Of a stretch of DNA of 64,000 nt, positions 1-64,000 are shown one piece after another. The notes under the pieces are model-generated. The model made no database searches, was not told the origin of the DNA, and was given only the letters and a program-made list of their open reading frames with translations. Location: the NCBI GenBank assembly GCA_004194705.1, contig SADC01001147.1:124001-188000 (forward strand). Direction: 5' to 3'. Within the stretch, counting starts at the first letter, position 1. Each line of letters opens with the position of its first letter. This stretch comes from Ditylenchus dipsaci. Lineage: Eukaryota > Nematoda > Chromadorea > Rhabditida > Anguinidae. The position numbers and the translations under genes are program-made.

Positions 1-95
1 ATTTTGAGTGTTTACGTGGCATGAAGGTCCATATACTCATCACCAAGGTTACTGGTTCGAATCCCTCTGGGTGCAATCAGTCCAGAGTACAGGAC
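1..95 (+). repeat. tRNA-like dispersed repeat, truncated by window edge
   Basis: The block contains a B-box-like GGTTCGAATCCCTC after the phrase GGTCCATATACTCA. The same arrangement recurs at 44036-44118 (CCATATACTCACCACC, then GGTTCGAACCCCTC, then ATGCAATCAGTCC). The two copies share order and spacing, so this is a dispersed tRNA-related repeat. No paired acceptor stem is visible, so it is not called a tRNA gene. Confidence 0.5.
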
Positions 96-194
96 CCGAT
101 TCAATTTAACCGTTATTAGAACACAATTTGGGATTGAATCATTTGGGTTTTCAGGTCTGTATCCCGAAATTAAACCGAAGAAGATGTCGCTTAA

Positions 195-355
195 CAAATA
201 AGATCTTTATCAAAACAACTACTTAGCAAAAAAATTCTTAGCAAAACGACCATTTAACAAATTGGTGCTTGAAATGTGAATCCTTAGCAAAAGCGCGCTT
301 AAATTTTTTTTCTTAGCAAAACGACCGCTTAGCAAATCGCCGCTTAAATTTCGGG
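195..355. repeat. short degenerate tandem repeat
   Basis: Imperfect units of roughly 20-30 bases built on CTTAGCAAAACGACC and TTAACAAATYG recur about five times just before the 401-1854 foldback. No coding potential is seen. Confidence 0.45.
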
Positions 356-727
356 GTACAGCCCGAAAAAAAGTCAGAGGAAGTTTGTGACCGAACTTAT
401 ACCGTACTTACTCTAATTTAAGCCCCCCCCTCGTTCAAAATCGTGTTTGTGGCATTGCGTTTTTGACCCACTTTTTGAAGACTGTTTCATGCAAATTACC
501 ACTCATTTTGTAGCCAGTGAGATGAGCTACAAAATGAGGTACAGTCAAACCTCGATTTAGTGGCACGCCCAAAAGTTCGTTCCCGCCTAGGGTCCGACAC
601 CTTTTTTAACCCAATTTTCGAAATACTTTATCGATTGTGTTGGCACAGTCTGGTCGCAAATATCGTAAGGATTCCGATTTTACCGATCGTTTTTTGAAAA
701 GTAAACGAATTTTGGGTTAAAAAAGGG

Positions 728-1503
728 ATAATATTTTTTTCTCACCGCAAATACACTGCGAATGCACCGCAAATTATTTTTTTCTCACCGCAATTTGATC
801 TTCCCGCAAAATACTTTTTTCTCACCGCAAAATACTTTTTTCTCACCGCAAAAATACTTTTTTCCCCCCGCAAATCTAATTTCTGTCCAAGACCAACAAA
901 ATTTTGCATAATTTTGCAAGAATTCAAATTTTTCAGCCTGAAAATGACTTGGATTGTTCAGAATCCCACCCCGGAATGGCCAGAAGCCCCTGAAAGTTGG
1001 TTTTTGGAGGTTTACTAAAGGGGGGGGTAAACTTTTTGCGAAAATTCGATTGAGCGGATCAGATTTCGGGTCCGATCGGCTCAATCGCCCACAACTCCAC
1101 CCTGAACCACTCGAAACCACCATAAACCTGGAATTTTGAGCGATTAAGCCCATCGGACCCGAAATCTGATCCGCTCAATCGAATTTTCGCAAAAAGTTTA
1201 CCCCCCCCCTTCAGTAAACCCCCAAAAAACCAACTTTCAGGGGCTTCTGGCCATTCCGGGGTGGGATTCTGAATAATCCAAGTCATTTTCAGGCTGAAAA
1301 ATTTGAATTCTTGCAAAATTATGCAAAATTTGGTTGGTCTTAGACAGAAATTAGGTTTGCGGGGGAAAAAAGTATTTTTGCGGTGAGAAAAAAGTATTTT
1401 GCGGTGAGAAAAAAGTATTTTGCGGGAAGATCAAATTGCGGTGAGAAAAAAATAATTTGCGGTGATTTTCAAGTGTTTTGCGGTGAGAAAAAAATACCAT
1501 CCT
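728..1503. mobile_element. CACCGCAAA-array foldback inserted in the pogo-like element
   Basis: The left arm repeats TTTTTTCTCACCGCAAAATA four to six times and the right arm repeats the complement TTTTGCGGTGAGAAAAAA. Between them lies an inner palindrome at 890-1345. The insertion sits left of the host palindrome's centre. A second copy of the family is at 61965-62370. Confidence 0.75.
890..1345. repeat. inner palindrome, GGTCCGATCGG/AAAGTTGG family
   Basis: An inverted repeat in which the left arm (ATTTCTGTCCAAGACCAACA, TGACTTGGATTGTTCAG, GGAATGGCCAGAAGCC, TTCGATTGAGCGGATCAG) is mirrored by the right arm. Homologous palindromes occur at 17330-17760 and 25495-25950, with a partial copy at 9475-9600, so this is a dispersed family usually found as the core of larger foldbacks. 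Confidence 0.75.
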
Positions 1504-1859
1504 TAAAAAAGTGAAACCTCGATATAGTGGCACCTGTTTTCAAAAAAGGGGTGCCACTATATCGAGGTTTCACTTTTTTACCCCAAAATTTGTTCACTTT
1601 TCAAAAAACGATCGACGAAATCGGAATCCTCACGGTATTTGCGACCAGACTGTCATAACAGAATCGATAAAATATTTTGAAAATTGAGTTAAAAAAAGTG
1701 TCGGACTCTAGGCGGGAACGAACTTTTGGGGGGTGCCACTAAATCGAGGTTTGACTGTATAACTTGTCTGACAAAAGTTTTCGAAAATTGGGCCAAAAAC
1801 ACAACGCCAAAAACATGAATTTGAATGGGGGGCTTAAATTAGAGTAGATACGGTATATT

Positions 1860-3130
1860 ATTTTTGCTTATTTTGCCACGATTTTACAACAAAACATTGC
1901 TGTATTTAGTGTCTAAATAACCGTGAGGCTCTGCTCATTCTTTTTGTGTAAAGGATTTAGCTCGGTACTGTCTTAAGATAAAGTTACAGCTTGTCTAAAG
2001 TCAGAGATAGACATAATGACAGTCCCTACCCTAACAAATTAGAGGTGATTTAGATTTACTTTATAAATAAAAAACAGGCTATGTTTGGTATCAATAAAAA
2101 GCTGAGCTCCTTGCGGACATTTTGGTGTATTATGAGCGTGGGTGCAGTATAATAATCACGACGCACCGCTTGAAAGCTTGTTGGTATCCAGCTGGATATT
2201 GACCATCCACAGATGTTATCTTCCGGCTATTTTTTCACCAACTTCGTCAATGATTGAAGCGAGAAGGACCCGCATCATCGTATTCAGCAGGAAATTCTGA
2301 GTCAGAAAATAGCAGTCTACGAATTCGTATTGGGCGTGTTAAGAAAAGAGACTTTCTGGGTCACAGGTTCAAATACTATTGAGTGCACACCTTGTTCTTT
2401 TCAATTTTCCGCTTCTCTAATAATTTTATTAGATTAGTAAGAGGCTGATGATCATTTGGACACCCAAACTTCTGAATAAAAGTGGGTAAATTTAGGATGT
2501 ACACCCAATAATATTCGAACCTGTGACCTAATTATAAAGCCCTATGTGGTTTTTCAATTCTTTACTAGCCTTCTCATCCCAACTTTTTGGCCTATAGGCA
2601 CGAGATCTCAGCGAATTCGATTGAAAGTCGCATACTAGCTATGCAATGAGACCAAACTCCAATTTACTAGTGAAAAAACAAGTTCGCGAGGTTCCCTTCT
2701 AAGTGTGACTTTTTTGGTTTCTTCGAATTTTTTCAGGCCTAAAAGTGACATTTGCAGAAAAACAACGAAGTAAAAAACAGGCGCCTATGGGGGGATCAAA
2801 CCGGATAACTAAAAACAGCAACATCCACCGGTTCACCAGTAGACTATGAAAATTGTGTGAAAGCTCCCGACCGAACAGTTTGCGAAAAAAAACCGTGGCT
2901 CTATCTTGCTTATATAAATTTACATTTGAAAGTCAGTATATCTCGAAGAGAAAATCTTTATTTGATTCTTTTTTGCCTAAGGACAATGAGCAATTCGAAT
3001 TTAAGTGGGACTTATAGAATTTTTGTTGATGAGTTTTGGCGGTTAGATAACACACCTTATTAAATTTGACAATTTCAATTGTTATCTTTCTTAGTATTCG
3101 ATTTTAATTGTATCAAGATTTGAAGTTTGC
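1860..3130. other. gene-free stretch upstream of the TIF1-like gene
   Basis: No convincing exon is seen. Two tRNA-like fragments occur: GGTCACAGGTTCAAATAC near 2360 on the plus strand, and a reverse-oriented one near 2790-2850 (GGGATCAAACCGG...CCACCGGTTCACCAG). The missing N-terminal exons of the downstream gene (RING, B-boxes) could not be found here. Confidence 0.4.
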
Positions 3131-3133
3131 ACG

Positions 3134-6100
3134 ATGGAAGAAGACATTAGACGTCTGAAAAGTGTAATCGAAAGTACAAGAGGTGATACAATTTGTAAAA
3201 GGTCATTCGTTAAACACTTACCTTATCCATAATTTTCAGATGAGACAGTAGCAACAGCAAATGAGGCTAGACTTACGATTGCCAATCAAGTTGGTCATTT
3301 TAATTTTTTTTTATCTGCCGTATTTCCTCTAATATAGTTCCTCCCTACAAGTTGCAAAATGTATCTTGTATGTGTCCTTTTTAAATTTGTACTTTTAAAA
3401 GCGTTTTAAAGTGCCAAATCTGATGCAACTTTTTCTAGCCCGACTTCCAATTCTGCTCAAGTTTTGCTTACGAGAACGCTGAGTTTCAGCGAAAAATGCT
3501 TTTGTATGGCATTTAAAGAAGACTTTTCGGGGGCCGTTTATTTTATAATATAATTTTTAAACCCGTGCTGCGAAACGTCCTTTAATTACAGATTTGTCCT
3601 TTATGTGGCACAAATCTTGATTATTTCGAGATTTTACGCCCGAATCTTTATTTTTAGTACTCAAAACATAGTAAGTAGCGAAAGTCAACACTTTTTGACC
3701 AAAAAAAGTTGGCAAATTTTCTTTATGCAAATATCCTTTATTTTAAATTTTAAGTTCGTATCAAACTTCATGTGGTCTGATACTTTTGTTTTGTGAAGTT
3801 TTTGAACTATATAAAAAGTGCTTAATAAGATTTTAAAAATCTTTTCGTAAAGCGAAAGCTTTAGAAAAACGAAATTTTCAGACCACTTGAAATTAGAGTG
3901 GGGGATATTTGGAGGCTGGGGTATGATTAAACTAAATATGGTATTTATTCTCCTTAAGAGCTCATTAGTATGTTCATTCAGCTTGTGGAACTGACAAATT
4001 TGCTCATATGCTCGGCAAATGATTTGGTTATCACTGTCGACGGTAATTTTTGCATTTTCGGTAATTTTTGTTTAGATTGCTTAGTTTAGAAACTGCCGAG
4101 AATAGGATGAACTACTACAACCAGTTGCTTGAAAAGCTCCAGGACTTCGATTGTCGTGTAAAAAAGGTCAGACTTTTTTAATAGACCGACAATTGCTTTA
4201 GTATTTGCTAATGTTATGAAATTTCTCTCATAGAGAAACCGTAGGTTTCTTTAAATCAACCGCTCAAAATTTCGAGATTTTTTGTGTGTTATTATATTGT
4301 CGGAAATTGAATAGGTGGAGCTCGTGACAATTGAGGAGACGCAGTAAACAGTAAAATGTAAAGCTGTGTAAAATGTATACCTTCTCTGAGACACAGACCC
4401 CCTAATTTGAGGATGTGGTTCCGTTGAAAGAAATAAAGTCTGCCTCTTTCAGTCCAGAAAGTTTAGATTTGATGTTTTTAGGAAACTAGTCCGTCGTCAT
4501 CAAGCTTGCCAAGCCTATCTAATATTTCAACTCTACGAGCTGACATTTCGAAATTCGAGTCTGAAAGCATGCCGTTTCAGAAGTTCCACATTAAGTATTG
4601 CCCATATGCTCATGGAATCATGCAGCAGGTACTTTAGTGAGCATGTTGCTCCTAGCGGTCACATTCTAATCTATATCTTAGATGCGTAAAATCGGAGTAG
4701 TTATCGAAAACGGTGTCATGCAGGTTTTTTAAGTTATTTTTCCCCGATACTTTCGATTCTAATATGCTTATTTTTTAGACGTCTTTGACTAATACCCAGC
4801 CTGACTCGAGGTTTTTTAATCTTCAAGTTCCGTCTTCAAATAGTTCACAGACTCCTGCGTCTACTCTGCCATCAGTGAAAGATGTGCCTGCTTCGTCTGG
4901 AGAGCCCGCCAGAAAAATTCCAAAAAACGATGGTGTGTATTTTAAGATCTCGCTGGCAGCTCTCATAGACTTTTTAAGATCGAGGGCATAGAGGCGCTAG
5001 TCAACAAAATGGAGCACCGCGAAGCTTGCAAATTAGCTCGGTCAAGTATCAGCAAGTTCCTACCGATCCTAGAGTTGGTGGTGATCGGATTCAAAAGAAG
5101 CCTTTAGTTAACGCTTCCGAAATGAGAAGTATTGCTTCCCAATCCAGGAAAACCATTGTTGAATGTCCGCCTTCATCGCAGAGTAGTGTCGTTAGTCAAA
5201 GTCAAGATCTTGGAATTGAAACTGACATGAACACACAGCCAAACTGTGACACGTAAGTTACCATGAAATTATTATCCACATTTGCTGGTAATCCCCGCAA
5301 TAAGTATTTATTTAGTATTTACAGATGGGAAGACTACTGTAAGTTCAACTTTACTTGTATTACCTTGCATTTAGTGTTCCCGAAAACTCATCCTTCCCGC
5401 ACTCTCGATAATTGAGCCCGGAGCTTCCGAGAATCGGAAAAGGTTTGGGTCGGTTACGGGAGGGGTTAAAACAGGGTGCGTGACAATTCACGCTCGAGTC
5501 AGTTCACGCCCGAGACAATTCACGCCCATAGGTATTTCACGCCCCTACATGATTCACGATTACTTACATTATTAATTAAAATCTGTCTATCAAACCATAC
5601 TAATCACCCTATAAAAATTAACACAGTTATAAAATTTCATTTAATCGACTTACTCCTAATTTTGTCCTTCTGAGCACCTGACGAAGGTCGTCTCGATTGC
5701 TTGGCCTCTGTTTCAGCTCGATTTGTCTCCTTGGGACTTTTTTTCTGGAGGGTTAGATCGGAAGCAAAGTCTACACTACACCCATAGCCAGTATGAATGT
5801 GCTTCGGAAAATAATCGAAAAAGCTTTTGCCAAACTTCCTAAGGACTCATTGCCATTATTAAGTTTGGTAATTTTTGATCGGCGTAAATCTCAACTTTCG
5901 AATGAAAAATATCTCGTCAAAACGTCGCGTTCTAATTTTCCCTCGCCAATTCAAATTTTTGCCTAATCATTGAGCTTTTCTATGAAATTTTCAAGTTGGC
6001 ATAACAAAACAAGTGTTGGAATTTAATTTTATGTCTAGGTTTAGTCGAAACCAAGTTACCGTATTTTCTCTAATACAAGACAGCCCCTCCCCTAAATTTT

Positions 6101-9062
6101 GACTAAGATTTCAGAGATAATACCATTTCTGATTCACGATTTCGAGATGTTAGTCAATTTAAAAATGAAAGCCCATGGGCTATTATTGGAGAAAATACGG
6201 TAATAATGTATACAGTCAAACCTCGTCTTAACGAAACCTCTAGGGACCGGACAAGAGTTCCGTTGAGTTGGAGGTTTCGTTAAGACGAGGTCAGACTGAA
6301 TTCACTTTACTATGTTGTCATAGTTAACTGCGTTATGTTAACATGTCATCTTGACTATGGAAATTAAATGCAGTGAACTCCTAATTTAGTGTACACCCTG
6401 GGGATTGGCCAAAGTGTATATTAAATCGAGGTGTACATAAAATCGGGGTCCGACTTCAGTCACTTTACTTGGTCGATGGCCAAAAAGTCGGGTTCAGATG
6501 TGCACTGCACAGGGCTTTACACTTTATCGAGAAACCACTGAACGCGTGTGTAGGAACAGCATGATTATAAACATACACGTAACCACCAATTTATCTGGGG
6601 GCCAAAACACTTGGCTACATGGACACTTGACTACATAGTGAAATTTTACCGAAAAAGTCAAAAAATGTAGCCAACTGTCTGTAGCCAAGTGTCCATACAC
6701 CCAGGTGTCATTTTACCAATCATTTTTTGGTTGACTGTTTTTGCACCCTGATTCTCCCTCGTCTCACAGAATAAACATTTCGATCGACCTTTTTGTCTAA
6801 AATGTTTTATGGAAAATTTTCCATTTGCCGTGAAAACTTGTACTACTGTGCTTTCTACTACCTGCGTTATAGTACCTGGATAGCCAAACACTGGTAGTAC
6901 ACTGGCTGGATACCACTGTCTAAAGACCACGATCTTCTCACTTCTATCTGAGTGCCTCTAGCTAGGTACAACAACTTAAGTACCATTACCTTGACCGGTA
7001 TTCGAGCCTCTAATTAAGGGCTATAAGGGCATCAATCTACCGGGGTCATTTTACCGCAGCCCGAAAATACTAAATGAAACTGGAAGTATCTAGGGCGTGA
7101 ATTGTTCCGGGCGTGAATTGTCCGTGTACCGTAAAACCAAGATTGGAAAAGCAAAATTGGTAGAGCTCGGAATAGTAAGAAAAAGGCGCTACTGGAATAT
7201 AACCCTCCCAAAAAGTTACTAAAGTATACTCCCCCCGATAATTTTTGAAGTGTATCTGGTATATTCCAGTAGATTGGAAAAGCAAAATTGGTAGAGATCA
7301 GAAAGACCCTTAAAGTAGAGGCGGGTACTACATTGAAGAAGGCGCTGTGTTTAGAGAATACCGTATTTCCTCTAATAGTAGCCCTTCCTCTAATAGTAGC
7401 CCCCTCCAGGAGCGGGGTTGAAAATAGTAGCCCATGGGCTGCTATTAGAGAAAATACGGTATGTTATGTTTGTGCCATTTTTTTAGGCTACGTCTGTGAC
7501 GAAGGCACTGATGAATATCGCCGGAGATTTGGGTTGTTGTACTAAGTGTCCAAGGTATTTTCACGCACTATAGTCGAACCTCGATAATCCGCCACCCCAA
7601 AAAGTTCGTTCCCGCCTAGGGTCCGACACTTTTTTTACCCCGATCTCTAAATATTTTTGCTAGTTCTGTTTTGACAGTCTGGTCGCAAATATCGTGAGGA
7701 TTCCGATTTTGCCGATTGTTATACATAATTATAAAAAAAATCTCTAAAAGAGCAAAACCTCGATAAACCGCTACCTATTTAAAAAAAAAGGTGGCGGTTT
7801 ATCGAGGTTTTGCTTTGTTAGAGAGAAATTTTATAATTCTGAAAAACGATCGGCGAAATCGTAATCCTCACGATATTTGCGACCAGACTGTCAAACAGAA
7901 CTAGCAAAAATATTCAGAAATCGTGGAAAAAAAGTGCCGGACCCTAGGCGGAACGAACTTTTTGGGTGGCGGATTATCGAGGTTTGACTGTACTTCGAAA
8001 TAAAGAAGCATGCTCACCTGTTTAAATTTTTCTCTGCCATTAAATTTTTCTGAATCATTGAACTTCTGTACCGATTTTCGGCTTGGTTTCTATCAAAACA
8101 GGGTCTAGATTTTAATTTTAGGTATGGTTTTTATTAAAACCAAGTTGAAAATCCGTACAGAAGTTAATGATTGGGGAAAATTTTTTGAATTGGCGGGGAC
8201 AAAATTTGTCATAGGTGACCATGCCCCTTTAAGCATTCTTCAACACACACTTTCAGGTCTACCATAATAAGTGCCATGTTCCTCGAATCAATCAACCGAT
8301 GATTGCTTTGCCGTATGACATATTCTCCTCTTATCGAAAGCTCTAAAATAAGTTTTTCAGCAATGATTGGACCTGTGCTAGATGTATAAAGTGTGTACCA
8401 CTGAAAGAACCGTCTTCTGGATTTGGTGAAAAAGAGCAGTTGGTAGGTTATATTGCTAGTGTTGATTGAACTCCCTTACTGGAAATTTGCAGCTTTGTTC
8501 GAAGATTTATCTGTGGTGCTTTAAATACAAGCAGATCACGGATCCTTTCATGAAGTTCGATCCTGCTAAGGTCAATCTACGGTACATTCACATCAAAGTA
8601 GTAGCGGCAAAGCTGTCTCAGATGGCTTACAAAAACATACCAGATGTACTTGTTTTATTATTTCAAGACAATTATAATTGAAAAGTTTGAACAGTTTCTG
8701 CGGGACATGGAGCTGGTTATTTCATCTGCAGTCGAAATTGATGAGGCAGCAAGGAATCATGTTCGGCTTTTCTTTAAGCAATACTGTAATCCCATTCATA
8801 TTATTTCATTGTGAAAATTTCATGAACTTATTTCAGGTTCTGGTGTTAAGAAATATCTCCCTGCTATACGGACGTGATTCGTGAAATTGATGACTTGTGT
8901 CCCTTCCTAGTACGAATTTTTTTTAAGGGTTCTATGCCGTGGATGTAGCTATTTTTTGGATGTTTTTTGAAAATGGTTCTATCGGCGCGCAATTTTTTCT
9001 CGACTCTTTTTTTAAGGTGTTTAATATATTTTCTTCCCAGTGACACGTCAAGTCTTGAATAA
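3134..9062 (+). CDS. TIF1-like (TRIM24/TRIM33-type) PHD-bromodomain protein, multi-exon
   Basis: Likely exons: 3134-3182, 3240-3289, 3982-4026, 4085-4166, 4482-4628, 4682-4723, 4779-4932, about 5001-5252, 5325-5338, 7487-7554, 8257-8312, 8361-8442, 8493-8645, 8686-8785, 8836 onward and 9041-9062. Early exons encode a charged coiled-coil-like stretch (MEEDIRRLKSVIESTR; NYYNQLLEKLQDF), then a Ser/Pro-rich linker. Exons 9-12 form a PHD finger: WEDYCYVCDEGTD, GDLGCCTKCP, VYHNKCHVP, NDWTCARCIKC, giving the Cys4-His-Cys3 ligands in TIF1 spacing. Exons 13-14 resemble the adjoining bromodomain but lack a clear acetyl-lysine-binding Asn. TIF1 proteins read histone marks and act as nuclear corepressors. 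No RING or B-box is seen upstream. Four places are off frame (4085, the 4932-5001 join, inside 7487-7554, and the 7554-8257 join). The 3' end is uncertain: a basic exon at 9248-9283 (VLQSVKRKRQK, stop) is an alternative. The introns at 5339 and 7555 carry several foldbacks. Confidence 0.72.
6058..6201. mobile_element. ACCGTATTTTCTCTAATA foldback element
   Basis: The left end ACCGTATTTTCTCTAATAC plus a C-rich tract is mirrored by GGGCTATTATTGGAGAAAATACGGT. It is about 144 bp with no ORF, intronic. Confidence 0.75.
6213..6298. mobile_element. 86-bp pogo-like miniature palindrome
   Basis: CAGTCAAACCTCGTCTTAACG at the left pairs with CGTTAAGACGAGGTCAGACTG at the right, with TA immediately upstream. 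It lies 11 bp after the preceding ACCGTAT element. Confidence 0.7.
7139..7297. mobile_element. CTACTGGAATATA palindrome flanked by a 25-bp direct duplication
   Basis: GATTGGAAAAGCAAAATTGG is present at 7140 and again at 7272. Between the copies lies GCGCTACTGGAATATAACC facing GGTATATTCCAGTAG. The same termini occur at 34170-34424 and as a fragment at 45243-45300. Confidence 0.6.
7360..7460. mobile_element. ACCGTATTTCCTCTAATA foldback element (101 bp)
   Basis: ACCGTATTTCCTCTAATAGT is mirrored by GCTATTAGAGAAAATACGGT. Its right end is only 26 bp upstream of the PHD exon at 7487, so it contributes the sequence just before that exon's splice acceptor. Confidence 0.8.
7571..7990. mobile_element. 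pogo-like palindromic element in PHD intron
   Basis: The ends TAGTCGAACCTCGATAATCC and GGATTATCGAGGTTTGACTG are flanked by TA. The arms carry the same GGGTCCGACAC and CAGTCTGGTCGCAAATATCG blocks as the element at 542-1757, but the interior and the word next to the tip (ATAATCCGCCACC) differ. The centre has CTCGATAAACCGC facing GCGGTTTATCGAG. Confidence 0.8.
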
Positions 9063-9747
9063 AGTTCAGGCTCATGAGTTCGAAATAATGAAATTGGTGT
9101 GCCACTGTGCGGTAAATATCTTAGGCTTGAGCGAAGCATCAGCGAGTGTAAAATTTGATAACGTTGTAAAGTGCAAAATTCAGGGCGGACAGGCCTTATC
9201 TATGGATTAAGTACATTATTTGTTGTTATGTGAATTTTTTTTTTTAGGTCCTTCAAAGTGTGAAACGCAAACGTCAGAAGTAGGCTGGTTCAAGTGTGCA
9301 ATTGAAATCTGTCTTCAATGAAATCTCTATTGTCTTACCTCAGGAAAATTATTGGACCTGTTTCGTTATTCTATCCTGATTGAACTTTGATTAAACACTC
9401 TATTCTCCTAAATGTTCCTCTTAACCGCAATTAAAGGAGAGGAACATTTTTTGGCCCTTATCATATGATTCCAAGCGACTTAGCTTATCGGACCGGAATT
9501 CTGATCGGCTGGATCGCTTTTTCGTAAAAAGTTTACCCCTTTAGTACACCCACAAAGACCAGTTATTTTGGCTTCTAGCCATTCTGGATGGGTTTCTGAG
9601 CCATTGTAATGGGTGATGTAGTGGTTGCTGATTCGAATCAACCTGGGTGTCTACCTTTTGAATGTCGCTTTGTTCGAAAAAAGTCGCTTTGTTCTGCTGG
9701 TTGCATGCAATATTATTTTGTCTTGAAATGATTAGTTAGTGTATTTA

Positions 9748-10030
9748 TGGTTAGTAGGTGGCCTGGTAGGGTATGTAGGTGACCGCATAGGGTATGTTGG
9801 TGGCCTGGTAAGGTGGGTAGGTGGCCTGGTAGGGTACCTAGGTGGCCTGGTATGTTACGCAGGTGGGCCAGTAGAGTACCAAAGTTGCCTGGTGGGCTAG
9901 GCTGCTTACCTGGTAGGGTACCAGGTGGCCTGGTTGGGTGGGTAGATTCCCAGTAGGGTATGTGAGTTGCCTGGTGGGGTATGTAGGTAGCCAGGTAGGG
10001 TACCTAGGTAGCCAGGTGAGGTAGGCAGAT
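9748..10030. repeat. GTAGGTGGCCTGGTAGGGTA minisatellite
   Basis: About fourteen degenerate units of roughly 20 bases, variants of GGTGGCCTGGTAGGGTACCTA. The complement, TACCACCWNCTGGG, is the core of the minisatellites at 26100-26345 and 56750-56900. ORFs through this block are repeat artefacts. Confidence 0.8.
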
Positions 10031-10320
10031 TGGTAACACTTTACTTGACCCCTCCCCCCCCACGGCTGACCCACTTTGGATGATAATTTTGAAAAACCGA
10101 TTGCATATTCGTGTTTCTCGACCCCGATTTAGGCGCGAATTTACCAATCGTTTCCGGTAAAGTGAAAAAAAGTTTTTTCAAACCACAGGGGGGTATCATG
10201 GATTTTAGTCAAAATTTGAAAAAATTTGAATTCGCGCCTTCAGAATTTTGAAGGGATTAAGAGCTGTATAGGGAGGGGAAGGGAATAAAAGGGGCCAATT
10301 TTGAACAAAAAGGAAGATGT
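10029..10320. repeat. dispersed repeat, GGCTGACCCACTTT...GGGGCCA type (copy 1)
   Basis: It begins AACACTTTACTTGACCCC, runs through TTGCATATTCGTGTTTCTCG and TTTAGGCGCGAATTTACC, a CACAGGGGGGTATCATGG block and ends GGAATAAAAGGGGCCA. A nearly identical copy is at 22738-23003 and a diverged one at 26800-27055. Confidence 0.85.
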
Positions 10321-10688
10321 TGAACATAGGCTTCTAGCCATTCGCTTCTAGCGGTCCCCTGTGGTTTTAGTCAAATTTTAAAATGGCCATAGCTTTTTTT
10401 TGACACGGTCGACCCCAACTTTTGATAATTTTTTCAGACAGTAAATCGACCACGAGGAATCGAACGGTGCAATCAGAATTTCGATACGATAAGCGGAACA
10501 CCCTAATCTTATTTTGTGACGCACAACAGACAGACAGATCCAGCGCTATAGTAAATCCCCCCGAAGGGGGCGCAGGGGGCTTGAGAGTTAGAGATGCGCG
10601 CACTCACTTACCTTAGACATGATTCCGAGAAGACTCTTGAACAAAAATGCATTTAGATGCATTATATACATCTAATGCATTTAAATGC

Positions 10689-11745
10689 ATTTAATGCATC
10701 GAGCCCAAACCACTAATATCCGGCCCGAACAACCAATACCGGGCCCAAACACCAACATCGGGCCCAAACCACCAGGACAGGGCCCAAACCACGTGGGCAC
10801 AGCCATACAACCAGTATCAGTCCTAAACCACCAGAATCAGGCCTAAATCACTAATGTCGACGCCGAACCACCCAGATGGGCCCAAATCACGTGGGCACAC
10901 TTAAACCTCTAATATCGGGCATATACCACCGGGATGGGCTCAAACCACCTGAGCACACCGGAACCAACAATATTGGGCACAGACCACGAGAATGCGGCTC
11001 GAACCACGTGGGCACACCCAAATCACGAATATGGGCCACTGTTGCGTCTTCGACGCAAGTGATGTCTACAAATTTCTTCACTTTCCCAGTCTGGGGTTTG
11101 GTGGCCTACTGGTTAAGGCATTTCCCTGCGGATCCAAAGGGAGTGGGATCAAATATCCCCTCCATTCCCCTTTTTCCGATTCACGAGCTGTTGGCCGTGG
11201 CCGCTCGCGACACCACCACTACCCGGCCAAACCACCAGGAAGAAGCCCAAACCACGTGGGCTTACCCAAAAACCTATAGCGGGTCCAAACAACCAATACC
11301 GGGCCCAAACTACCGATATCGGTCCCAAACCACGTGGGTTCACCCAAACCACCAATACCGCGCTCAAACCACCAATATCGGGCCCAAACCACCAGAACTG
11401 GGCCCAAACCACGTGGGTTCACACAAGCCACCAATATCGGGCCTAAAACCACCAGGATGTGGCTTAAAGCACGTGGGCTCACCTAAACCACCAAAACCGA
11501 TCCCAAGCCACCAATATTGGGCCCAAACGACCAAGACGGTGCCCAAACTACGAGGGCACACCTAAACCACCGATACTGGGACCAAACCACCAATACCGAC
11601 GCAAAAACCAATATTGGGCCCAAACCACGTGGCACACCTAAACCACCGACACCGTGCTCAAACCACCAATATGGATCCCAAACCAAAAATATGGGGCTCG
11701 AACCACGTCAGCACAGCCTAGAAAATTCCTCAACTACCAGCGGGG
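10689..11745. repeat. 1 kb GGGCCCAAACCACC minisatellite with CACGTG cores
   Basis: Roughly forty to fifty units of about 20 bases, variants of ACCAATATCGGGCCCAAACC, with every third or so reading AAACCACGTGGGCACACC. At least eight copies contain the palindrome CACGTG. It is interrupted by a tRNA-like element at 11090-11225. A 229-codon open frame across it is a by-product of the repeat. Confidence 0.9.
11090..11225 (+). repeat. tRNA-derived SINE-like insert
   Basis: The segment GGTGGCCTACTGGTTAAGGC resembles a pol III A box, and GGGATCAAATATCCC 40 bases later occupies the B-box position. Flanks are minisatellite on both sides, so it is an insertion. It is not foldable into a full tRNA as far as I can see by eye. 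Confidence 0.55.
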
Positions 11746-11894
11746 ACCACAGCCATGCGAATCGGGTACGTACCACCAGGGAGTACCCGAACCATGTGAA
11801 AAGTGCCCGTACCATGCAGATTCACTGAAACCACGTACGTGTAGAAGCTGGGACAATGCGGCATCTGCCGCATCGGCGCCTTCTAGTTTCTATA

Positions 11895-12083
11895 CAAAAT
11901 GACAGGTCAGCCTTTTTAAAAGGATTGCACAGGGCTGTGAAACGGACGGTTGAAGTTAGAAAAAGTAAAAACCTCTATGTTTGCCTTATTTTGGGACATT
12001 TTCACTTCTTTCAACTTCAACCGTCCGTTTCTAAGCCCTGTGCAATCCTTAAAAAAGGCTTACATGTCATTTTGTATAGAAAC
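11895..12083. repeat. palindrome TTTCTATACAAAATGACA
   Basis: TTTCTATACAAAATGACAGG...AAGGATTGCACAGGGCTGTG...ACGGACGGTTGAAGTT is mirrored exactly in order at the right. Arms are about 75 bp around a 35-bp spacer. Confidence 0.85.
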
Positions 12084-12938
12084 TACTTAGCTTTCAAAAA
12101 ATGCATCAACTGGTACATTTTGATATTCAAACTTTTAAGAAAAGTCAGTATTTATGTTACCAAACAACCATTTTCTTTAGATTTACTTTGATTTTGACTA
12201 GAAATCGACACTTTTTTTTTGTTGATGATCATAACTTTTTTAGTAATAATCAAAAAGAATAATTTGACCTACAAAATTGTAGCTGAGATTCAGGGCTTAC
12301 ATTATAAATCTGTTTTTGATGGGAATGGTTATGCTATAGGGCCAACAAACGTGTTTTTACGAAAATGCTGATTTTAAAACGCTGATTTTTCGCCTTTTCA
12401 GCAGCATCTTTTTCCTGTTTGAAAAAAAACACCATTTCTTAGGTGAAATGCGATTTTTCGCGGTTTTCTACATGATAGATACAAAATATAAACAAATTAA
12501 ACAAAAAATAATGTTTTTCAAGGAAATGGGGGGGGGGTGTCGTATCATTATGAAACGCACTGTATTTTTAGGCTGTCTTACAATGTTTTATTAACTGGGC
12601 CGTGCAAAAATAGACTCTATGTGCATTTTATGATCAAGAGTACTTCTTGGAATCATGTATAAGGTGAGTGAGTGCGCGCATCTCTAACTCTCGGGGTATA
12701 TTACAGGATCGCTTTTTAGGGGGGGGGGGTAAGTGTATTACAATAGCGCCGAAACTTCTGCTGGCAGATAGCTCGGATTATCAGTAATTTCCTTGCTTTG
12801 CTCATTTTCTTGGCTAGTCATTCCCCTTTCTCAAAACTAGAATATGGGATTCGAACCATTCGGTCCAGAAATTTTTCCCTCCTTTAAGTTTTCTTGTTAT
12901 CTTATTTGTTTTCTTTCCATTGCAGTTTTTATACCTAC

Positions 12939-13352
12939 AGTGGATTCTCTCGTTATAACGACCCGAAAAAATTCTCAGTTACCGTATTTTCTCTATTAAA
13001 CGCCCCCTCTCTAATAAGCCCCCCTCAATGACATATATCTCAGCCCAGAAAAATAATTTTTCAATTCTGTTTTTTCGCGTTTTCTTAGTTAGCACGAGTT
13101 TACCTGATTCCACTTTTTAGTTATTGGTTGAGCACCCAAAAATCTCAAAATTGACCCACTTTTTCCAACTTTAAAAAAAGCAATTTTTTCCTACATTACT
13201 TTTTGAACAATAGACCCCCGGGCGTTCAATAGAGAAAATACGGTATTTTACATTAATCCACAGTTGATTCCGCTAGTAAGACTTCCCTCTCATTACAACC
13301 AGGTTTGTGCGGTCCCTGTAAAGTCGTCTTACCGAGAGTCGACTATATTTCT
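12939..13352. mobile_element. degenerate pogo-like element hosting an ACCGTAT element
   Basis: The left end CAGTGGATTCTCTCGTTATAACG has a decayed partner CGTCTTACCGAGAGTCGACT. The second element, 12981-13244, is inserted within it. Confidence 0.5.
12981..13244. mobile_element. ACCGTATTTTCTCTATTAAACG foldback element
   Basis: ACCGTATTTTCTCTATTAAAC is mirrored by GTTCAATAGAGAAAATACGGT. The interior has TTTTTAGTTATTGGTTGAGC and ACCCAAAAATCTC, also found in the elements at 13357 and 62384. Confidence 0.8.
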
Positions 13353-13356
13353 AGTT

Positions 13357-13607
13357 ACCGTATTTCCTCTAAAATAGCCCTCCTTCCAAAATAGCCCCCC
13401 CCTCTACTTTGAGGGTCTGTATCTCGGAGCAGAGTAAATATTTTGCAAAGCTGTTTGATACGTTTTCTTAACTCCCACGAGCTCTACCGATTCCACTTTT
13501 TAGATTCTTAATTTTCACCCAAAAATCTCGAAATCGAATTCAAATTTTTCTGAAAATTGGAGGTTTGAATAAAATAGCCCCGGGGGCTATTTTAGAGGAA
13601 ATACGGT
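13357..13607. mobile_element. ACCGTATTTCCTCTAAAATAG foldback element
   Basis: ACCGTATTTCCTCTAAAATAG is mirrored by CTATTTTAGAGGAAATACGGT. The interior block (CTCCCACGAGCTCTACCGAT, then TTTTTAGATT, then CACCCAAAAATCTCG) is shared with 62384-62636, showing common descent of the interiors. Confidence 0.85.
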
Positions 13608-13611
13608 ACCC

Positions 13612-14214
13612 CTGGACGACCACGCTGACCTCGAAGTGGTCATGTCGTATTTGCGGAGCTTGGTTTGGCGTTCACAAACACATTTGAAAAAAGTATGAGA
13701 ATCTAGTCTAATCTCAGATAATCTAATCTCAGCTACAAAATGAGATATTTTGCTGGCTGAGAGAACACTACCTGGCTGAAATATAGTCCCGTTTATAGTG
13801 ACATAGGCTACTGACCACGTTGACTATATTGTGGTCATTATATATGAATATAATATTATATATGAATATAATATTATATATGAATATAATATTATATATG
13901 AATATAATATATATATGAATATATATTATATGAATATATATATATGAATAATATTATATATGAATATAATATTTAAATAATGGTGGGTTGCAAAGTCAAT
14001 GAGTCCAATTATTTTTTCCTTATTAGCTTTAGATGGGTTACAATAAATGTTTGATATGACTCTTGTGTAACCCATTTAAAAGTAGTATTATGAAAAGATA
14101 ACAAAATTCTGCTCGGCTCGTAACTTATCATATTTGAAAATTGAATTTTCTCAGAATGATCACAAAGTGGTCAACGTGGTCAGGGGCGACCGTTTTAACG
14201 TGGTCGTCCTAGGG
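13612..14214. mobile_element. GGACGACCACGTT foldback with AT satellite core
   Basis: CTGGACGACCACGCTGACC at the left pairs with AACGTGGTCGTCCTAGGG at the right. The same family encloses 47584-48439. The arms include GAGATATTTTGCTGGCTGAG and GAAATATAGTCCCGTTTATAG, also present near 48255. Confidence 0.65.
13836..13975. repeat. ATATATGAATATAATATT satellite
   Basis: About eight units of TATATATGAATATAATAT in tandem. A shorter similar run is at 27645-27675. Confidence 0.9.
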
Positions 14215-14215
14215 T

Positions 14216-14440
14216 TAAAGGGCCATTGCCACCTGTTTTGAATTGTCCCCCGCCAATTCAAAATTTTTTCCTAATCATTGAACTTCTGTACGGATTTTTC
14301 AGCTTGGTTTCTAACAAAACTATACCTAAAATTAAATTCTAGGCCTTGTTTTGTTAGAAACCAAGTAAAAAATCATGATTGTGATAAATGATTAGGAAAA
14401 AGTTTTGAATTCCCGGGCACCACCTCTTATTAGCGTGGGC
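14216..14440. mobile_element. TTTAAAGGGCCATTGCC foldback
   Basis: The arms share CCGCCAATTCAAAATTTTTTCC, ATCATTGAACTTCTGTACGG and TTGGTTTCTAACAAAAC with 37910-38138 and 45854-46090. It begins two bases after the previous element ends. Confidence 0.7.
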
Positions 14441-14752
14441 ATGCCTCTTCAATGGCTGGTCAATTATTGCTCTTATGTATTATGCATTGTTAAGTTGACT
14501 ACATAAATTGTTTGTTAACTGGGGTCGGCCATCTTTATGCGTTTTGTGTGTGCTATGCGGTACATATATATTTTGTCTTTCATCCAAACGGGTTAGATTT
14601 TTTAGCAGATCATCTTTATTCGAATTCAAGTAATGTAATAATCCAAATATATTAAAGTTTCTGCCACTGCCTTTGTATCCATTGCAGAAAATTATGTTGG
14701 AATAAAATTGTATAGACTTTTTGTTGTCTCTTTAGGTAAAATATCAACTGGC

Positions 14753-15079
14753 ATCCATTGAAACTTTTGATTAAAAATCGACAATTTTGACAGTAAAAGT
14801 TTTCGGAAAGTCACTCCTGATACCAAAATCTCTTCCTGAATCCGAATCCGTTGAGATCAGGTCCGAAAAATTTCAGCAAGCTGAGATATTGACATTTTGA
14901 GTAGACCACACAGAAAATTCGGACCACTTCCTTACTTTAAAAGATATCTCAGCTTCCTGAGAATTTTCAGACCTGATCTCAACGGATTCGGATTCAGGAA
15001 GAGATTTTGGTGTTAGGGGTGACTTTCTGAAAACTTTTACTGTCAAAATTGTCGATTTTTAATCAAAAGTTTCAATGGT
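14753..15079. mobile_element. palindrome GATTAAAAATCGACAATTTTGAC
   Basis: Left CATTGAAACTTTTGATTAAA and right TTTAATCAAAAGTTTCAATG are complements, with CCTGAATCCGAATCCGTTGAG mirrored inside. A relative lies at 35560-35885. It is followed by three direct copies of GGATGCCAGTTGAAAT (15080-15124). Confidence 0.8.
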
Positions 15080-15735
15080 TGCCAGTTGAAATGGATGCCA
15101 GTTGAAATGGATGCCAGTTGAATGCCGTTCGTCTCTTTACTTTGAATGTATTTTTTCCAACACTTTTCATCTCCTCTGCTTCCCATTCTAGCTTGTGCCC
15201 GGTGATTTGAAATGATATTCTTTGACGAATCACAAGGAACCTTAGCCAGTCACGAATTTGAATAAGCTTCTCACAATTTTCAGCTCGTAAAATCATCAAC
15301 ATACGCACTAACTTTCCTCGAATATCCAACTTTCCGGAAGTAGTTTTTTTGCTTCTCCATGGTTTTCATTGAGAGACAACTCAATGTAACCGATGGAGAC
15401 CAAGGGAATAGCTATATTAACAAAGCTAGGAAAGCCATCTGTTATTATTAACTTGGAAAAAAACACTTCTGCCATGCAAAATGCACTAAGTTTCGACTTC
15501 CAATTTTGCCGGTATAAGCAAAGCTGAAATTGGGTTTAGTGTAGCAATATCTATATGTAATTTTGAAACTCACATCAACTTTCCAAGATGCTTTTATTCC
15601 AGAATTGCAGTTATACTCTGCATGTTTTTGGTGTAAACTAGAGGTGTCTCAACACATTCGTGAATAAGAGGCTGATCTTCTGGTCTTTTAAGCAAATTAA
15701 GTCGAGTTCTATCACGCATTTTAGTGTGCTCTTAA
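15072..15735 (-). pseudogene. possible exon remnants, unrecognised
   Basis: Three minus-strand stretches have protein-like composition but no family I recognise: MRDRTRLNLLKRPEDQPL near 15715-15590, a stretch around SKLIITDGFPSFVN near 15450, and KLVRMLMILRAENCEKLIQ with ITGHKLEWEAEEMKS near 15300-15150. They are in different frames without clear splice sites. They could be a decayed gene or transposase, or chance. Confidence 0.25.
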
Positions 15736-16315
15736 AGAATGGGGAATAAGAACGGTTAAGAATAAGAACTGTTTAGGTATGAAAATGCAGCCTCGGTGGT
15801 GGAGTGGATAAGCGTTTGTATTTTATGGCTCAAATGGTTCGCATATTTAATCCCATCTGGTGGCGCGCTATTTATTTTGGCTTGTTTTACCAATGTGTGG
15901 GGGTAATTCGGGAAGGAGTACACTATTTTGGGTGGCCCGAAAATGCGGTTTTTCAAGGTCTAAGTATTTTTTAGACCGTGAAAATGATGGCCAGCTTGCG
16001 ACAATTCAAATTAAGACAATTTGGATTGCGACATATTCAAATTGGTACAAAACCAAGTTGAGAAATTTTTTTTCTCTATTCAAATTTCGAATTACCTTTA
16101 TAAATTATTGTCTAAATTTGAATTGTATCAGTTTGAATTGTCGCTTTTTAATTTTGTCTCAATTTGAATTGTTTTGAGCTGTCGCTGGCCAAAATGATAA
16201 AAAAAGGCGATAAAGGTGTGGGAAGGACATTCTTCGAAAAAAAAATTTTTCGTTTGCCTTGGTCCCCGATGTAGTTTTTGGTCATTTTTCGCCTTGGTTC
16301 CGATATGGTTTTTGG

Positions 16316-16519
16316 CAGGGCTTTCAGATCAAAATTTCAAAATAAGGGACACTTTTATAAAATAAAAGACATTTGGTCAAAAAGTGCCATTTTATTCAGT
16401 GCTTGCTGGGTTTTGAGGGCCAAAAAATAAGATTTTGACGTGAGATCTCAAAATTTCTAAATTCTTTGAGGTCTCAAATAAAGAACAAATCTTTAAACGA
16501 AGGACGTTTGGAAGCCCTG
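16316..16519. mobile_element. hAT-like miniature element, perfect 8-bp TSD
   Basis: CAGGGCTTTCAGATC at the left and GAAGCCCTG at the right are flanked by the direct repeat GTTTTTGG (16308-16315 and 16520-16527). Eight-base duplications and CAGGG tips are typical of hAT elements. Relatives are at 52268-52494 (CAGGGCTCCCAGATGTCC ... GGGAGCCCTG) and a partial one at 58694. Confidence 0.8.
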
Positions 16520-17089
16520 GTTTTTGGTCATTTTTGGTATTTTACCCCATTTTGGTCACTGGAGCTTTGATAAAAGAGCTTCTTTATGCATTTTTAATCA
16601 AGAGTCTTGCTCGGAATCATGTCTAAGGTAAGTCCGTGCGCGCATCTTTAGCCAACCAAGCCCCCTACGCCCCCGAAAGGATATAGTGACCGCGCCGTTT
16701 TTTTTCACATCACCGCCTCAAGCGTTTAGCTCACCGAAATTTATTTTATAGCAATTTTTTTGATAGAACGCTTCTTAACATGTAGGCCTATCTTATTTTT
16801 GGATGACAATAACTTTTTAAAGTATAAATTGACATAAGAATGGTCGACAAAAGACGCCGTCCTGCTTTTTTATGTAAAGTTGAGAAAAAACCTGGACCTG
16901 CTAACAAAAATTGCAAAAATAGCTTCTTTTCTTTAAAAATTCTGTTTTAAAAAACAAGATTTTTTATATGTTAACTGCCAATTTTCGTAAGCAAAAGATA
17001 ATGAACATGCTGAAACCGAGAGCACCAAAAGAAAGCTCATTTTATTTTGCGTCGAAAAGTATAAGTCCTAAAGTATGAGTTTTAAACAG

Positions 17090-17930
17090 GACACGTAACT
17101 ATACTTAAAAAAATGTACTTTTTTGAGACCCAAATCTTTTTTATTTTTGAAGTTTTTAGCCAAAATCTTTTTTTTGTGCTCAAAAATAAATAAGCATTGC
17201 ATAAAATGACACTTTTTGACGGGCAAATTTTTTTTGTCACAGATTCACTTTTTTTTGTACCAGATTCACTTTTTTCTGTCGCATATTTCCTCATTTCTGT
17301 CACAGATTTGGTTCTCGACACGGAATCAACAATTTTTAAAAAATTTTGTGTGAAATTCAGGGGTGGGCAAAGACCAGATGGCTGGAGACCTACTCCGGAA
17401 TGGCGAAAAGGCCAAAATTATCGGTTTTTCGGGGTTTGCTAAAGGGGGAGTAAACTTTTGAGAAAAACCGATTGAGCGGATCAGATTTCGGGTCCGATCG
17501 GCTAAATCGCTCAGAATTCCAGGTTTATGGTGGTTTTGAGCGGTTTAGGGTGGATTTGTGAGTGATTTAGCCGATCGGACCCGAAATCTGATCCGCTCAA
17601 TCGGTTTTTCTCAATAAGTTTACTCCCCCTTCAGAAAACCCCCAAAAAACCGATAATTTTGGCCTTTTGGCCATTCCAGAGTGGATCTCCAGCCATCTGG
17701 TCTTTGCCCACCCTGAATTTCACACAAAAATTTTTAAAAATTGTTGATTTCGCGTCGAGAACCAAATCTGTGACACAAATGAGAAAATCTATGACAGAAA
17801 AAAGTGAATCTGGTACAAAAAAAGTGAATCTGTGACAAAAAAAATATTGCCCTTTTTTGACGAAAAATGACCAAATTGTACTTTTTTTGGCTAAGTGTAC
17901 TTTTTTTTTTAAATTTGAGTTACTGTTACA
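17090..17930. repeat. palindrome with GGTCCGATCGG core inside the giant foldback
   Basis: Arms include TCACAGATTCACTTTTTT repeats, TCGACACGGAATCAACAATT, GGGTGGGCAAAGACCAGATG, AGATGGCTGGAGACC and TTGAGCGGATCAGATTTCGG, each mirrored on the right. The inner part is homologous to 890-1345 and 25495-25950. Confidence 0.85.
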
Positions 17931-18589
17931 TATAGGTCAAATTACGACTATTTCTATACTTCTATCTTAGATTCCCACTTTTTACGTTACAACAATTGGC
18001 GCATCTATCCCGCAAGTGTCGCTGACATTTAATATAATTCAAATTCCTCTATTTCTTTCTACTTTCGGACCCTCCATTAGACGTTTCAAATAAGTGGTTG
18101 TATTACGATACAACAGAGGAAGTAGCACTAAAAGCAACAAATGTTTCAAAAATCATTGAAATTTTTTGGTGTGTATTTTTTGTATCATTGGCTAACTTAC
18201 TAATGACCCACTGTTTTTTAGTTTTTTTTTTCTTTATCTTGCTTAAAAAATGTGTCGCGCTTTTAGAAACCGTGATAAAAAAAGTGGGGCACCGTCCCCA
18301 AACAGCTGAAAAATAGTTTTTCAACCAAGAATTTTTGTTTCGGAAAATACGACCTTTATGTAAAAACGAAAATTCAACGATAGGCAGAAACTATTATTAC
18401 TATAAGAAAGACAGCTCAAGTAAGCGTCGAACGGTATATAATGTGTGGCGATCCTGTGACAAAAGTAAAAATCTGTATGCTCCAGAACGAAAATATCCAC
18501 ATTTCAGACTTGCCAAACTTCGAATTGGCCATATCTCGAGATCCAAATGGCTTATATTGATTTGGTTTGCCAAAAAGCTTTAAAATTCC

Positions 18590-18970
18590 ACCAAAAAGAT
18601 ATTTTCTGCCACCAAAAACCGAAATTCACATTAAATTGACTTTTTATCTTAACTTTTGTACTGTTCTGGTTTTTTTTCAGTATCGTGTAGTTCAAGATCT
18701 CAGCTTCTAATGAGCTATCAATTGACCAAATGAGGTTTCAAAAGGTTGGAGTAAAAAGTCTTCAAATGGACCAAATTTTCGGAAAAATTTGCTATATTCA
18801 AAGTTCTTTTCCTCCAACTTTTTGAAACACCATTTGGTCAGCTGATGGCTTGTTAAAAAGCTGAGATTCTGGGCTACACGATACTGAAAAAATTTAAAAA
18901 AAGTAGAAACAAAAACTTTAAAATATTTAGGCTTTAAGTTTTTGGTGGCACAAAAGATCTTTTTGGTGGC
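18590..18970. repeat. palindrome CACCAAAAAGAT/AGCTGAGAT
   Basis: GTATCGTGTAGTTCAAGATC, CTCAGCTTCTAATGAGC and TTTCAAAAGGTTGGAG face complementary partners ending in TGGTGGCA. It is related to the CAGCATGTAGCCCTGAATC family at 28168-28714 and 56988-57376. Confidence 0.75.
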
Positions 18971-19999
18971 ATTTTCGAGCTTTTAGGCAAACAAAAGATA
19001 TTATGCTGATCCAAATTTGACATTGGCGATTTGTAAAAATCAAACTTACTCAAAATTGTTACTCTCTCGAATGAGACCAAAACTAAAATTTCAAAAAAAA
19101 TCGAAGTAACAAATGTTCATGTCTAGTGGTCCAAAATTGCAGAAAATGGCTTTTAAAATATAAAGTGACATAAGAATGGTTCACAAAAGACGCCGTCCTG
19201 GTTTTTTCTTAACTTTACAGAAAAAAAGCAGGACGGCGTCTTTTGTCGACCATTCTTATGTCAATTTATATTTTAAAAAGTAGACAGTTATCCAAAAATA
19301 AGATAGACCTACATGTTAAGAAGCGTTCTATCAAAAAAAAATTGATAAAAATTAATATAGGTGAGCTAAAAGCTTAAGGACGGTGATGTGAAAAACAGGA
19401 CGGCGAAGGACGGCGCGGTCTCTATGTTTTGGGGGCGCAGAGCCTTGCTTGCTTAGGGTTGAGATGCGCACACATACATACCTGATATACAAATCACTCG
19501 AAAGTGACACTGGATGCATGAAAAAACATGCATACCAGAGTTTCTTCATGCGGTAGGCCCAGTTAACAAAACTATTTTCAAAATCGATCTTTTTAGGTCA
19601 ACCGAGGGACCAGGTCAAAATTGACCAAAAATTATAGGGGGACCAAGGTAAAAAATGACCGAAAATCACATGGGACCAGGACAAACGAATATTTTTTCGA
19701 AAATGACCTTCCACACATGTTTTCGCCTTTTCTGATGTTCTCAGGGTCTAAAAAATACTTAGACCTTCAAAAACCGCATTTTGGGCTACCCCTGGTAGTG
19801 TACTTTAGCTTTATTTGACTCTTTTAGCGCCAGATTCGGAATCAGCAATCCCAATTATCTCCAGAAAATGGTGAAACAAGCCAAAATAAATAGCGTGTCA
19901 CCAGGTGGGGTCGAACCTGCGCACCATTTTGGGTCATAAAACACAAACGCTTATTCACTTCACGACCGATGCTGAATTTTCAACCTAAACAGCTTCTCT

Positions 20000-20510
20000 T
20001 TCGTTTAAATAATAGTAAAATATTTTTACTTTAGAATGACTGGATATATAAACAAGCATCGGAAATATTTAATAGCAAACATACAAGGAGCATGGGTTAT
20101 CACAAAGAGAGCAATATATTCAGAGCTAATAACAAATAAAAACAAAAAGAAATCTAAGGAGTAGCTCTACAGCAAAACATAAAAAATGTTGCATTGCAAA
20201 ATACCGAAAGATGGATTAGTTCAAGTAATGCACTGGTTAAACAATAAGCTTTTTGTGGTTTTGTCAATAATAAAAAGAAGTTAGGAAGTTTACATCATTC
20301 ACTACAACATATGCACTTCATTAATGGCTATACAGTTGTTAACTCCTACACTCCTAATTTCGAAGTACTTTTTATGAGTGCTTTTGTGTCTCTCGCTTTG
20401 TTATTCGTCACCTTGCATTTTTATGCAGTCAATCAACTGGACAAAACGAAATTTGGTTTGTGATTCTTAAAGGATCATTGCAGTGGATCGCAGTTGCAAT
20501 TAAAATTTAA
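20000..20510. other. no gene recognised
   Basis: AT-rich sequence following the giant foldback. No palindrome, exon or RNA gene could be supported. Confidence 0.4.
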
Positions 20511-20513
20511 CGG

Positions 20514-20752
20514 GGCGTACCAGCGCGTTACAGTGCAAATTAAGGTGGAGACTAGTAATTTTCAAACATCGTCGTTGTTTTCTCTCGTTTTATGTCAAAT
20601 CTGATATTTATGATCTTATCCTATTTTATCCTAATCCCAAAAAGTAGGTAGAAAACTTTCGTCGGATCAGTTAGAACGCTTACAGAAAACAGTTAAGAGA
20701 GAAATAAATCGCCGGTCCTCCTTAATTGCAGTGTAACGCGCTGGTATTTCCC
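20514..20752. mobile_element. GGGGCGTACCAGCGCGTTAC foldback
   Basis: GCGTACCAGCGCGTTACAGTG faces CAGTGTAACGCGCTGGTATTT, and AATTAAGGTGGAGAC faces CGGTCCTCCTTAATT. The inner AAAACTTTCGTCGGATCAG occurs also at 36975. Relatives: 37080-37200 and 46085-46200, next to other foldbacks. Confidence 0.7.
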
Positions 20753-21334
20753 CTTGATTCGCGTATGACACCTTTTTGATCCGGAATATTTGAAATATTT
20801 TAAAATAAATTTTGAGTTTGCATTAAGAATCAAATCTCCTCCTCAGCTACCCTGACACAAATAAGGTCTTACGCGCATTCAATAGTCGAAAATTCTCACT
20901 GCCGCCGACGGCAATTGTCCTTTTATTGATTAAACAAATAAAACAAAAATGTCTAGATATATTGTACAGGGTGAGCCAATAAAAAAAAACCCTGAAATTT
21001 GACGACGCCGTTAGACCCATTTTAATTATTACTTTTGTGCCCATGACATGTCTTTTGTAGCAGTTTTTTCACCTTAAAAAAATTTGGTTTTGCTTCTAAC
21101 CTTTTGAAATTATGCTGGTTACCACTTTCTATATTCTTTATTTGTAGGTAAAAACTGGAGAACTGGAGAATTCACAGGTAGAGCAAGGCAAAAAGTACAT
21201 TTTTCGTATTTAAATAAACCTCAATATAATTTTGCCACTTAAAAGAGATTTTTTGTAATTTTTTACTTTGGTCTGAACCCTTCGGAAAATCGGAAATTGA
21301 GTGTTTGTCGGAAGAAAGGAAGGCCTACGATGTG

Positions 21335-21592
21335 CTGAGGACAGCAGCCCAAGTGCCCGCCCTATCCAAAAATTATTTTTCTTTAAGCCAATTTTTGTCA
21401 TTTTTCACCTATTTCACACCTTTTTCACCGACAATATCAAGAGTATTTGGCCGCTTCGCGGTCAAAGACTAGTACACTCCACATGGAAATGGATTAAGGT
21501 CAAAAAAATCAAGGGAATCGAAAAGGTAGGCTTAGAGAAAAATATTCCTTGGAGGGACCGGGCACTTGAGCTTTTACGTGTGCTGAGTACGA
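21335..21592. repeat. imperfect palindrome GTGCTGAGGACAGCAGCCC
   Basis: TGTGCTGAGGACAGCAGCCC...AAGTGCCCGCCC is mirrored imperfectly by GGACCGGGCACTTGAGC...TGTGCTGAG. The open frames on both strands here mirror each other and are not treated as genes. Confidence 0.6.
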
Positions 21593-22069
21593 TAGTATCG
21601 AATTCGACCACCTTTTCTTGAAAAGTGGCCGAGCTGTGGCCCTTTAAAGTTCTGAACTCAGAAAAACCAGTACATTTTTTAAAACAGTTCATACTTAGCA
21701 AAAAATCTAATGGCGTACAGTAGTTGAAAAGTCTATTCGACGCAAAATGAGTTGCTATTTTCAATAAACACAAAGACTGTACAGTGTGAGATAAATTTTG
21801 CCGAAAAATGTGTTTTTTCAAAAAAATTATCATTTTCGAACACCAATTTTGGCCAAAAGGCAGCCATAAAAATTGGAAATCGGCCCGCTCCGTCCTAAGT
21901 TTTAATGCATCAGGAAAAAAAATTTAATAAGGCACATTTTTATCGAAAATTTAAAAAAAAATTGGAGGAGGCAAGACGAACTAGGCCATTGAAGTTTGAT
22001 AGTGGTCCTAACCCTTTGCAATTTTTAACGTAAGACTTTTGGAACTAATGCTGTTGGGGCCCACCTGGA

Positions 22070-22735
22070 GGATAAATTTTATTCCGAAAATTTTCTTATC
22101 AAAACACATTTTTGTGGTGATTTTTTTTACAGAAACATAATAAAATTTTGAATTATTTAACTAAAAATCTTGATTGTATGCGTTTAAAGACTCTTTTAGC
22201 CCAGCTTTAAGAGCCAAAACACGTTTTTCATGGTATAATGCATTAATATACGATAGTGAACTATGGTATTGAAATGCAAAAGGTTTAAGTTTAGTCGTTT
22301 TTTTATTGTAAAATACTATTTTGTGGTATGAGAATGCGCCTAAATTCTCTTTTGAAACCTTTTTTTAACACTCCGCCGGTCGATTGTAGTAATATGCACG
22401 ATTGACCCAGTTTTTCTCGCTGAATCCGAATCCGGTGGCAGAATTCAGAAATTCCCGTTTACAACGGGTAAACATCCTTTAGAGTTGGGACACCAAAAAT
22501 TGCCTGTCACGTGTTTGTTATGCTTTTTTGCATCATGATAAAAATTCTTTGTATATGTATTATAGCTTATCTGAAAGCTAGTGCAAAGGGCTTTCTAACG
22601 TCATACTTTATTATAAGTTATGATATAAAATTATGGTGTAAGGAGGTCAATTAATATTTGTGTCAAAAATCCACTTTCAGGACTCTCGTCAAAAATAGGT
22701 TGTATCTTTTCGGTTACGTCATATATGTGAAAACA
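22070..22735. other. no gene recognised
   Basis: AT-rich with short open frames only. The fragment CTGAATCCGAATCCGGTGG near 22430 matches the arm of the 14753 and 35560 palindromes. Confidence 0.35.
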
Positions 22736-22737
22736 AG

Positions 22738-23003
22738 GGTAACACTTTACTTGACCCCCCCCACGGCTGACCCACTTTTGATGACAATTTTGAAAAACCG
22801 ATTGCATATTCGTGTTTCTCGACCCCGATTTAGGCGCGAATTTACCAATCGTTTCCGGTAAAGTGAAAAAAAAAATTTTCAAACACAGGGGGGGTATCAT
22901 GGATTTTAGTCAAAATTTGAAAAATTTGAATTCGCGCCTTTTGAATTTTGAAGGGATTAAGGGCTGTATAGGGAGGGGAAGGGAATAAAAGGGGCCACTT
23001 TTA
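22738..23003. repeat. dispersed repeat, copy 2 of 10029-10320
   Basis: The same order of blocks as at 10029-10320, nearly base for base, ending in GGAATAAAAGGGGCCA. At 26800-27055 a third copy lies within an ACCGTAT foldback. Confidence 0.85.
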
Positions 23004-23049
23004 TGGCAGAACGTTAGAAAAAACATATATTGGTATATTCTGGCTGTCT

Positions 23050-23195
23050 TACCATGTTTTTTAACTGAGCCGTGGCAAAAAGAGCCTCTACATGCATTTT
23101 ATGATCAAGAGTACTTCTCGGAATCATGTCTAAGGTATGTGTGTGTGCGCATCTCAACTCCAAGCCCCAAGCCCCTGCGCCCCGAATTTTTCGGG
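23050..23195 (+). repeat. GGAATCATGTCTAAGG repeat, single arm
   Basis: Contains AGAGCCTCTACATGCATTTT, ATCAAGAGTACTTCTCGG, AATCATGTCTAAGGTATGTG and GCGCATCTCAACTCC, then a CCCCGAATTTTTCGGG hairpin. It is homologous to the arms of 10540-12740 and to 16560-16690, and sits directly after the dispersed repeat copy 2. Confidence 0.7.
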
Positions 23196-23580
23196 TGTAG
23201 CATGCCACCAGTTGCTTTAAATTCACCCTGGAAAATACACAGTCACAAAACACGCCGTCTTCGGGACACCTTGTTTCTTCAGTTCAGACTGCATTAGATG
23301 TAGCCTGAATCACCATATCCATAGACTCCCAACAGAAAAGGGTGCTGCTAAAATGAAGACTTAACACAAATAATAAAGAATGGGTGGCTTTAATTTTGAT
23401 CTCAAATCACAAAAACGACTTTACATTTCGGCATATAGACGTTTTCAAAATGTAGGAAATCTTTTATTAGCGATTTAAGCTTACTTAATCAGATATGTCT
23501 AACATTTCTACACAATTTATAGCATCGACTGCATACAGCTTGACAAAGTTGTTTTAGTTTTTTGAGATTTGCAATCAAAA

Positions 23581-26500
23581 TTAAGTATGGCCCAAAAAAA
23601 TTAATGGTAGTACACTTGTCTGAGACTCTTTTCCAGACGGAAGACTTGACTGAGACAGTTTGGACAGGGCAGTTAAAGTGTAACCGGTAACATCACTTTT
23701 ACCATCATTCACAGCAGACTCATCTACTGAAGGCTCTTCTACGAGTTCCGAAGGCATCAAATACAGAGATTTGCGTGGTGTGGGATTTGTTGAATTAAGG
23801 GGCTCGTCCATTGATGCACTTCTACAACAGCACGCAATAAAATGAATAGAAATAACCTTAAAAAACCTGGACGCTCTCTGTAGACAACTAAATCTGCCAT
23901 GCTGATAATAGCGGTCATGAAGAAGGTTTTCATCTGCTTGGTTGCCACCACGGATATTCTAAAATCACTTTATGTAACATTTTTTTATTTTCTTAAAAAT
24001 TTGACACAAAAGAAATACAAAACGATATTTTTATCGATAGATGATTGACCTTAAGCATTGTGCTCATTTGGTATCGATTATAGGTCCTCTCATCTCTTTT
24101 GGACATATAGACAACAGTGGAGAACAAAGCAGCAATTTCAGTGCAAAAGAAACTCATCTGCAAAGCAACTTGACTGGAGCCATTTTAAAGAGGTAAATTC
24201 ACTTTCAGCGAAATCAAAGAGAAACCATAAGAGTAATGGAACAGAGAGTCGTCCATTTCAGATGCCTTGTAGATCTTGTTGCCTACTTCTTTAGACACCG
24301 AAGACATGTACTAAACCAAAGTCAACCAGTTTGGACTGTGTAGTCAACTTTGCAAGCACACTTACTACTATGATGCAACAAAAGTTAGCAAGTCCTGCGA
24401 ATTACAGTTGATTAGTTGAACACAAAGAATGACTAAGGAAAACAAACCAGCTAAAATGTTTGTAATAGTGGCAGCAAATAGAGTTCTGTAAGCATTCCTT
24501 CTCACACAACATATCTAAAAACTGTTCTTGTATGTTATTGAAAATTTACGGGTGGGGCACCATCATGCTTAGAAAGCCAAGTACATCTAATAAACCACCC
24601 GCAATCTGCAAATAAAAATGAACTATAAAGCTAAATATGATTTTTCTTTTTTATTACAAATTCATATGACCCTTTGCTCGCACAGGCGATTCGAGGTCGA
24701 GCTCGTGTTTTCTAGACCTGTTTGGTGATCACAGACTTATGTTATTCTTTATATAACAAACGAAATCTTAGATTCTGAGCTGTCTTTTATATCAGAAATT
24801 ATTTCATTAATGTGAAAGCTAAATATGATATCTAGGGTTATCAAGGTCCAGGTCGAGGTACATATACAGGGTCCAGATAAAAGCGACCAGTTCTTGGGTG
24901 ACTTGGTGAACTTCGACCTGGACCTCGACCAGCCTCTAACTTTCGTTTTCTTACAAACATTTTTTATCACATCGATGTCATACTTTTTAATGTAAAAGAC
25001 AGCTTAGAATTTAAGCTTTCGGTATATAAATATTCGGTGTATTTGGTATATGGGTGATTTTCGACATAAATAGGGCCTGTTAACAAATTCATGTATCAAA
25101 ATTTTAAACAAACTAAAAAACTGGACGGTACTTTTTCTAGCCGCTAATTTCTTTTTTCTACCCCTTAATCCCTTTTTCTAGCCGCAAATTTTTGCGGTAA
25201 TTTTTTTTAAATTTGCGTCCAGAAAAAGTAATGGCTATAGATGAAAACACTCGTCAAAATAATTAAATCTCCCGTCAAATTTTAAAACTTCTTGTTCTCG
25301 GTGTTTACTTTTCAATATTTTTTTTTTCTGCGCCAGCATGTAGCCCTGAATCTCTAATTTCTAATGAGCTTCTTTCGCGTCATGTTCTAGACAATTAATC
25401 GGCAAGTTCCTGCTTCTTTTCTATTATTCAAATATTTTTTCGGGGTGCAATACTTATTTTTGTACCAAATTCCCGTTTTTCTACACCAAACCTATTTTTC
25501 TCCAAAACCAACCAAATTCTGCAAAATTTTTCGAGAATTCTAAATTTTCGACATAAAATGACTTGGATTGCTCAGAATCCCGCCCCGTAGTGGCCAGAAG
25601 TTTCTGAAAGTTTGTTTGGGGGGGGGGGGTGATGTGGTTGACTGAAGAGGGGGGGGTAAACTTTTCGCGAAAATTCTGAATTCCAGTCTGATGGGCTTAA
25701 TCGCTCAGAATTTTAGGTTTATGGTGGTTTCGAGAGGTCTACGGTGAAATTCTGAGCGAATAAGCCCATCGGACTGGAATTCTGATTCGCCCAATCGAAT
25801 TTTCGCAAAAACTTAACCCCACCCCCGTCAGTCAACCCCAAAAACCAACTTTCAGAGACTTCTGGCCACTCCGGGGTGGGATTCTGAGCAATTCAAGTCA
25901 TTCATGTCGAAAATTTTGCAGAATTTGGTTGGTCTTGGAGAGAAAGTTAGGTTTGCTACTGAAGAAAGGAAATTTGGTACAAAGAAAAGTGAATTGGTAC
26001 AAAAAAATTATTGCCCTTATTTTTCAACCTCTAAAAATAGAAAAACTCTAGGTCCATTTTGATATTTTCTCTTATAGGCACTCCTACTCATTCTCTTACT
26101 TACGCCCCTGACGTATACCTTCCACCTAACCCACTCACTCTTTTGCCTCACTACCACCTGGGTAGCACTAACTGGATACCACCACCTGGGTACCACTGTC
26201 AATGTATCACCAACTACGTACCACTAACCTACTACCAACCACATACTGTACCCCCGCCGGGGTACCACCGATTGTTCATCACCTGGGTACCACAAGCTGG
26301 ATAACATGAACTGAGTATTACTAACTCGTTACTACGACATAGATACTACGGACAAAGTATTAAACTGAACACTTGGAAATCTAACATGGCCTTTTTCGAC
26401 TGACAAAATCTGGGTACCGTATTTCCTCTAATAGAGCCCCCCTCTCTAATAAACCCTTCCCCTCTAGAGGGTGAGTAAAAAATAAAGCCGCCCTCTTTAA

Positions 26501-29500
26501 TAGGCCCCCCCCTCTTCAGCCAAAATCGTGCCTTTATGCCAAATCCGGTCCATTTTTTGCGTTAGTCCTCCTGTTGTTTTTCCCCCATTTTTATCTCTCT
26601 TGCTTGTTTTTTTTTGTGTAAAAAATCTTTTTGAACGATAACAGATCTGAGGATAAAATTTCAACCATGTGGTTGAAAAAAATTCTCATATTCATTTTTT
26701 TCGCATGGGTTACATTGCATCGCGTTGGACTGATTCAACGGAAAATGCTTTTTCGGGGCAAAAATACGTTTTTTGGCAAATTTTGGGGCTTGAGTTCAGA
26801 ATCAACCCCTCCCCCCCACGGGGACTAATCAAGTGGAGGAGATAAGTTCATATTCGTGTTTCTCGACCCCGATTTCATGAGAAAGCCGCGCGTTTTTTTT
26901 TGATTCTGAGAAAAAAAATTCGAACCACAGGGGGGGAGGCGGGGGGAGGTATCATGGTTTTTTAGTCAACATTTGAAAAATTTTAATTGGCGCCTTTTGA
27001 ATTTTAAAGGGATAAAGGGCTGCATTGGGAGGGAAAGGGAATAAAAGGGGCCACTTTTATGGCAGAACGTTAAAAATTCAAAATTTTTGTATTCTTCGCC
27101 TGCCTCACCATGTTTTTCAACTGGCCGTGGCAAAAAGAGACTCTATACGCATTTTTGATCAAGATTTGATTTTGATTTTTTCAGTAAACTGTAAAAATTA
27201 AGTATTCTGGCAGATGATTTAGTAATTGTTTAACAAGAGGGGAGACCAAGATGAAAATGGACCAAATTCAGCAATAAGATCCAAAATCGAACTACGACGA
27301 AAAAAATAGCTACGTTAGCTATGAATCTATCGATATTGATCTTTAAAAAGAATTTTTGATTGTTCACTTTTTAATTGTTGTTGGAAAATTTTAAACATAA
27401 ATGTATATTATTTAAATTTTATGGCAAAAAAATTTCGCGGAAAATTCCTCGGTGGAGGGTTGAAAAATAAAGCCTTCTTCCCCCCCCTCCTTCCTCTCTA
27501 ATAAAGCCCCCTCTCTAATAGAGCCCCCATCTGGAGGTTGATTGAAAAATAAAGCCCCCGGGGCTCTATTAAAGGAAATACGGCAGTCCGGACACACAAT
27601 TGGTGTAGTTCAATTTAATTGAGCTACATTGAGAAGATCTACCTCAAAATATATATAATATATATATATATGAATAACACAGCAAAAAAAGCAGGTGGCC
27701 CTATCCTATTTTAGGGGCCAAATTTCGCCTTGGTCCCCCCCCGTCCGTTAAAGGACCATAGCCGTCGCCGACAACGAGAATTTCAAATGTTTGAATTCGC
27801 GCAGGACAGTTCTCTTTCGTCTCGCACAGTACTCTTTTGACTGACTTTGAATGACTCAAAAGAGTACAATGAAAGACGAAAGAGAACTGTCCCGCGCGAA
27901 TTCAAACATTTGAAATTCTCGTTGTCGGCGACGGGTATGGTCCTTTAAAGTTATGTTTATATTGTGATGAACATGGTGATTATTGTTAACATATTCACCT
28001 TAATTCTTGGGCTAAAAAACAGTTTGAAGGAGTATAAGAAGTCAGGATCGAAAACAGGGTGTGAGATTTGTAAGTAATGTGAGATTTGCCGAAACCCACA
28101 CGCACATATCATATTCGTGTTCAGCGTGGTCGATTTGCTTGTGAAACTGTCTTTTGATAAAATGCATACAGTCAAATTTCGAATTCCGCTCAAGACAATG
28201 AATATTTAAATCAACGAAAAAAATTCCATTTAAATATTGGCTGTAGGTGAAAACACCCGTCAAAATGTGTAAATCTCCCGTCAAAATATGTAACTCTCCC
28301 GTCAAATTTTTAAAACTTCTTGTTCTCGGTGATCACCTTTTAATTATTTAATTTTTTTATCACCAGCATGTATCCCTGAATCTCTAGTTTCTAATGAGCT
28401 ATCAACTGGCTGACTACAATACTGAAAACTGAAGAAACAATTTACTTTGAAAAAATAGGTGTAGGTTTAAAAATTGTTCTTCCACTTTTCAATAATGTAG
28501 TCAGCCAGTTGATAGCTCATTAGAAACTAGAGATTCAGGGCTACATGCTGGTGCAAAAAATGGAAAAATTGAAAAGTAATCACCGAGTACAAGAAGTTTT
28601 AAAAATTTGACTGGAGATTTACATATTTTGACGGGAGATTCACACATTTTGACGGGTGTTTTCAATTTTAACCTCAAATATTTATTGTCTTGAGCTGAAT
28701 TGTAATTTGACAGTACGTATTTTATTGGTCTATTCTTACAGATTGTGTGCTTTTAATTTCAATGACTAATAAAAGGCATGGTGCTTTGACGGACATGACC
28801 CCTCAAACCCCTCAACCCAAGAAGGTATCATCTGGAGTAGCCGAAAATATTCGATTGTAGGAAAACTAAAATCTACCCATTGGTATTTCACCCAGAATCG
28901 GGAGCTGAACACGGTTTGATAACACTGAAACAGCAAATTTATTATCCAAAACCTCAATACCAACGTACTTTTCTTTTTAAACACGAATTTAGTTAATTTA
29001 GCTAATATATATTGAATAATATTTTCCTTGAACCATTCTCGGCCCCAAATATCCCCAGGTACCCTGGAAAAGTACTCATCCTTGGGTACGTAATTCTCCT
29101 CCATGTAATTACTCCGCTGAAGCTATCATGCAGACTGAGAGTAAAATTTTTTACTTTTCGGGTTCCAAAACCTGTTTTCTGGACTAATTTGGACATGCTG
29201 AAGATGGTTTAACAGTGGCTAAATGCCGTTTTGTATAGCATTTCTTGAGTTTTGGTAAAATCGATTATTTCCCAATACTAAAAAAAAACCATACAAAACC
29301 TTACTTAACTATTATCAAAAGATCTTCAGCATGTCCAAATTAGTCCAGAAAACAGGTTTTGGAAGATGAAAACGGTAAAAAGTTTTTTTGATCCAAGTGG
29401 ACGACCACTTGGTTTTGTTGGCGCACGGATTTCCCAGTGTAACTGAAGTTGGATCATAGAACAAAATTTTAAATTTAAAAATCTCATTTCAAGACGAAAA

Positions 29501-32500
29501 TATTACTACCCGGGTACCACTACACTGCATGAATTCCCCAACCTGTGTACGACCTGGCTACAACCAAACCAAGTGGTGGTCCACTTGGATCAGAAAAAAT
29601 TTACGTTCTTCATGTTCCAAAACCGGTTTTCTCGACTAATTCGGGTATGCTGAAGATGGTTTGATAGTAGTAAAACGCCGTTTTTTTCGGGGATTTCTTG
29701 AGTTTTTCGTAAAATCGAGTTTTGGTAAAACAATTATGTCCAATACTCAAAAAATACCCGAGAAAATGGATTTTACCATTATCAAACCATCTTCAGCATG
29801 CCCGAATTAGTCGGGAAAACTGGTTTTCAAACCTAAAAAAGTAAAACAAAATCGCTCCAAACCAAGTGGATGACTACTTGGTTTGGTTGGCTGAGACTAA
29901 AAATTTCAATTCTTGCAAAATTTTCCCTGAACATGAAGGTAATAAAAACATTAGGTACACTGAAAGTGAACCTAAAAGTAAGACTAAGAGGCGATTTTTT
30001 CCTGTTGGATACACGAAAGTGAGACATGAGAATACACGAGAGTGAGAGTCAGAGTCAGAGTGAGAGTGAAAGAGTAATCCACTAATTTGATACCGGGCTT
30101 CAGGGTAGATACCTACCTACCTTCCAACTGGATAAGGGACGAAAAAAGGTCAAAATATCGAAATAAAATGACTTCCTTCAAGACAAAATATACCCTGAAA
30201 AACATACCCCAAATAACCCCCCTCAAATAACCCCCTCAAATAACCCCCCTCAAATAACCCCCCTTAAATAACCCTTATTTGGTGGGGGGGGGGTTATTTC
30301 AGGGGGTTATTTGAGGGGAGTTATTTGTGGGGGGGGGGGGGGGTTATTTGGGGGTATTTACGGCTTTGACGCTATCATACAGGGTGTTTCAAAAAAACTC
30401 CCCACTTTTTAAAACCAGTGTGAATTAATTTTTAAAAGCAATTTCCGAACCTAAGTCATATTTTATCCACTTCTCTGCGATGTTTTTTATAGAAAATAAT
30501 CTTGAAGCTACGTTCACATATTGTGACTCCGCCTCCGACTGCGCCTCCGACCACTACTTCGACTCCGACTACTTATGTGAACACTCGTGTTCACATACCG
30601 TCCTCCGACTGCGCCTCCGACTCTTGCGTGTTCACATACAGTAGTCGGAGTCGAAGGCACCTCCGACTACTCGATTTTTGCATATCAAACATGTTTGATT
30701 TTTTCGTGCATTAGAAAAACTTTTTTTGCATAGTTTGATATTTCCAAGGCTAAATTGGAGTGAGAAACCTAATTTTTGAGCTAAGCAGAGTTTTTTTTGC
30801 GAATTTTACCAGTAAACATAGCCATTCAAAATGAGTGCCACTTTTACACCAAACTATTCCAAACGTCCCAAATTATCATGAATCATCCAAAACCAACAGA
30901 AACCATTTCAAAATGGACAAAGCTTTTTTGCATCTAAAAGACTTTTTTTGCAGCTAAATGACTTTTTTCTGCAGCTAAAAGACTTTTTTTGCAGCTGTTT
31001 TTTTAAATGAAAATCTGCTTATTTTATGCTATTATTGTTGTTTTTAGCAAGGATTATTATAAATCTGAGGGGAGGAGGGGTACGAATCATATTTTGAACT
31101 CTCAGGTTCAAATCCCCTCGGTGCACACCCTATTTTTACTTCATTTTGATGTTTTTCGCACAATTTTGTTATTAAAAGGTGGCTCAGGCTCTTGTCTATC
31201 CAGCTAACCATCAGCAAAGTGTTTCGTCTTTTAGATGCAAAAAAAGTATCGCAAATAGTTTTGAATCACGCAAGGCTACCCTGAATCACCATAATATTTT
31301 ATAAACCAACCGGGACACTGGTTTAAGCTGTTTAACGTAGATCGAGGTAATTTTTGGAGGTTCAGGCCAGTTTGGTGCAGTTTTGTATGTGTGGTTAATG
31401 GTGTGCGAGAGGACAGTTGTTAAGTAGTAGGTTTCACGGCGTGTCAAACACGTCGAAAGGCGAAATCGACATTTTTCTTGTCATGACAAAAATTCGAACA
31501 CAATTAAATTTTTGGTTATTTTCTCATATTTTTCTCAACTTTGTATTCTGGTTTGTAACCCATGTTTATGTATGTCATAAAGTTGAACCTCGCTATAGTG
31601 GCACCCCCAAAAGTTCGTTCCCGCCTAGGGTCCGACACTTTTTTAAACTCAATTTTCGAAATATTTTATCGATTCTGTTATGACAGTCTGGTCGCAAATA
31701 TCGTAAGGATTCCGATTTTGCCGATCGTTTTTTGAAAAGAAAACAAAATTTGGGTTAAAAAAGTGAAATCTCGATATAGTGGCACCTGTTTTCAAAAAGG
31801 GGTGCCACTATATCGAGGTTTCACTTTTTTAACCCAAAATTCGTTTACTTTTCAAAAAACGATCGGCAAAATCGGAATCCTCACGATATTTGCGACCAGA
31901 CTGTCATAACAGAATCGATAAAATATTTTGAAAATTGGGTTAAAAAAAGTGTCAGACCCTAGGCGGGAACGAACTTTTGGGGGTGCCACTAAATCGAGGT
32001 TCAACTGTATATGAGCTATTTTTAAACCACTGGATTGCTCAGGAATCGCTCTATTGATTGGTAAACAAATTTACCCAATTTCATCAGAAATTCAAAGAGT
32101 TTGAACCAAAATAAGTTTGAATTGCCATTAGGCAGAGTCAGCTGGCCAAATGCTTTTGACTATATCTGTGTGAAACTCTATCGAAAAAAAATTCTGTCTT
32201 ACAGAAATGGAGCATTTTAATCCAGCTTTCTGATGCTATCTTTTGTTTAAAAAAAACACGTATTGAGGGATTAAAACCGGTTTTTATGAAAATTGACATG
32301 TTTTAGTAAGAAAATGGACCCTTTATCTCCGCTAATATAGCGTAATTTGGAAAAAGTCGGAAAAAGGAAAAAGCCCAGAGTCCTTGCAACTTTTTGGACT
32401 AGATTGATCAAAAACATCCGACCAAAGACCAAAGAAAAATTTTAAATCTGGAATAAAAAAGTGTCTGACCCTAGCGGGAACGAACCTTTTAATGTGTCGT

Positions 32501-35500
32501 TTAAAAAGACAGCAGAAAAAGAGGGTTATATTCAAAATTCTCAATGACACAACGCCAACGTCGATTTTGCCTTTCGACGTGTTTGACACGCCGTGGTTTG
32601 GGGTGGATTGAGGTGATAAAACTGTAAAAATTTGCGAATAGAACTTTAATCAAGTCAACAATTACTCAACTTTTAAGAAAAATCACTAGTAACTCGTGAT
32701 CCAGAACTCTATTGGTTGTCGCATAAGTTCGTTCGGTTTTTTTTTAAAAGTGTATAAATTTTTATTTTTAAAATGAATAAACAAAATGTTATACGCCGTT
32801 GGGTAGCTCTGTTTCTCCTCTTTCGGGTGATACATTACACTTTATTTTTCACAACAATTTTCAGAAAAAAAAACATTGAAACAATTCAATCAATAATGTA
32901 TTATCCTTCATTGAAGAACTCATTGAGCCATTCTTCAACTGTTGACCATTTTAGAACGGAATAAAAGAATGGCTCAATGAGTTCTCCACCTCAAAAGATG
33001 CGGGCTTTTTCCAGTGTGGGGAAAACAGTTAATTTTAACTGGATTTTGAAAATTAGTTAAAAATAACTAATTTGAAAAATAGTTAATTTTAACTGATTTT
33101 AAATTTTAGTTAAAATTAACTGAAACCCAAATCCAGTTAAAAATAGTTAAAATTCTTTATCTTTTGCTTATTTTGTCTTTTTAAGTACTTTCAGTGTTTT
33201 TAGTGCTTTTCTCGTGCTTCTCATGGTCCGAAACTTCCAAGATGGCTAATTGCAGTCATAAAAAAAAGAAAAAAATTTTTGCCTCGTGCCAGACTCGAAC
33301 TCGAGCAAAAGTTTTTTTTTTTTTTTGGCCGCCCTTGACCATTAGGCCATAGAGACTCATCTCTGAGAGAGACCATTTCGATAACATATATTAACATGGA
33401 TTTCTTTTCTCGCTTTAGTGTTCCTTAGTCTTCTAGCGACTGTTTGCCTAGAGCTCGCAAGCTAGCAAATTAAACATAAGCAGATTTTTTGTGTCATATT
33501 ATCATCGTATTCATCTTCGCATCATCCATTAACTACAGCAACACTTACTACTTGAGACAGTTGTACAAACAGAAAATTGCTTAATATTTCGCAAAAGAAT
33601 CCATGTTAATATATCTTATCGAAATGGTCTCTCTCAGAGATGAGTCTCTATGGCCTAGTGGTCAAGGGCGGCCAAAAAAAAAAAAAAAACTTTTGCTCGA
33701 GTTCTCGTCTGGCACGAGGCAAAAAATTTTTTTCTTTTTTTATGACTGCAATTAGCCATCTTGGAAGTTTCGGACCATGAGAAGCACGAGAAAAGCACTA
33801 AAAACACTGAAAAGTACTTAAAAAGACAAAATAAGCAAAAAGATAAAGAATTTTAACTATTTTTAACTGGATTTGGGTTTCAGTTAATTTTAACTAAAAT
33901 TTAAAATCAGTTAAAATTAACTATTTTTCAAATTAGTTATTTTTAACTAATTTTCAAAATCCAGTTAAAATTAACTGTTTCCCCACACTGGCTTTTTCAA
34001 ACGCGGAATTTGTAAACTTCCAGAAAGGTGGAAGAAGTCAGAAACAGTGAAGGAGAATACATTATCGATTGAATTGTTTCATTGTTTTTTTCTGAAAATT
34101 GTTGTGAAAAAAAGTGTGATGTATCATTCGAAATAGGAGAAACAGAGCTACCGAACGGCATATAACATTTTGTTGACGCTACTGGAATATACCGCACCCA
34201 AAAAACGCTACTGGAATATACCCCAGCCAATAATTTAGGCTTAGGGTTTGGCTGAGCTTTAGGCCGTAGGCTTAGGCTCAGGGCCTGGTCATTACTAATA
34301 AGGGCTTTTACACCTCTTTTTTCTTCAAAAATGGTGGTTTTAGGTACTCTCCAAAAATTATTGGGTAGGGTATATTCCAGTAGCTTTTTTGGGTGAGGTA
34401 TATTCCAGTAGCGTCATTTTCTTTATTCATTTTTAAAATGAATAATTTATACACCTCTTAAAAAAAACAGAACGGACTTATGCGACAGACCAATACATGG
34501 GTGTCTAAAACGATTTGATTAGGTACAAAGTAATTCGGTCAAGCAACTCACGCTTTATACTTTTATCCGAAAATGCAATAATCCACTTAAATACGGCCCC
34601 AAATGAAAATTTTAAAAATTTGGTGTTCACGTACTGTGACTCCGACTCCCGAGTCTGACTGCGACTCCATTGTGAACACAGGACCAAAAACGGAGTCGGA
34701 GTGGCAGTGTGTTCACAATGGCTTCGGAGTCGAAGTCGCAGTATATGAACACTTCGCAAAAACGGAGTCGGAGTCGCAGAGTATTCACAATGGCGTCGGA
34801 GTCACAGTATGTGAACAGTGGCACGAAATCGTAGTCGGAGGTGGAGGTGTGTCACATACTCCCGAGTATGTCGAGGCGGAGTCGGAGGCGGAGTCGCAGT
34901 GTGTGAACGTAGCTTAATAGTTCGTTTAAAACCTACTATGATCTAATACGGGCGATTTCCAAACTTGGAAATCGCCCGAGCAAGTGGTTACGTACACCAA
35001 TTTTTTAAAAATGGGGGAGTTTTTTTGAAACACCCTGTATACCTTTGCTCATTAGAAATTTAAAACAATAGCGAGCTGGTGTTTTGTATGTCTGAGTGTT
35101 TACAATTAAGTATACCTACCATGAACAAAAAGAGCGTCGAACAGATTCTGAATAAAAAAATATTTCTAATAACTAAAAATCAATGTTGGCAATTTGGCTG
35201 TTTGGCTTGCAAGTTACTGAACAAAATGTTTTCCCTAGTCTCTAAAGGCTTCACCGATAAAGATAAAACAAGGTTGTACAAAAAAAATAAAGCGCAAGTA
35301 ATTCTCCGTATAGCGTAATGGACCTTATTCGATTCGGGGACTACAAGGGAATCCAAGTTATATGCATAAACACCATCAAATTCGACCTCCAACTTGAACT
35401 CGAGGTACGTGAACACCCTCGAGTTAGAGTTCGGATCAGAGGTGTTCACGTAACCAAAAACCCGAACTCTAACTAGAACAACGTAAACAAGCCATAATAA

Positions 35501-36892
35501 GAATTATTGGCGCTAGTAGCGAATACGGTAAAATATCGATTACCAACGGTCAATGAATTTTTTTTGAAATTTTTGATCAAAATCGTCAATTTTCAGGGCA
35601 AAAGTTTCTGGAAAGTCCACCCTAATACCAAAATCTCATCCTGAATCCGAATCCGTTGAGATCAGATCAAAATAATTTTTATGGGCTGATATATAGCTAT
35701 TTTGAGTAGATACAGCAGGAATTTGGCACCATTTATCCATTTTAATGGATATCTCAGCCCATAACAATTATTTTGATCTGATCTAAACGGATTCGGATTC
35801 AGGATGAGATTTTGGTATTATGTCGACTTTCCAGAAACTGTTGCCTTGAAAATTGACGATTTTGATCAAAAATTTCAAAAAAAAAATTCATTAACCGTCG
35901 GTAATCGATAGCCGTCCGCGAGTACCACCGCCCCCCCCTAAAATTTTTTCTTATAAACATTGCTGTAACTACCCTTTGAAAGAACAAGTTTAGGCTTAGC
36001 CCTTAGGCTCATGTAGGCCAGCGTAAGGAAGTTGTGACCAATAACTGTTTCACGCACTTTTTTCTGGGTCTGGAAATGTAATTGGGTACCTATTACTTAG
36101 GTTTTAGAAGGAATTTTTTGTAGGGGGGGGGGTTATTCGCTACTAGGATCGAATTATTAAAATTACAGATTATCATAATCAACATACCGTATATTCTCTA
36201 TTAAAGGTCCGGGGCCTTTATTTTTCAACCCTAAAAAGTCGGAAAAAATTTGGGTTGATTTTAAGATTTTTGGATGCTCAACTAAAACCTGATGAGCCCT
36301 CCTTGACGGGGCCTTAAAAAGAAAATATACGGTATAAAAAACTTTAAAAAATATATATGGCGAAAAAATTGGTGCCTCCCCCCCCCAAACCGAATAATGC
36401 CCGTGATTCCTCAAATAAGCCCCTAAAGTGGTTTAATTTTGCCCGAATTAGATGGTCAATTTTGCCTGAAAACAAAGAACAATTTTGCCACACAAAAACT
36501 GACGTTCCACGCTTGTAGTCACATCTGAAGGTTCATCTGTAGAAAATATGTCTACATCTGAGCAGTGAAATCTGTCAATGCTACAATCATACGCAACATT
36601 TAAAAATGAGCACAACTAGCTGTTTCTGATTTAACTTACGGTCGAGCCAACAGAACCTAAAAATTGTTTATTAAAGTTTTAAAAAATTCAGGATTATAGC
36701 TTACAGCCAAGGTCCGAGTGTAGCATTCTACAAAACAATTAGTAGATCCTTGGTCAAAACAGTAGGGTTCAACAAAATTATATACCTTGAAGTAAGTGGG
36801 TGGTGTTAGTGAAAGATCGTCATAAAAGTCTGTTCTATTGGGGAAAATATAGTATTTGAGCACTTCAGAAGTATATAACCAGCTAAAAGAAG
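23581..36892 (-). CDS. stargazin/TARP-like calcium channel gamma subunit family protein, N terminus missing
   Basis: Exons on the minus strand: 36786-36892, 36705-36727, 36640-36656, 36500-36580, then 24550-24605, about 24410-24485, 24203-24282, 24050-24157, 23867-23958 and 23581-23821 (stop at 23581). The first encodes SWLYTSEVLKYYIF, like the WLYTR stretch of the TARP extracellular loop; NATLGPWLFC follows, corresponding to the GLWxxC claudin signature; then IDRFHCSDVDIF, like the IDHFPEDADY region. The 24 kb exons give two hydrophobic segments (GGLLDVLGFLSMMV; ATITNILAGLFSLVILCVQL), then YSYGFSLISLKMSFFCTEI, matching the fourth TARP helix, and a Ser-rich cytoplasmic tail. TARPs control AMPA receptor or calcium channel trafficking and gating at the plasma membrane. 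The first membrane helix and probably one exon in the 12 kb gap were not found. Two joins need one extra base. The tail end LGHT is not a standard PDZ ligand. Confidence 0.75.
24765..25013. repeat. palindrome GGTCCAGGTCGAGGT
   Basis: GAGCTGTCTTTTATATC faces AATGTAAAAGACAGCTTAG, and GGTCCAGGTCGAGGTAC faces CGACCTGGACCTCGACC. It lies in the TARP gap intron. Confidence 0.65.
25240..25395. repeat. half of the CCCGTCAAATTTT/CAGCATGTAGCCCTGAATC foldback
   Basis: Matches the left arm of 28168-28714 (CTCCCGTCAAATTTT, AAAACTTCTTGTTCTCGGTG, CAGCATGTAGCCCTGAATC) and then stops, so it is a broken copy. Confidence 0.6.
25495..25950. repeat. palindrome, third copy of the 890-1345 family
   Basis: TTTTCTCCAAAACCAACC and TGACTTGGATTGCTCAGAAT are mirrored by TTCTGAGCAATTCAAGTCAT and GGTTGGTCTTGGAGAGAAA. 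The centre carries GGTTTATGGTGGTTTCGAG as in the other copies. The right flank has GGTACAAAGAAAAGTG units like those of the 17090 palindrome. Confidence 0.75.
26100..26345. repeat. CTGGGTACCACCA minisatellite
   Basis: About ten degenerate units of 18-22 bases such as ACCACCACCTGGGTACCACTG. Same consensus as 56750-56900 and the complement of 9748-10030. Confidence 0.8.
26416..27584. mobile_element. 1.2 kb ACCGTATTTCCTCTAATAG foldback with inserted repeat
   Basis: ACCGTATTTCCTCTAATAGAG with GCCCCCCTCTCTAATAAACC is mirrored by CTCTAATAAAGCCCCC and GGGGCTCTATTAAAGGAAATACGG. The interior contains dispersed repeat copy 3 (26800-27055) and a fragment of the GGAATC repeat (27110-27160). Confidence 0.7.
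27749..27948. mobile_element. near-perfect palindrome TTAAAGGACCATAGCCGTCG
   Basis: Arms of about 90 bp: AAGGACCATAGCCGTCGCCG, GAATTTCAAATGTTTGAATTCG and ACAGTTCTCTTTCGTC are mirrored almost exactly around GACTGACTTTGAATGACTC. Family ends TTTAAAGGACCAT recur at 45659, 45854, 37910, 14216 and 59031. Confidence 0.9.
28168..28714. mobile_element. foldback CAGTCAAATTTCGAATTCCG
   Basis: ACAGTCAAATTTCGAATTCC faces GAATTGTAATTTGACAGT. Inside, repeated CTCCCGTCAAAATATG, CAGCATGTATCCCTGAATCTC and CTAGTTTCTAATGAGCTATC are mirrored. A related small palindrome is at 51102-51235. Confidence 0.85.
29110..29430. mobile_element. AAACCAAGTGG family foldback (degenerate)
   Basis: CCAAAACCTGTTTTCTGGAC and GACATGCTGAAGATGG face GTCCAGAAAACAGGTTTTGG and CTTCAGCATGTCC. 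The right end has GATCCAAGTGGACGACCAC. Confidence 0.7.
29570..29891. mobile_element. AAACCAAGTGG family foldback
   Basis: CCAAACCAAGTGGTGGTCCAC is mirrored by GTGGATGACTACTTGGTTTGG, and AACCGGTTTTCTCGACTAATT by AATTAGTCGGGAAAACTGG. The best-preserved relative is 41757-42082. Confidence 0.8.
30185..30360. repeat. CCCCTCAAATAA tandem inverted repeat
   Basis: Five units of AACCCCCCTCAAAT are followed by the complementary GGGGTTATTTGAGGGG units, with G runs of up to fifteen. Confidence 0.85.
31435..32595. mobile_element. third shell: CACGGCGTGTCAAACACGTCG foldback
   Basis: CACGGCGTGTCAAACACGTCG and GAAAGGCGAAATCGAC are mirrored by GTCGATTTTGCCTTTCG and ACGTGTTTGACACGCCGTG. It encloses the pogo-like element at 31580-32007. 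Confidence 0.85.
31580..32007. mobile_element. pogo-like palindrome (intact copy of the 542-1757 host)
   Basis: GTTGAACCTCGCTATAGTGG is mirrored by CTAAATCGAGGTTCAACTG followed by TA. The arms carry GTTCGTTCCCGCCTAGGGTC, CAGTCTGGTCGCAAATATCG and CGATCGTTTTTTGAAAAG, and the centre has two facing CTCGATATAGTGGCACC. It shows what 542-1757 looked like before its insertion. Confidence 0.85.
33011..33991. mobile_element. CCAGTGTGGGGAAAACAGTT foldback with tRNA-like arms
   Basis: CCAGTGTGGGGAAAACAGTT and repeated AGTTAATTTTAACTG are mirrored by AACTGTTTCCCCACACTGG. Arms contain TGGTCCGAAACTTCCAAGAT, then a tRNA-like block with GGCCTAGTGGTCAAGGGCGG and a B-box-like GAGTTCGAGTCTGGC (33285-33360 and 33640-33720), split by a T or A run. 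Confidence 0.85.
34170..34424. mobile_element. GACGCTACTGGAATATACC palindrome
   Basis: Two units of GCTACTGGAATATACC with CACCCAAAAAA are mirrored by TTTTTTGGGTGAGG and GGTATATTCCAGTAGCGTC. Same family as 7139-7297. Confidence 0.8.
35040..35555. other. no gene recognised
   Basis: A short open frame at 35079-35318 (Lys-rich) has no recognisable domain. A small palindrome around GGTACGTGAACACC / GGTGTTCACGTAACC lies at 35400-35465. Confidence 0.35.
35560..35885. mobile_element. palindrome GAAATTTTTGATCAAAATCG
   Basis: GATCAAAATCGTCAATTTTC, CCTGAATCCGAATCCGTTGAG and ATTTTGAGTAGATACAGC are mirrored on the right with few changes. Relative of 14753-15079. Confidence 0.8.
36186..36333. mobile_element. 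ACCGTATATTCTCTATTAAAGG foldback element
   Basis: ACCGTATATTCTCTATTAAAG with GGGCCTTTATT faces GGGGCCTTAAAAAGAAAATATACGGT. It is in the TARP gap, 170 bp downstream of the exon at 36500. Confidence 0.7.
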
Positions 36893-37216
36893 CTAAATGT
36901 GTAGTGTGTCTGCTGATTTTTCTTGTTAATGGGGCAAATTAGGCGTAGCAATTTTTCAGCAATTTTCGAAAAGAAAACTTTCGTCGGATCAGGTGGGAAG
37001 GCAGGCAGTTGCTTACAGAAAATTTTGAAACGAGGATGAAATTACTGCCCAGCCTTCTTTCCCTTAACATACTTGTATGCCCCAATTAAAGGGACATGCC
37101 AGTGCGTTTTAAAAAGTTGAGGCGAGGGCCAGCTAAATTTTTTATATGGCTCCATTGCTCACTCGTTTTACGTCTAATCTAATATTGATGACCTCACACT
37201 ACTTTTAAACGTTGAC

Positions 37217-38485
37217 ACGCATTTGGGCCCCTCCGTATTTAGGCCCCCGCTTTTGGGCTTCCGTGTTTGGGCCCCAATTCAAAATTTAATATTTTTTAAT
37301 CCTAAATTGAAATTTCTCTACACTTTATTGTCTATTTTATTTCGCTGCACTTTGTGTGCTATTATTACTTATGTTTGTAAGGGACCGAACAAAGTTTTGA
37401 AGTTTCATCCAAAAGACGAAATTTAGGTGTCCAGGTGCTGTTAGTCAAGAGATAGCACTGAGATAGGGCTATATAAGTAAGGGTATCTTAGGTGGCGGAA
37501 AGGCCAGTTTTGAAAAAAAATTGACTAAAATTCGACTTTTTCCTCTGGGTTACCATGGTAAAACCATCCTAACAGGGTGTCCAAATACCCTAAAAAGATG
37601 AAGTTTGAACATAGTTTTGTTGATTGGGGCCTACCCCGTAAAGAAACTCTGGTATGCATGCTTTTTCATCAGGAAGTCCGTCCATTTATTTCCAAAATGG
37701 TTATAGCAACCTCCAGGCAATTGGAGGACTACCATACTAGGTACTTGCGTTTTCGTTGATAAAATCACTTTTTTCGTAATTATCAAGTCATCTTTAGCGC
37801 ATGTTTTTGAGTGGGAGACTATGTTTTATTATTTTCAAAATTTAATAGAGGTACGCCCTTTCAGGGTGGATACAAGCGGTTTCCCTATCCTTTCATACCT
37901 TTTAAAGGGCCGTGGTCACGCGTTCTGGATTGTCCCCCGCCAATGCAAAATTTTCGCCTAATCATTGAACTTCTGTACGGATTTTTGGCTTGGTTTCTAA
38001 CAAAACAAGGCCTAGAATTTAGTTTAGTATAGTTTTGTTAGAAACCAAGTTAAAAATCCGTACAGAAGTTCAATGATTAGGGAAAATATTTAAATTGGCG
38101 GAGACAACCGTTGTCGGAGACGGCAATGACCCTTTAAGGCTCGATACCAGCGGTTTTCGTACTCACCCTTAACTTTACTAATCCTTTAAAAAACATTTTA
38201 CTGTTATAGGTAGTAAAGAAAAAAGCCTGCAACCTGCAGGATTCGAACCCGTAACCCCGGAAATGTCGAGGATGAATTTACCTGAGGTCCTTAGAATGAG
38301 GATGTATTTATTGCAATAAATATTGACCGTAATATGAATTTACCGAGAATAAAATAAATTTACCGACGATTTGCCAAGAATATAAAAATATTTTGAATTG
38401 GGGCCCAAATGCGGGGCCCAAACGCGGGGCCCAAATGCGAGATACCCAAATGCGGGGGCCCGAACGCGGAGGGGCCCAAACGCGT
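37217..38485. mobile_element. GGGCCCAAACGCG-array foldback
   Basis: The left arm (ACGCATTTGGGCCCCTCCG, TTAGGCCCCCGCTTTTGGGC) and right arm (GGGGCCCAAATGCGGGGCCC, GGAGGGGCCCAAACGCG) are complementary short tandem arrays. The interior holds 37910-38138 and, at 38225-38290, a tRNA-like segment (GGATTCGAACCCGTAACCCC). Confidence 0.75.
37910..38138. mobile_element. TTTAAAGGGCCGTGGTC foldback
   Basis: CCCGCCAATGCAAAATTTTCG, ATCATTGAACTTCTGTACGG and GGTTTCTAACAAAACAAGGCC are mirrored on the right, ending in GACCCTTTAAGG. Confidence 0.8.
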
Positions 38486-38809
38486 AGTAACCCTTTTAAA
38501 AACTGGGCAGAAAACTTTGAATTTTTGCTCTCTATAATGTACCACTAAGGTCGGTCTCCAGGGTGCGAGGATGCTGTGCCCTTACAACGAGGAAAGGCCT
38601 ATTTAGAACAGTTACGTGAAATAATTTTGCAGCTTCTACTTTTTAACCAAAGGCACAAAACGGTACCGCAATACCACCTCGAAAATAGTCGAACAAAATA
38701 ACCCACTACACTATTAACGTAATAAGACTAATAATACACACACAATTAATAACAACTCTTTATCGCTTCAACAGGACAAACAAATGATTTCATTGTCAAC
38801 AATAATAGC

Positions 38810-39656
38810 TCAATAGGCACCTTGAATGGGCACTTGCTGCGGAAGAATCGGCTGTGGCGGAAATGGCTGCTCACGATGCTCACTGTAAGGCTGCACGGGA
38901 TTCGGCTGTTCATTCGGCTCTTTGATCTCGATATGATCCGGCAACGGGTTTCGCGGTCCGATTTGTCCCTTCGGGTCATGCGGAAGCATGATCTTCACTT
39001 TTACACCGAGCACGCCTTAATCAGGAAATTGTCGGCGTTTCAAAAAGAATGCTGCAATATTACATACCCTGACGCATTTTGACGTGACGAACTGCCTGCT
39101 GAATGTAGTGATTGACAGGATCTCCGGAGTGGATCATCACACCATCGACGAACTTCATTGCCTTGGCACGCTGACCTCGGAGCTTTCCAGCGACGATGAT
39201 TTCACAACCACGGGCCTGAGATTCCATGATGAAGCGAAGCACACCGTAGCAAGCACGACGAACAGCCAAACCTCCCACCAGCTTGTAGCGCAGAGATTCG
39301 CACTGAGCAATAGCACATAGACCGCGGCTGGACACCTTCTCCACGTACAGCTGAAAATAGAATAGGTGTAACGAGCAAGTGATTGAAAGCACACAAAATT
39401 ACCTCGATCTGACCCACATTGAATCCAAAACGCTTCTGCACCACAGCTGTCAATTCACGAATTCGCTTTCCACGCTCGCCGAGAACATTCTGAGTGCGAG
39501 TAGCCATGATGATCACCTCTGTGCGAGACGGAGCTCTGCGAACTTCAACCCCCGAATAGCCATCTTCAGCAAGTTCCTGGTCAGAAAGTTGTTCAGCTCG
39601 GCTTTGAAGATTCCATCTTGGACGGCCTTTCTCTTTTTCGTAATCGGTTGCGTCAT
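38810..39656 (-). CDS. RPS3: 40S ribosomal protein S3
   Basis: Three exons on the minus strand: 39403-39656, 39068-39350 and 38810-39015, with two 52-bp introns ending TTTTCAG and ATTAAG. The predicted protein is about 247 residues, against 243 in human. It starts [20 protein letters not shown]; the KH domain (about 21-93) has [20 protein letters not shown]; the C-terminal domain has [19 protein letters not shown] and [20 protein letters not shown]; then [20 protein letters not shown] and a Pro/Gln-rich tail ending QQVPIQGAY that diverges from vertebrates. RPS3 lines the mRNA entry channel of the small ribosomal subunit and has repair-related roles. Exon 1 as written has a one-base deletion near 39570: an AGG where the family's TRELAEDG needs one more base. 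All other positions are intact, so a sequence error is more likely than decay. No second copy is visible in the window. Confidence 0.95.
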
Positions 39657-39659
39657 AAT

Positions 39660-40325
39660 TTCACTGAAAATATAAGCTAAAGACTACAGAGAAAACACGG
39701 TATAACACCAACTTGTAACAAAGTGTGACTTGATTCATCAACTTGATACACTTTTTTATACCATGATTTTCCTAATTATATTGGGACGGAAAGGGAACCA
39801 AAAGGAGTTATTTTATGTAAAACAGCGACGCGTTATAGTTTCGAATATCGGGCCTCTTTTTGCCACGGCTCAGTTGAAAAACATGGCAAATAGTCGAAAT
39901 TTCAAAATGCCCAAAACTCAACTTTTTATAGACCAGAATCACAAAAAAAAGTTATTTGTAAACTTCTGAGGCCATTTTAGATCGATGTAGTGTGTATGGG
40001 AAGCTTTTGAAAAAGTTAATTAGGAAGGGATGAGTGTAGGATCTAAAAATGTATCAAATGACAAGTTGTATCAAGTCGTATGTCAGTCAGAAAACACCTG
40101 AAAGTGTCAACTTGACTTTATTTCCGCCAAAAGTTTCGACACATAAATTGATGACTGAAATTATGGAAACATATCAGAAGAAAACAAGCGGGAGAAAAGT
40201 TGACCTCCGTTTAAAATGATGCTCACACAAATTGTGCAGCTCGGCGTCACCTTTTTTATTAATTTTTTCTTCGGTCTTGCGAAGAAATTGCAACGTTTTT
40301 TTTCTAACAACACCATTCTTCCTGG
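39660..40325. other. promoter side of RPS3 and gene-free sequence
   Basis: AT-rich, no exon recognised. GATCTAAAATGGCC-type words and a short GCCTCTTTTTGCCACGGCTC segment resemble the single-arm repeat at 23050. The RPS3 promoter should lie at its left edge; no clear core motif was identified. Confidence 0.35.
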
Positions 40326-40334
40326 GTAGTAAGG

Positions 40335-40841
40335 CAGGGTGCCCATATCGCCCCCTTTTGGGGGCGTTCGCCCCCTTTTTGGATATTTCGCCCCCTTTTT
40401 ATTTTGAAAAAAGGGGGCGAACATTAAACGTTTTCCTTAAAGTTTCCACTTTTAAAAGGTTTTATGCCACTTTTTATTGTTTTCTTATTTTACTAGTGTC
40501 TATCCGAAAGGAACCGGATGAATCTCGAGACGCTGAATGCTCTCATCTATGTCAAGATCAACACTGATTTCGATTGCATCGATGTTACGACTACTTCCTT
40601 TCCAAGAAAAATTTAATGAAGAAAGCCAGGTCCAGTGAGAAATATGATTGGTTTAAATGAGTTTGTGTTGTTGTTGAATGGCTCGATTGTTTTCTGGCTG
40701 AATAAAGTGTCATAAAATATAATTTTTGTTCATTTTTGTCTTGATTAGTTTGACGCCCCCTTTTTGGCAAATTTTTTCTTATAAACGCCCCCATTTTATG
40801 ATTGTACGCCCCCTTTTCCCAAAAACGATATGTGCACCCTG
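40335..40841. mobile_element. hAT-like element CAGGGTGCCCATATCG, perfect 8-bp TSD
   Basis: CAGGGTGCCCATATCGCCCCC is mirrored by ACGATATGTGCACCCTG, and the direct repeat TAGTAAGG lies on both sides (40327-40334 and 40842-40849). Both ends carry CGCCCCCTTTTT repeats in complementary orientation. Length 507 bp. No transposase domain. Confidence 0.88.
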
Positions 40842-41756
40842 TAGTAAGGTAGTACATACGTTAAATTTATCTCTAAAGTTACCTCTATCTGAAGGTAACG
40901 ATGGCTGTACCTCATTTCGTAACGCGCCATTTCGTAACAGGTTCATTTGGTAACAAGTTCATTTGATAACAGGTTCATTTGGTAACAGGTTCAGTTAGTA
41001 ACATTTTTTTCGTAACGCAAGATTTCGTAACAGATTCGTTTCGTAACAATTTTTTCGTAACACGAGATTTCGTAACAAATTTTTCGTAACCCGAGATTTC
41101 GTAACAAACATTTTCGTAACAGTGATTTCAAGGCTACTACCTAATTCAATTTGGTCTAATTTACAACTTTTTTCAAACAACAGGGGGACCAGGCAGTTTT
41201 TTAGGTTTTTTGAATTTTTTATTTTGTGTCCAAACACCCAAACCATCGCAAACCAACCCAAATACCCTCAAACTGCCTTAATAGTCCCAAACCTAACCCA
41301 AACATGAAAAATAAAAATTTCTTTAAAATGAAAAATAAACCATTTTTTCCAACTTAAAATTGTGTGAGGAATTGGGTTTATTAAGTCCAAAATTGCGATT
41401 TTACACACTCCAACTTCAAGGTACCACCTGGTCAGGTGGATATCCACCTGGATGGCCTAAAAATAAAAAAGGTAATTTAAATAAAAAAATCCATTTTTCC
41501 AAACTAAAAATTTGGGAGGAATTGGGCTTGTTAAGACCAAAAGTGCGATTTCACCTACCCAACCCCAAACCTGGGGCGGCTACCACCTGGACAGGTTTAT
41601 ATCCAGGTAACTCCAGAGTAGGGCTACATTCACCAAATGACCTGCAAAATCAAATGCTTGCTTTTATCTCTGAAATTATATTAAAATAAAGAATGGATTC
41701 GAACCAGCAACCTAAATCAACCCTTAGAATTACTAAGAACCCCATCATGCAGTGTG

Positions 41757-42082
41757 ACCAAACCAAGTGGTCGTCCACTTAAATCAAAAATTCTTTTTTC
41801 ACGTTTTCGGGTTCCAAAACAAATTTTCTGCACTAATTCGAGCATCCTGAATATGGTTTGACAGTGGTAAAATCACGTTTTACCGAGAAAATTTTGAGTT
41901 ATTGCTAACGATTGATTTTGATAAATCAACAATTAGCAATAAATTAAAAATTTCTTGGTAAAACGTGATTTTACCACTGTCAACCATCTTCAGCATACTC
42001 GAATCAGTGCAGAAAAATTGTTTTGGAACCCGAAAACGTGAAAAATTTTTTTATCCAAGTGGACGACCACTTGGTTTGGTTC
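41757..42082. mobile_element. AAACCAAGTGGTCGTCCAC foldback
   Basis: CCAAACCAAGTGGTCGTCCAC is mirrored by GTGGACGACCACTTGGTTTGG, and TTTCACGTTTTCGGGTTCC by GGAACCCGAAAACGTGAAA. Arms are about 130 bp, very well preserved. Confidence 0.88.
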
Positions 42083-42339
42083 GTCCCTCTGGATGTCCCT
42101 CGCACGTCCGTTCAAAATTCAAATTCTAGTTCACTTTAAAATAAACAAAACGCCAAGATATTTGAAAAATATTTTCTTACATTTTCTAAATTTCTCAGTG
42201 ATTTTTGACTACGATAGACAAATTTTGACTGAAAATTTTGTTTTTTTAGCGAGAATTAGAGAAAAAAAGCAAATTTATTCGTAACATGTAACAACAGAAG
42301 AAGAGGAGCACTTAGAAGGCAGAATTTAGTCAAATAAGA

Positions 42340-42700
42340 TAATCCGATATCCTCTTCCTCACTTGTTTCCTTGGGCGCTTGTTTCTTCTTCTCTTCCTTG
42401 GCAGGAGCGGCAGCGACTTCAGGCTTGGAACCATCACGGCGAAAGCAGCACTACGCGCAGTTGCAACACCATATCCAATGTTAGAGATCAAATCCTAAAA
42501 ATTGGAACATAATTTAACTGCAAAGATATTGGAGAGCCACCTTGACATCAACTCCATTGAGAGTTTTTGCACATAGACCAAACCAAAACGGCTCGACAGT
42601 GACATCAGCAGCCGTGAGGATCATCTCAATCTTGCCTCCGGTAATGGCGAATTCATCTTGAAGATCGAGAGCTGCAGTCGTCCTATTCCACAGCTAAAAG
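42340..42700 (-). pseudogene. ribosomal protein P1 copy, frameshifted
   Basis: The minus strand reads TAALDLQDEFAITGGKIEMI then TAADVTVEPFWFGLCAKTL, matching the N-terminal helical domain of acidic protein P1 (usual form: SALILHDDEVTVTEDKI, VEPFWPGLFAKAL). A 46-bp intron (42495-42540, GTGGCT...TTTTAG) is kept. The second exon reads DLISNIGYGVATARSAAF and then needs a one-base shift to continue SKPEVAAAPAKEEKKKQAPK and EEEDIGL, the acidic tail. No start codon lies at the expected place and the terminal GFGLFD is absent. P1 forms the ribosomal stalk. Because the intron is retained, this is a DNA-level copy, not a retrocopy. Confidence 0.8.
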
Positions 42701-42879
42701 ACTGGTTATCTTCATAGTAATGACAACTTTATTACAAACCTTCTCTGCAATATTACATTTCCAGTGAGTGAAGGAGCACAGTTTTGGATGATTTAGTCAG
42801 TTTGTTGTTCTTGAAGGCCACCATATAGAAGCATCCTTGAGGCGACAGAAATTCAGCAGCTTTCAGTAGTAGTTATCGA

Positions 42880-43070
42880 TCACTTGCCGTACATCCTTCC
42901 CACCGGCAAAACAGAAGTCCTAAACTGTTTTTCAAAGCCAAAGTCGAGCACAAAATTAGAGCAACCGACCAAGCAAAGCAGCGGAGAGACATTTTGCAGC
43001 GAATTCAGGCTTGGTAGCATCACCGGCAAAAGCAGCAGTGGGCGCAGTTCCAATACCAGATCCAACTAAC
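42880..43070 (-). pseudogene. second ribosomal protein P1 exon-2 fragment
   Basis: After a TTTTCAG acceptor the minus strand reads VGSGIGTAPTAAFAGDATKP then EFAAKCLSAALLGRLL and stop. The first part aligns with the other copy's NIGYGVATARSAAF...SKPEVAAA and is closer to a normal P1 hinge. The acidic tail is lost. It lies upstream of the first copy in the same orientation. Confidence 0.65.
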
Positions 43071-44035
43071 CTGAAAAGCAGAGCTTTGCTGTTTAAAGAA
43101 TCGCTGAATTTACGGAGACGTCACCTGCTCTTCAAAAAAGGAGTTACATCAGCGCGGATGCTAGCAGATGCTAGTTAAAGTGATTTTTCTTGCATCCTTG
43201 TTTTGTAACTCGGTTAGCTCCTAACGCAGCTTCTGTTGCAATTGCGGTCTTCGGTTCAGGCTGCGAGAGAGACACTTCATTTGGCTTAACGCACATTCTT
43301 CTGGTGGAGACCATCTTCAGCTCTAAAAAAACACTGAATTTATTTTGTATGAGACACGCCAATTTTGTATTTTTGGGGCTTTTTTATGCACCAAAAGAAA
43401 GCCTACAATCTCTTCTACCCGAAAATCCAGACCGATTTTTGTAAAACCAGAATTTTTAAAACTAGAGGCTATTTGAAGCAAACAAGTGGCATTTTTCCGA
43501 GTAAAAATAGGGTGTTTTGTGTTTTTCATCTAACTTTTGCATAAAACACCCTGAATTTGCATTTTTCGCATGCTTCCTTGGTACCAAAATGTAGGAAATT
43601 TTGTTCTCTACAAGGCCTCTGTCTTTTTTTTACCCTTATTTGACAATAAAACACCGGAAAAATTCAAGTCATATCAAACAAACGTGAATAAATATATGAA
43701 ATTTTTCACTGAAATCTCTTATGCTTTTCATTTTTCATGTTTCATGGACAAATGATAGCTCATTCGAAAGCCCTGACAATGGCCAACACTCTGAGCATAA
43801 ATGTTCAGAACGTTGAAATAAAATCAGTCAGGTTTGAAACAGGAATTTGAAAGGATACACTAGTGATCAATTTCCAAAATTTTGAATTTCGCGCCTTTTT
43901 TCTCTAGTGTACTAAAATGGGAGTTTTGAACGGACGTGCTCGGATGGAGTTCTGAGCGATTATAAGTGGTGATGTAGAGCTTGCTGGTTCGAATCCACCT
44001 GGGCGCATACTTTTGATTTTATTATAATTTGAGTG

Positions 44036-44118
44036 TTTGAGTGGTGTAGAGGTCCATATACTCACCACCAAGGTTGCTGGTTCGAACCCCTCTGGATGCA
44101 ATCAGTCCCGGGTACTGG
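44036..44118 (+). repeat. tRNA-like dispersed repeat, second copy
   Basis: GAGTGTTTGAGTGGTGTAGAGG, CCATATACTCACCACCAAGG and GGTTCGAACCCCTCTGG parallel bases 5-95. A further B-box segment, GGTTCGAATCCACCTGGGCG, lies at 43988. Confidence 0.55.
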
Positions 44119-44747
44119 TCACTAGGGCTTAACGGGGTTCGGAGAGCGTGAGGTGCTTTTAGATGCTTTGGATGATTTGGGGTGGTTTCAGCAATTTGGG
44201 ATGTTTTGGGGTAAATTACGGATGGCTTAAGCAATTTGGGATGGTTCGGACACAATCTGAAAAATTTCGAAAAAAAAACTAAAAAAACTGGCTTGGTCCC
44301 CTGTTGTTTGAAAAAAGTTGTGAATTAGATTAAATCAAATTAGGTAAAGTCTTAGTATCACTGTTACGAAAATGTTTGTTACGAAATCTCGCATTACGAA
44401 AAAATTTGTTACAAAATCTCGCGTTACAAAACCATTTGTTACAAATTAGCTCATTACGAAATGAACCTGTTACCAAATGAACCTGTTACGAAATGGCGCG
44501 TTACGAAATGAGGTACAGCCGTAACGATAAGAGACTAGGGATGAGCTTTTCCGTCTATTCCTTATGATGATAGGCGGGATTTAAGATGAAAAGGCAGCCT
44601 AAATCACCTACTTCAGGCTACCCCCTAAGTTAGGTGACCCGCTTTTTTATAATTCAAATAAAAAACCACAGGGGGACCGGCAAATTTTTTAAATTTTATT
44701 TCACGATCACAACCTAAAAATCTGACACCGGATATGTGTTCAGCATA

Positions 44748-45173
44748 CAGTCGAACCTCTCTATAGTGTACACCCAAAAGTTCGTTCCCGCCTAGGGTCC
44801 GACACTTTTTTTAGCTCGATTTTCAATTTTTTTTGCTGATTCTTTTTTCACAGTCTGGCCGCAAATATCGTAAGGATTCCGATTTTGCCGATCGTTTTTC
44901 ATTTGTCTATATATTTTTTCTCTAAAAAAGCAAAACCTCCATATAGTGTACACCACTTTGAAAATAAGATGTACACTATTGGGAGGTTTTGCTTTTTTAG
45001 AGAAAAAATATATAGACAAATGAAAAACGATCGGCAAATCGGAATCCTTACGATATTTGCGGCCAGACTGTGAAAAAGAATCAGCAAAAAAAATTGAAAA
45101 TCGAGCTAAAAAAAGTGTCGGACCCTAGGCGAGAACGAACTTTTGGGGTGTACACTATAGAGAGGTTCGACTG
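44748..45173. mobile_element. pogo-like palindrome, TATAGTGTACACC subtype
   Basis: CAGTCGAACCTCTCTATAGTG and CACTATAGAGAGGTTCGACTG are flanked by TA. The arms carry CCGCCTAGGGTCCGACAC and CAGTCTGGCCGCAAATATCG as in 542-1757, but the tip-adjacent word has changed from ATAGTGGCACC to ATAGTGTACACC, consistently in both arms and at the centre. Confidence 0.88.
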
Positions 45174-45419
45174 TAGTTGATTTGCATGTGAAAGTGTTTT
45201 TACAGCTCGGAACCCCTTAAAATTCCACTAAAGACATCAAAAAATGACGCTACTGGAATATATTCACCCACCCCCTCCCCAAAAAAGCTGCTGGAATATG
45301 GTCCAAGAAAGTAGGTCCGTGAAAAAAAAATTAAAAAATTAGCCTTAGTCCCCCTGTGGTTTTTTAAATTTAAATTATAAAAAGCCGCCTAAATTAGGGG
45401 GTCACCTAATTTAGGGGTA

Positions 45420-45604
45420 CAGTCCACTCTCGATACAGTGTAGCTCGCGGGATCGGAAAAATATACACTATATCGAGGGTTACACTATATCGTGGGTACA
45501 CTGTAAGCCAGTTTGGCTTAGAGCTGACTAAATGAGGTTTAAAAAATATACACTATATCGAGATCTACACTATATCGAGGGTACACTGTATCGAGAGTTG
45601 ACTG
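45420..45604. mobile_element. pogo-like palindrome CAGTCCACTCTCGATACAG
   Basis: CAGTCCACTCTCGATACAGTG is mirrored by CACTGTATCGAGAGTTGACTG, with TA flanks. Repeated ACACTATATCGAGGG units fill the interior. Confidence 0.8.
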
Positions 45605-45658
45605 TACCCTAAAATAGGCAGATTTAGGGCGTCTTTTCCACCCCCAAATCACCTTAAT

Positions 45659-45856
45659 TAAAAGACCATGGTTTTTGCGCGCAGAGGCATGTGCAAAATT
45701 TGAATTGGCGGGGGACACTTCTTTTTCGTCTCTCACTATACTCTTTGGAGTCGTTCGAAATGACTCATTAGAGTATAGTGAGAGGCGAAAGAAGTGTCCC
45801 CCGCCAATTCAAATTTGCACATGCCTCTGCGCGCAAAAACCATGGTCCTTTAAAGG
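45659..45856. mobile_element. TTAAAAGACCATGG palindrome
   Basis: AGACCATGGTTTTTGCGCGC, GCATGTGCAAAATTTGAATTG and GGGGGACACTTCTTTTTCGTC are mirrored around TCGTTCGAAATGACTC. The layout parallels 27749-27948 with a different outer word. Confidence 0.9.
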
Positions 45857-46090
45857 GCTTGACCTCTTCCTACTCGATGGTCCCCGCCAATTCAAAAATT
45901 TTCCCTTGATCATTGGACTTCTGTACGGGTTTTTCCGCTAGGTTTCTAACAGAACTAAGCCTAAAATTTGATTTCAGGCCTAGTTTTGATAGAAACGTGG
46001 CGGAAAAATCCGTACAGAAGTCCAGTGATCGAGGAAAAATTTTTGAATTGGCGGGGACCACCGAGTAGGAAGAGGTCAGGCCCTTTAAAG
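45857..46090. mobile_element. GGGCTTGACCTCTTCCTACTCG palindrome
   Basis: It directly abuts the preceding element. CTTGACCTCTTCCTACTCG, CCCCGCCAATTCAAAAATTTTC and GACTTCTGTACGGGTTTTTCC are mirrored; it ends GGCCCTTTAAAG. Confidence 0.85.
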
Positions 46091-46204
46091 GGGCATGCCC
46101 GTGCGTTTCAAAAAGTTAAGGCGGGACCAGCAACTTTTTTTTTGAATCGTTCTATTTTTCACTCGTTTTGCGTCAAATCTAATATAAATGACCCTATACT
46201 ACTA

Positions 46205-46379
46205 CAGTCGAGTCGCGATATAACGCGACGCCGATATAAGGCGACCCTTGATATAACGCGACCTTTAAATAATCCCAGCAAAAAGAAGCAGTCAATTTTA
46301 CCTTTGATATAACGCGACCCCTGATATACCGCGACCTTTTTACGGTCCCGAGGGGTCGCGTTATATCAAGACTCGGCTG
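46205..46379. mobile_element. pogo-like palindrome CAGTCGAGTCGCGATATAACG
   Basis: CAGTCGAGTCGCGATATAACG faces CGTTATATCAAGACTCGGCTG, TA-flanked. Internal GATATAACGCGACC units repeat three times. Confidence 0.85.
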
Positions 46380-46476
46380 TATTAAAAGGAGAAAATCTCA
46401 TACCTATAAGAGACCTCGCAGATAAGGTAAAGTTATCGTTTGTCTGTTTTGAGGAGCGTAACTAATAGAGGTTATA

Positions 46477-46698
46477 CAGGGTGTCCACAAAAACTGGTGC
46501 AATTTTTGAATTTTCGTTCAATTTTTTATAATTCTTTTGTCGCATTTCTTGTCATTTCCGTATGTGTTCAGAATGTTCCAATGTTTCCTATCTTTCAACA
46601 TCGTCCAAGAGACGTTAAAACACGAAAAAGCCCAATCCCGGCGGGGAGGGGAAACCTTGGACGAATTTTTTTTGCACCAGTTTTTGTGGGACACCCTG
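46477..46698. mobile_element. mariner-type miniature element CAGGGTGTCCACAAAAAC
   Basis: CAGGGTGTCCACAAAAACTGG faces CCAGTTTTTGTGGGACACCCTG with TA on both sides. Only about 25 bp of each end is clearly paired. The next base after the right TA begins another CAGTCAACCACTGATTTAG end. Confidence 0.8.
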
Positions 46699-46704
46699 TA
46701 CAGT

Positions 46705-47580
46705 CAACCACTGATTTAGTGAACTCCTAGAACTAATTTTTTGGTTTCAAGGAAGAGGACTATTGATCCCTTATACTCGCTAATGTGAGGTTAGATTGTA
46801 CCCTATATTGACTACAGTACTTGTACTTCTACAAGCCGAATATCACGAAGATAAATACATTTTCAAAATATTATGTAAAATTTTTAACGAACACCCTTTA
46901 TGGTTTTTCGGGATGCTACATTTATGATTTTATATGTTAAACAAAACTCATTTTTACACGAGTACCGTAAAAGGCATTTTAGATAATGAAGCCAGAAGAT
47001 AATATAGTAAAAAAATTAACTGCAAAAAATCGGAAAACTTGCCTGTTTGTTGAGACACCTAGGTGGGTGCGAAACTTGATTAAATTTTTGTTTTTTCTAA
47101 AACAGAACCCACTAATAAGGTTAGAAAAGCAAGCCACCGCAGAAAATAAAAAAGCACTTTTAATCAGTCTCCAGCGATTAGGTTTACTGATCTTGGTCAA
47201 TCTGTGGGAATCACAGGAAGAACCATCGAATAGATTTATATAACAACAAAAAAGATTAGTTGAACTATATAAAAAGTTTAAGAGCATCAGCAGTTAAAGA
47301 TAATTTGCATAGAAAGAAGAGAGGGACACAAGCAAAGACAGGAAATTTAATAAATGTGATTTATGGAAAATTGAGTTGCTTTTATTCAAGTTGGTGCTGC
47401 ATGACTTCCTTTATTATAACACTTTTACAAATACTACTGCAAAAAATTATTAATTTATAAAATCTTAGCCCTGGGTTATACCAGCGGACGATAGGACGGA
47501 TTTAAAATTATTCTCAGATAGGTTTTCGGTGTATTTACTGCCGTTTTTTGAAATACAGTGGCACAAGAAATCACATTTTT
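46705..47580. other. no gene recognised
   Basis: A lone pogo-like left end at 46701 and AT-rich sequence. Open frames at 46986-47243 and 47260-47460 are Lys-rich and give no recognisable family. Confidence 0.35.
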
Positions 47581-47583
47581 GTT

Positions 47584-48439
47584 TTAACCCTAGGACGACC
47601 ACGTTAAAATGGTCGCCACTGTCCACGCTGACCACTTTGTAGTTACCGATAAATAGAGTGAATACGGTATTATAAGAAAATTCCATTTTCAAGCAGAATT
47701 TTGTTATCTTTTGTAATACAGGGTGTCCCAAAAAATTCCCCCGATTTAAAACGCCATAACTTCTTGCTCAGACGCAATACCGAGAAACGGTTTTTTGAAA
47801 TCATATTGTCTCTAGCCGAGCTCGAGATTGGTATATAATGTCAAAAACACGATTTTCGGTTGGTCTCCCTGGGGTTTGGGTCCATCCCATACAAAGGCCA
47901 TCCACAGGCTAGGACCCAAACCACAGGGGGACCAAGCAAAAATCGTGTTTTTGACATTATATACCAATCGCGAGCGCGGCTTGAGACAAGATGATTTCAA
48001 AAACCGTTTCTCGATATTGCGTCTGAACAAAAAGTTATGGCGTTTTTAAATCGGGGAATTTTTCGGGACACCCTGTACTTTTTTTTTGTGTGGGTTTCGC
48101 AAAAGTCATATTATACGTTTATTGTAACCCATCGAAAAAACTAATAATAAAAGAATAATTAGACTGATTGAGTTTGCAACCCACCACTTTTTCAAATTAT
48201 ATTCATACATAATGACCACAATATGGTCAACGTGGTCAGCAGCCTATGTCACTATAAACGAAGTTATATTTCAGCCGGGTCGTATCCTCTCAGTCCGCAA
48301 ATATCTCGTTTTTGTAGCTGAGATCGATACCTTCCTAGATTGTCATACCTTTTTTCTAAATGTGTATTATGAACGGAGAATCAAGCTTTCCAAATATGAC
48401 ATGACCACTTTGTGGTCAACGAGGTCGTCCTAGGGTTAA
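47584..48439. mobile_element. AACCCTAGGACGACCACGTT foldback hosting a mariner-type element
   Basis: TTTTAACCCTAGGACGACC is mirrored by GGTCGTCCTAGGGTTAAAA. The element at 47719-48075 is inserted in the left half. Related to 13612-14214. A run of about 24 G follows at once (48441-48464). Confidence 0.8.
47719..48075. mobile_element. mariner-type palindrome CAGGGTGTCCCAAAAAATTCC
   Basis: CAGGGTGTCCCAAAAAATTCC faces GGAATTTTTCGGGACACCCTG, TA-flanked. The arms contain AACGCCATAACTTCTTGCTC and CGAGAAACGGTTTTTTGAAATC. The inner palindrome has GGTATATAATGTCAAAAACACG and AACCACAGGGGGACCAAGC. A detached half of the core recurs at 48780-48860. Confidence 0.9.
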
Positions 48440-48464
48440 AAGGGGGGGGGGGGGGGGGGGGGGG

Positions 48465-50140
48465 AAGGTGGGAATTTCCTATACGCATCGCCTTAGGTCA
48501 CAGGTTCGACTACCACTGGCTGTAAACCATATTTTTTTTTCTTCTATTTACAAGTTTAGTGTCAAAATGACCCTCACACTCTTGCCTATCCAAAAAGACC
48601 ATCAGCACAGGCTTTTACACCTACCGGAGCTTGTAACTAGTCTAAAATAGGCCAAATTTCCGAAAATCGATGGTTTTCGGGGTTTTTCTTTGACTGGTTT
48701 CACTGAAAATTTGTGACTTTTTTCTACAAGTCAGAAGTTTCATACACCAAAATGTAGCCAAGACTCTTGGATAGCCTAGACCCGAACCACAGGGGGTAAC
48801 AAGCAAAAATCGTGTTTTTGACATTATATACCAAATGAATTTGCGGCTCAGGGGAAGCCGAATGCGAAAACCCGTTTGTCAAAGTTGCGTCAAAACAAAA
48901 AGGGTACTAATCTACTTGAGGCGTCCATAGTGGCATTAGGCGTCTAAGATGAGTATATGCGTTCAATGTAAAATCGGGTGTTCACAGGACTCACATAAAA
49001 ATTTTAGGCGTCTAAAAAATAAATAAGGCGTCCAATGTTTTTAAAGGCAATTTTAAAATTTAACATCATAATGGTCCATTGAAGGGCGGGGGGGGGGCGA
49101 AAGCTGTTAAGGAGATAGTCTCGACACGAAAGATTAATACTAGTTTTTTAAATGTGGTTCTAGAGCCATATTTTGTCGACAACTCGGTGTTGCGATCTCA
49201 GACAAACTTGTGCAGAATAAAAAATTGATTAGCATATCAACATCAGAACTTCTAAACTATTTCAAATAATGCCCTAAAAATTAAAATGCGTAGAAAAGAC
49301 TAATCAACCTTTTTTCGATGGCTTTTTCCCCTTTTCCATTTCGGTTTTTAAAGCATTTTTGAAGGAATTTAGAAATTCCGATATTGATGATGCTAATCCT
49401 TTTCAGGGTATCCAAGTACCCTTCTATCTTAGTTTACCTTGGTCCCCCAAGGCAAAAAGTCAAAATTTAGTCAATTTTTTTTATGAAAAGTGCTTTCCCA
49501 CTTGTTTTTTCGACTTTTCTATCGTTTTCAACATCTAAAACGTGCTTAGATATTGTTAAAACAAGTTTTTGGCTCCTGTGAAATAATGTACTTTAGACGA
49601 AAGATTCAACACTATATACCAGTGCAAGAAAATTTAAAAAATTACAATAAAAATCAAAAAGAAAAAAACTAAAAAAAACACTGGTAAAATTCAGACTTGT
49701 AAGGGTGCACTTCAGTTACCACCAAAAATCGAAATTTTAAAACATGAAACAAAAACGACGAAACCTTCCTATTTCATATATTTATCAGAGTAATATTTTC
49801 TAAGAGCTTATCGACCAAACCACCAAATATTTCGTTTTTAGGAGAGGGCATTTAAAATTTCAAGATTTTTTTTATTGAAACATTATGCATTGCTTGGATT
49901 TATCTTACAGGTGATTTATTGTTTTAATCTTTAACTTTCCTGCTCTCCGCCTATGACCACAAACAAATTTGAAAAGTTTCCAAATTTAGGTGTCAGGGTT
50001 ATGTTGATGAGTGAAGGTTTGTGTTCCTTTTCTTCTTGTTATACTTTTATTCGCCCACCAGCCAAACACAAAAAATGCATGCACACAGACACAAATTCTG
50101 ATATTCATTGATTTTCCTTTAGTTTTCATCATGCATAAGA
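48465..50140. other. gene-free stretch with fragments of repeats
   Basis: A tRNA-like GGTCACAGGTTCGACTACC occurs near 48490. The half core of 47719-48075 is at 48780-48860, and several AAGGCGTCYAA units lie near 48920-49040. No gene is supported. Confidence 0.4.
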
Positions 50141-51006
50141 TGATGGGAGGACAAGGAGAAGACCTAGAAGAACAAGGAACTCCACAGAAGTAGAAGTTCT
50201 CTCAGCACCTTTCTCTTCCCCACATTTATGGCAGTCAGAGAAGAGGATATTTTGTGCTGTATGAAATCCAATCCAAGCGATTATATTGTAAGGATTCTCT
50301 GAAGTCAATGCCCTCATTTTTAAATCTTGTAAAATGACTCTTTTCTATTTTTGCAAAACCATTGGTTAGTGATGAAAATTCGGACTAAAATTTAAATAAA
50401 AATTACTTTATTTGTTAAAGATGCTCAAACTTTGCAAAAATGTGGATACGTAATTACTGTAATAGAAACCCCGTCTCTAATAGTAATCCACCATCTTCCC
50501 CCCCCCCCCTCCCTAGAAGACGAAACGAAAAATAGTCACTCTCTCACTTTCAAATTTATTTTGTACCTTTTGTAGCTTAGGAAAAGGGCTATCTTCTCTT
50601 ATATTTTTTTGTCACGGTATTGGCTTGGAATAATCAGTACGGTGAAAAATTCGACGAAAAATCCTGGAAGCTGAAATTGGTTCTTTTTCATTAAAATGCT
50701 TATAATCCTGATAAACATAATAAATATCGCAAATGGTAATACACTATTAAAAGCTTACTTTTTTTGGCAATCGAATGGTGCATAATGAGTTGAGATGTGA
50801 GTGGGAAATAAAGTTCCTGCAACGGAAAATATGCTAGACACCCACGGATTCAGGACCTTCTCGAGTACTAAACTTACGAGATCCATATCTCGAAAATTGA
50901 CTATGCTCGCGCCAAATCTGATTGCGCCATCGTGTTCAGCGTAATTAAAATAGAGTTGGAATGTCCGACTTTCCGTCCTCCTGGGGGCTGAGGTCCAGTC
51001 TCTCAA
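50141..51006 (-). CDS. unrecognised multi-exon gene fragment
   Basis: Minus-strand exons with good splice sites: about 50881-51006 encodes SAPRRTESRTFQLYFNYAEH then GAIRFGASIVNFRDMDL and a GTAAGT donor; after a short intron with a TTGCAG acceptor, 50758-50814 encodes ELYFPLTSQLIMHHSIAKK and a GTAAGC donor. A further possible exon with stop lies within 50141-50360 (a hydrophobic end LLGLLLVLPSSYA in one frame). The composition is protein-like and the junctions are in phase, but I do not recognise the family. A membrane or secretory protein is possible; the upstream exons were not found. Confidence 0.4.
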
Positions 51007-51101
51007 AATGTTACTCTTAACCCATTTTTAGCAGAATTTTTAAAAACTCTATATTTTTCAACAATTTTAAACTAATTTTAAAAATTTATAAAAAACTGTC
51101 A

Positions 51102-51235
51102 AATCACTTTATAACACATTGTCAAATTTAAAACTCCGTTCAACACAATAAATATTTAAATGGAAATTTTCGCATTCGTTCAAAAATTTATTTTATCGAG
51201 CGGAATTTAAAATTTGACAGTGTGTTATGAAGTAA
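51102..51235. repeat. palindrome CATTGTCAAATTTAAAACTCCG
   Basis: ACACATTGTCAAATTTAAAAC faces AATTTAAAATTTGACAGTGTG. ACACAATAAATATTTAAATG matches the ends of 28168-28714. Confidence 0.7.
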
Positions 51236-51239
51236 CATG

Positions 51240-52265
51240 ACAGTTTTACAAGCAAATCAACCATGCTGGACACGATTCCGGTGTCAAAATTGAGGTTTCA
51301 CTGAGCAGAATAAAAGTTTTACGTTAAAAATACTTTTCAGTTTTCTCGGTTATTAACATAAAATGGCTGTTTTCTCAGTTGTTTCCTACCCCTTATGCCA
51401 GAACTGCTCGGTTTCTCTTGTAACGCAGATTTTGAGTTTTTTGATAGAACAAAATTAACCACAATCCGGAAATAAATAAATTTTAAGATACAAGCTTTCT
51501 ATTCAAAAATTTTGAATTCTGAAAAAGCGAAGGCTGACAAAGAACTGGTCACAAAAGCTTGATTTTACGACATTTATGTACAAAGCAAAATACTTCTAGG
51601 TATCCCTGTTCACGGGCTTTCAAATAGAGCAAAATACTTGTGCGACTTTATCATAATCATAAATAATCTGCCCAAAAGTCTGTTTTTTTCACAAGACTAT
51701 TTCATACAAAACTTTCCTGCAAATAATGAGTTGAATACCGTAAAAAAATTTCTATGGGCTGAGAATCTCAACCTGAGATACAGCTTCTCAAATACAAGGA
51801 GGGGGGGTTAGAGGAAACACGGTAGTTTTGTTTACTAATTTGACTATGTTACGTTCGTACGCTCACCAAGTGTATTATACAACCCTTGTAGTCCCGATCA
51901 GTCGGATAACCTGAAGTCCACCTGTATAGGCTGGATAAATAATATTTAGTCAAATCTACGAATAAATGATGCCATCATACGTAAAATCGTGTCAGAAGTT
52001 TGGTTTGTTAAGACCAAACGGATGTTGGTCGTAAATTCTCTAATAGGCCGACATGGCGGGTTATTTTGAAAATGAAATAATTTTAGACAAGTTGACAAGC
52101 TTTTTTATCACTTAAAGTGAAATTTTTTAAACTTGGCAGAATGAGGAATGGCAACTTCCCGAATTTGGGTGTCCTCGGTTAGATAACTTCCGAGGTCTGT
52201 AGCTCAAAAGTGAAACACAAAAGGAGCAGAACTAACCGCGCTATCGTGTTCAGCGTATCGTGAAG
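51240..52265. other. no gene recognised
   Basis: AT-rich. A half ACCGTAT end occurs near 51815 (GAGGAAACACGGTAG). Nothing else is supported. Confidence 0.35.
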
Positions 52266-52267
52266 AG

Positions 52268-52494
52268 GGTACAACTCAGGGCTCCCAGATGTCCTTATTT
52301 ATAAGATTTGTCCTTATTTTGAGATTCCAAATCTTATTATTTTTTGAAATTTTTAGTCGAAACCTTATTTTTTAGCAGCAAAAGAGCAATAAGCACTGGA
52401 TAAAATAGCAAATTTTGAGAAAATACCGTAAAATGTCCTTATTTCGATCAAATGTGCTTATTGTTTTAAAAATATCTGGGAGCCCTGGTATAAA
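52268..52494. mobile_element. hAT-like element CAGGGCTCCCAGATGTCC
   Basis: CAGGGCTCCCAGATGTCCTTA is mirrored by ATATCTGGGAGCCCTG. Flanking octamers GTACAACT and GTATAAAT match at six of eight positions, consistent with an aged 8-bp duplication. Family of 16316-16519. Confidence 0.65.
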
Positions 52495-53025
52495 TGCAAT
52501 AAACTGGCATACCTAAAATCCGCCATCGAACTCTTAGTACGGGTTCAGGTCCAAAATTACAGAAATCGCTGCAAATTTGCATTACTAAAAAATATTTTCA
52601 TAAAGCAAATTGTCTGGAAAACGCTTGAAAATTGTCTTTGTCTTGTAAAATTTTAGTTATTTGCATAGTCTGCACATTGTGCGCACCTGTTAGCTAACAG
52701 CATAATTATTGGTCTAATAGTTTTTTTCAGAATATTTTTTTCAGCACTTTATTTCTTTTCATACCAACCATTTGTGTTGCTTTGTTTTTTATGCTTGTTG
52801 TCAAATGTCATATCTACCACGCAATTTTGTCCCTTTATCAAATAGTGAATCATTTTTTGTAAGACCAATGGTAAATTCCTTTTAAATTTCTTAAAGAAAA
52901 ATGCAATTTCTGTGCTTTTTATCAGCCTTCCCTGCATTCACTACTTGGCTATTTATCTTTTTTGCTGCTTGTGTTCATTATTTAAATCCTGCAATTTTCA
53001 AAGCTATATTTTATTTTCGCTGTTG

Positions 53026-53039
53026 CTTTTCAGGTTCCA
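53026..53039 (+). promoter_or_regulatory. splice acceptor just before the MFSD10-like start codon
   Basis: TGCTTTTCAG followed by GTTCCA and then ATG. An acceptor only six bases before the start, with no in-frame upstream exon seen, fits either a 5' UTR intron or a spliced-leader trans-splice site as in nematodes. Confidence 0.4.
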
Positions 53040-56000
53040 ATGGTGGGAGATTTGCCTGGAAGTGGGCGAAAGCTTTTTATTCTAATTTTGGTGCTGACAC
53101 TTGACTTGCTTTCTTTCACGTGTATTCTGCCTTTGTTTCCTTCAATCATTGAGTATTACAGTCGACAAGCTCGATTGCCGGAGGTTAGGATATAAATATT
53201 TAAACTAGTTAAAACCTGGTAGCTAGCTTACTGTTATTACCACCCCCTTAAGAACCCATGGCTAAACTTCACTATATCGATGTGCCAGAAAAGTGGTTAA
53301 AGTGGCCCTAAAAACACGTTTTCTATCGTTTCCGCGGCCTAAAATTGTCTTAGGAGTGGTTGAAACTACTTTCTGGCACATCGCCATAGTGAAATCCGGT
53401 CGAATCTGTCATACAAGTCTTATGTTTACAGGTAATTCTTTGAAAATTTTGAAAAAAAACAACAGGGGGACCAATTTTAAAAACCGGTACCCAATATAAT
53501 ATAAGGCCAAAAAATGTCTAACGCCTTTTTTAGGTTCCAGTACTTTTAGAAAGTTTAAAATTTTTTAAGGTGGGTGGATATTTGCTACTAGGTCAAAAGT
53601 GCAATAAAAGCAACTGTATGCTGAGATGTAGGTCTCTAAAGTTGAGGGAGTTATCCTATTAGTAGAAATCGTCCGATAAGAAGTTGTAGAAAAGGACCAG
53701 ATTTGCCCACTAGTCAACAAATTCCCTCCCCCAGTTTAATATCAAAGCAGCTCACGATTTCTTCGAACCCCCTTACTTATTACAGAATGGCGGAGATGTT
53801 GTGTACGAATATTTTGAGTCATCTGCCAAATGGCTTCAGTCCATTGTCTACGTGCCTGACTTACAACGCTACAATACTGTATTCTTTGCAGGTATTTCAG
53901 GCCAACAACTTTGTGGGTGTTAAAAGTGCCATTTGCAGGAATAATCGGCTCATTGTTCAGCTTTTTGCAGTACTTATCCTCTCCTATTTTGGGTGCCTTA
54001 TCAGATGTTTATGGACGAAAGCCCATTCTTATCCTGTCCATACTTGGCTCTTTGGCCTCCTATTATGTGAGTAAGGCATTATTGAGCGTACTTGTTCGCA
54101 TGTTTTTGTTTTTATTTTGCAGCTTTGGTCCATTGCTGACACTTTTGGAGTGTTTATTGTGTCGAGGATAGTGGGGGGATTGAGCAAAGCTAGTGTTTCC
54201 GTTGCTATTGGTCGGTGTTTGCTAGATGTTTGAGAATTAATTGTGCTATTTTCAGCGGTGGTCACTGACATTTGTCCGATCAGCTCTAGAGGAAAAGGAA
54301 TGGTAAGCTCCTTTTACAAATGAAAATTCGTGTTGAAAGTTAAAAAGTTTTTAGTAGAAACGCGAGCATATTTTTCAAGTGAAACCTTCGTTTATGTATA
54401 CATGTATTTTTTACGATGTTGGTTAAATCTCGATATGAACATCATTTTTTGCGATTTTCGGAGGGTTGAAAACAATAGACTCGGGTCTACTAATAGGTGT
54501 TATATGCAGTAGAATATGTAAGGATGTAGGGGTGCCGAAATTTTCGGAACGCTGAGCTCCTGCCAAAAATTTTCGGCGTTCCGTATTAATCGAAACGCTG
54601 AAATGCCGAAAAATGTACGTTTTCTGGCGAAAAAGTCGAAATCGCCGTGCCGAGCCAACAGCCCTAAAAATGTGTATTCTTTTTTTAGAACATTTTAAAA
54701 ATTCTATATAGTTATCTTAATAGTTTTTTAGGGATTTTAAAAAAAAAATCTAATTAAAAATAGTATTTGGGTAGATAAACAGATTAATATTCTGCTAAAA
54801 ATTGCTCGTTTGGTTAAAATAGTTTTTGTAATTGAGGCCTTTGTTGGGATTGCCTTCTCTTGTGCTTTTATCATTGGTCCAGCTATTGGTGCTTACTTTG
54901 CGGCTAGTGCGGCTGCAGCAGTCAAAGCCACAACTGACAATATAGTCCATTTGAACACAGCTCCAGCCAAATTCGCCTTGTTTGTAACATTCCTAGAACT
55001 GGTGCTTGCGCTGCTTTTCTTACCTGAGACACTCACAAAACCTGTACTTTCACAAACTTTATAATTGCTATTATTAGTGTTTTATAAACTTTCAGAGGAT
55101 GAAATTAAGAGAAATTGTGCAATCCACATACAACTATATCCACCCAAAAGCCCTGTTTGAATTCAAAGTTGTGGGTAAAGAAAACAATAAATTGCTGAGG
55201 TGTTATGGACAGGTGGGTGTTAACAACTAGAATTTTATACTTTATGATGATCAATTTTGTAGATATATTTTTACTATTTATTCCTGTATTCCGGCCTCGA
55301 GTTCACACTTTGCTTCTTGACTCATATAAGGTACTGGATTCATATTAGACCAGCCAACATTTAAAAAATAGGCAAAGTGACCCTAGCTTTTTTTAATAGC
55401 TGAATTGTTTGTAGGTTTCAATATGGGAGCAGTCAACAGGGCAAACTGTATTTGTTTACAGGTGTTTTGATGGTCATTCTCCAGGGTATATTTGCGTGCA
55501 GAGTCCAATAGAATTCCTCTAAATATGTTAATGAATATTTAGGGGGTTTGTTCGTCGCATCCCCTTGGACAGACAGCAGCCAACAGCTTTGCTAGGTTTA
55601 GCTGCAATCACTCCCGCATTCCTGCTAATGAGCATGGCATTCAACGAGACGTTGCTCTACATTTCTCTGGCTTTATTTTCTTGTGGTAAACTATAAACGG
55701 ATAATCTGATTTAAACAAACATGCCCCGATTTTGCAGCCTCAGCCATAGTTGTGCCTTGTTTGACTGTAACTACCTTTTTGGTCTGCGTTAAACTGTAAA
55801 AATAAAACCAATTCAGACACTAGTGTCAGCCCAATGCGATGAATCCAAGAAAGGCAGTTGCATGGGCGTGTTCCGAAGCATTGGTGCCCTTTCCAGAGCC
55901 TGTGGTCCTATTTTCGGTTCTTTAAGTAGTGTTTTAGAACAAAATCATTTTCCTTCCACACCATTTGAGTTTAAGTGTTCTGGCTGATGGGTCCTACAAT

Positions 56001-56094
56001 GTGCTACTTAATTGGTGGAATATTGCTGGTCATTCCATTTTTATTGATGAAGAGGATAAATAATGAAACGAGCAACAGTGTCAAAACAGTATAA
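53040..56094 (+). CDS. MFSD10-like major facilitator transporter
   Basis: Thirteen exons: 53040-53183, 53786-53891, 53939-54066, 54123-54210, 54256-54302, 54837-55043, 55096-55212, 55263-55330, 55415-55485, 55543-55685, 55738-55766, 55817-55925 and 55976-56094 (TAA). Introns are 45-84 bp except two of 602 and 534 bp. The product is about 458 residues, against 455 for human MFSD10. It starts MVGDLPGSGRKLFILILVL with TM1 LDLLSFTCILPLFP. SPILGALSDVYGRKP is the MFS loop 2-3 signature. SRIVGGLSKASVSVAI, YFYYLFLYSGLEFTLCFLTH and KGSCMGVFRSIGALSRACGP match the family's key segments. MFSD10 (TETRAN) is a multi-pass organic anion transporter related to bacterial tetracycline efflux proteins. The join 55485/55543 lacks one base (five G where six keep frame). 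AATAAA at 56176 is the likely poly(A) signal. The 602-bp intron carries a GATGTGCCAGAAA palindrome (53269-53391). Confidence 0.92.
54530..54660. repeat. GCCGAAATTTTCGG repeat in MFSD10 intron 5
   Basis: GGGGTGCCGAAATTTTCGGAACG with repeated AATTTTCGGCGTTCC and AAACGCTGAAATGCCG. It resembles the end-array style of the hAT-type 59476-60263 element, but no target duplication is seen. Confidence 0.4.
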
Positions 56095-56175
56095 AGGTGT
56101 CTAAGTCAGACTAAAAAATGGCCAGGAAGTCAAATGTATTTTTCTTGCCAAAAATGTGTGTATATTTGTGAAGGA

Positions 56176-56181
56176 AATAAA
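56176..56181 (+). terminator. poly(A) signal of the MFSD10-like gene
   Basis: AATAAA, 82 bases after the stop codon, followed by an A-rich tract. Confidence 0.6.
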
Positions 56182-56199
56182 AAAAAATAGTGATCAATT

Positions 56200-56745
56200 T
56201 TTCCAACAATATAATTTGTTTTGCGCATAATAAAAAATGCTCAAAAATTTATATTCTCACCTGTAATCCTAAATCACTTTCTTTTTTTTTTAACTAAAAC
56301 TTTCGACTCTGTGTACAATCGGTATGTTTTTTTGCCTTGTTCCCCTCTGTTGAACTTTTCGATTTTTTTTTAAATTTTCTCTTTCTTTACCATTTTATGA
56401 TATGAGGAACATCAGGACCACATGATTATCACAAGTAAAACGGACGTACGGATCAAAAGATACCATGCCAGCTTTTTATATTGCTCATTTGGTATTTTGA
56501 CAAACTTGTAGATCTGTAAAATTTTTTGGACCAACTTTATTGAGAAAATTGTGAAAGTTTTTGTAAGGTTCACTTTATGCGTGTACTAGAGTGACTAGCA
56601 ACTTAATAGGCGCCAAATTATGAAAGCAATATGTAAATTATCATAGAACCGTCGACGCTCTTACTTATGACACTCAAGGACGGCCGATGGACCGAATTTG
56701 ACATCTTCTTCACCTCAAGTTTGGAAGCTTTTTACCGAAGAACCC
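56200..56745. other. no gene recognised
   Basis: AT-rich spacer downstream of the MFSD10-like gene; nothing supported. Confidence 0.4.
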
Positions 56746-56749
56746 GAGG

Positions 56750-56900
56750 ATCAATACCTGGTTACCACCACCTGAGGACCACTGCCCGGGTACCACCACC
56801 TGGGTACCACCGACTGGATACCACTACGTGGGGACCACCATCTGGGTACCATTGCTGGGAACCTCTAATTGGCTAACACCAACTGGGTACCACCACCTGT
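56750..56900. repeat. CTGGGTACCACCA minisatellite
   Basis: Seven to eight units of about 20 bases such as GGGTACCACCGACTGGATACC. Shares its consensus with 26100-26345. Confidence 0.8.
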
Positions 56901-56987
56901 GTTTAATTAACTGAATTACTAAATTCAATGATAAAATAAAATATTCAAAAAACGCGCAAATTTAAAACGGTTCTAAGTACTTTTCCC

Positions 56988-57376
56988 CGTCAAATTATTC
57001 TTTTACACCGTCAAATCGTAAAAATTTGTTTCTTTTGAGTATTTCTTAAAGTTTTTCTTTCATTTTTTTAAGTTTTTATACCAGCATGTAGCCCGGGATC
57101 TCAGCTTTTCAACCAAATACTAACTAACTCACTGAAATATTTAAAAGTTAGACAAAAAGTCATTTTATAGACCAAATTTTTTGAAAAATTTGGTCCATAC
57201 AAAGACTTTTTTCTCTAATTTTTTGAAATCTCAGAATTCAGTCAATAGCTTGTTAGAAAGCCGAGATCCAGGGCTACATTTTGATGTAAAAATGTTAAAA
57301 AAATTAAAAACGTTTGGAGATAAAAACACGTTTTTACGATTTGACGGGGTAAAAGAATAATTTGACGGGGTAAAAC
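56988..57376. mobile_element. CCCCGTCAAATTATTC foldback
   Basis: CCCCGTCAAATTATTCTTTTAC is mirrored by AAAAGAATAATTTGACGGGG. The arms include CAGCATGTAGCCCGGGATC and CTCAGCTTTTC, relating it to 28168-28714. Confidence 0.85.
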
Positions 57377-57911
57377 AATTTGAGCCATTTAAAATGAATT
57401 TTTTTTAACTTTTTTAAACGATTTGCTGATTTCAATGCTTAATTTTCTAAATACTCAAAAACCGACTCAGGTCACAATGCTCTACAAATCGCAATCAAAA
57501 GAACACACTCAGCTCTATGAATTGCAGAAAGAATGAGCGTGGCACATCGACTCTAGCTCGAGTAAAGTTAAAAAGCAACAGAAAAAATGGTGACTTACTC
57601 AGTCCAAATAGTATATAAAAATTTACCTAAAATTTATCACATTACTAGAAGCAACAGGAGCTTATCGGCGCCTCTTTCGTAAAATGCTTGGTTTTTTAAG
57701 ACTTGGTTTTACTGGTCTTGAATTTTTTTCATATAAGCTTGTGAATTTTTTTAACCAAAGTAACCATTAGAATCTAGCAAACCTTTTAGTGATAAAAATT
57801 CAATAAGTTCGTATAAAAAATTCAGGACCAGCAAAACCAAGTCACATAACAGCGTTTGATCTCTGTGAAACTCTGTTACTTGACCTAATAGGTGGTTAAG
57901 AAACTTATAAT

Positions 57912-58145
57912 TTATAAGCTAACTCTCCGTCCAGCAACGATACCATAACATGGATTCCAGTTCGTCTTATCGACTCCTGAGATGATCTGATCTAGCCCTA
58001 AACGTAGTCCATTCCGCCCATTCAAATCGTCTAATCCCTTTCCAACATAGGTTGGAACCGAGGCAGACAGGCAGAGAAAGTCGTTGACCATTTGGTTAGA
58101 TCGATAAATGGGAATTAGTAGGGAAAGGTGTGTGTGCACTCTCAT
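57912..58145 (-). CDS. possible exon, unrecognised
   Basis: A minus-strand open stretch reads LCLSASVPTYVGKGLDDLNG then RNGLRLGLDQIISGVDKTNW and ends VAGRRVSL, stop. The composition is unlike the surrounding AT-rich noise, but no family or flanking exons are recognised. It may be a single-exon remnant. Confidence 0.25.
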   Translation of the reverse strand: MRVHTHLSLLIPIYRSNQMVNDFLCLSASVPTYVGKGLDDLNGRNGLRLGLDQIISGVDKTNWNPCYGIVAGRRVSL

Positions 58146-59030
58146 TTTCCTCTAGATAATAGATGAGGGACTGGCTGGTCATTTACCAAAAAAATATGAG
58201 GAATATGTAAAAATTTAACCTACCAAGTATTTAATAATTAGTGATTTATTTGATAATTAGTAAAGTAATATATTTGTAATAAGCAAATTTTCCCCCCTTC
58301 ACTGGCTTAGGTGGACAGTGGACCACTGTGTGATGGTGAAACGAAGCATGGGGAGGATCGAGATGATTCATAGGAATTCGGTGGCGCAACGGTGCCATTC
58401 AAAACACTGCTAATTATAATCCACAAATTCATAACTGTAACACCGTGTTGTTGTCCTGCTTTTGCAGAAGACTTTTTGGTAAGCCAACATTAAAATTTTA
58501 TTTATTGAAATTATCCACAATTTCGGGTGTCCATAAGCCCAATGCCAAATGTGAGTTTTTCTATAAAGTTAATTTTGCTACTAGAATTCAGTATTACCCT
58601 ACAGTTTTAATTGAAAAATGAATGCTGTTAAAAAAAACTTGGGTCATCAGATAAAAGTCGATCTAAAAAGCACAATTAGTAAGGGATAAGAACAGGGCTT
58701 CCAGATATTTTTTTCAAAAATAAGGACATTTGCTCCTAATAAGGACGTTTTAGGTCATCTTAGCAAATTACGCTAATCTGTCCAGTGCTTATTGCTCTTT
58801 TGGTGCTAAAAAGGTGCTTTGGTGCTTTGTTTTAAAATTCCAAAAAAATTAGATATGGAATCTCAAAATAATGACAAATCTTATAAATAAAGGCAAAATT
58901 TTTTTGGATAATTTTTCTGAAGCTTTCGTCAATTTGATTGGTTCGGGTAAAATCCAAAAAGTTTTCAAACAATTTTGTTTAATATCACTATCCACTTCAA
59001 GCAAAAAAATACAACAGAGGGACCAAGACA

Positions 59031-59355
59031 TTTTAAATTAAAAAGGCATGCTCGTCGCCATGGGAATATTTTGAAAGGCGGGTACCAGCGGAATTAAAAC
59101 GAGAATTAATTTGATGAAATTTTGGTAAAGTGGGAAAAATTATACCTCCAGTGGGAATCGAATCCACGACCAACTTTCGCAGACCGCCGTCGCTTTACCA
59201 TTAGGCCACCGATGCTGTTAATAAAAAGAAGTATTTTGATTACTTATTCCTTGCAGGGTACTCAACTAAAAATATTTTAAAATAATTCTAGTTTGAATTG
59301 ACCTGGTACTCGCCTTTCAAAATATTTCCATCGGCGGCGAGCATGGCCCTTTAAA
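59031..59355. mobile_element. AAAGGCATGCTCGTCGCC foldback with tRNA-like core
   Basis: AAGGCATGCTCGTCGCCATGG, AATATTTTGAAAGGCGGGTACC and AGCGGAATTAAAACGAG are mirrored imperfectly, ending GGCGAGCATGGCCCTTTAAA. At 59145-59217 the minus strand has GGTGGCCTAATGGTAAAGCG and GGATTCGATTCCCAC, an A-box/B-box pair, but the acceptor stem does not pair. Confidence 0.7.
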
Positions 59356-59467
59356 TTGCTCAAATCGTTTTAACCCGCCAAACTAATGATTTGCCCAATC
59401 AAATTAAATATTTACCCCGTCCATTTGTAGAAGTTTAAAAAAGGCAGTTGCTCAATATTTCTGTAAT

Positions 59468-59475
59468 CTGATAAC
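59468..59475. repeat. 8-bp target site duplication, left copy (CTGATAAC)
   Basis: CTGATAAC immediately before the hAT-like element; the right copy is at 60264-60271. Confidence 0.9.
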
Positions 59476-60263
59476 TAGGGTTGTCGAGCGCTCGAAATTT
59501 TCGAGTCGAGCGCTCGATTCGATATTCGAAATTCGAAATTTTCGAGTCGAGCGCTCGATTCGATATTCGAAATTCGAAATTTTCGAGTCGAGCGCTCGAT
59601 TCGATATTCGAAATTCGAAATTTTCGAGTCGAGCGCTCGATTCGACATTCGAAATTCGAAAATTTTCGAGCGCTCGATTCGAAATCGAAAATTTTCGGCG
59701 GCTTCGCCGCCTTATTAATGGATTTTTTAGAAATAAATTAATCGAAACCATGGTTAATCGACCACACACGACCGTTTTACCACACCAAACGAATAAGCGG
59801 CCGAAAAAACTACCATTCTTGATCAAACGGCGCAGATCAGAGACTCTGAGATCGCAAAAGCACCGCTCTGGCTTTTTTCGCCTCAGAAGGTCCCAATTTT
59901 TTGTTCGCTAAGTTTTCCTTGGGCCTTGCCGATTTCAGATGACCCGAAAGATGAGTTGTTGATCTACTCTTTGGCAGTCTTAGCTCTTCCCCACAAGTGA
60001 AAATAGTCTTTTCACCGACTTTCTTAAACGATTTCCGAACTTCGCTTGGCATTTTTCTAAAACAAGAAAAATTCACCATTACATTCTTTTTTTGTGTGCT
60101 GCAAGTTCCGAACTATAACTCGAAAATAAGCGCTCAAAATTCGAAAGCATAATTCGAAATTTTTTTTCGAGCGCTCGAAATTCGAAATTTCCGCTCGAAA
60201 TTCGAAAATTTTCGAACTTTCGAGCGAAAAGTTCGAAATCGAGCGCTCGATTCGACAACCCTA
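59476..60263. mobile_element. hAT-family element with TTCGAGCGCTCG arrays
   Basis: TAGGGTTGTCGAGCGCTCGA is mirrored by TCGATTCGACAACCCTA, with perfect 8-bp duplications CTGATAAC outside. The left arm has four tandem copies of a 45-base unit (GAGTCGAGCGCTCGATTCG plus ATATTCGAAATTCG); the right arm has shorter related units. The middle carries a BED-finger-like open frame on the minus strand. Confidence 0.93.
59837..60079 (-). pseudogene. BED zinc-finger remnant of a hAT transposase
   Basis: An 80-codon frame reads MPSEVRKSFKKVGEKTIFTC and then STTHLSGHLKSARPKE. This matches the BED layout (aromatic, Cys, then HxxxxH-type end) at the N terminus of hAT transposases. One Cys of the CxxC pair is missing and the last His is Arg, so the finger is not intact. 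The catalytic domain and the dimerisation region are absent. Confidence 0.6.
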
Positions 60264-60269
60264 CTGATA

Positions 60270-60800
60270 ACTTTTTTACAAAATTACACAATTACAATTA
60301 ATTTGGTGGATAAATGAAAGAAGTTTCCAAACTGTGTTTACATGTTTACACACACATTTAGACATGTGAACTCACTGGCTTCTTCTTACACCTTGTCCAA
60401 CTGTTCAACACACGAAATTTAGATTAAACCGAGAAAAGGGAAGAGAAGAATTATATGCGCACCACCATCAATGATGAAGCAATTACTGCTGACACTCGTC
60501 ATTTTCCATTCCAAATATTCCACTCACTAATGACACTGATTCGCGTAGTTTCGGTCAGTTATTTCCTCAAACGCAGCATTTGCGCTTGGAAATTGTTGGG
60601 GAAAAACATCACTATTGGTCAAACTAAGGGAAGTATTTATTGCAGCTTTGTGTCAAGGCTTTTAAATATTTAAGCAGACAAAATGTGTGGCAAAACTTTT
60701 TGTTCCGTAAAATGCTTCTTCTTGCCGTTGCGCCTTAAACTTTTTTCGCCTTTTTATGGCAGACAAGGGCAACAAAAAGTTTGTCCTAAATTAAATTCTA
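60270..60800. other. no gene recognised
   Basis: An open frame at 60455-60673 is present but not recognised; it may be chance. Confidence 0.3.
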
Positions 60801-60802
60801 TA

Positions 60803-60938
60803 CAGTCAACCCTCGATAAACTGGTACTCTGAAAAAGCTTGATTTGATTGCCAAGAAAGAATTAAAACACAATGACCTCTCGTTAAACTGGCAGTTCAAG
60901 GTTGGTCGCCAGGGGTGCGATTTATCGAGGGTGGACTG
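60803..60938. mobile_element. pogo-like palindrome CAGTCAACCCTCGATAAACTGG
   Basis: CAGTCAACCCTCGATAAACTG faces TTTATCGAGGGTGGACTG, TA-flanked, 136 bp. Confidence 0.8.
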
Positions 60939-60939
60939 T

Positions 60940-61960
60940 ATAAAGCAGTTGTGATATCTTGTCTTAGTGACTAAAAACAGTACGATGTTGTGTTCGTCTT
61001 GAGAAAATAGTTGGTGTTCGACTCACACAATTTTTCAAGAAGCTCTATTAGCTGACTAATTGTTGCTTTTTGCCACCTACTCAGCTATTAGCTAAATTAT
61101 TATTTTGGACTAAGTATAGCAGTGTTTTCTGCAAAAACATCATTTTCATCCTGTTTATTGCCGAATTTGATGCGCTTATCTCTCACTCTTCCAGTAAGAT
61201 GGTATGTGTCTCACCATTTTAAGCCTATTCCAGGTGTTGTGTAATAGCAAATATGCCAGGATAGAGCTCTTTTCATTTTTGTTCTTCCTCCTATAAAGCC
61301 ATTTGCCAAATTGGTTGCCTTCTTTACTTGCTCACTATTCATTGCAGGACGTAATAAGCCTATTTTCTCGCTTCTTCTATCATGAAAATATGTGTATGTG
61401 TTTTTGGTGTCTCTCTAGACACCCCTTTTATCCACACTGCTCGATAGCTTCTCATTTACAGGAAGAAGTTAGTGTTAATGTTTTTCTAGTGCTAGTCACT
61501 CGTAAGAGATTAATATTTACGAGGTTTTTTCAGATAAAAGTTTTTTTCGATTACCTGTCTTTTTTACTGAATAAAATCGATGATTCCACAATATTTCTAA
61601 TTCTGAAAAAGGTTTAAAAAACGTATTTTACTGTTTGTAAATTGATGTATGCTATCTCTGATTTAGGTCCCTGGGTATATCGAGCGCCGACTGTATAAAA
61701 ATATTTAATGCATAATTTAAAATTTTCCTTTTTTGTAAATTACGGAAATTCAAACACCCCAGAGTAGTTTTGAGTGGAGGAAACCACTAAACAACTTGCC
61801 CTTTTTTAAATCATTTTGTTAGGCTCTCAAAGTTCTCTTAATTTTTTCTTAAAAGTGATTAATGCTATTTTTAGACAAAAAAATGTTTAGGTATTGTAAA
61901 AAAAAGTCAAAAGCGACTTTTCACTCTTACCTTACAGTGAACTTTTGCTCATAAATATTA
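60940..61960. other. no gene recognised
   Basis: A lone right end of a pogo-like element (TATATCGAGCGCCGACTG then TA) lies at 61675-61696 without a partner. The open frame at 61303-61617 has no recognisable domain. Confidence 0.35.
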
Positions 61961-61964
61961 ACTG

Positions 61965-62370
61965 ATGGTCTTTTTTCTCACCGCAAAGCACTTGAAAACC
62001 ACCGCAATTTTTTTTTCACCGCAAAATACTTCTTTCTTACAGCAAAATACTTTTTTCTCACCACAAAAACTCTTTTCTCGTCGCAAAATTCTCTTTCCTC
62101 ACCGAATTCGATTTTTTCTCACTGTTTTCATCAATCATAACACGAGAACGTTAATGAAAAGGCTGGGAACGCAATGCTCATTTAAAAATTCCAAAGTAAT
62201 CAGAGTAAAACTTGTAGTAACAAAAAATTCATATGCTGTGTGAAAAGAGTATTTTGCGGTAAGAAAAAAGTTTTTCGCGATGGAAAACAAGTATTTTGTA
62301 GGAATTTTTTTTTGCTGTAAGAAACAAATAAGTTGCGGTGTGATTGGAGTGTATTTGTGGTGAGAAAATA
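61965..62370. mobile_element. CACCGCAAA-array foldback, second copy
   Basis: TTTTTTCTCACCGCAAAGCAC, CTTGAAAACCACCGC and TTTTCTCACC units at the left are complementary to TATTTTGCGGTAAGAAAAAAG and TTTGTGGTGAGAAAATA at the right. Same family as 728-1503, more decayed. Confidence 0.75.
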
Positions 62371-62383
62371 ATATTATCCAAAT

Positions 62384-62636
62384 ACCGTATTTCCTGTAAT
62401 AAGGCGGCACCCTCTAATAAGGCGGCACCCCCAACTTCGGGGATCTATATCTCGAAGCAGAGTAAATATTTTGGTTATCTGTTTGATGCGTTTTCTTAAC
62501 TCCCACGAGCTCTACCGATTCTAATTTTTAGATTTTGGTTGAGCACCCAAAAAACTCGAGATTGAATTCGAATTTTTCGGATTTTCAGGGGTTTGAAAAA
62601 TAAGGCGGCATGCCGCCTTATTACAGGAAATACGGT
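62384..62636. mobile_element. ACCGTATTTCCTGTAATAAGG foldback element
   Basis: ACCGTATTTCCTGTAATAAGG with GCGGCACCC is mirrored by GCCGCCTTATTACAGGAAATACGGT. The interior matches 13357-13607 (CTCCCACGAGCTCTACCGAT). Confidence 0.9.
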
Positions 62637-63069
62637 ATAAACTATATGTGAAAATTAGTGTAACTGGTGATCGGTTAACTGAAACGAGGCTTAACGAAAT
62701 CCCGGGTTTGAAAAAAACCGGTTTTTTGAAAACCGATCGCCAACTACTCTATTAAAAAGACCACTTTACAAAACTCCGAAAAAACATATTTCTATGTCTA
62801 ATCTCAAGTTGTAATGATCACCTATTTTCATGTTGTTTTTCTCCACTAATTCAATATTTTTTTGAACATGTTAGCTGTGAGCTTTTTTTCTGGGAAGTCA
62901 ACGTAAAAGTTTAGAGCTACTAAAAGCTTTGCACGCAATATTTTGTATGTTTAATAAAATTTTGTTTTCGCCTTATTACGCTCATGGTAATTTTACGTAG
63001 AAGCTTCACGAGTTGACAAATAATTATGAGTCCAACAAATAATTAATTAAATTAATGATTGTCTTCAGG

Positions 63070-63423
63070 TTGGCCAATTGTTTGAGTAGAAGGAGGATAG
63101 GAATGAGCATTGTGCTGACACAAGTGGCGGCTATGAACAACAAGTTTGGAAGCTCTGCTTCTTTTCCTTCATCTCCTTCCTCTTCTGCTGTGGTCAGAGC
63201 CCGGTATGAGGCGGATGTAAGGGGGGTTAATCGCTACAGACACTTCCACAGGTACTATCTGTAACTGATCTCTTATTAATCAATAAAACTCATGTTTCAG
63301 TCCTGTTGCTGTGCAGTCTGAATATGCTGCTGGCTCAGGCATTGGCATGGGAGGTGAAAGCATTGACAAGAGAAGCAATTCAAAATCTCCCAGAATAAGG
63401 CGAGATTTGCCTTCAATCGATGT
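63070..63423 (+). CDS. two exons of an unrecognised gene
   Basis: Exon 63070-63252 follows a TTGTCTTCAG acceptor and reads LANCLSRRRIGMSIVLTQVA, AMNNKFGSSASF, then a Ser-rich run and VNRYRHFHR to a GTACTA donor. Exon 63300-63423, after GTTTCAG, reads SPVAVQSEYAAGSGIGMGGE and RSNSKSPRIRRDLPSID to a GTAAGT donor. The 47-bp intron keeps frame. A hydrophobic piece followed by a Ser/Arg-rich, low-complexity region suggests a membrane or linker segment. I do not recognise the family. Upstream and downstream exons are not visible. Confidence 0.5.
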
Positions 63424-64000
63424 GTAAGTTTTTTACACATGCAAAATACAGCCAATATCTGCTTATAGTTTCTAAATAATTTTTACAATCGCCGTATTTT
63501 CCCTAAAATAGCTTCCAGTGGTTACTTCATACAAATGCTCAAATTTCGGAAAGGTTTAAAAGCGGCTTTTTGTAATTTTGAGCATCATTTGTCACCTCAA
63601 TTTCTGACTCCTATTTTTATGCCTATCGTGTAGAGCAGGTTGTTAAGGCAGGGTTTTATGGATTAAGTGACGAAAAAAGTCCAAGTTTCAGGGATCACTG
63701 CTCGCTGGTAAGGACAGAGTGGCGAAATCCACACTGTTTTTGTTTATTTCACAGCATGATATTTTGTTTGACGCGGAAAAAAGAGCATAATCATTCTGTG
63801 AAAAAAATTCTGAAATTATAGCAAAACGTTGCGAAAACATGTTTTTTTTTCGAAAAAAAAATTATGTTCCGGGTGGTCAAATTTGGCACAATTTGTCAAC
63901 TTTTCACCATCGCTTGCTCTTCCCAAAAATTCGGAAAATTGTATCAGAAAGCTCTGCTGTTATTAGTTACGTCAGATTCACTTAAATAAGTAAAAAAGGG
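63424..64000. other. intron or intergenic sequence to window end
   Basis: Contains a partial ACCGTAT-type end near 63490 (GCCGTATTTTCCCTAAAATAG) without its mirror. No exon is recognised. Confidence 0.35.

Follow-up and report, generated by a model that had tools for sequence, protein, structure and literature searches.

Nested palindromic DNA transposons in a 4.7-kb stretch of the Ditylenchus dipsaci genome

Plant LTR retrotransposons provide a case of elements within elements, and nested pairs raise the question of whether the pair moves as one. In its treatment of such pairs, the plant study PMC6911290 concludes that they are probably not co-mobilised, because their insertion sites differ by at least 50 bp, and discusses a weak preference for palindromes. 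Among DNA transposons, the closest known counterparts of the elements described here are the Tc1/mariner (including pogo/Tigger) and hAT MITEs, which they resemble in being short and abundant, with terminal inverted repeats and TA or 8-bp target-site duplications (TSDs). One of our elements, E2, instead shares a 3-bp TWA duplication and terminal inverted repeats with the PIF/Harbinger (Tourist-type) MITEs. A search of the open-access full-text literature on co-amplified, nested or palindrome-targeting MITEs found nothing directly on this case. Here we analyze a 4.7-kb stretch of Ditylenchus dipsaci DNA in which eight small non-autonomous DNA transposons sit within one another. The window is the whole stretch of 64,000 nt in which this nest lies.

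Architecture of the nest

A preliminary description of this DNA proposed a stack of palindromic shells, and an inverted-repeat search found every one that it named, with almost exactly the same coordinates. The paired arms lie at 30377-30414/35003-35040 (outer shell, 95% identity), 30505-30547/34873-34915 (second shell, 91%), 31435-31473/32557-32595 (first inner foldback, 95%), 31577-31792/31795-32010 (pogo palindrome, 94%), 32717-32773/34431-34487 (second inner foldback, 86%), 33019-33165/33838-33984 (E5, 99%) and 34174-34236/34355-34416 (E6). Each of these seven elements represents a repeat family, with other copies on many contigs; among the matches listed, E3b has 21 other places and the remaining six have at least 39-40 each. 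Because the shells represent seven repeat families, and because sister copies carry sites without the inner elements, a chance origin is excluded. All eight elements have terminal inverted repeats at both ends, seven of the eight have TSDs (E7 is the exception), and a site without the insert was found in sister copies for each of the seven inner elements. The TSDs and the uninterrupted sites bear out the proposal that these are separate transposons, nested by insertion, that have kept both ends. The depth is smaller than the maximum of five levels originally counted, since the deepest chain comprises four elements, either E1>E2>E3a>E4 or E1>E2>E3b>E5. The facing centre noted within the pogo palindrome is present and belongs to E4 itself rather than to a separate level, and the inner arms of 33012-33990 are likewise those of E5. 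Coding content was judged from the ORF list.

The outermost element, E1 (30380..35037), is a TA-target MITE of about 246 bp with CAGGGTGTTTC ends, split by E2 and flanked by TA at 30378-30379 and 35038-35039. Its size is 231-281 bp in 17 of the 20 other copies with both ends, and the E2 site is uninterrupted in 21 of 29 other E1 copies. E2 (30506..34914) has AGCTACGTTCACA ends, subterminal GGAGTC/GTTCACA repeats and a length of about 1.7 kb, counting E3b but not private insertions. It is flanked by TGA/TAA, with one mismatch, at 30503-30505 and 34915-34917. The empty site is TAA, and E1 copies L032 and L033 read ...CTTAATAG at this position. Identical TWA triplets flank 10 of 12 two-ended E2 sister copies. 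This 3-bp duplication, a PIF/Harbinger trait, together with the ends suggests that E2 is a PIF/Harbinger-like element. At one further locus, L089, two E2-type ends lie between the halves of a perfect inverted repeat at least 12 bp long; the searched part of E2 is not located between these ends, which may reflect an inverted rearrangement.

The left half of E2 holds three insertions. E7 (30921..31247, ends approximate), which the preliminary description overlooked, has ends of about 22 bp (..CTTTTTTGCATCTAAAAGAC) and no clear TSD, and is absent from all 24 readable sites among 29 E2 sister copies. E3a (31435..32595) comprises about 730 bp plus E4 and has CACGGCGTGTCAAACACG ends, of the CACGG type. 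It is flanked by the 4-bp duplication GTTT (31431-31434 and 32596-32599), where 12 E2 copies without the insert have a single stretch of 3-4 nt. Other E3a copies have other 4-bp TSDs (GGGT in L006, TGAG in L013 and TATA in L024). Within E3a lies E4 (31580..32007), a palindromic MITE flanked by TA at 31578-31579 and 32008-32009, whose site is read straight through, within 3 nt, in 26 of 29 other E3a copies. E4 has at least 40 other copies among the matches listed. From its TA duplication and CAGTTGAACCTCG-type ends (the right end is intact, and the left reads AAGTTGAACC after TA), we take the family to be pogo/Tigger. The window holds another pogo copy (542-1757), which is interrupted fairly close to its middle.

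Two further insertions lie in E3b. E5 (33012..33990) is a 979-bp foldback with CAGTGTGGGG ends that landed in the mariner transposase tail remnant of E3b, flanked by GCTTTTTC at 33004-33011 and 33991-33998. The site is uninterrupted in the stand-alone E3b copy L094, and the 8-bp TSD is exact in four of six two-ended E5 copies (nine pairs were fetched). In one further E5 copy, L106/L107, a direct duplication is lacking; the flanks there form an inverted repeat at least 8 bp long. E6 (34175..34415; 241 bp, GACGCTACTGGAATATACC ends) lies in the right arm of E3b between ATTTTGTT and ATTTTCTT, which differ by one mismatch (34167-34174 and 34416-34423). The site without E6 is preserved in the opposite E3b arm and in sister copies. 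Among five other E6 pairs, the 8-bp duplication is exact in L118/L119, near-exact in L110/L111 and L116/L117, and unclear in two. The 8-bp duplications and terminal inverted repeats suggest that E5 and E6 are hAT-like. The region 33012-33990 had been said to hold tRNA-like arms. A-box-like and B-box-like motifs are indeed present there, but a tRNA gene is not: ARAGORN (bacterial code) found none in the whole window, and the stack had no tRNA match in Rfam even with the threshold relaxed to E<=5. The best Rfam matches were miRNA families, below gathering scores and mainly scoring the pogo hairpin, and we took them to be chance hairpin matches.

E3b as a passenger of E2 and the order of insertion

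E3b (32712..34493) is a foldback derived from a mariner element and flanked by TA at 32710-32711 and 34494-34495; the remnant of a transposase tail lies at its centre. In its stand-alone relative L094, which also has a TA duplication, 39 residues of the tail align with the C-terminal end of Mos1 (E 2.6e-7), so that both the target duplication and, through L094, transposase sequence point to mariner. Pfam gave no match for the 44-residue tail.

The other E3b places are mostly within E2 copies (18 of 21). E3b occupies the identical TA in all 11 E2 copies with a readable left junction, and seven E2 sister copies have a single TA without E3b. In a tree of E2 rooted, by assumption, at its midpoint, from which six rows with fewer than 300 aligned columns were left out (L089, L092, L093, L095, L097 and L099), the window copy and all 13 included E3b-bearing sisters fall into one clade, and all eight copies lacking E3b into the other. 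Support for this split is 0.71 and 0.81, and 0.97 for the clade that adds L086. The E3b-bearing copies L063, L064 and L068 have differing flanks and TTA duplications, so transposition rather than segmental duplication accounts for their spread. To judge from these comparisons, E3b has evidently long travelled as a passenger within the E2 family, captured before the present E2 copy reached E1; repeated insertion at one TA is excluded only by its improbability and by the clade pattern. We suggest more tentatively that E2[E3b] could be a composite of two superfamilies, a mariner foldback in a Harbinger-like element, spread almost wholly by Harbinger-like transposase as one MITE family parasitising another. 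The E3b-bearing clade might then be a distinct, successful lineage whose nested unit either transposase could, in principle, mobilise.

The idea that the nesting directly reveals the order of insertion therefore fails, because E3b, an inner element, was already in the E2 family before E2 landed in E1. Its arms are also more diverged (89-90% identical) than the outermost arms (94%), an outcome that the preliminary description itself had regarded as contrary to its reading. We did not rely on arm divergence, an unreliable clock because arms may differ already in the founder. Rather, we propose that E3b first entered a TA within one Harbinger-like E2 member, that E2 then multiplied with E3b as passenger, and that one E3b-loaded copy inserted at TAA inside the short MITE E1. 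E7, E3a (which received E4), E5 and E6 each came after their own immediate host; they may have arrived in any order relative to one another and to the landing in E1. Among the E2 copies compared, E7, E3a, E5 and E6 were seen in the window copy only. The boundaries, TSDs, uninterrupted sites and shared E3b insertion are direct observations. The insertions were ordinary cut-and-paste events with transposases presumably supplied in trans, and most of the superfamily names are likewise putative. We put the probability of nested MITEs arising by ordinary cut-and-paste insertion, with amplification of E3b as a passenger, at about 0.9. The structure is real but ordinary, and nested palindromes alone do not give insertion order, since an inner element may precede its shell's arrival.

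Insertion sites and rival explanations

The preliminary description suggested a preference for palindrome centres or single-stranded loops. In such a model insertion runs strictly from the outside inward, and every new element picks the loop or centre of a hairpin already in place. The relative position of E2 in E1 is 0.506, almost the exact centre, and that of E5, near-central between the arms of E3b, is 0.549; the palindromic flanks at L106/L107 and L089, and the split of the window's second pogo copy, point the same way. Within the stack, six of seven insertions fall between host arms (4.9 expected), at a mean distance of 0.179 from the host centre (0.25 expected; P=0.10). However, E4 (0.198), E7 (0.246) and E3a (0.358) are off-centre, E6 is in an arm rather than a loop, and E3b is older than the landing of E2. 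We examined the insertion points of related copies having both ends and 350 bp of flank (20/29 for E1, 7/29 for E2 and 18/29 for E3a, where L013, L015 and L016 share one common flank and are not independent). Only 3 of 45 points lay in inverted-repeat loops, or 4 of 45 with L089, which was classed as "arm" one base short of the centre class, compared to 39 of 450 controls. Local symmetry equalled control at E1 sites (3.10 versus 3.32) and E3a sites (3.22 versus 3.22); E2 targets exceeded it (4.27 of 12 matches versus 3.11, z 2.4, 11 sites), an excess driven by L089 alone. Among the matches listed, read by eye, 38 of 40 other pogo copies have both hairpin arms 8-84 nt apart, so none of the 38 carries a large central insert. 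Inverted-repeat spans cover 49% of the window, and with about half of the sequence inside such spans the nest can be explained without any targeting of palindrome centres. Hairpin-loop targeting is thus not supported here beyond a few odd copies (L089, L106/L107), and we regard outside-in loop targeting as very improbable.

An insertion-tolerant region, intergenic and silenced, could also accumulate elements irrespective of palindromes. The window E2 copy has four private insertions, whereas the 12 sister copies that are complete have 0-3; this comparison, which sets aside 17 partial copies, is biased by loci that end at about 3.2 kb. The coverage by inverted-repeat spans fits such a hot spot; yet the nest was chosen as the window's most striking. 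We consider a local hot spot doubtful, if appreciably more plausible than loop targeting. That the arms arose in one event, by nested inverted duplication or as an assembly artefact, has only the symmetrical look of the locus in its favour. Each of the seven named shells belongs to its own repeat family, with copies on many contigs and TSDs of its own, and duplication of the arms in a single event is refuted by the sites that lack the inner elements, leaving this origin a negligible chance.

Comparison with described systems

This locus differs from described systems in several details. Unlike Tc1/mariner and hAT MITEs, several of the elements are long foldbacks, and the arms of E5 bear the A-box- and B-box-like motifs. 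E2 differs from PIF/Harbinger MITEs in its subterminal repeats and its mariner passenger. In contrast to the plant LTR pairs as PMC6911290 presents them, E3b occupies one and the same TA in E2 copies whose flanks differ. The question of co-mobilisation, answered "probably not" for the pairs treated in that work, thus has a clear positive example in E2[E3b], a nested pair of DNA elements co-mobilised with the insert at an identical site.

Composition of the stack and its insertion sites

The stack consists of eight elements. Every inverted repeat named in the preliminary description was found at its reported position, and element ends are base-exact except for those of E7, which are rough only. 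The outermost shell, E1 (30380-35037), encloses the Harbinger-like shell E2 (30506-34914). Within E2 lie E7 (~30921-31247), which had been overlooked; E3a (31435-32595) with the pogo/Tigger-like E4 inserted in it (31580-32007); and the foldback E3b (32712-34493), which holds the hAT-like elements E5 (33012-33990) and E6 (34175-34415). The deepest chain thus comprises four elements, rather than the up to five levels proposed. Arm identity is 94% for E1, 90.5% for E2, 95% for E3a, 93% for E4, 89-90% for E3b, 98.5% for E5 and 95% for E6. The superfamily names are putative, resting on target duplications and, for E3b, also on transposase sequence; E1, E3a and E7 carry no further assignment. The centre of E3b is a mariner transposase tail, with 39 residues from a stand-alone copy (L094) matching Mos1 (E = 2.6e-7), and in the window copy this remnant is interrupted by E5.

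The genome searched comprises 227 Mb in 1359 contigs. It contains 58 exact copies of the 22-nt nematode spliced leader SL1, compared with none of the reversed control; a single array holds eight of the 58, spaced at ~1.17 kb with a double final step. On this basis we take the genome to be that of a nematode.

E1 is flanked by a TA duplication, and its E2-free site is continuous in 21 of 29 other E1 copies by half-by-half matching, reading CTTAATAG in L032 and L033. The TGA/TAA flanks of E2 in the window indicate an original TAA target, and TWA triplets are identical in 10 of 12 sister E2 copies with both ends (exceptions, L065 and L077). E3a duplicated GTTT, for which 12 E2 copies have a single stretch of 3-4 nt at the E3a-free site, and other E3a copies (L006, L013, L017 and L024) are surrounded by different 4-bp duplications. 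For E4, which duplicated TA, position 31579 is joined to 32008 within 3 nt in 26 of 29 other E3a copies. E3b also duplicated TA, present singly in seven E3b-free E2 copies. The E5 duplication, GCTTTTTC, is present twice. Nine end pairs of other E5 copies were fetched, and the six with both ends visible include four with exact 8-bp duplications, one with none and one (L106/L107, C270) with an inverted repeat, GACCCGCAGG / CCTGCGGGTC, instead of a direct 8-bp duplication. E6 is flanked by ATTTTGTT/ATTTTCTT, and its empty site is preserved in the opposite E3b arm and in sister copies (e.g. L065, L071, L072, L077 and L080). The E7-free site is present in 24 of 24 readable sister copies; no clear target duplication was found for E7.

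Several other repeats were observed. The E5 arms contain an A-box-like TGGCCTARTGG and the left arm also a B-box-like GTTCGAGTC (33339-33349, 33292-33300 and 33651-33661), with a poly-A run between the two motif types. These boxes resemble a captured tRNA-derived piece; neither ARAGORN nor Rfam detected a tRNA in this region. E7 has a B-box-like GGTTCAAATCC at 31105-31115, and the A-box pattern was not found in it. A 195-bp repeat at 11020-11214 (window and L087 copies 94% alike) has tRNA-like boxes by eye and may be a tRNA-derived SINE; a 236-aa open frame (10855-11565) partly overlies it. A palindromic element at ~729-1500, which has TTTTTCTCACCGCAAA repeats, splits a second copy of the E4 pogo palindrome (542-1757). 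Tandem arrays include five copies (95%) of a 41-bp unit with many TCGA palindromes at 59492-59690. At 13837-13973, a palindromic AT-rich unit of 18 bp occurs in eight tandem copies.

Residence of E3b in E2 and order of insertion

A genome search with E3b identified 21 other places, all inspected through loci, and in 18 of these E3b lies within an E2 copy (12 among L062-L090, plus L091, L092, L093, L095, L097 and L099). L094 has a TA duplication of its own, and L096 and L098 are E3b pieces with no adjoining E2. Where the left junction can be read across, in 11 carriers (nine read at the junction, L091 and L099 through unbroken matches), E3b begins at an identical TA; other carriers have lost one half. 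We built a midpoint-rooted tree from shared E2 segments of 35 sister rows, six of which were dropped for too few columns. The window copy and 13 E3b-bearing sisters form one clade and eight E3b-lacking copies the other (support 0.71 and 0.81), with 0.97 for the clade that also takes in L086, which may or may not carry E3b. Carriers L063, L064 and L068 have differing flanks and TTA duplications, indicating that the loaded E2[E3b] element itself transposed. Together, the shared TA, the clade pattern and the differing flanks show that E3b was already in E2 before the window's E2 copy entered E1. The proposal that insertion order can be read directly from the nesting therefore fails, since an inner element is older than its host's arrival.

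E3a, E5, E6 and E7 occur at the window's sites in no readable sister copy (24 readable sites for E7, 12 for E3a; for E5, little besides L064 and L067, each 7 nt shorter there, and L094, the region being lost in most carriers). Because a cut-and-paste element can carry a load, these four may have arrived on either side of the E1 landing.

Palindromes as proposed insertion targets

The preliminary description also suggested that newcomers prefer palindrome centres or single-stranded loops. The near-central placement of E2 in E1 and of E5 in E3b fits this view, as do the palindromic flanks at L106/L107 and L089 and the interruption of the second pogo copy fairly near its middle; however, 38 of the 40 other pogo copies listed have both arms 8-84 nt apart, as counted by eye. 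For 45 related copies (20 E1, 7 E2 and 18 E3a), we rejoined the flanks and searched for inverted repeats up to 350 bp on each side. Insertion points fell in loops in 3 of 45 cases. Among random points, the loop counts were 39 of 450 for these same flanks and 82 of 600 for the window. L089, classed as "arm", proved on rechecking to lie no more than one base from a palindrome centre, and counting it gives 4 of 45. Its E2-type ends lie 605 bp apart, and the sequences flanking them, CCCACGCTATTG / CAATAGCGTGGG and beyond, form a perfect inverted repeat. L089 is either a palindrome-centre insertion or an inverted rearrangement, the latter being possible because its two ends exclude the searched E2 part. 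Target symmetry equalled the control for E1 (3.10 of 12 versus 3.32) and E3a (3.22 versus 3.22); the E2 value of 4.27 versus 3.11 (11 sites, z 2.4) falls to ~3.5 once L089 is removed. Within the stack, six of seven insertions lie between their host's arms (4.9 expected), and their centrality is not significant (P = 0.10). With loop counts no higher than controls and stack insertions not significantly central, a preference is not borne out. Moreover, 61 inverted-repeat spans, including the stack, make up 49% of the window, so insertion inside one needs no preference.

Insertion load and comparison with known nested elements

The window E2 copy has four private insertions versus 0-3 in 12 complete sisters, ten of which have none; this count is blind to insertions common to two other loci and, with loci cut at ~3.2 kb, hides heavily loaded sisters. 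Mild clustering at the window copy is possible. By eye, other palindromic MITEs were seen in E2 copies: a TTAA-flanked one in L069, and TA-flanked CAGTCGACTCTC elements in L064 and L067, the latter having them in both E3b arms.

MITEs nested in MITEs are well known. One study on pairs of nested LTR retrotransposons in plants describes a weak palindrome preference, with its nested subset not significant (P = 0.50), and considers the nested pairs probably not co-mobilised (PMC6911290). The E2[E3b] copies differ from the pairs described there in having the inner element at an identical site.
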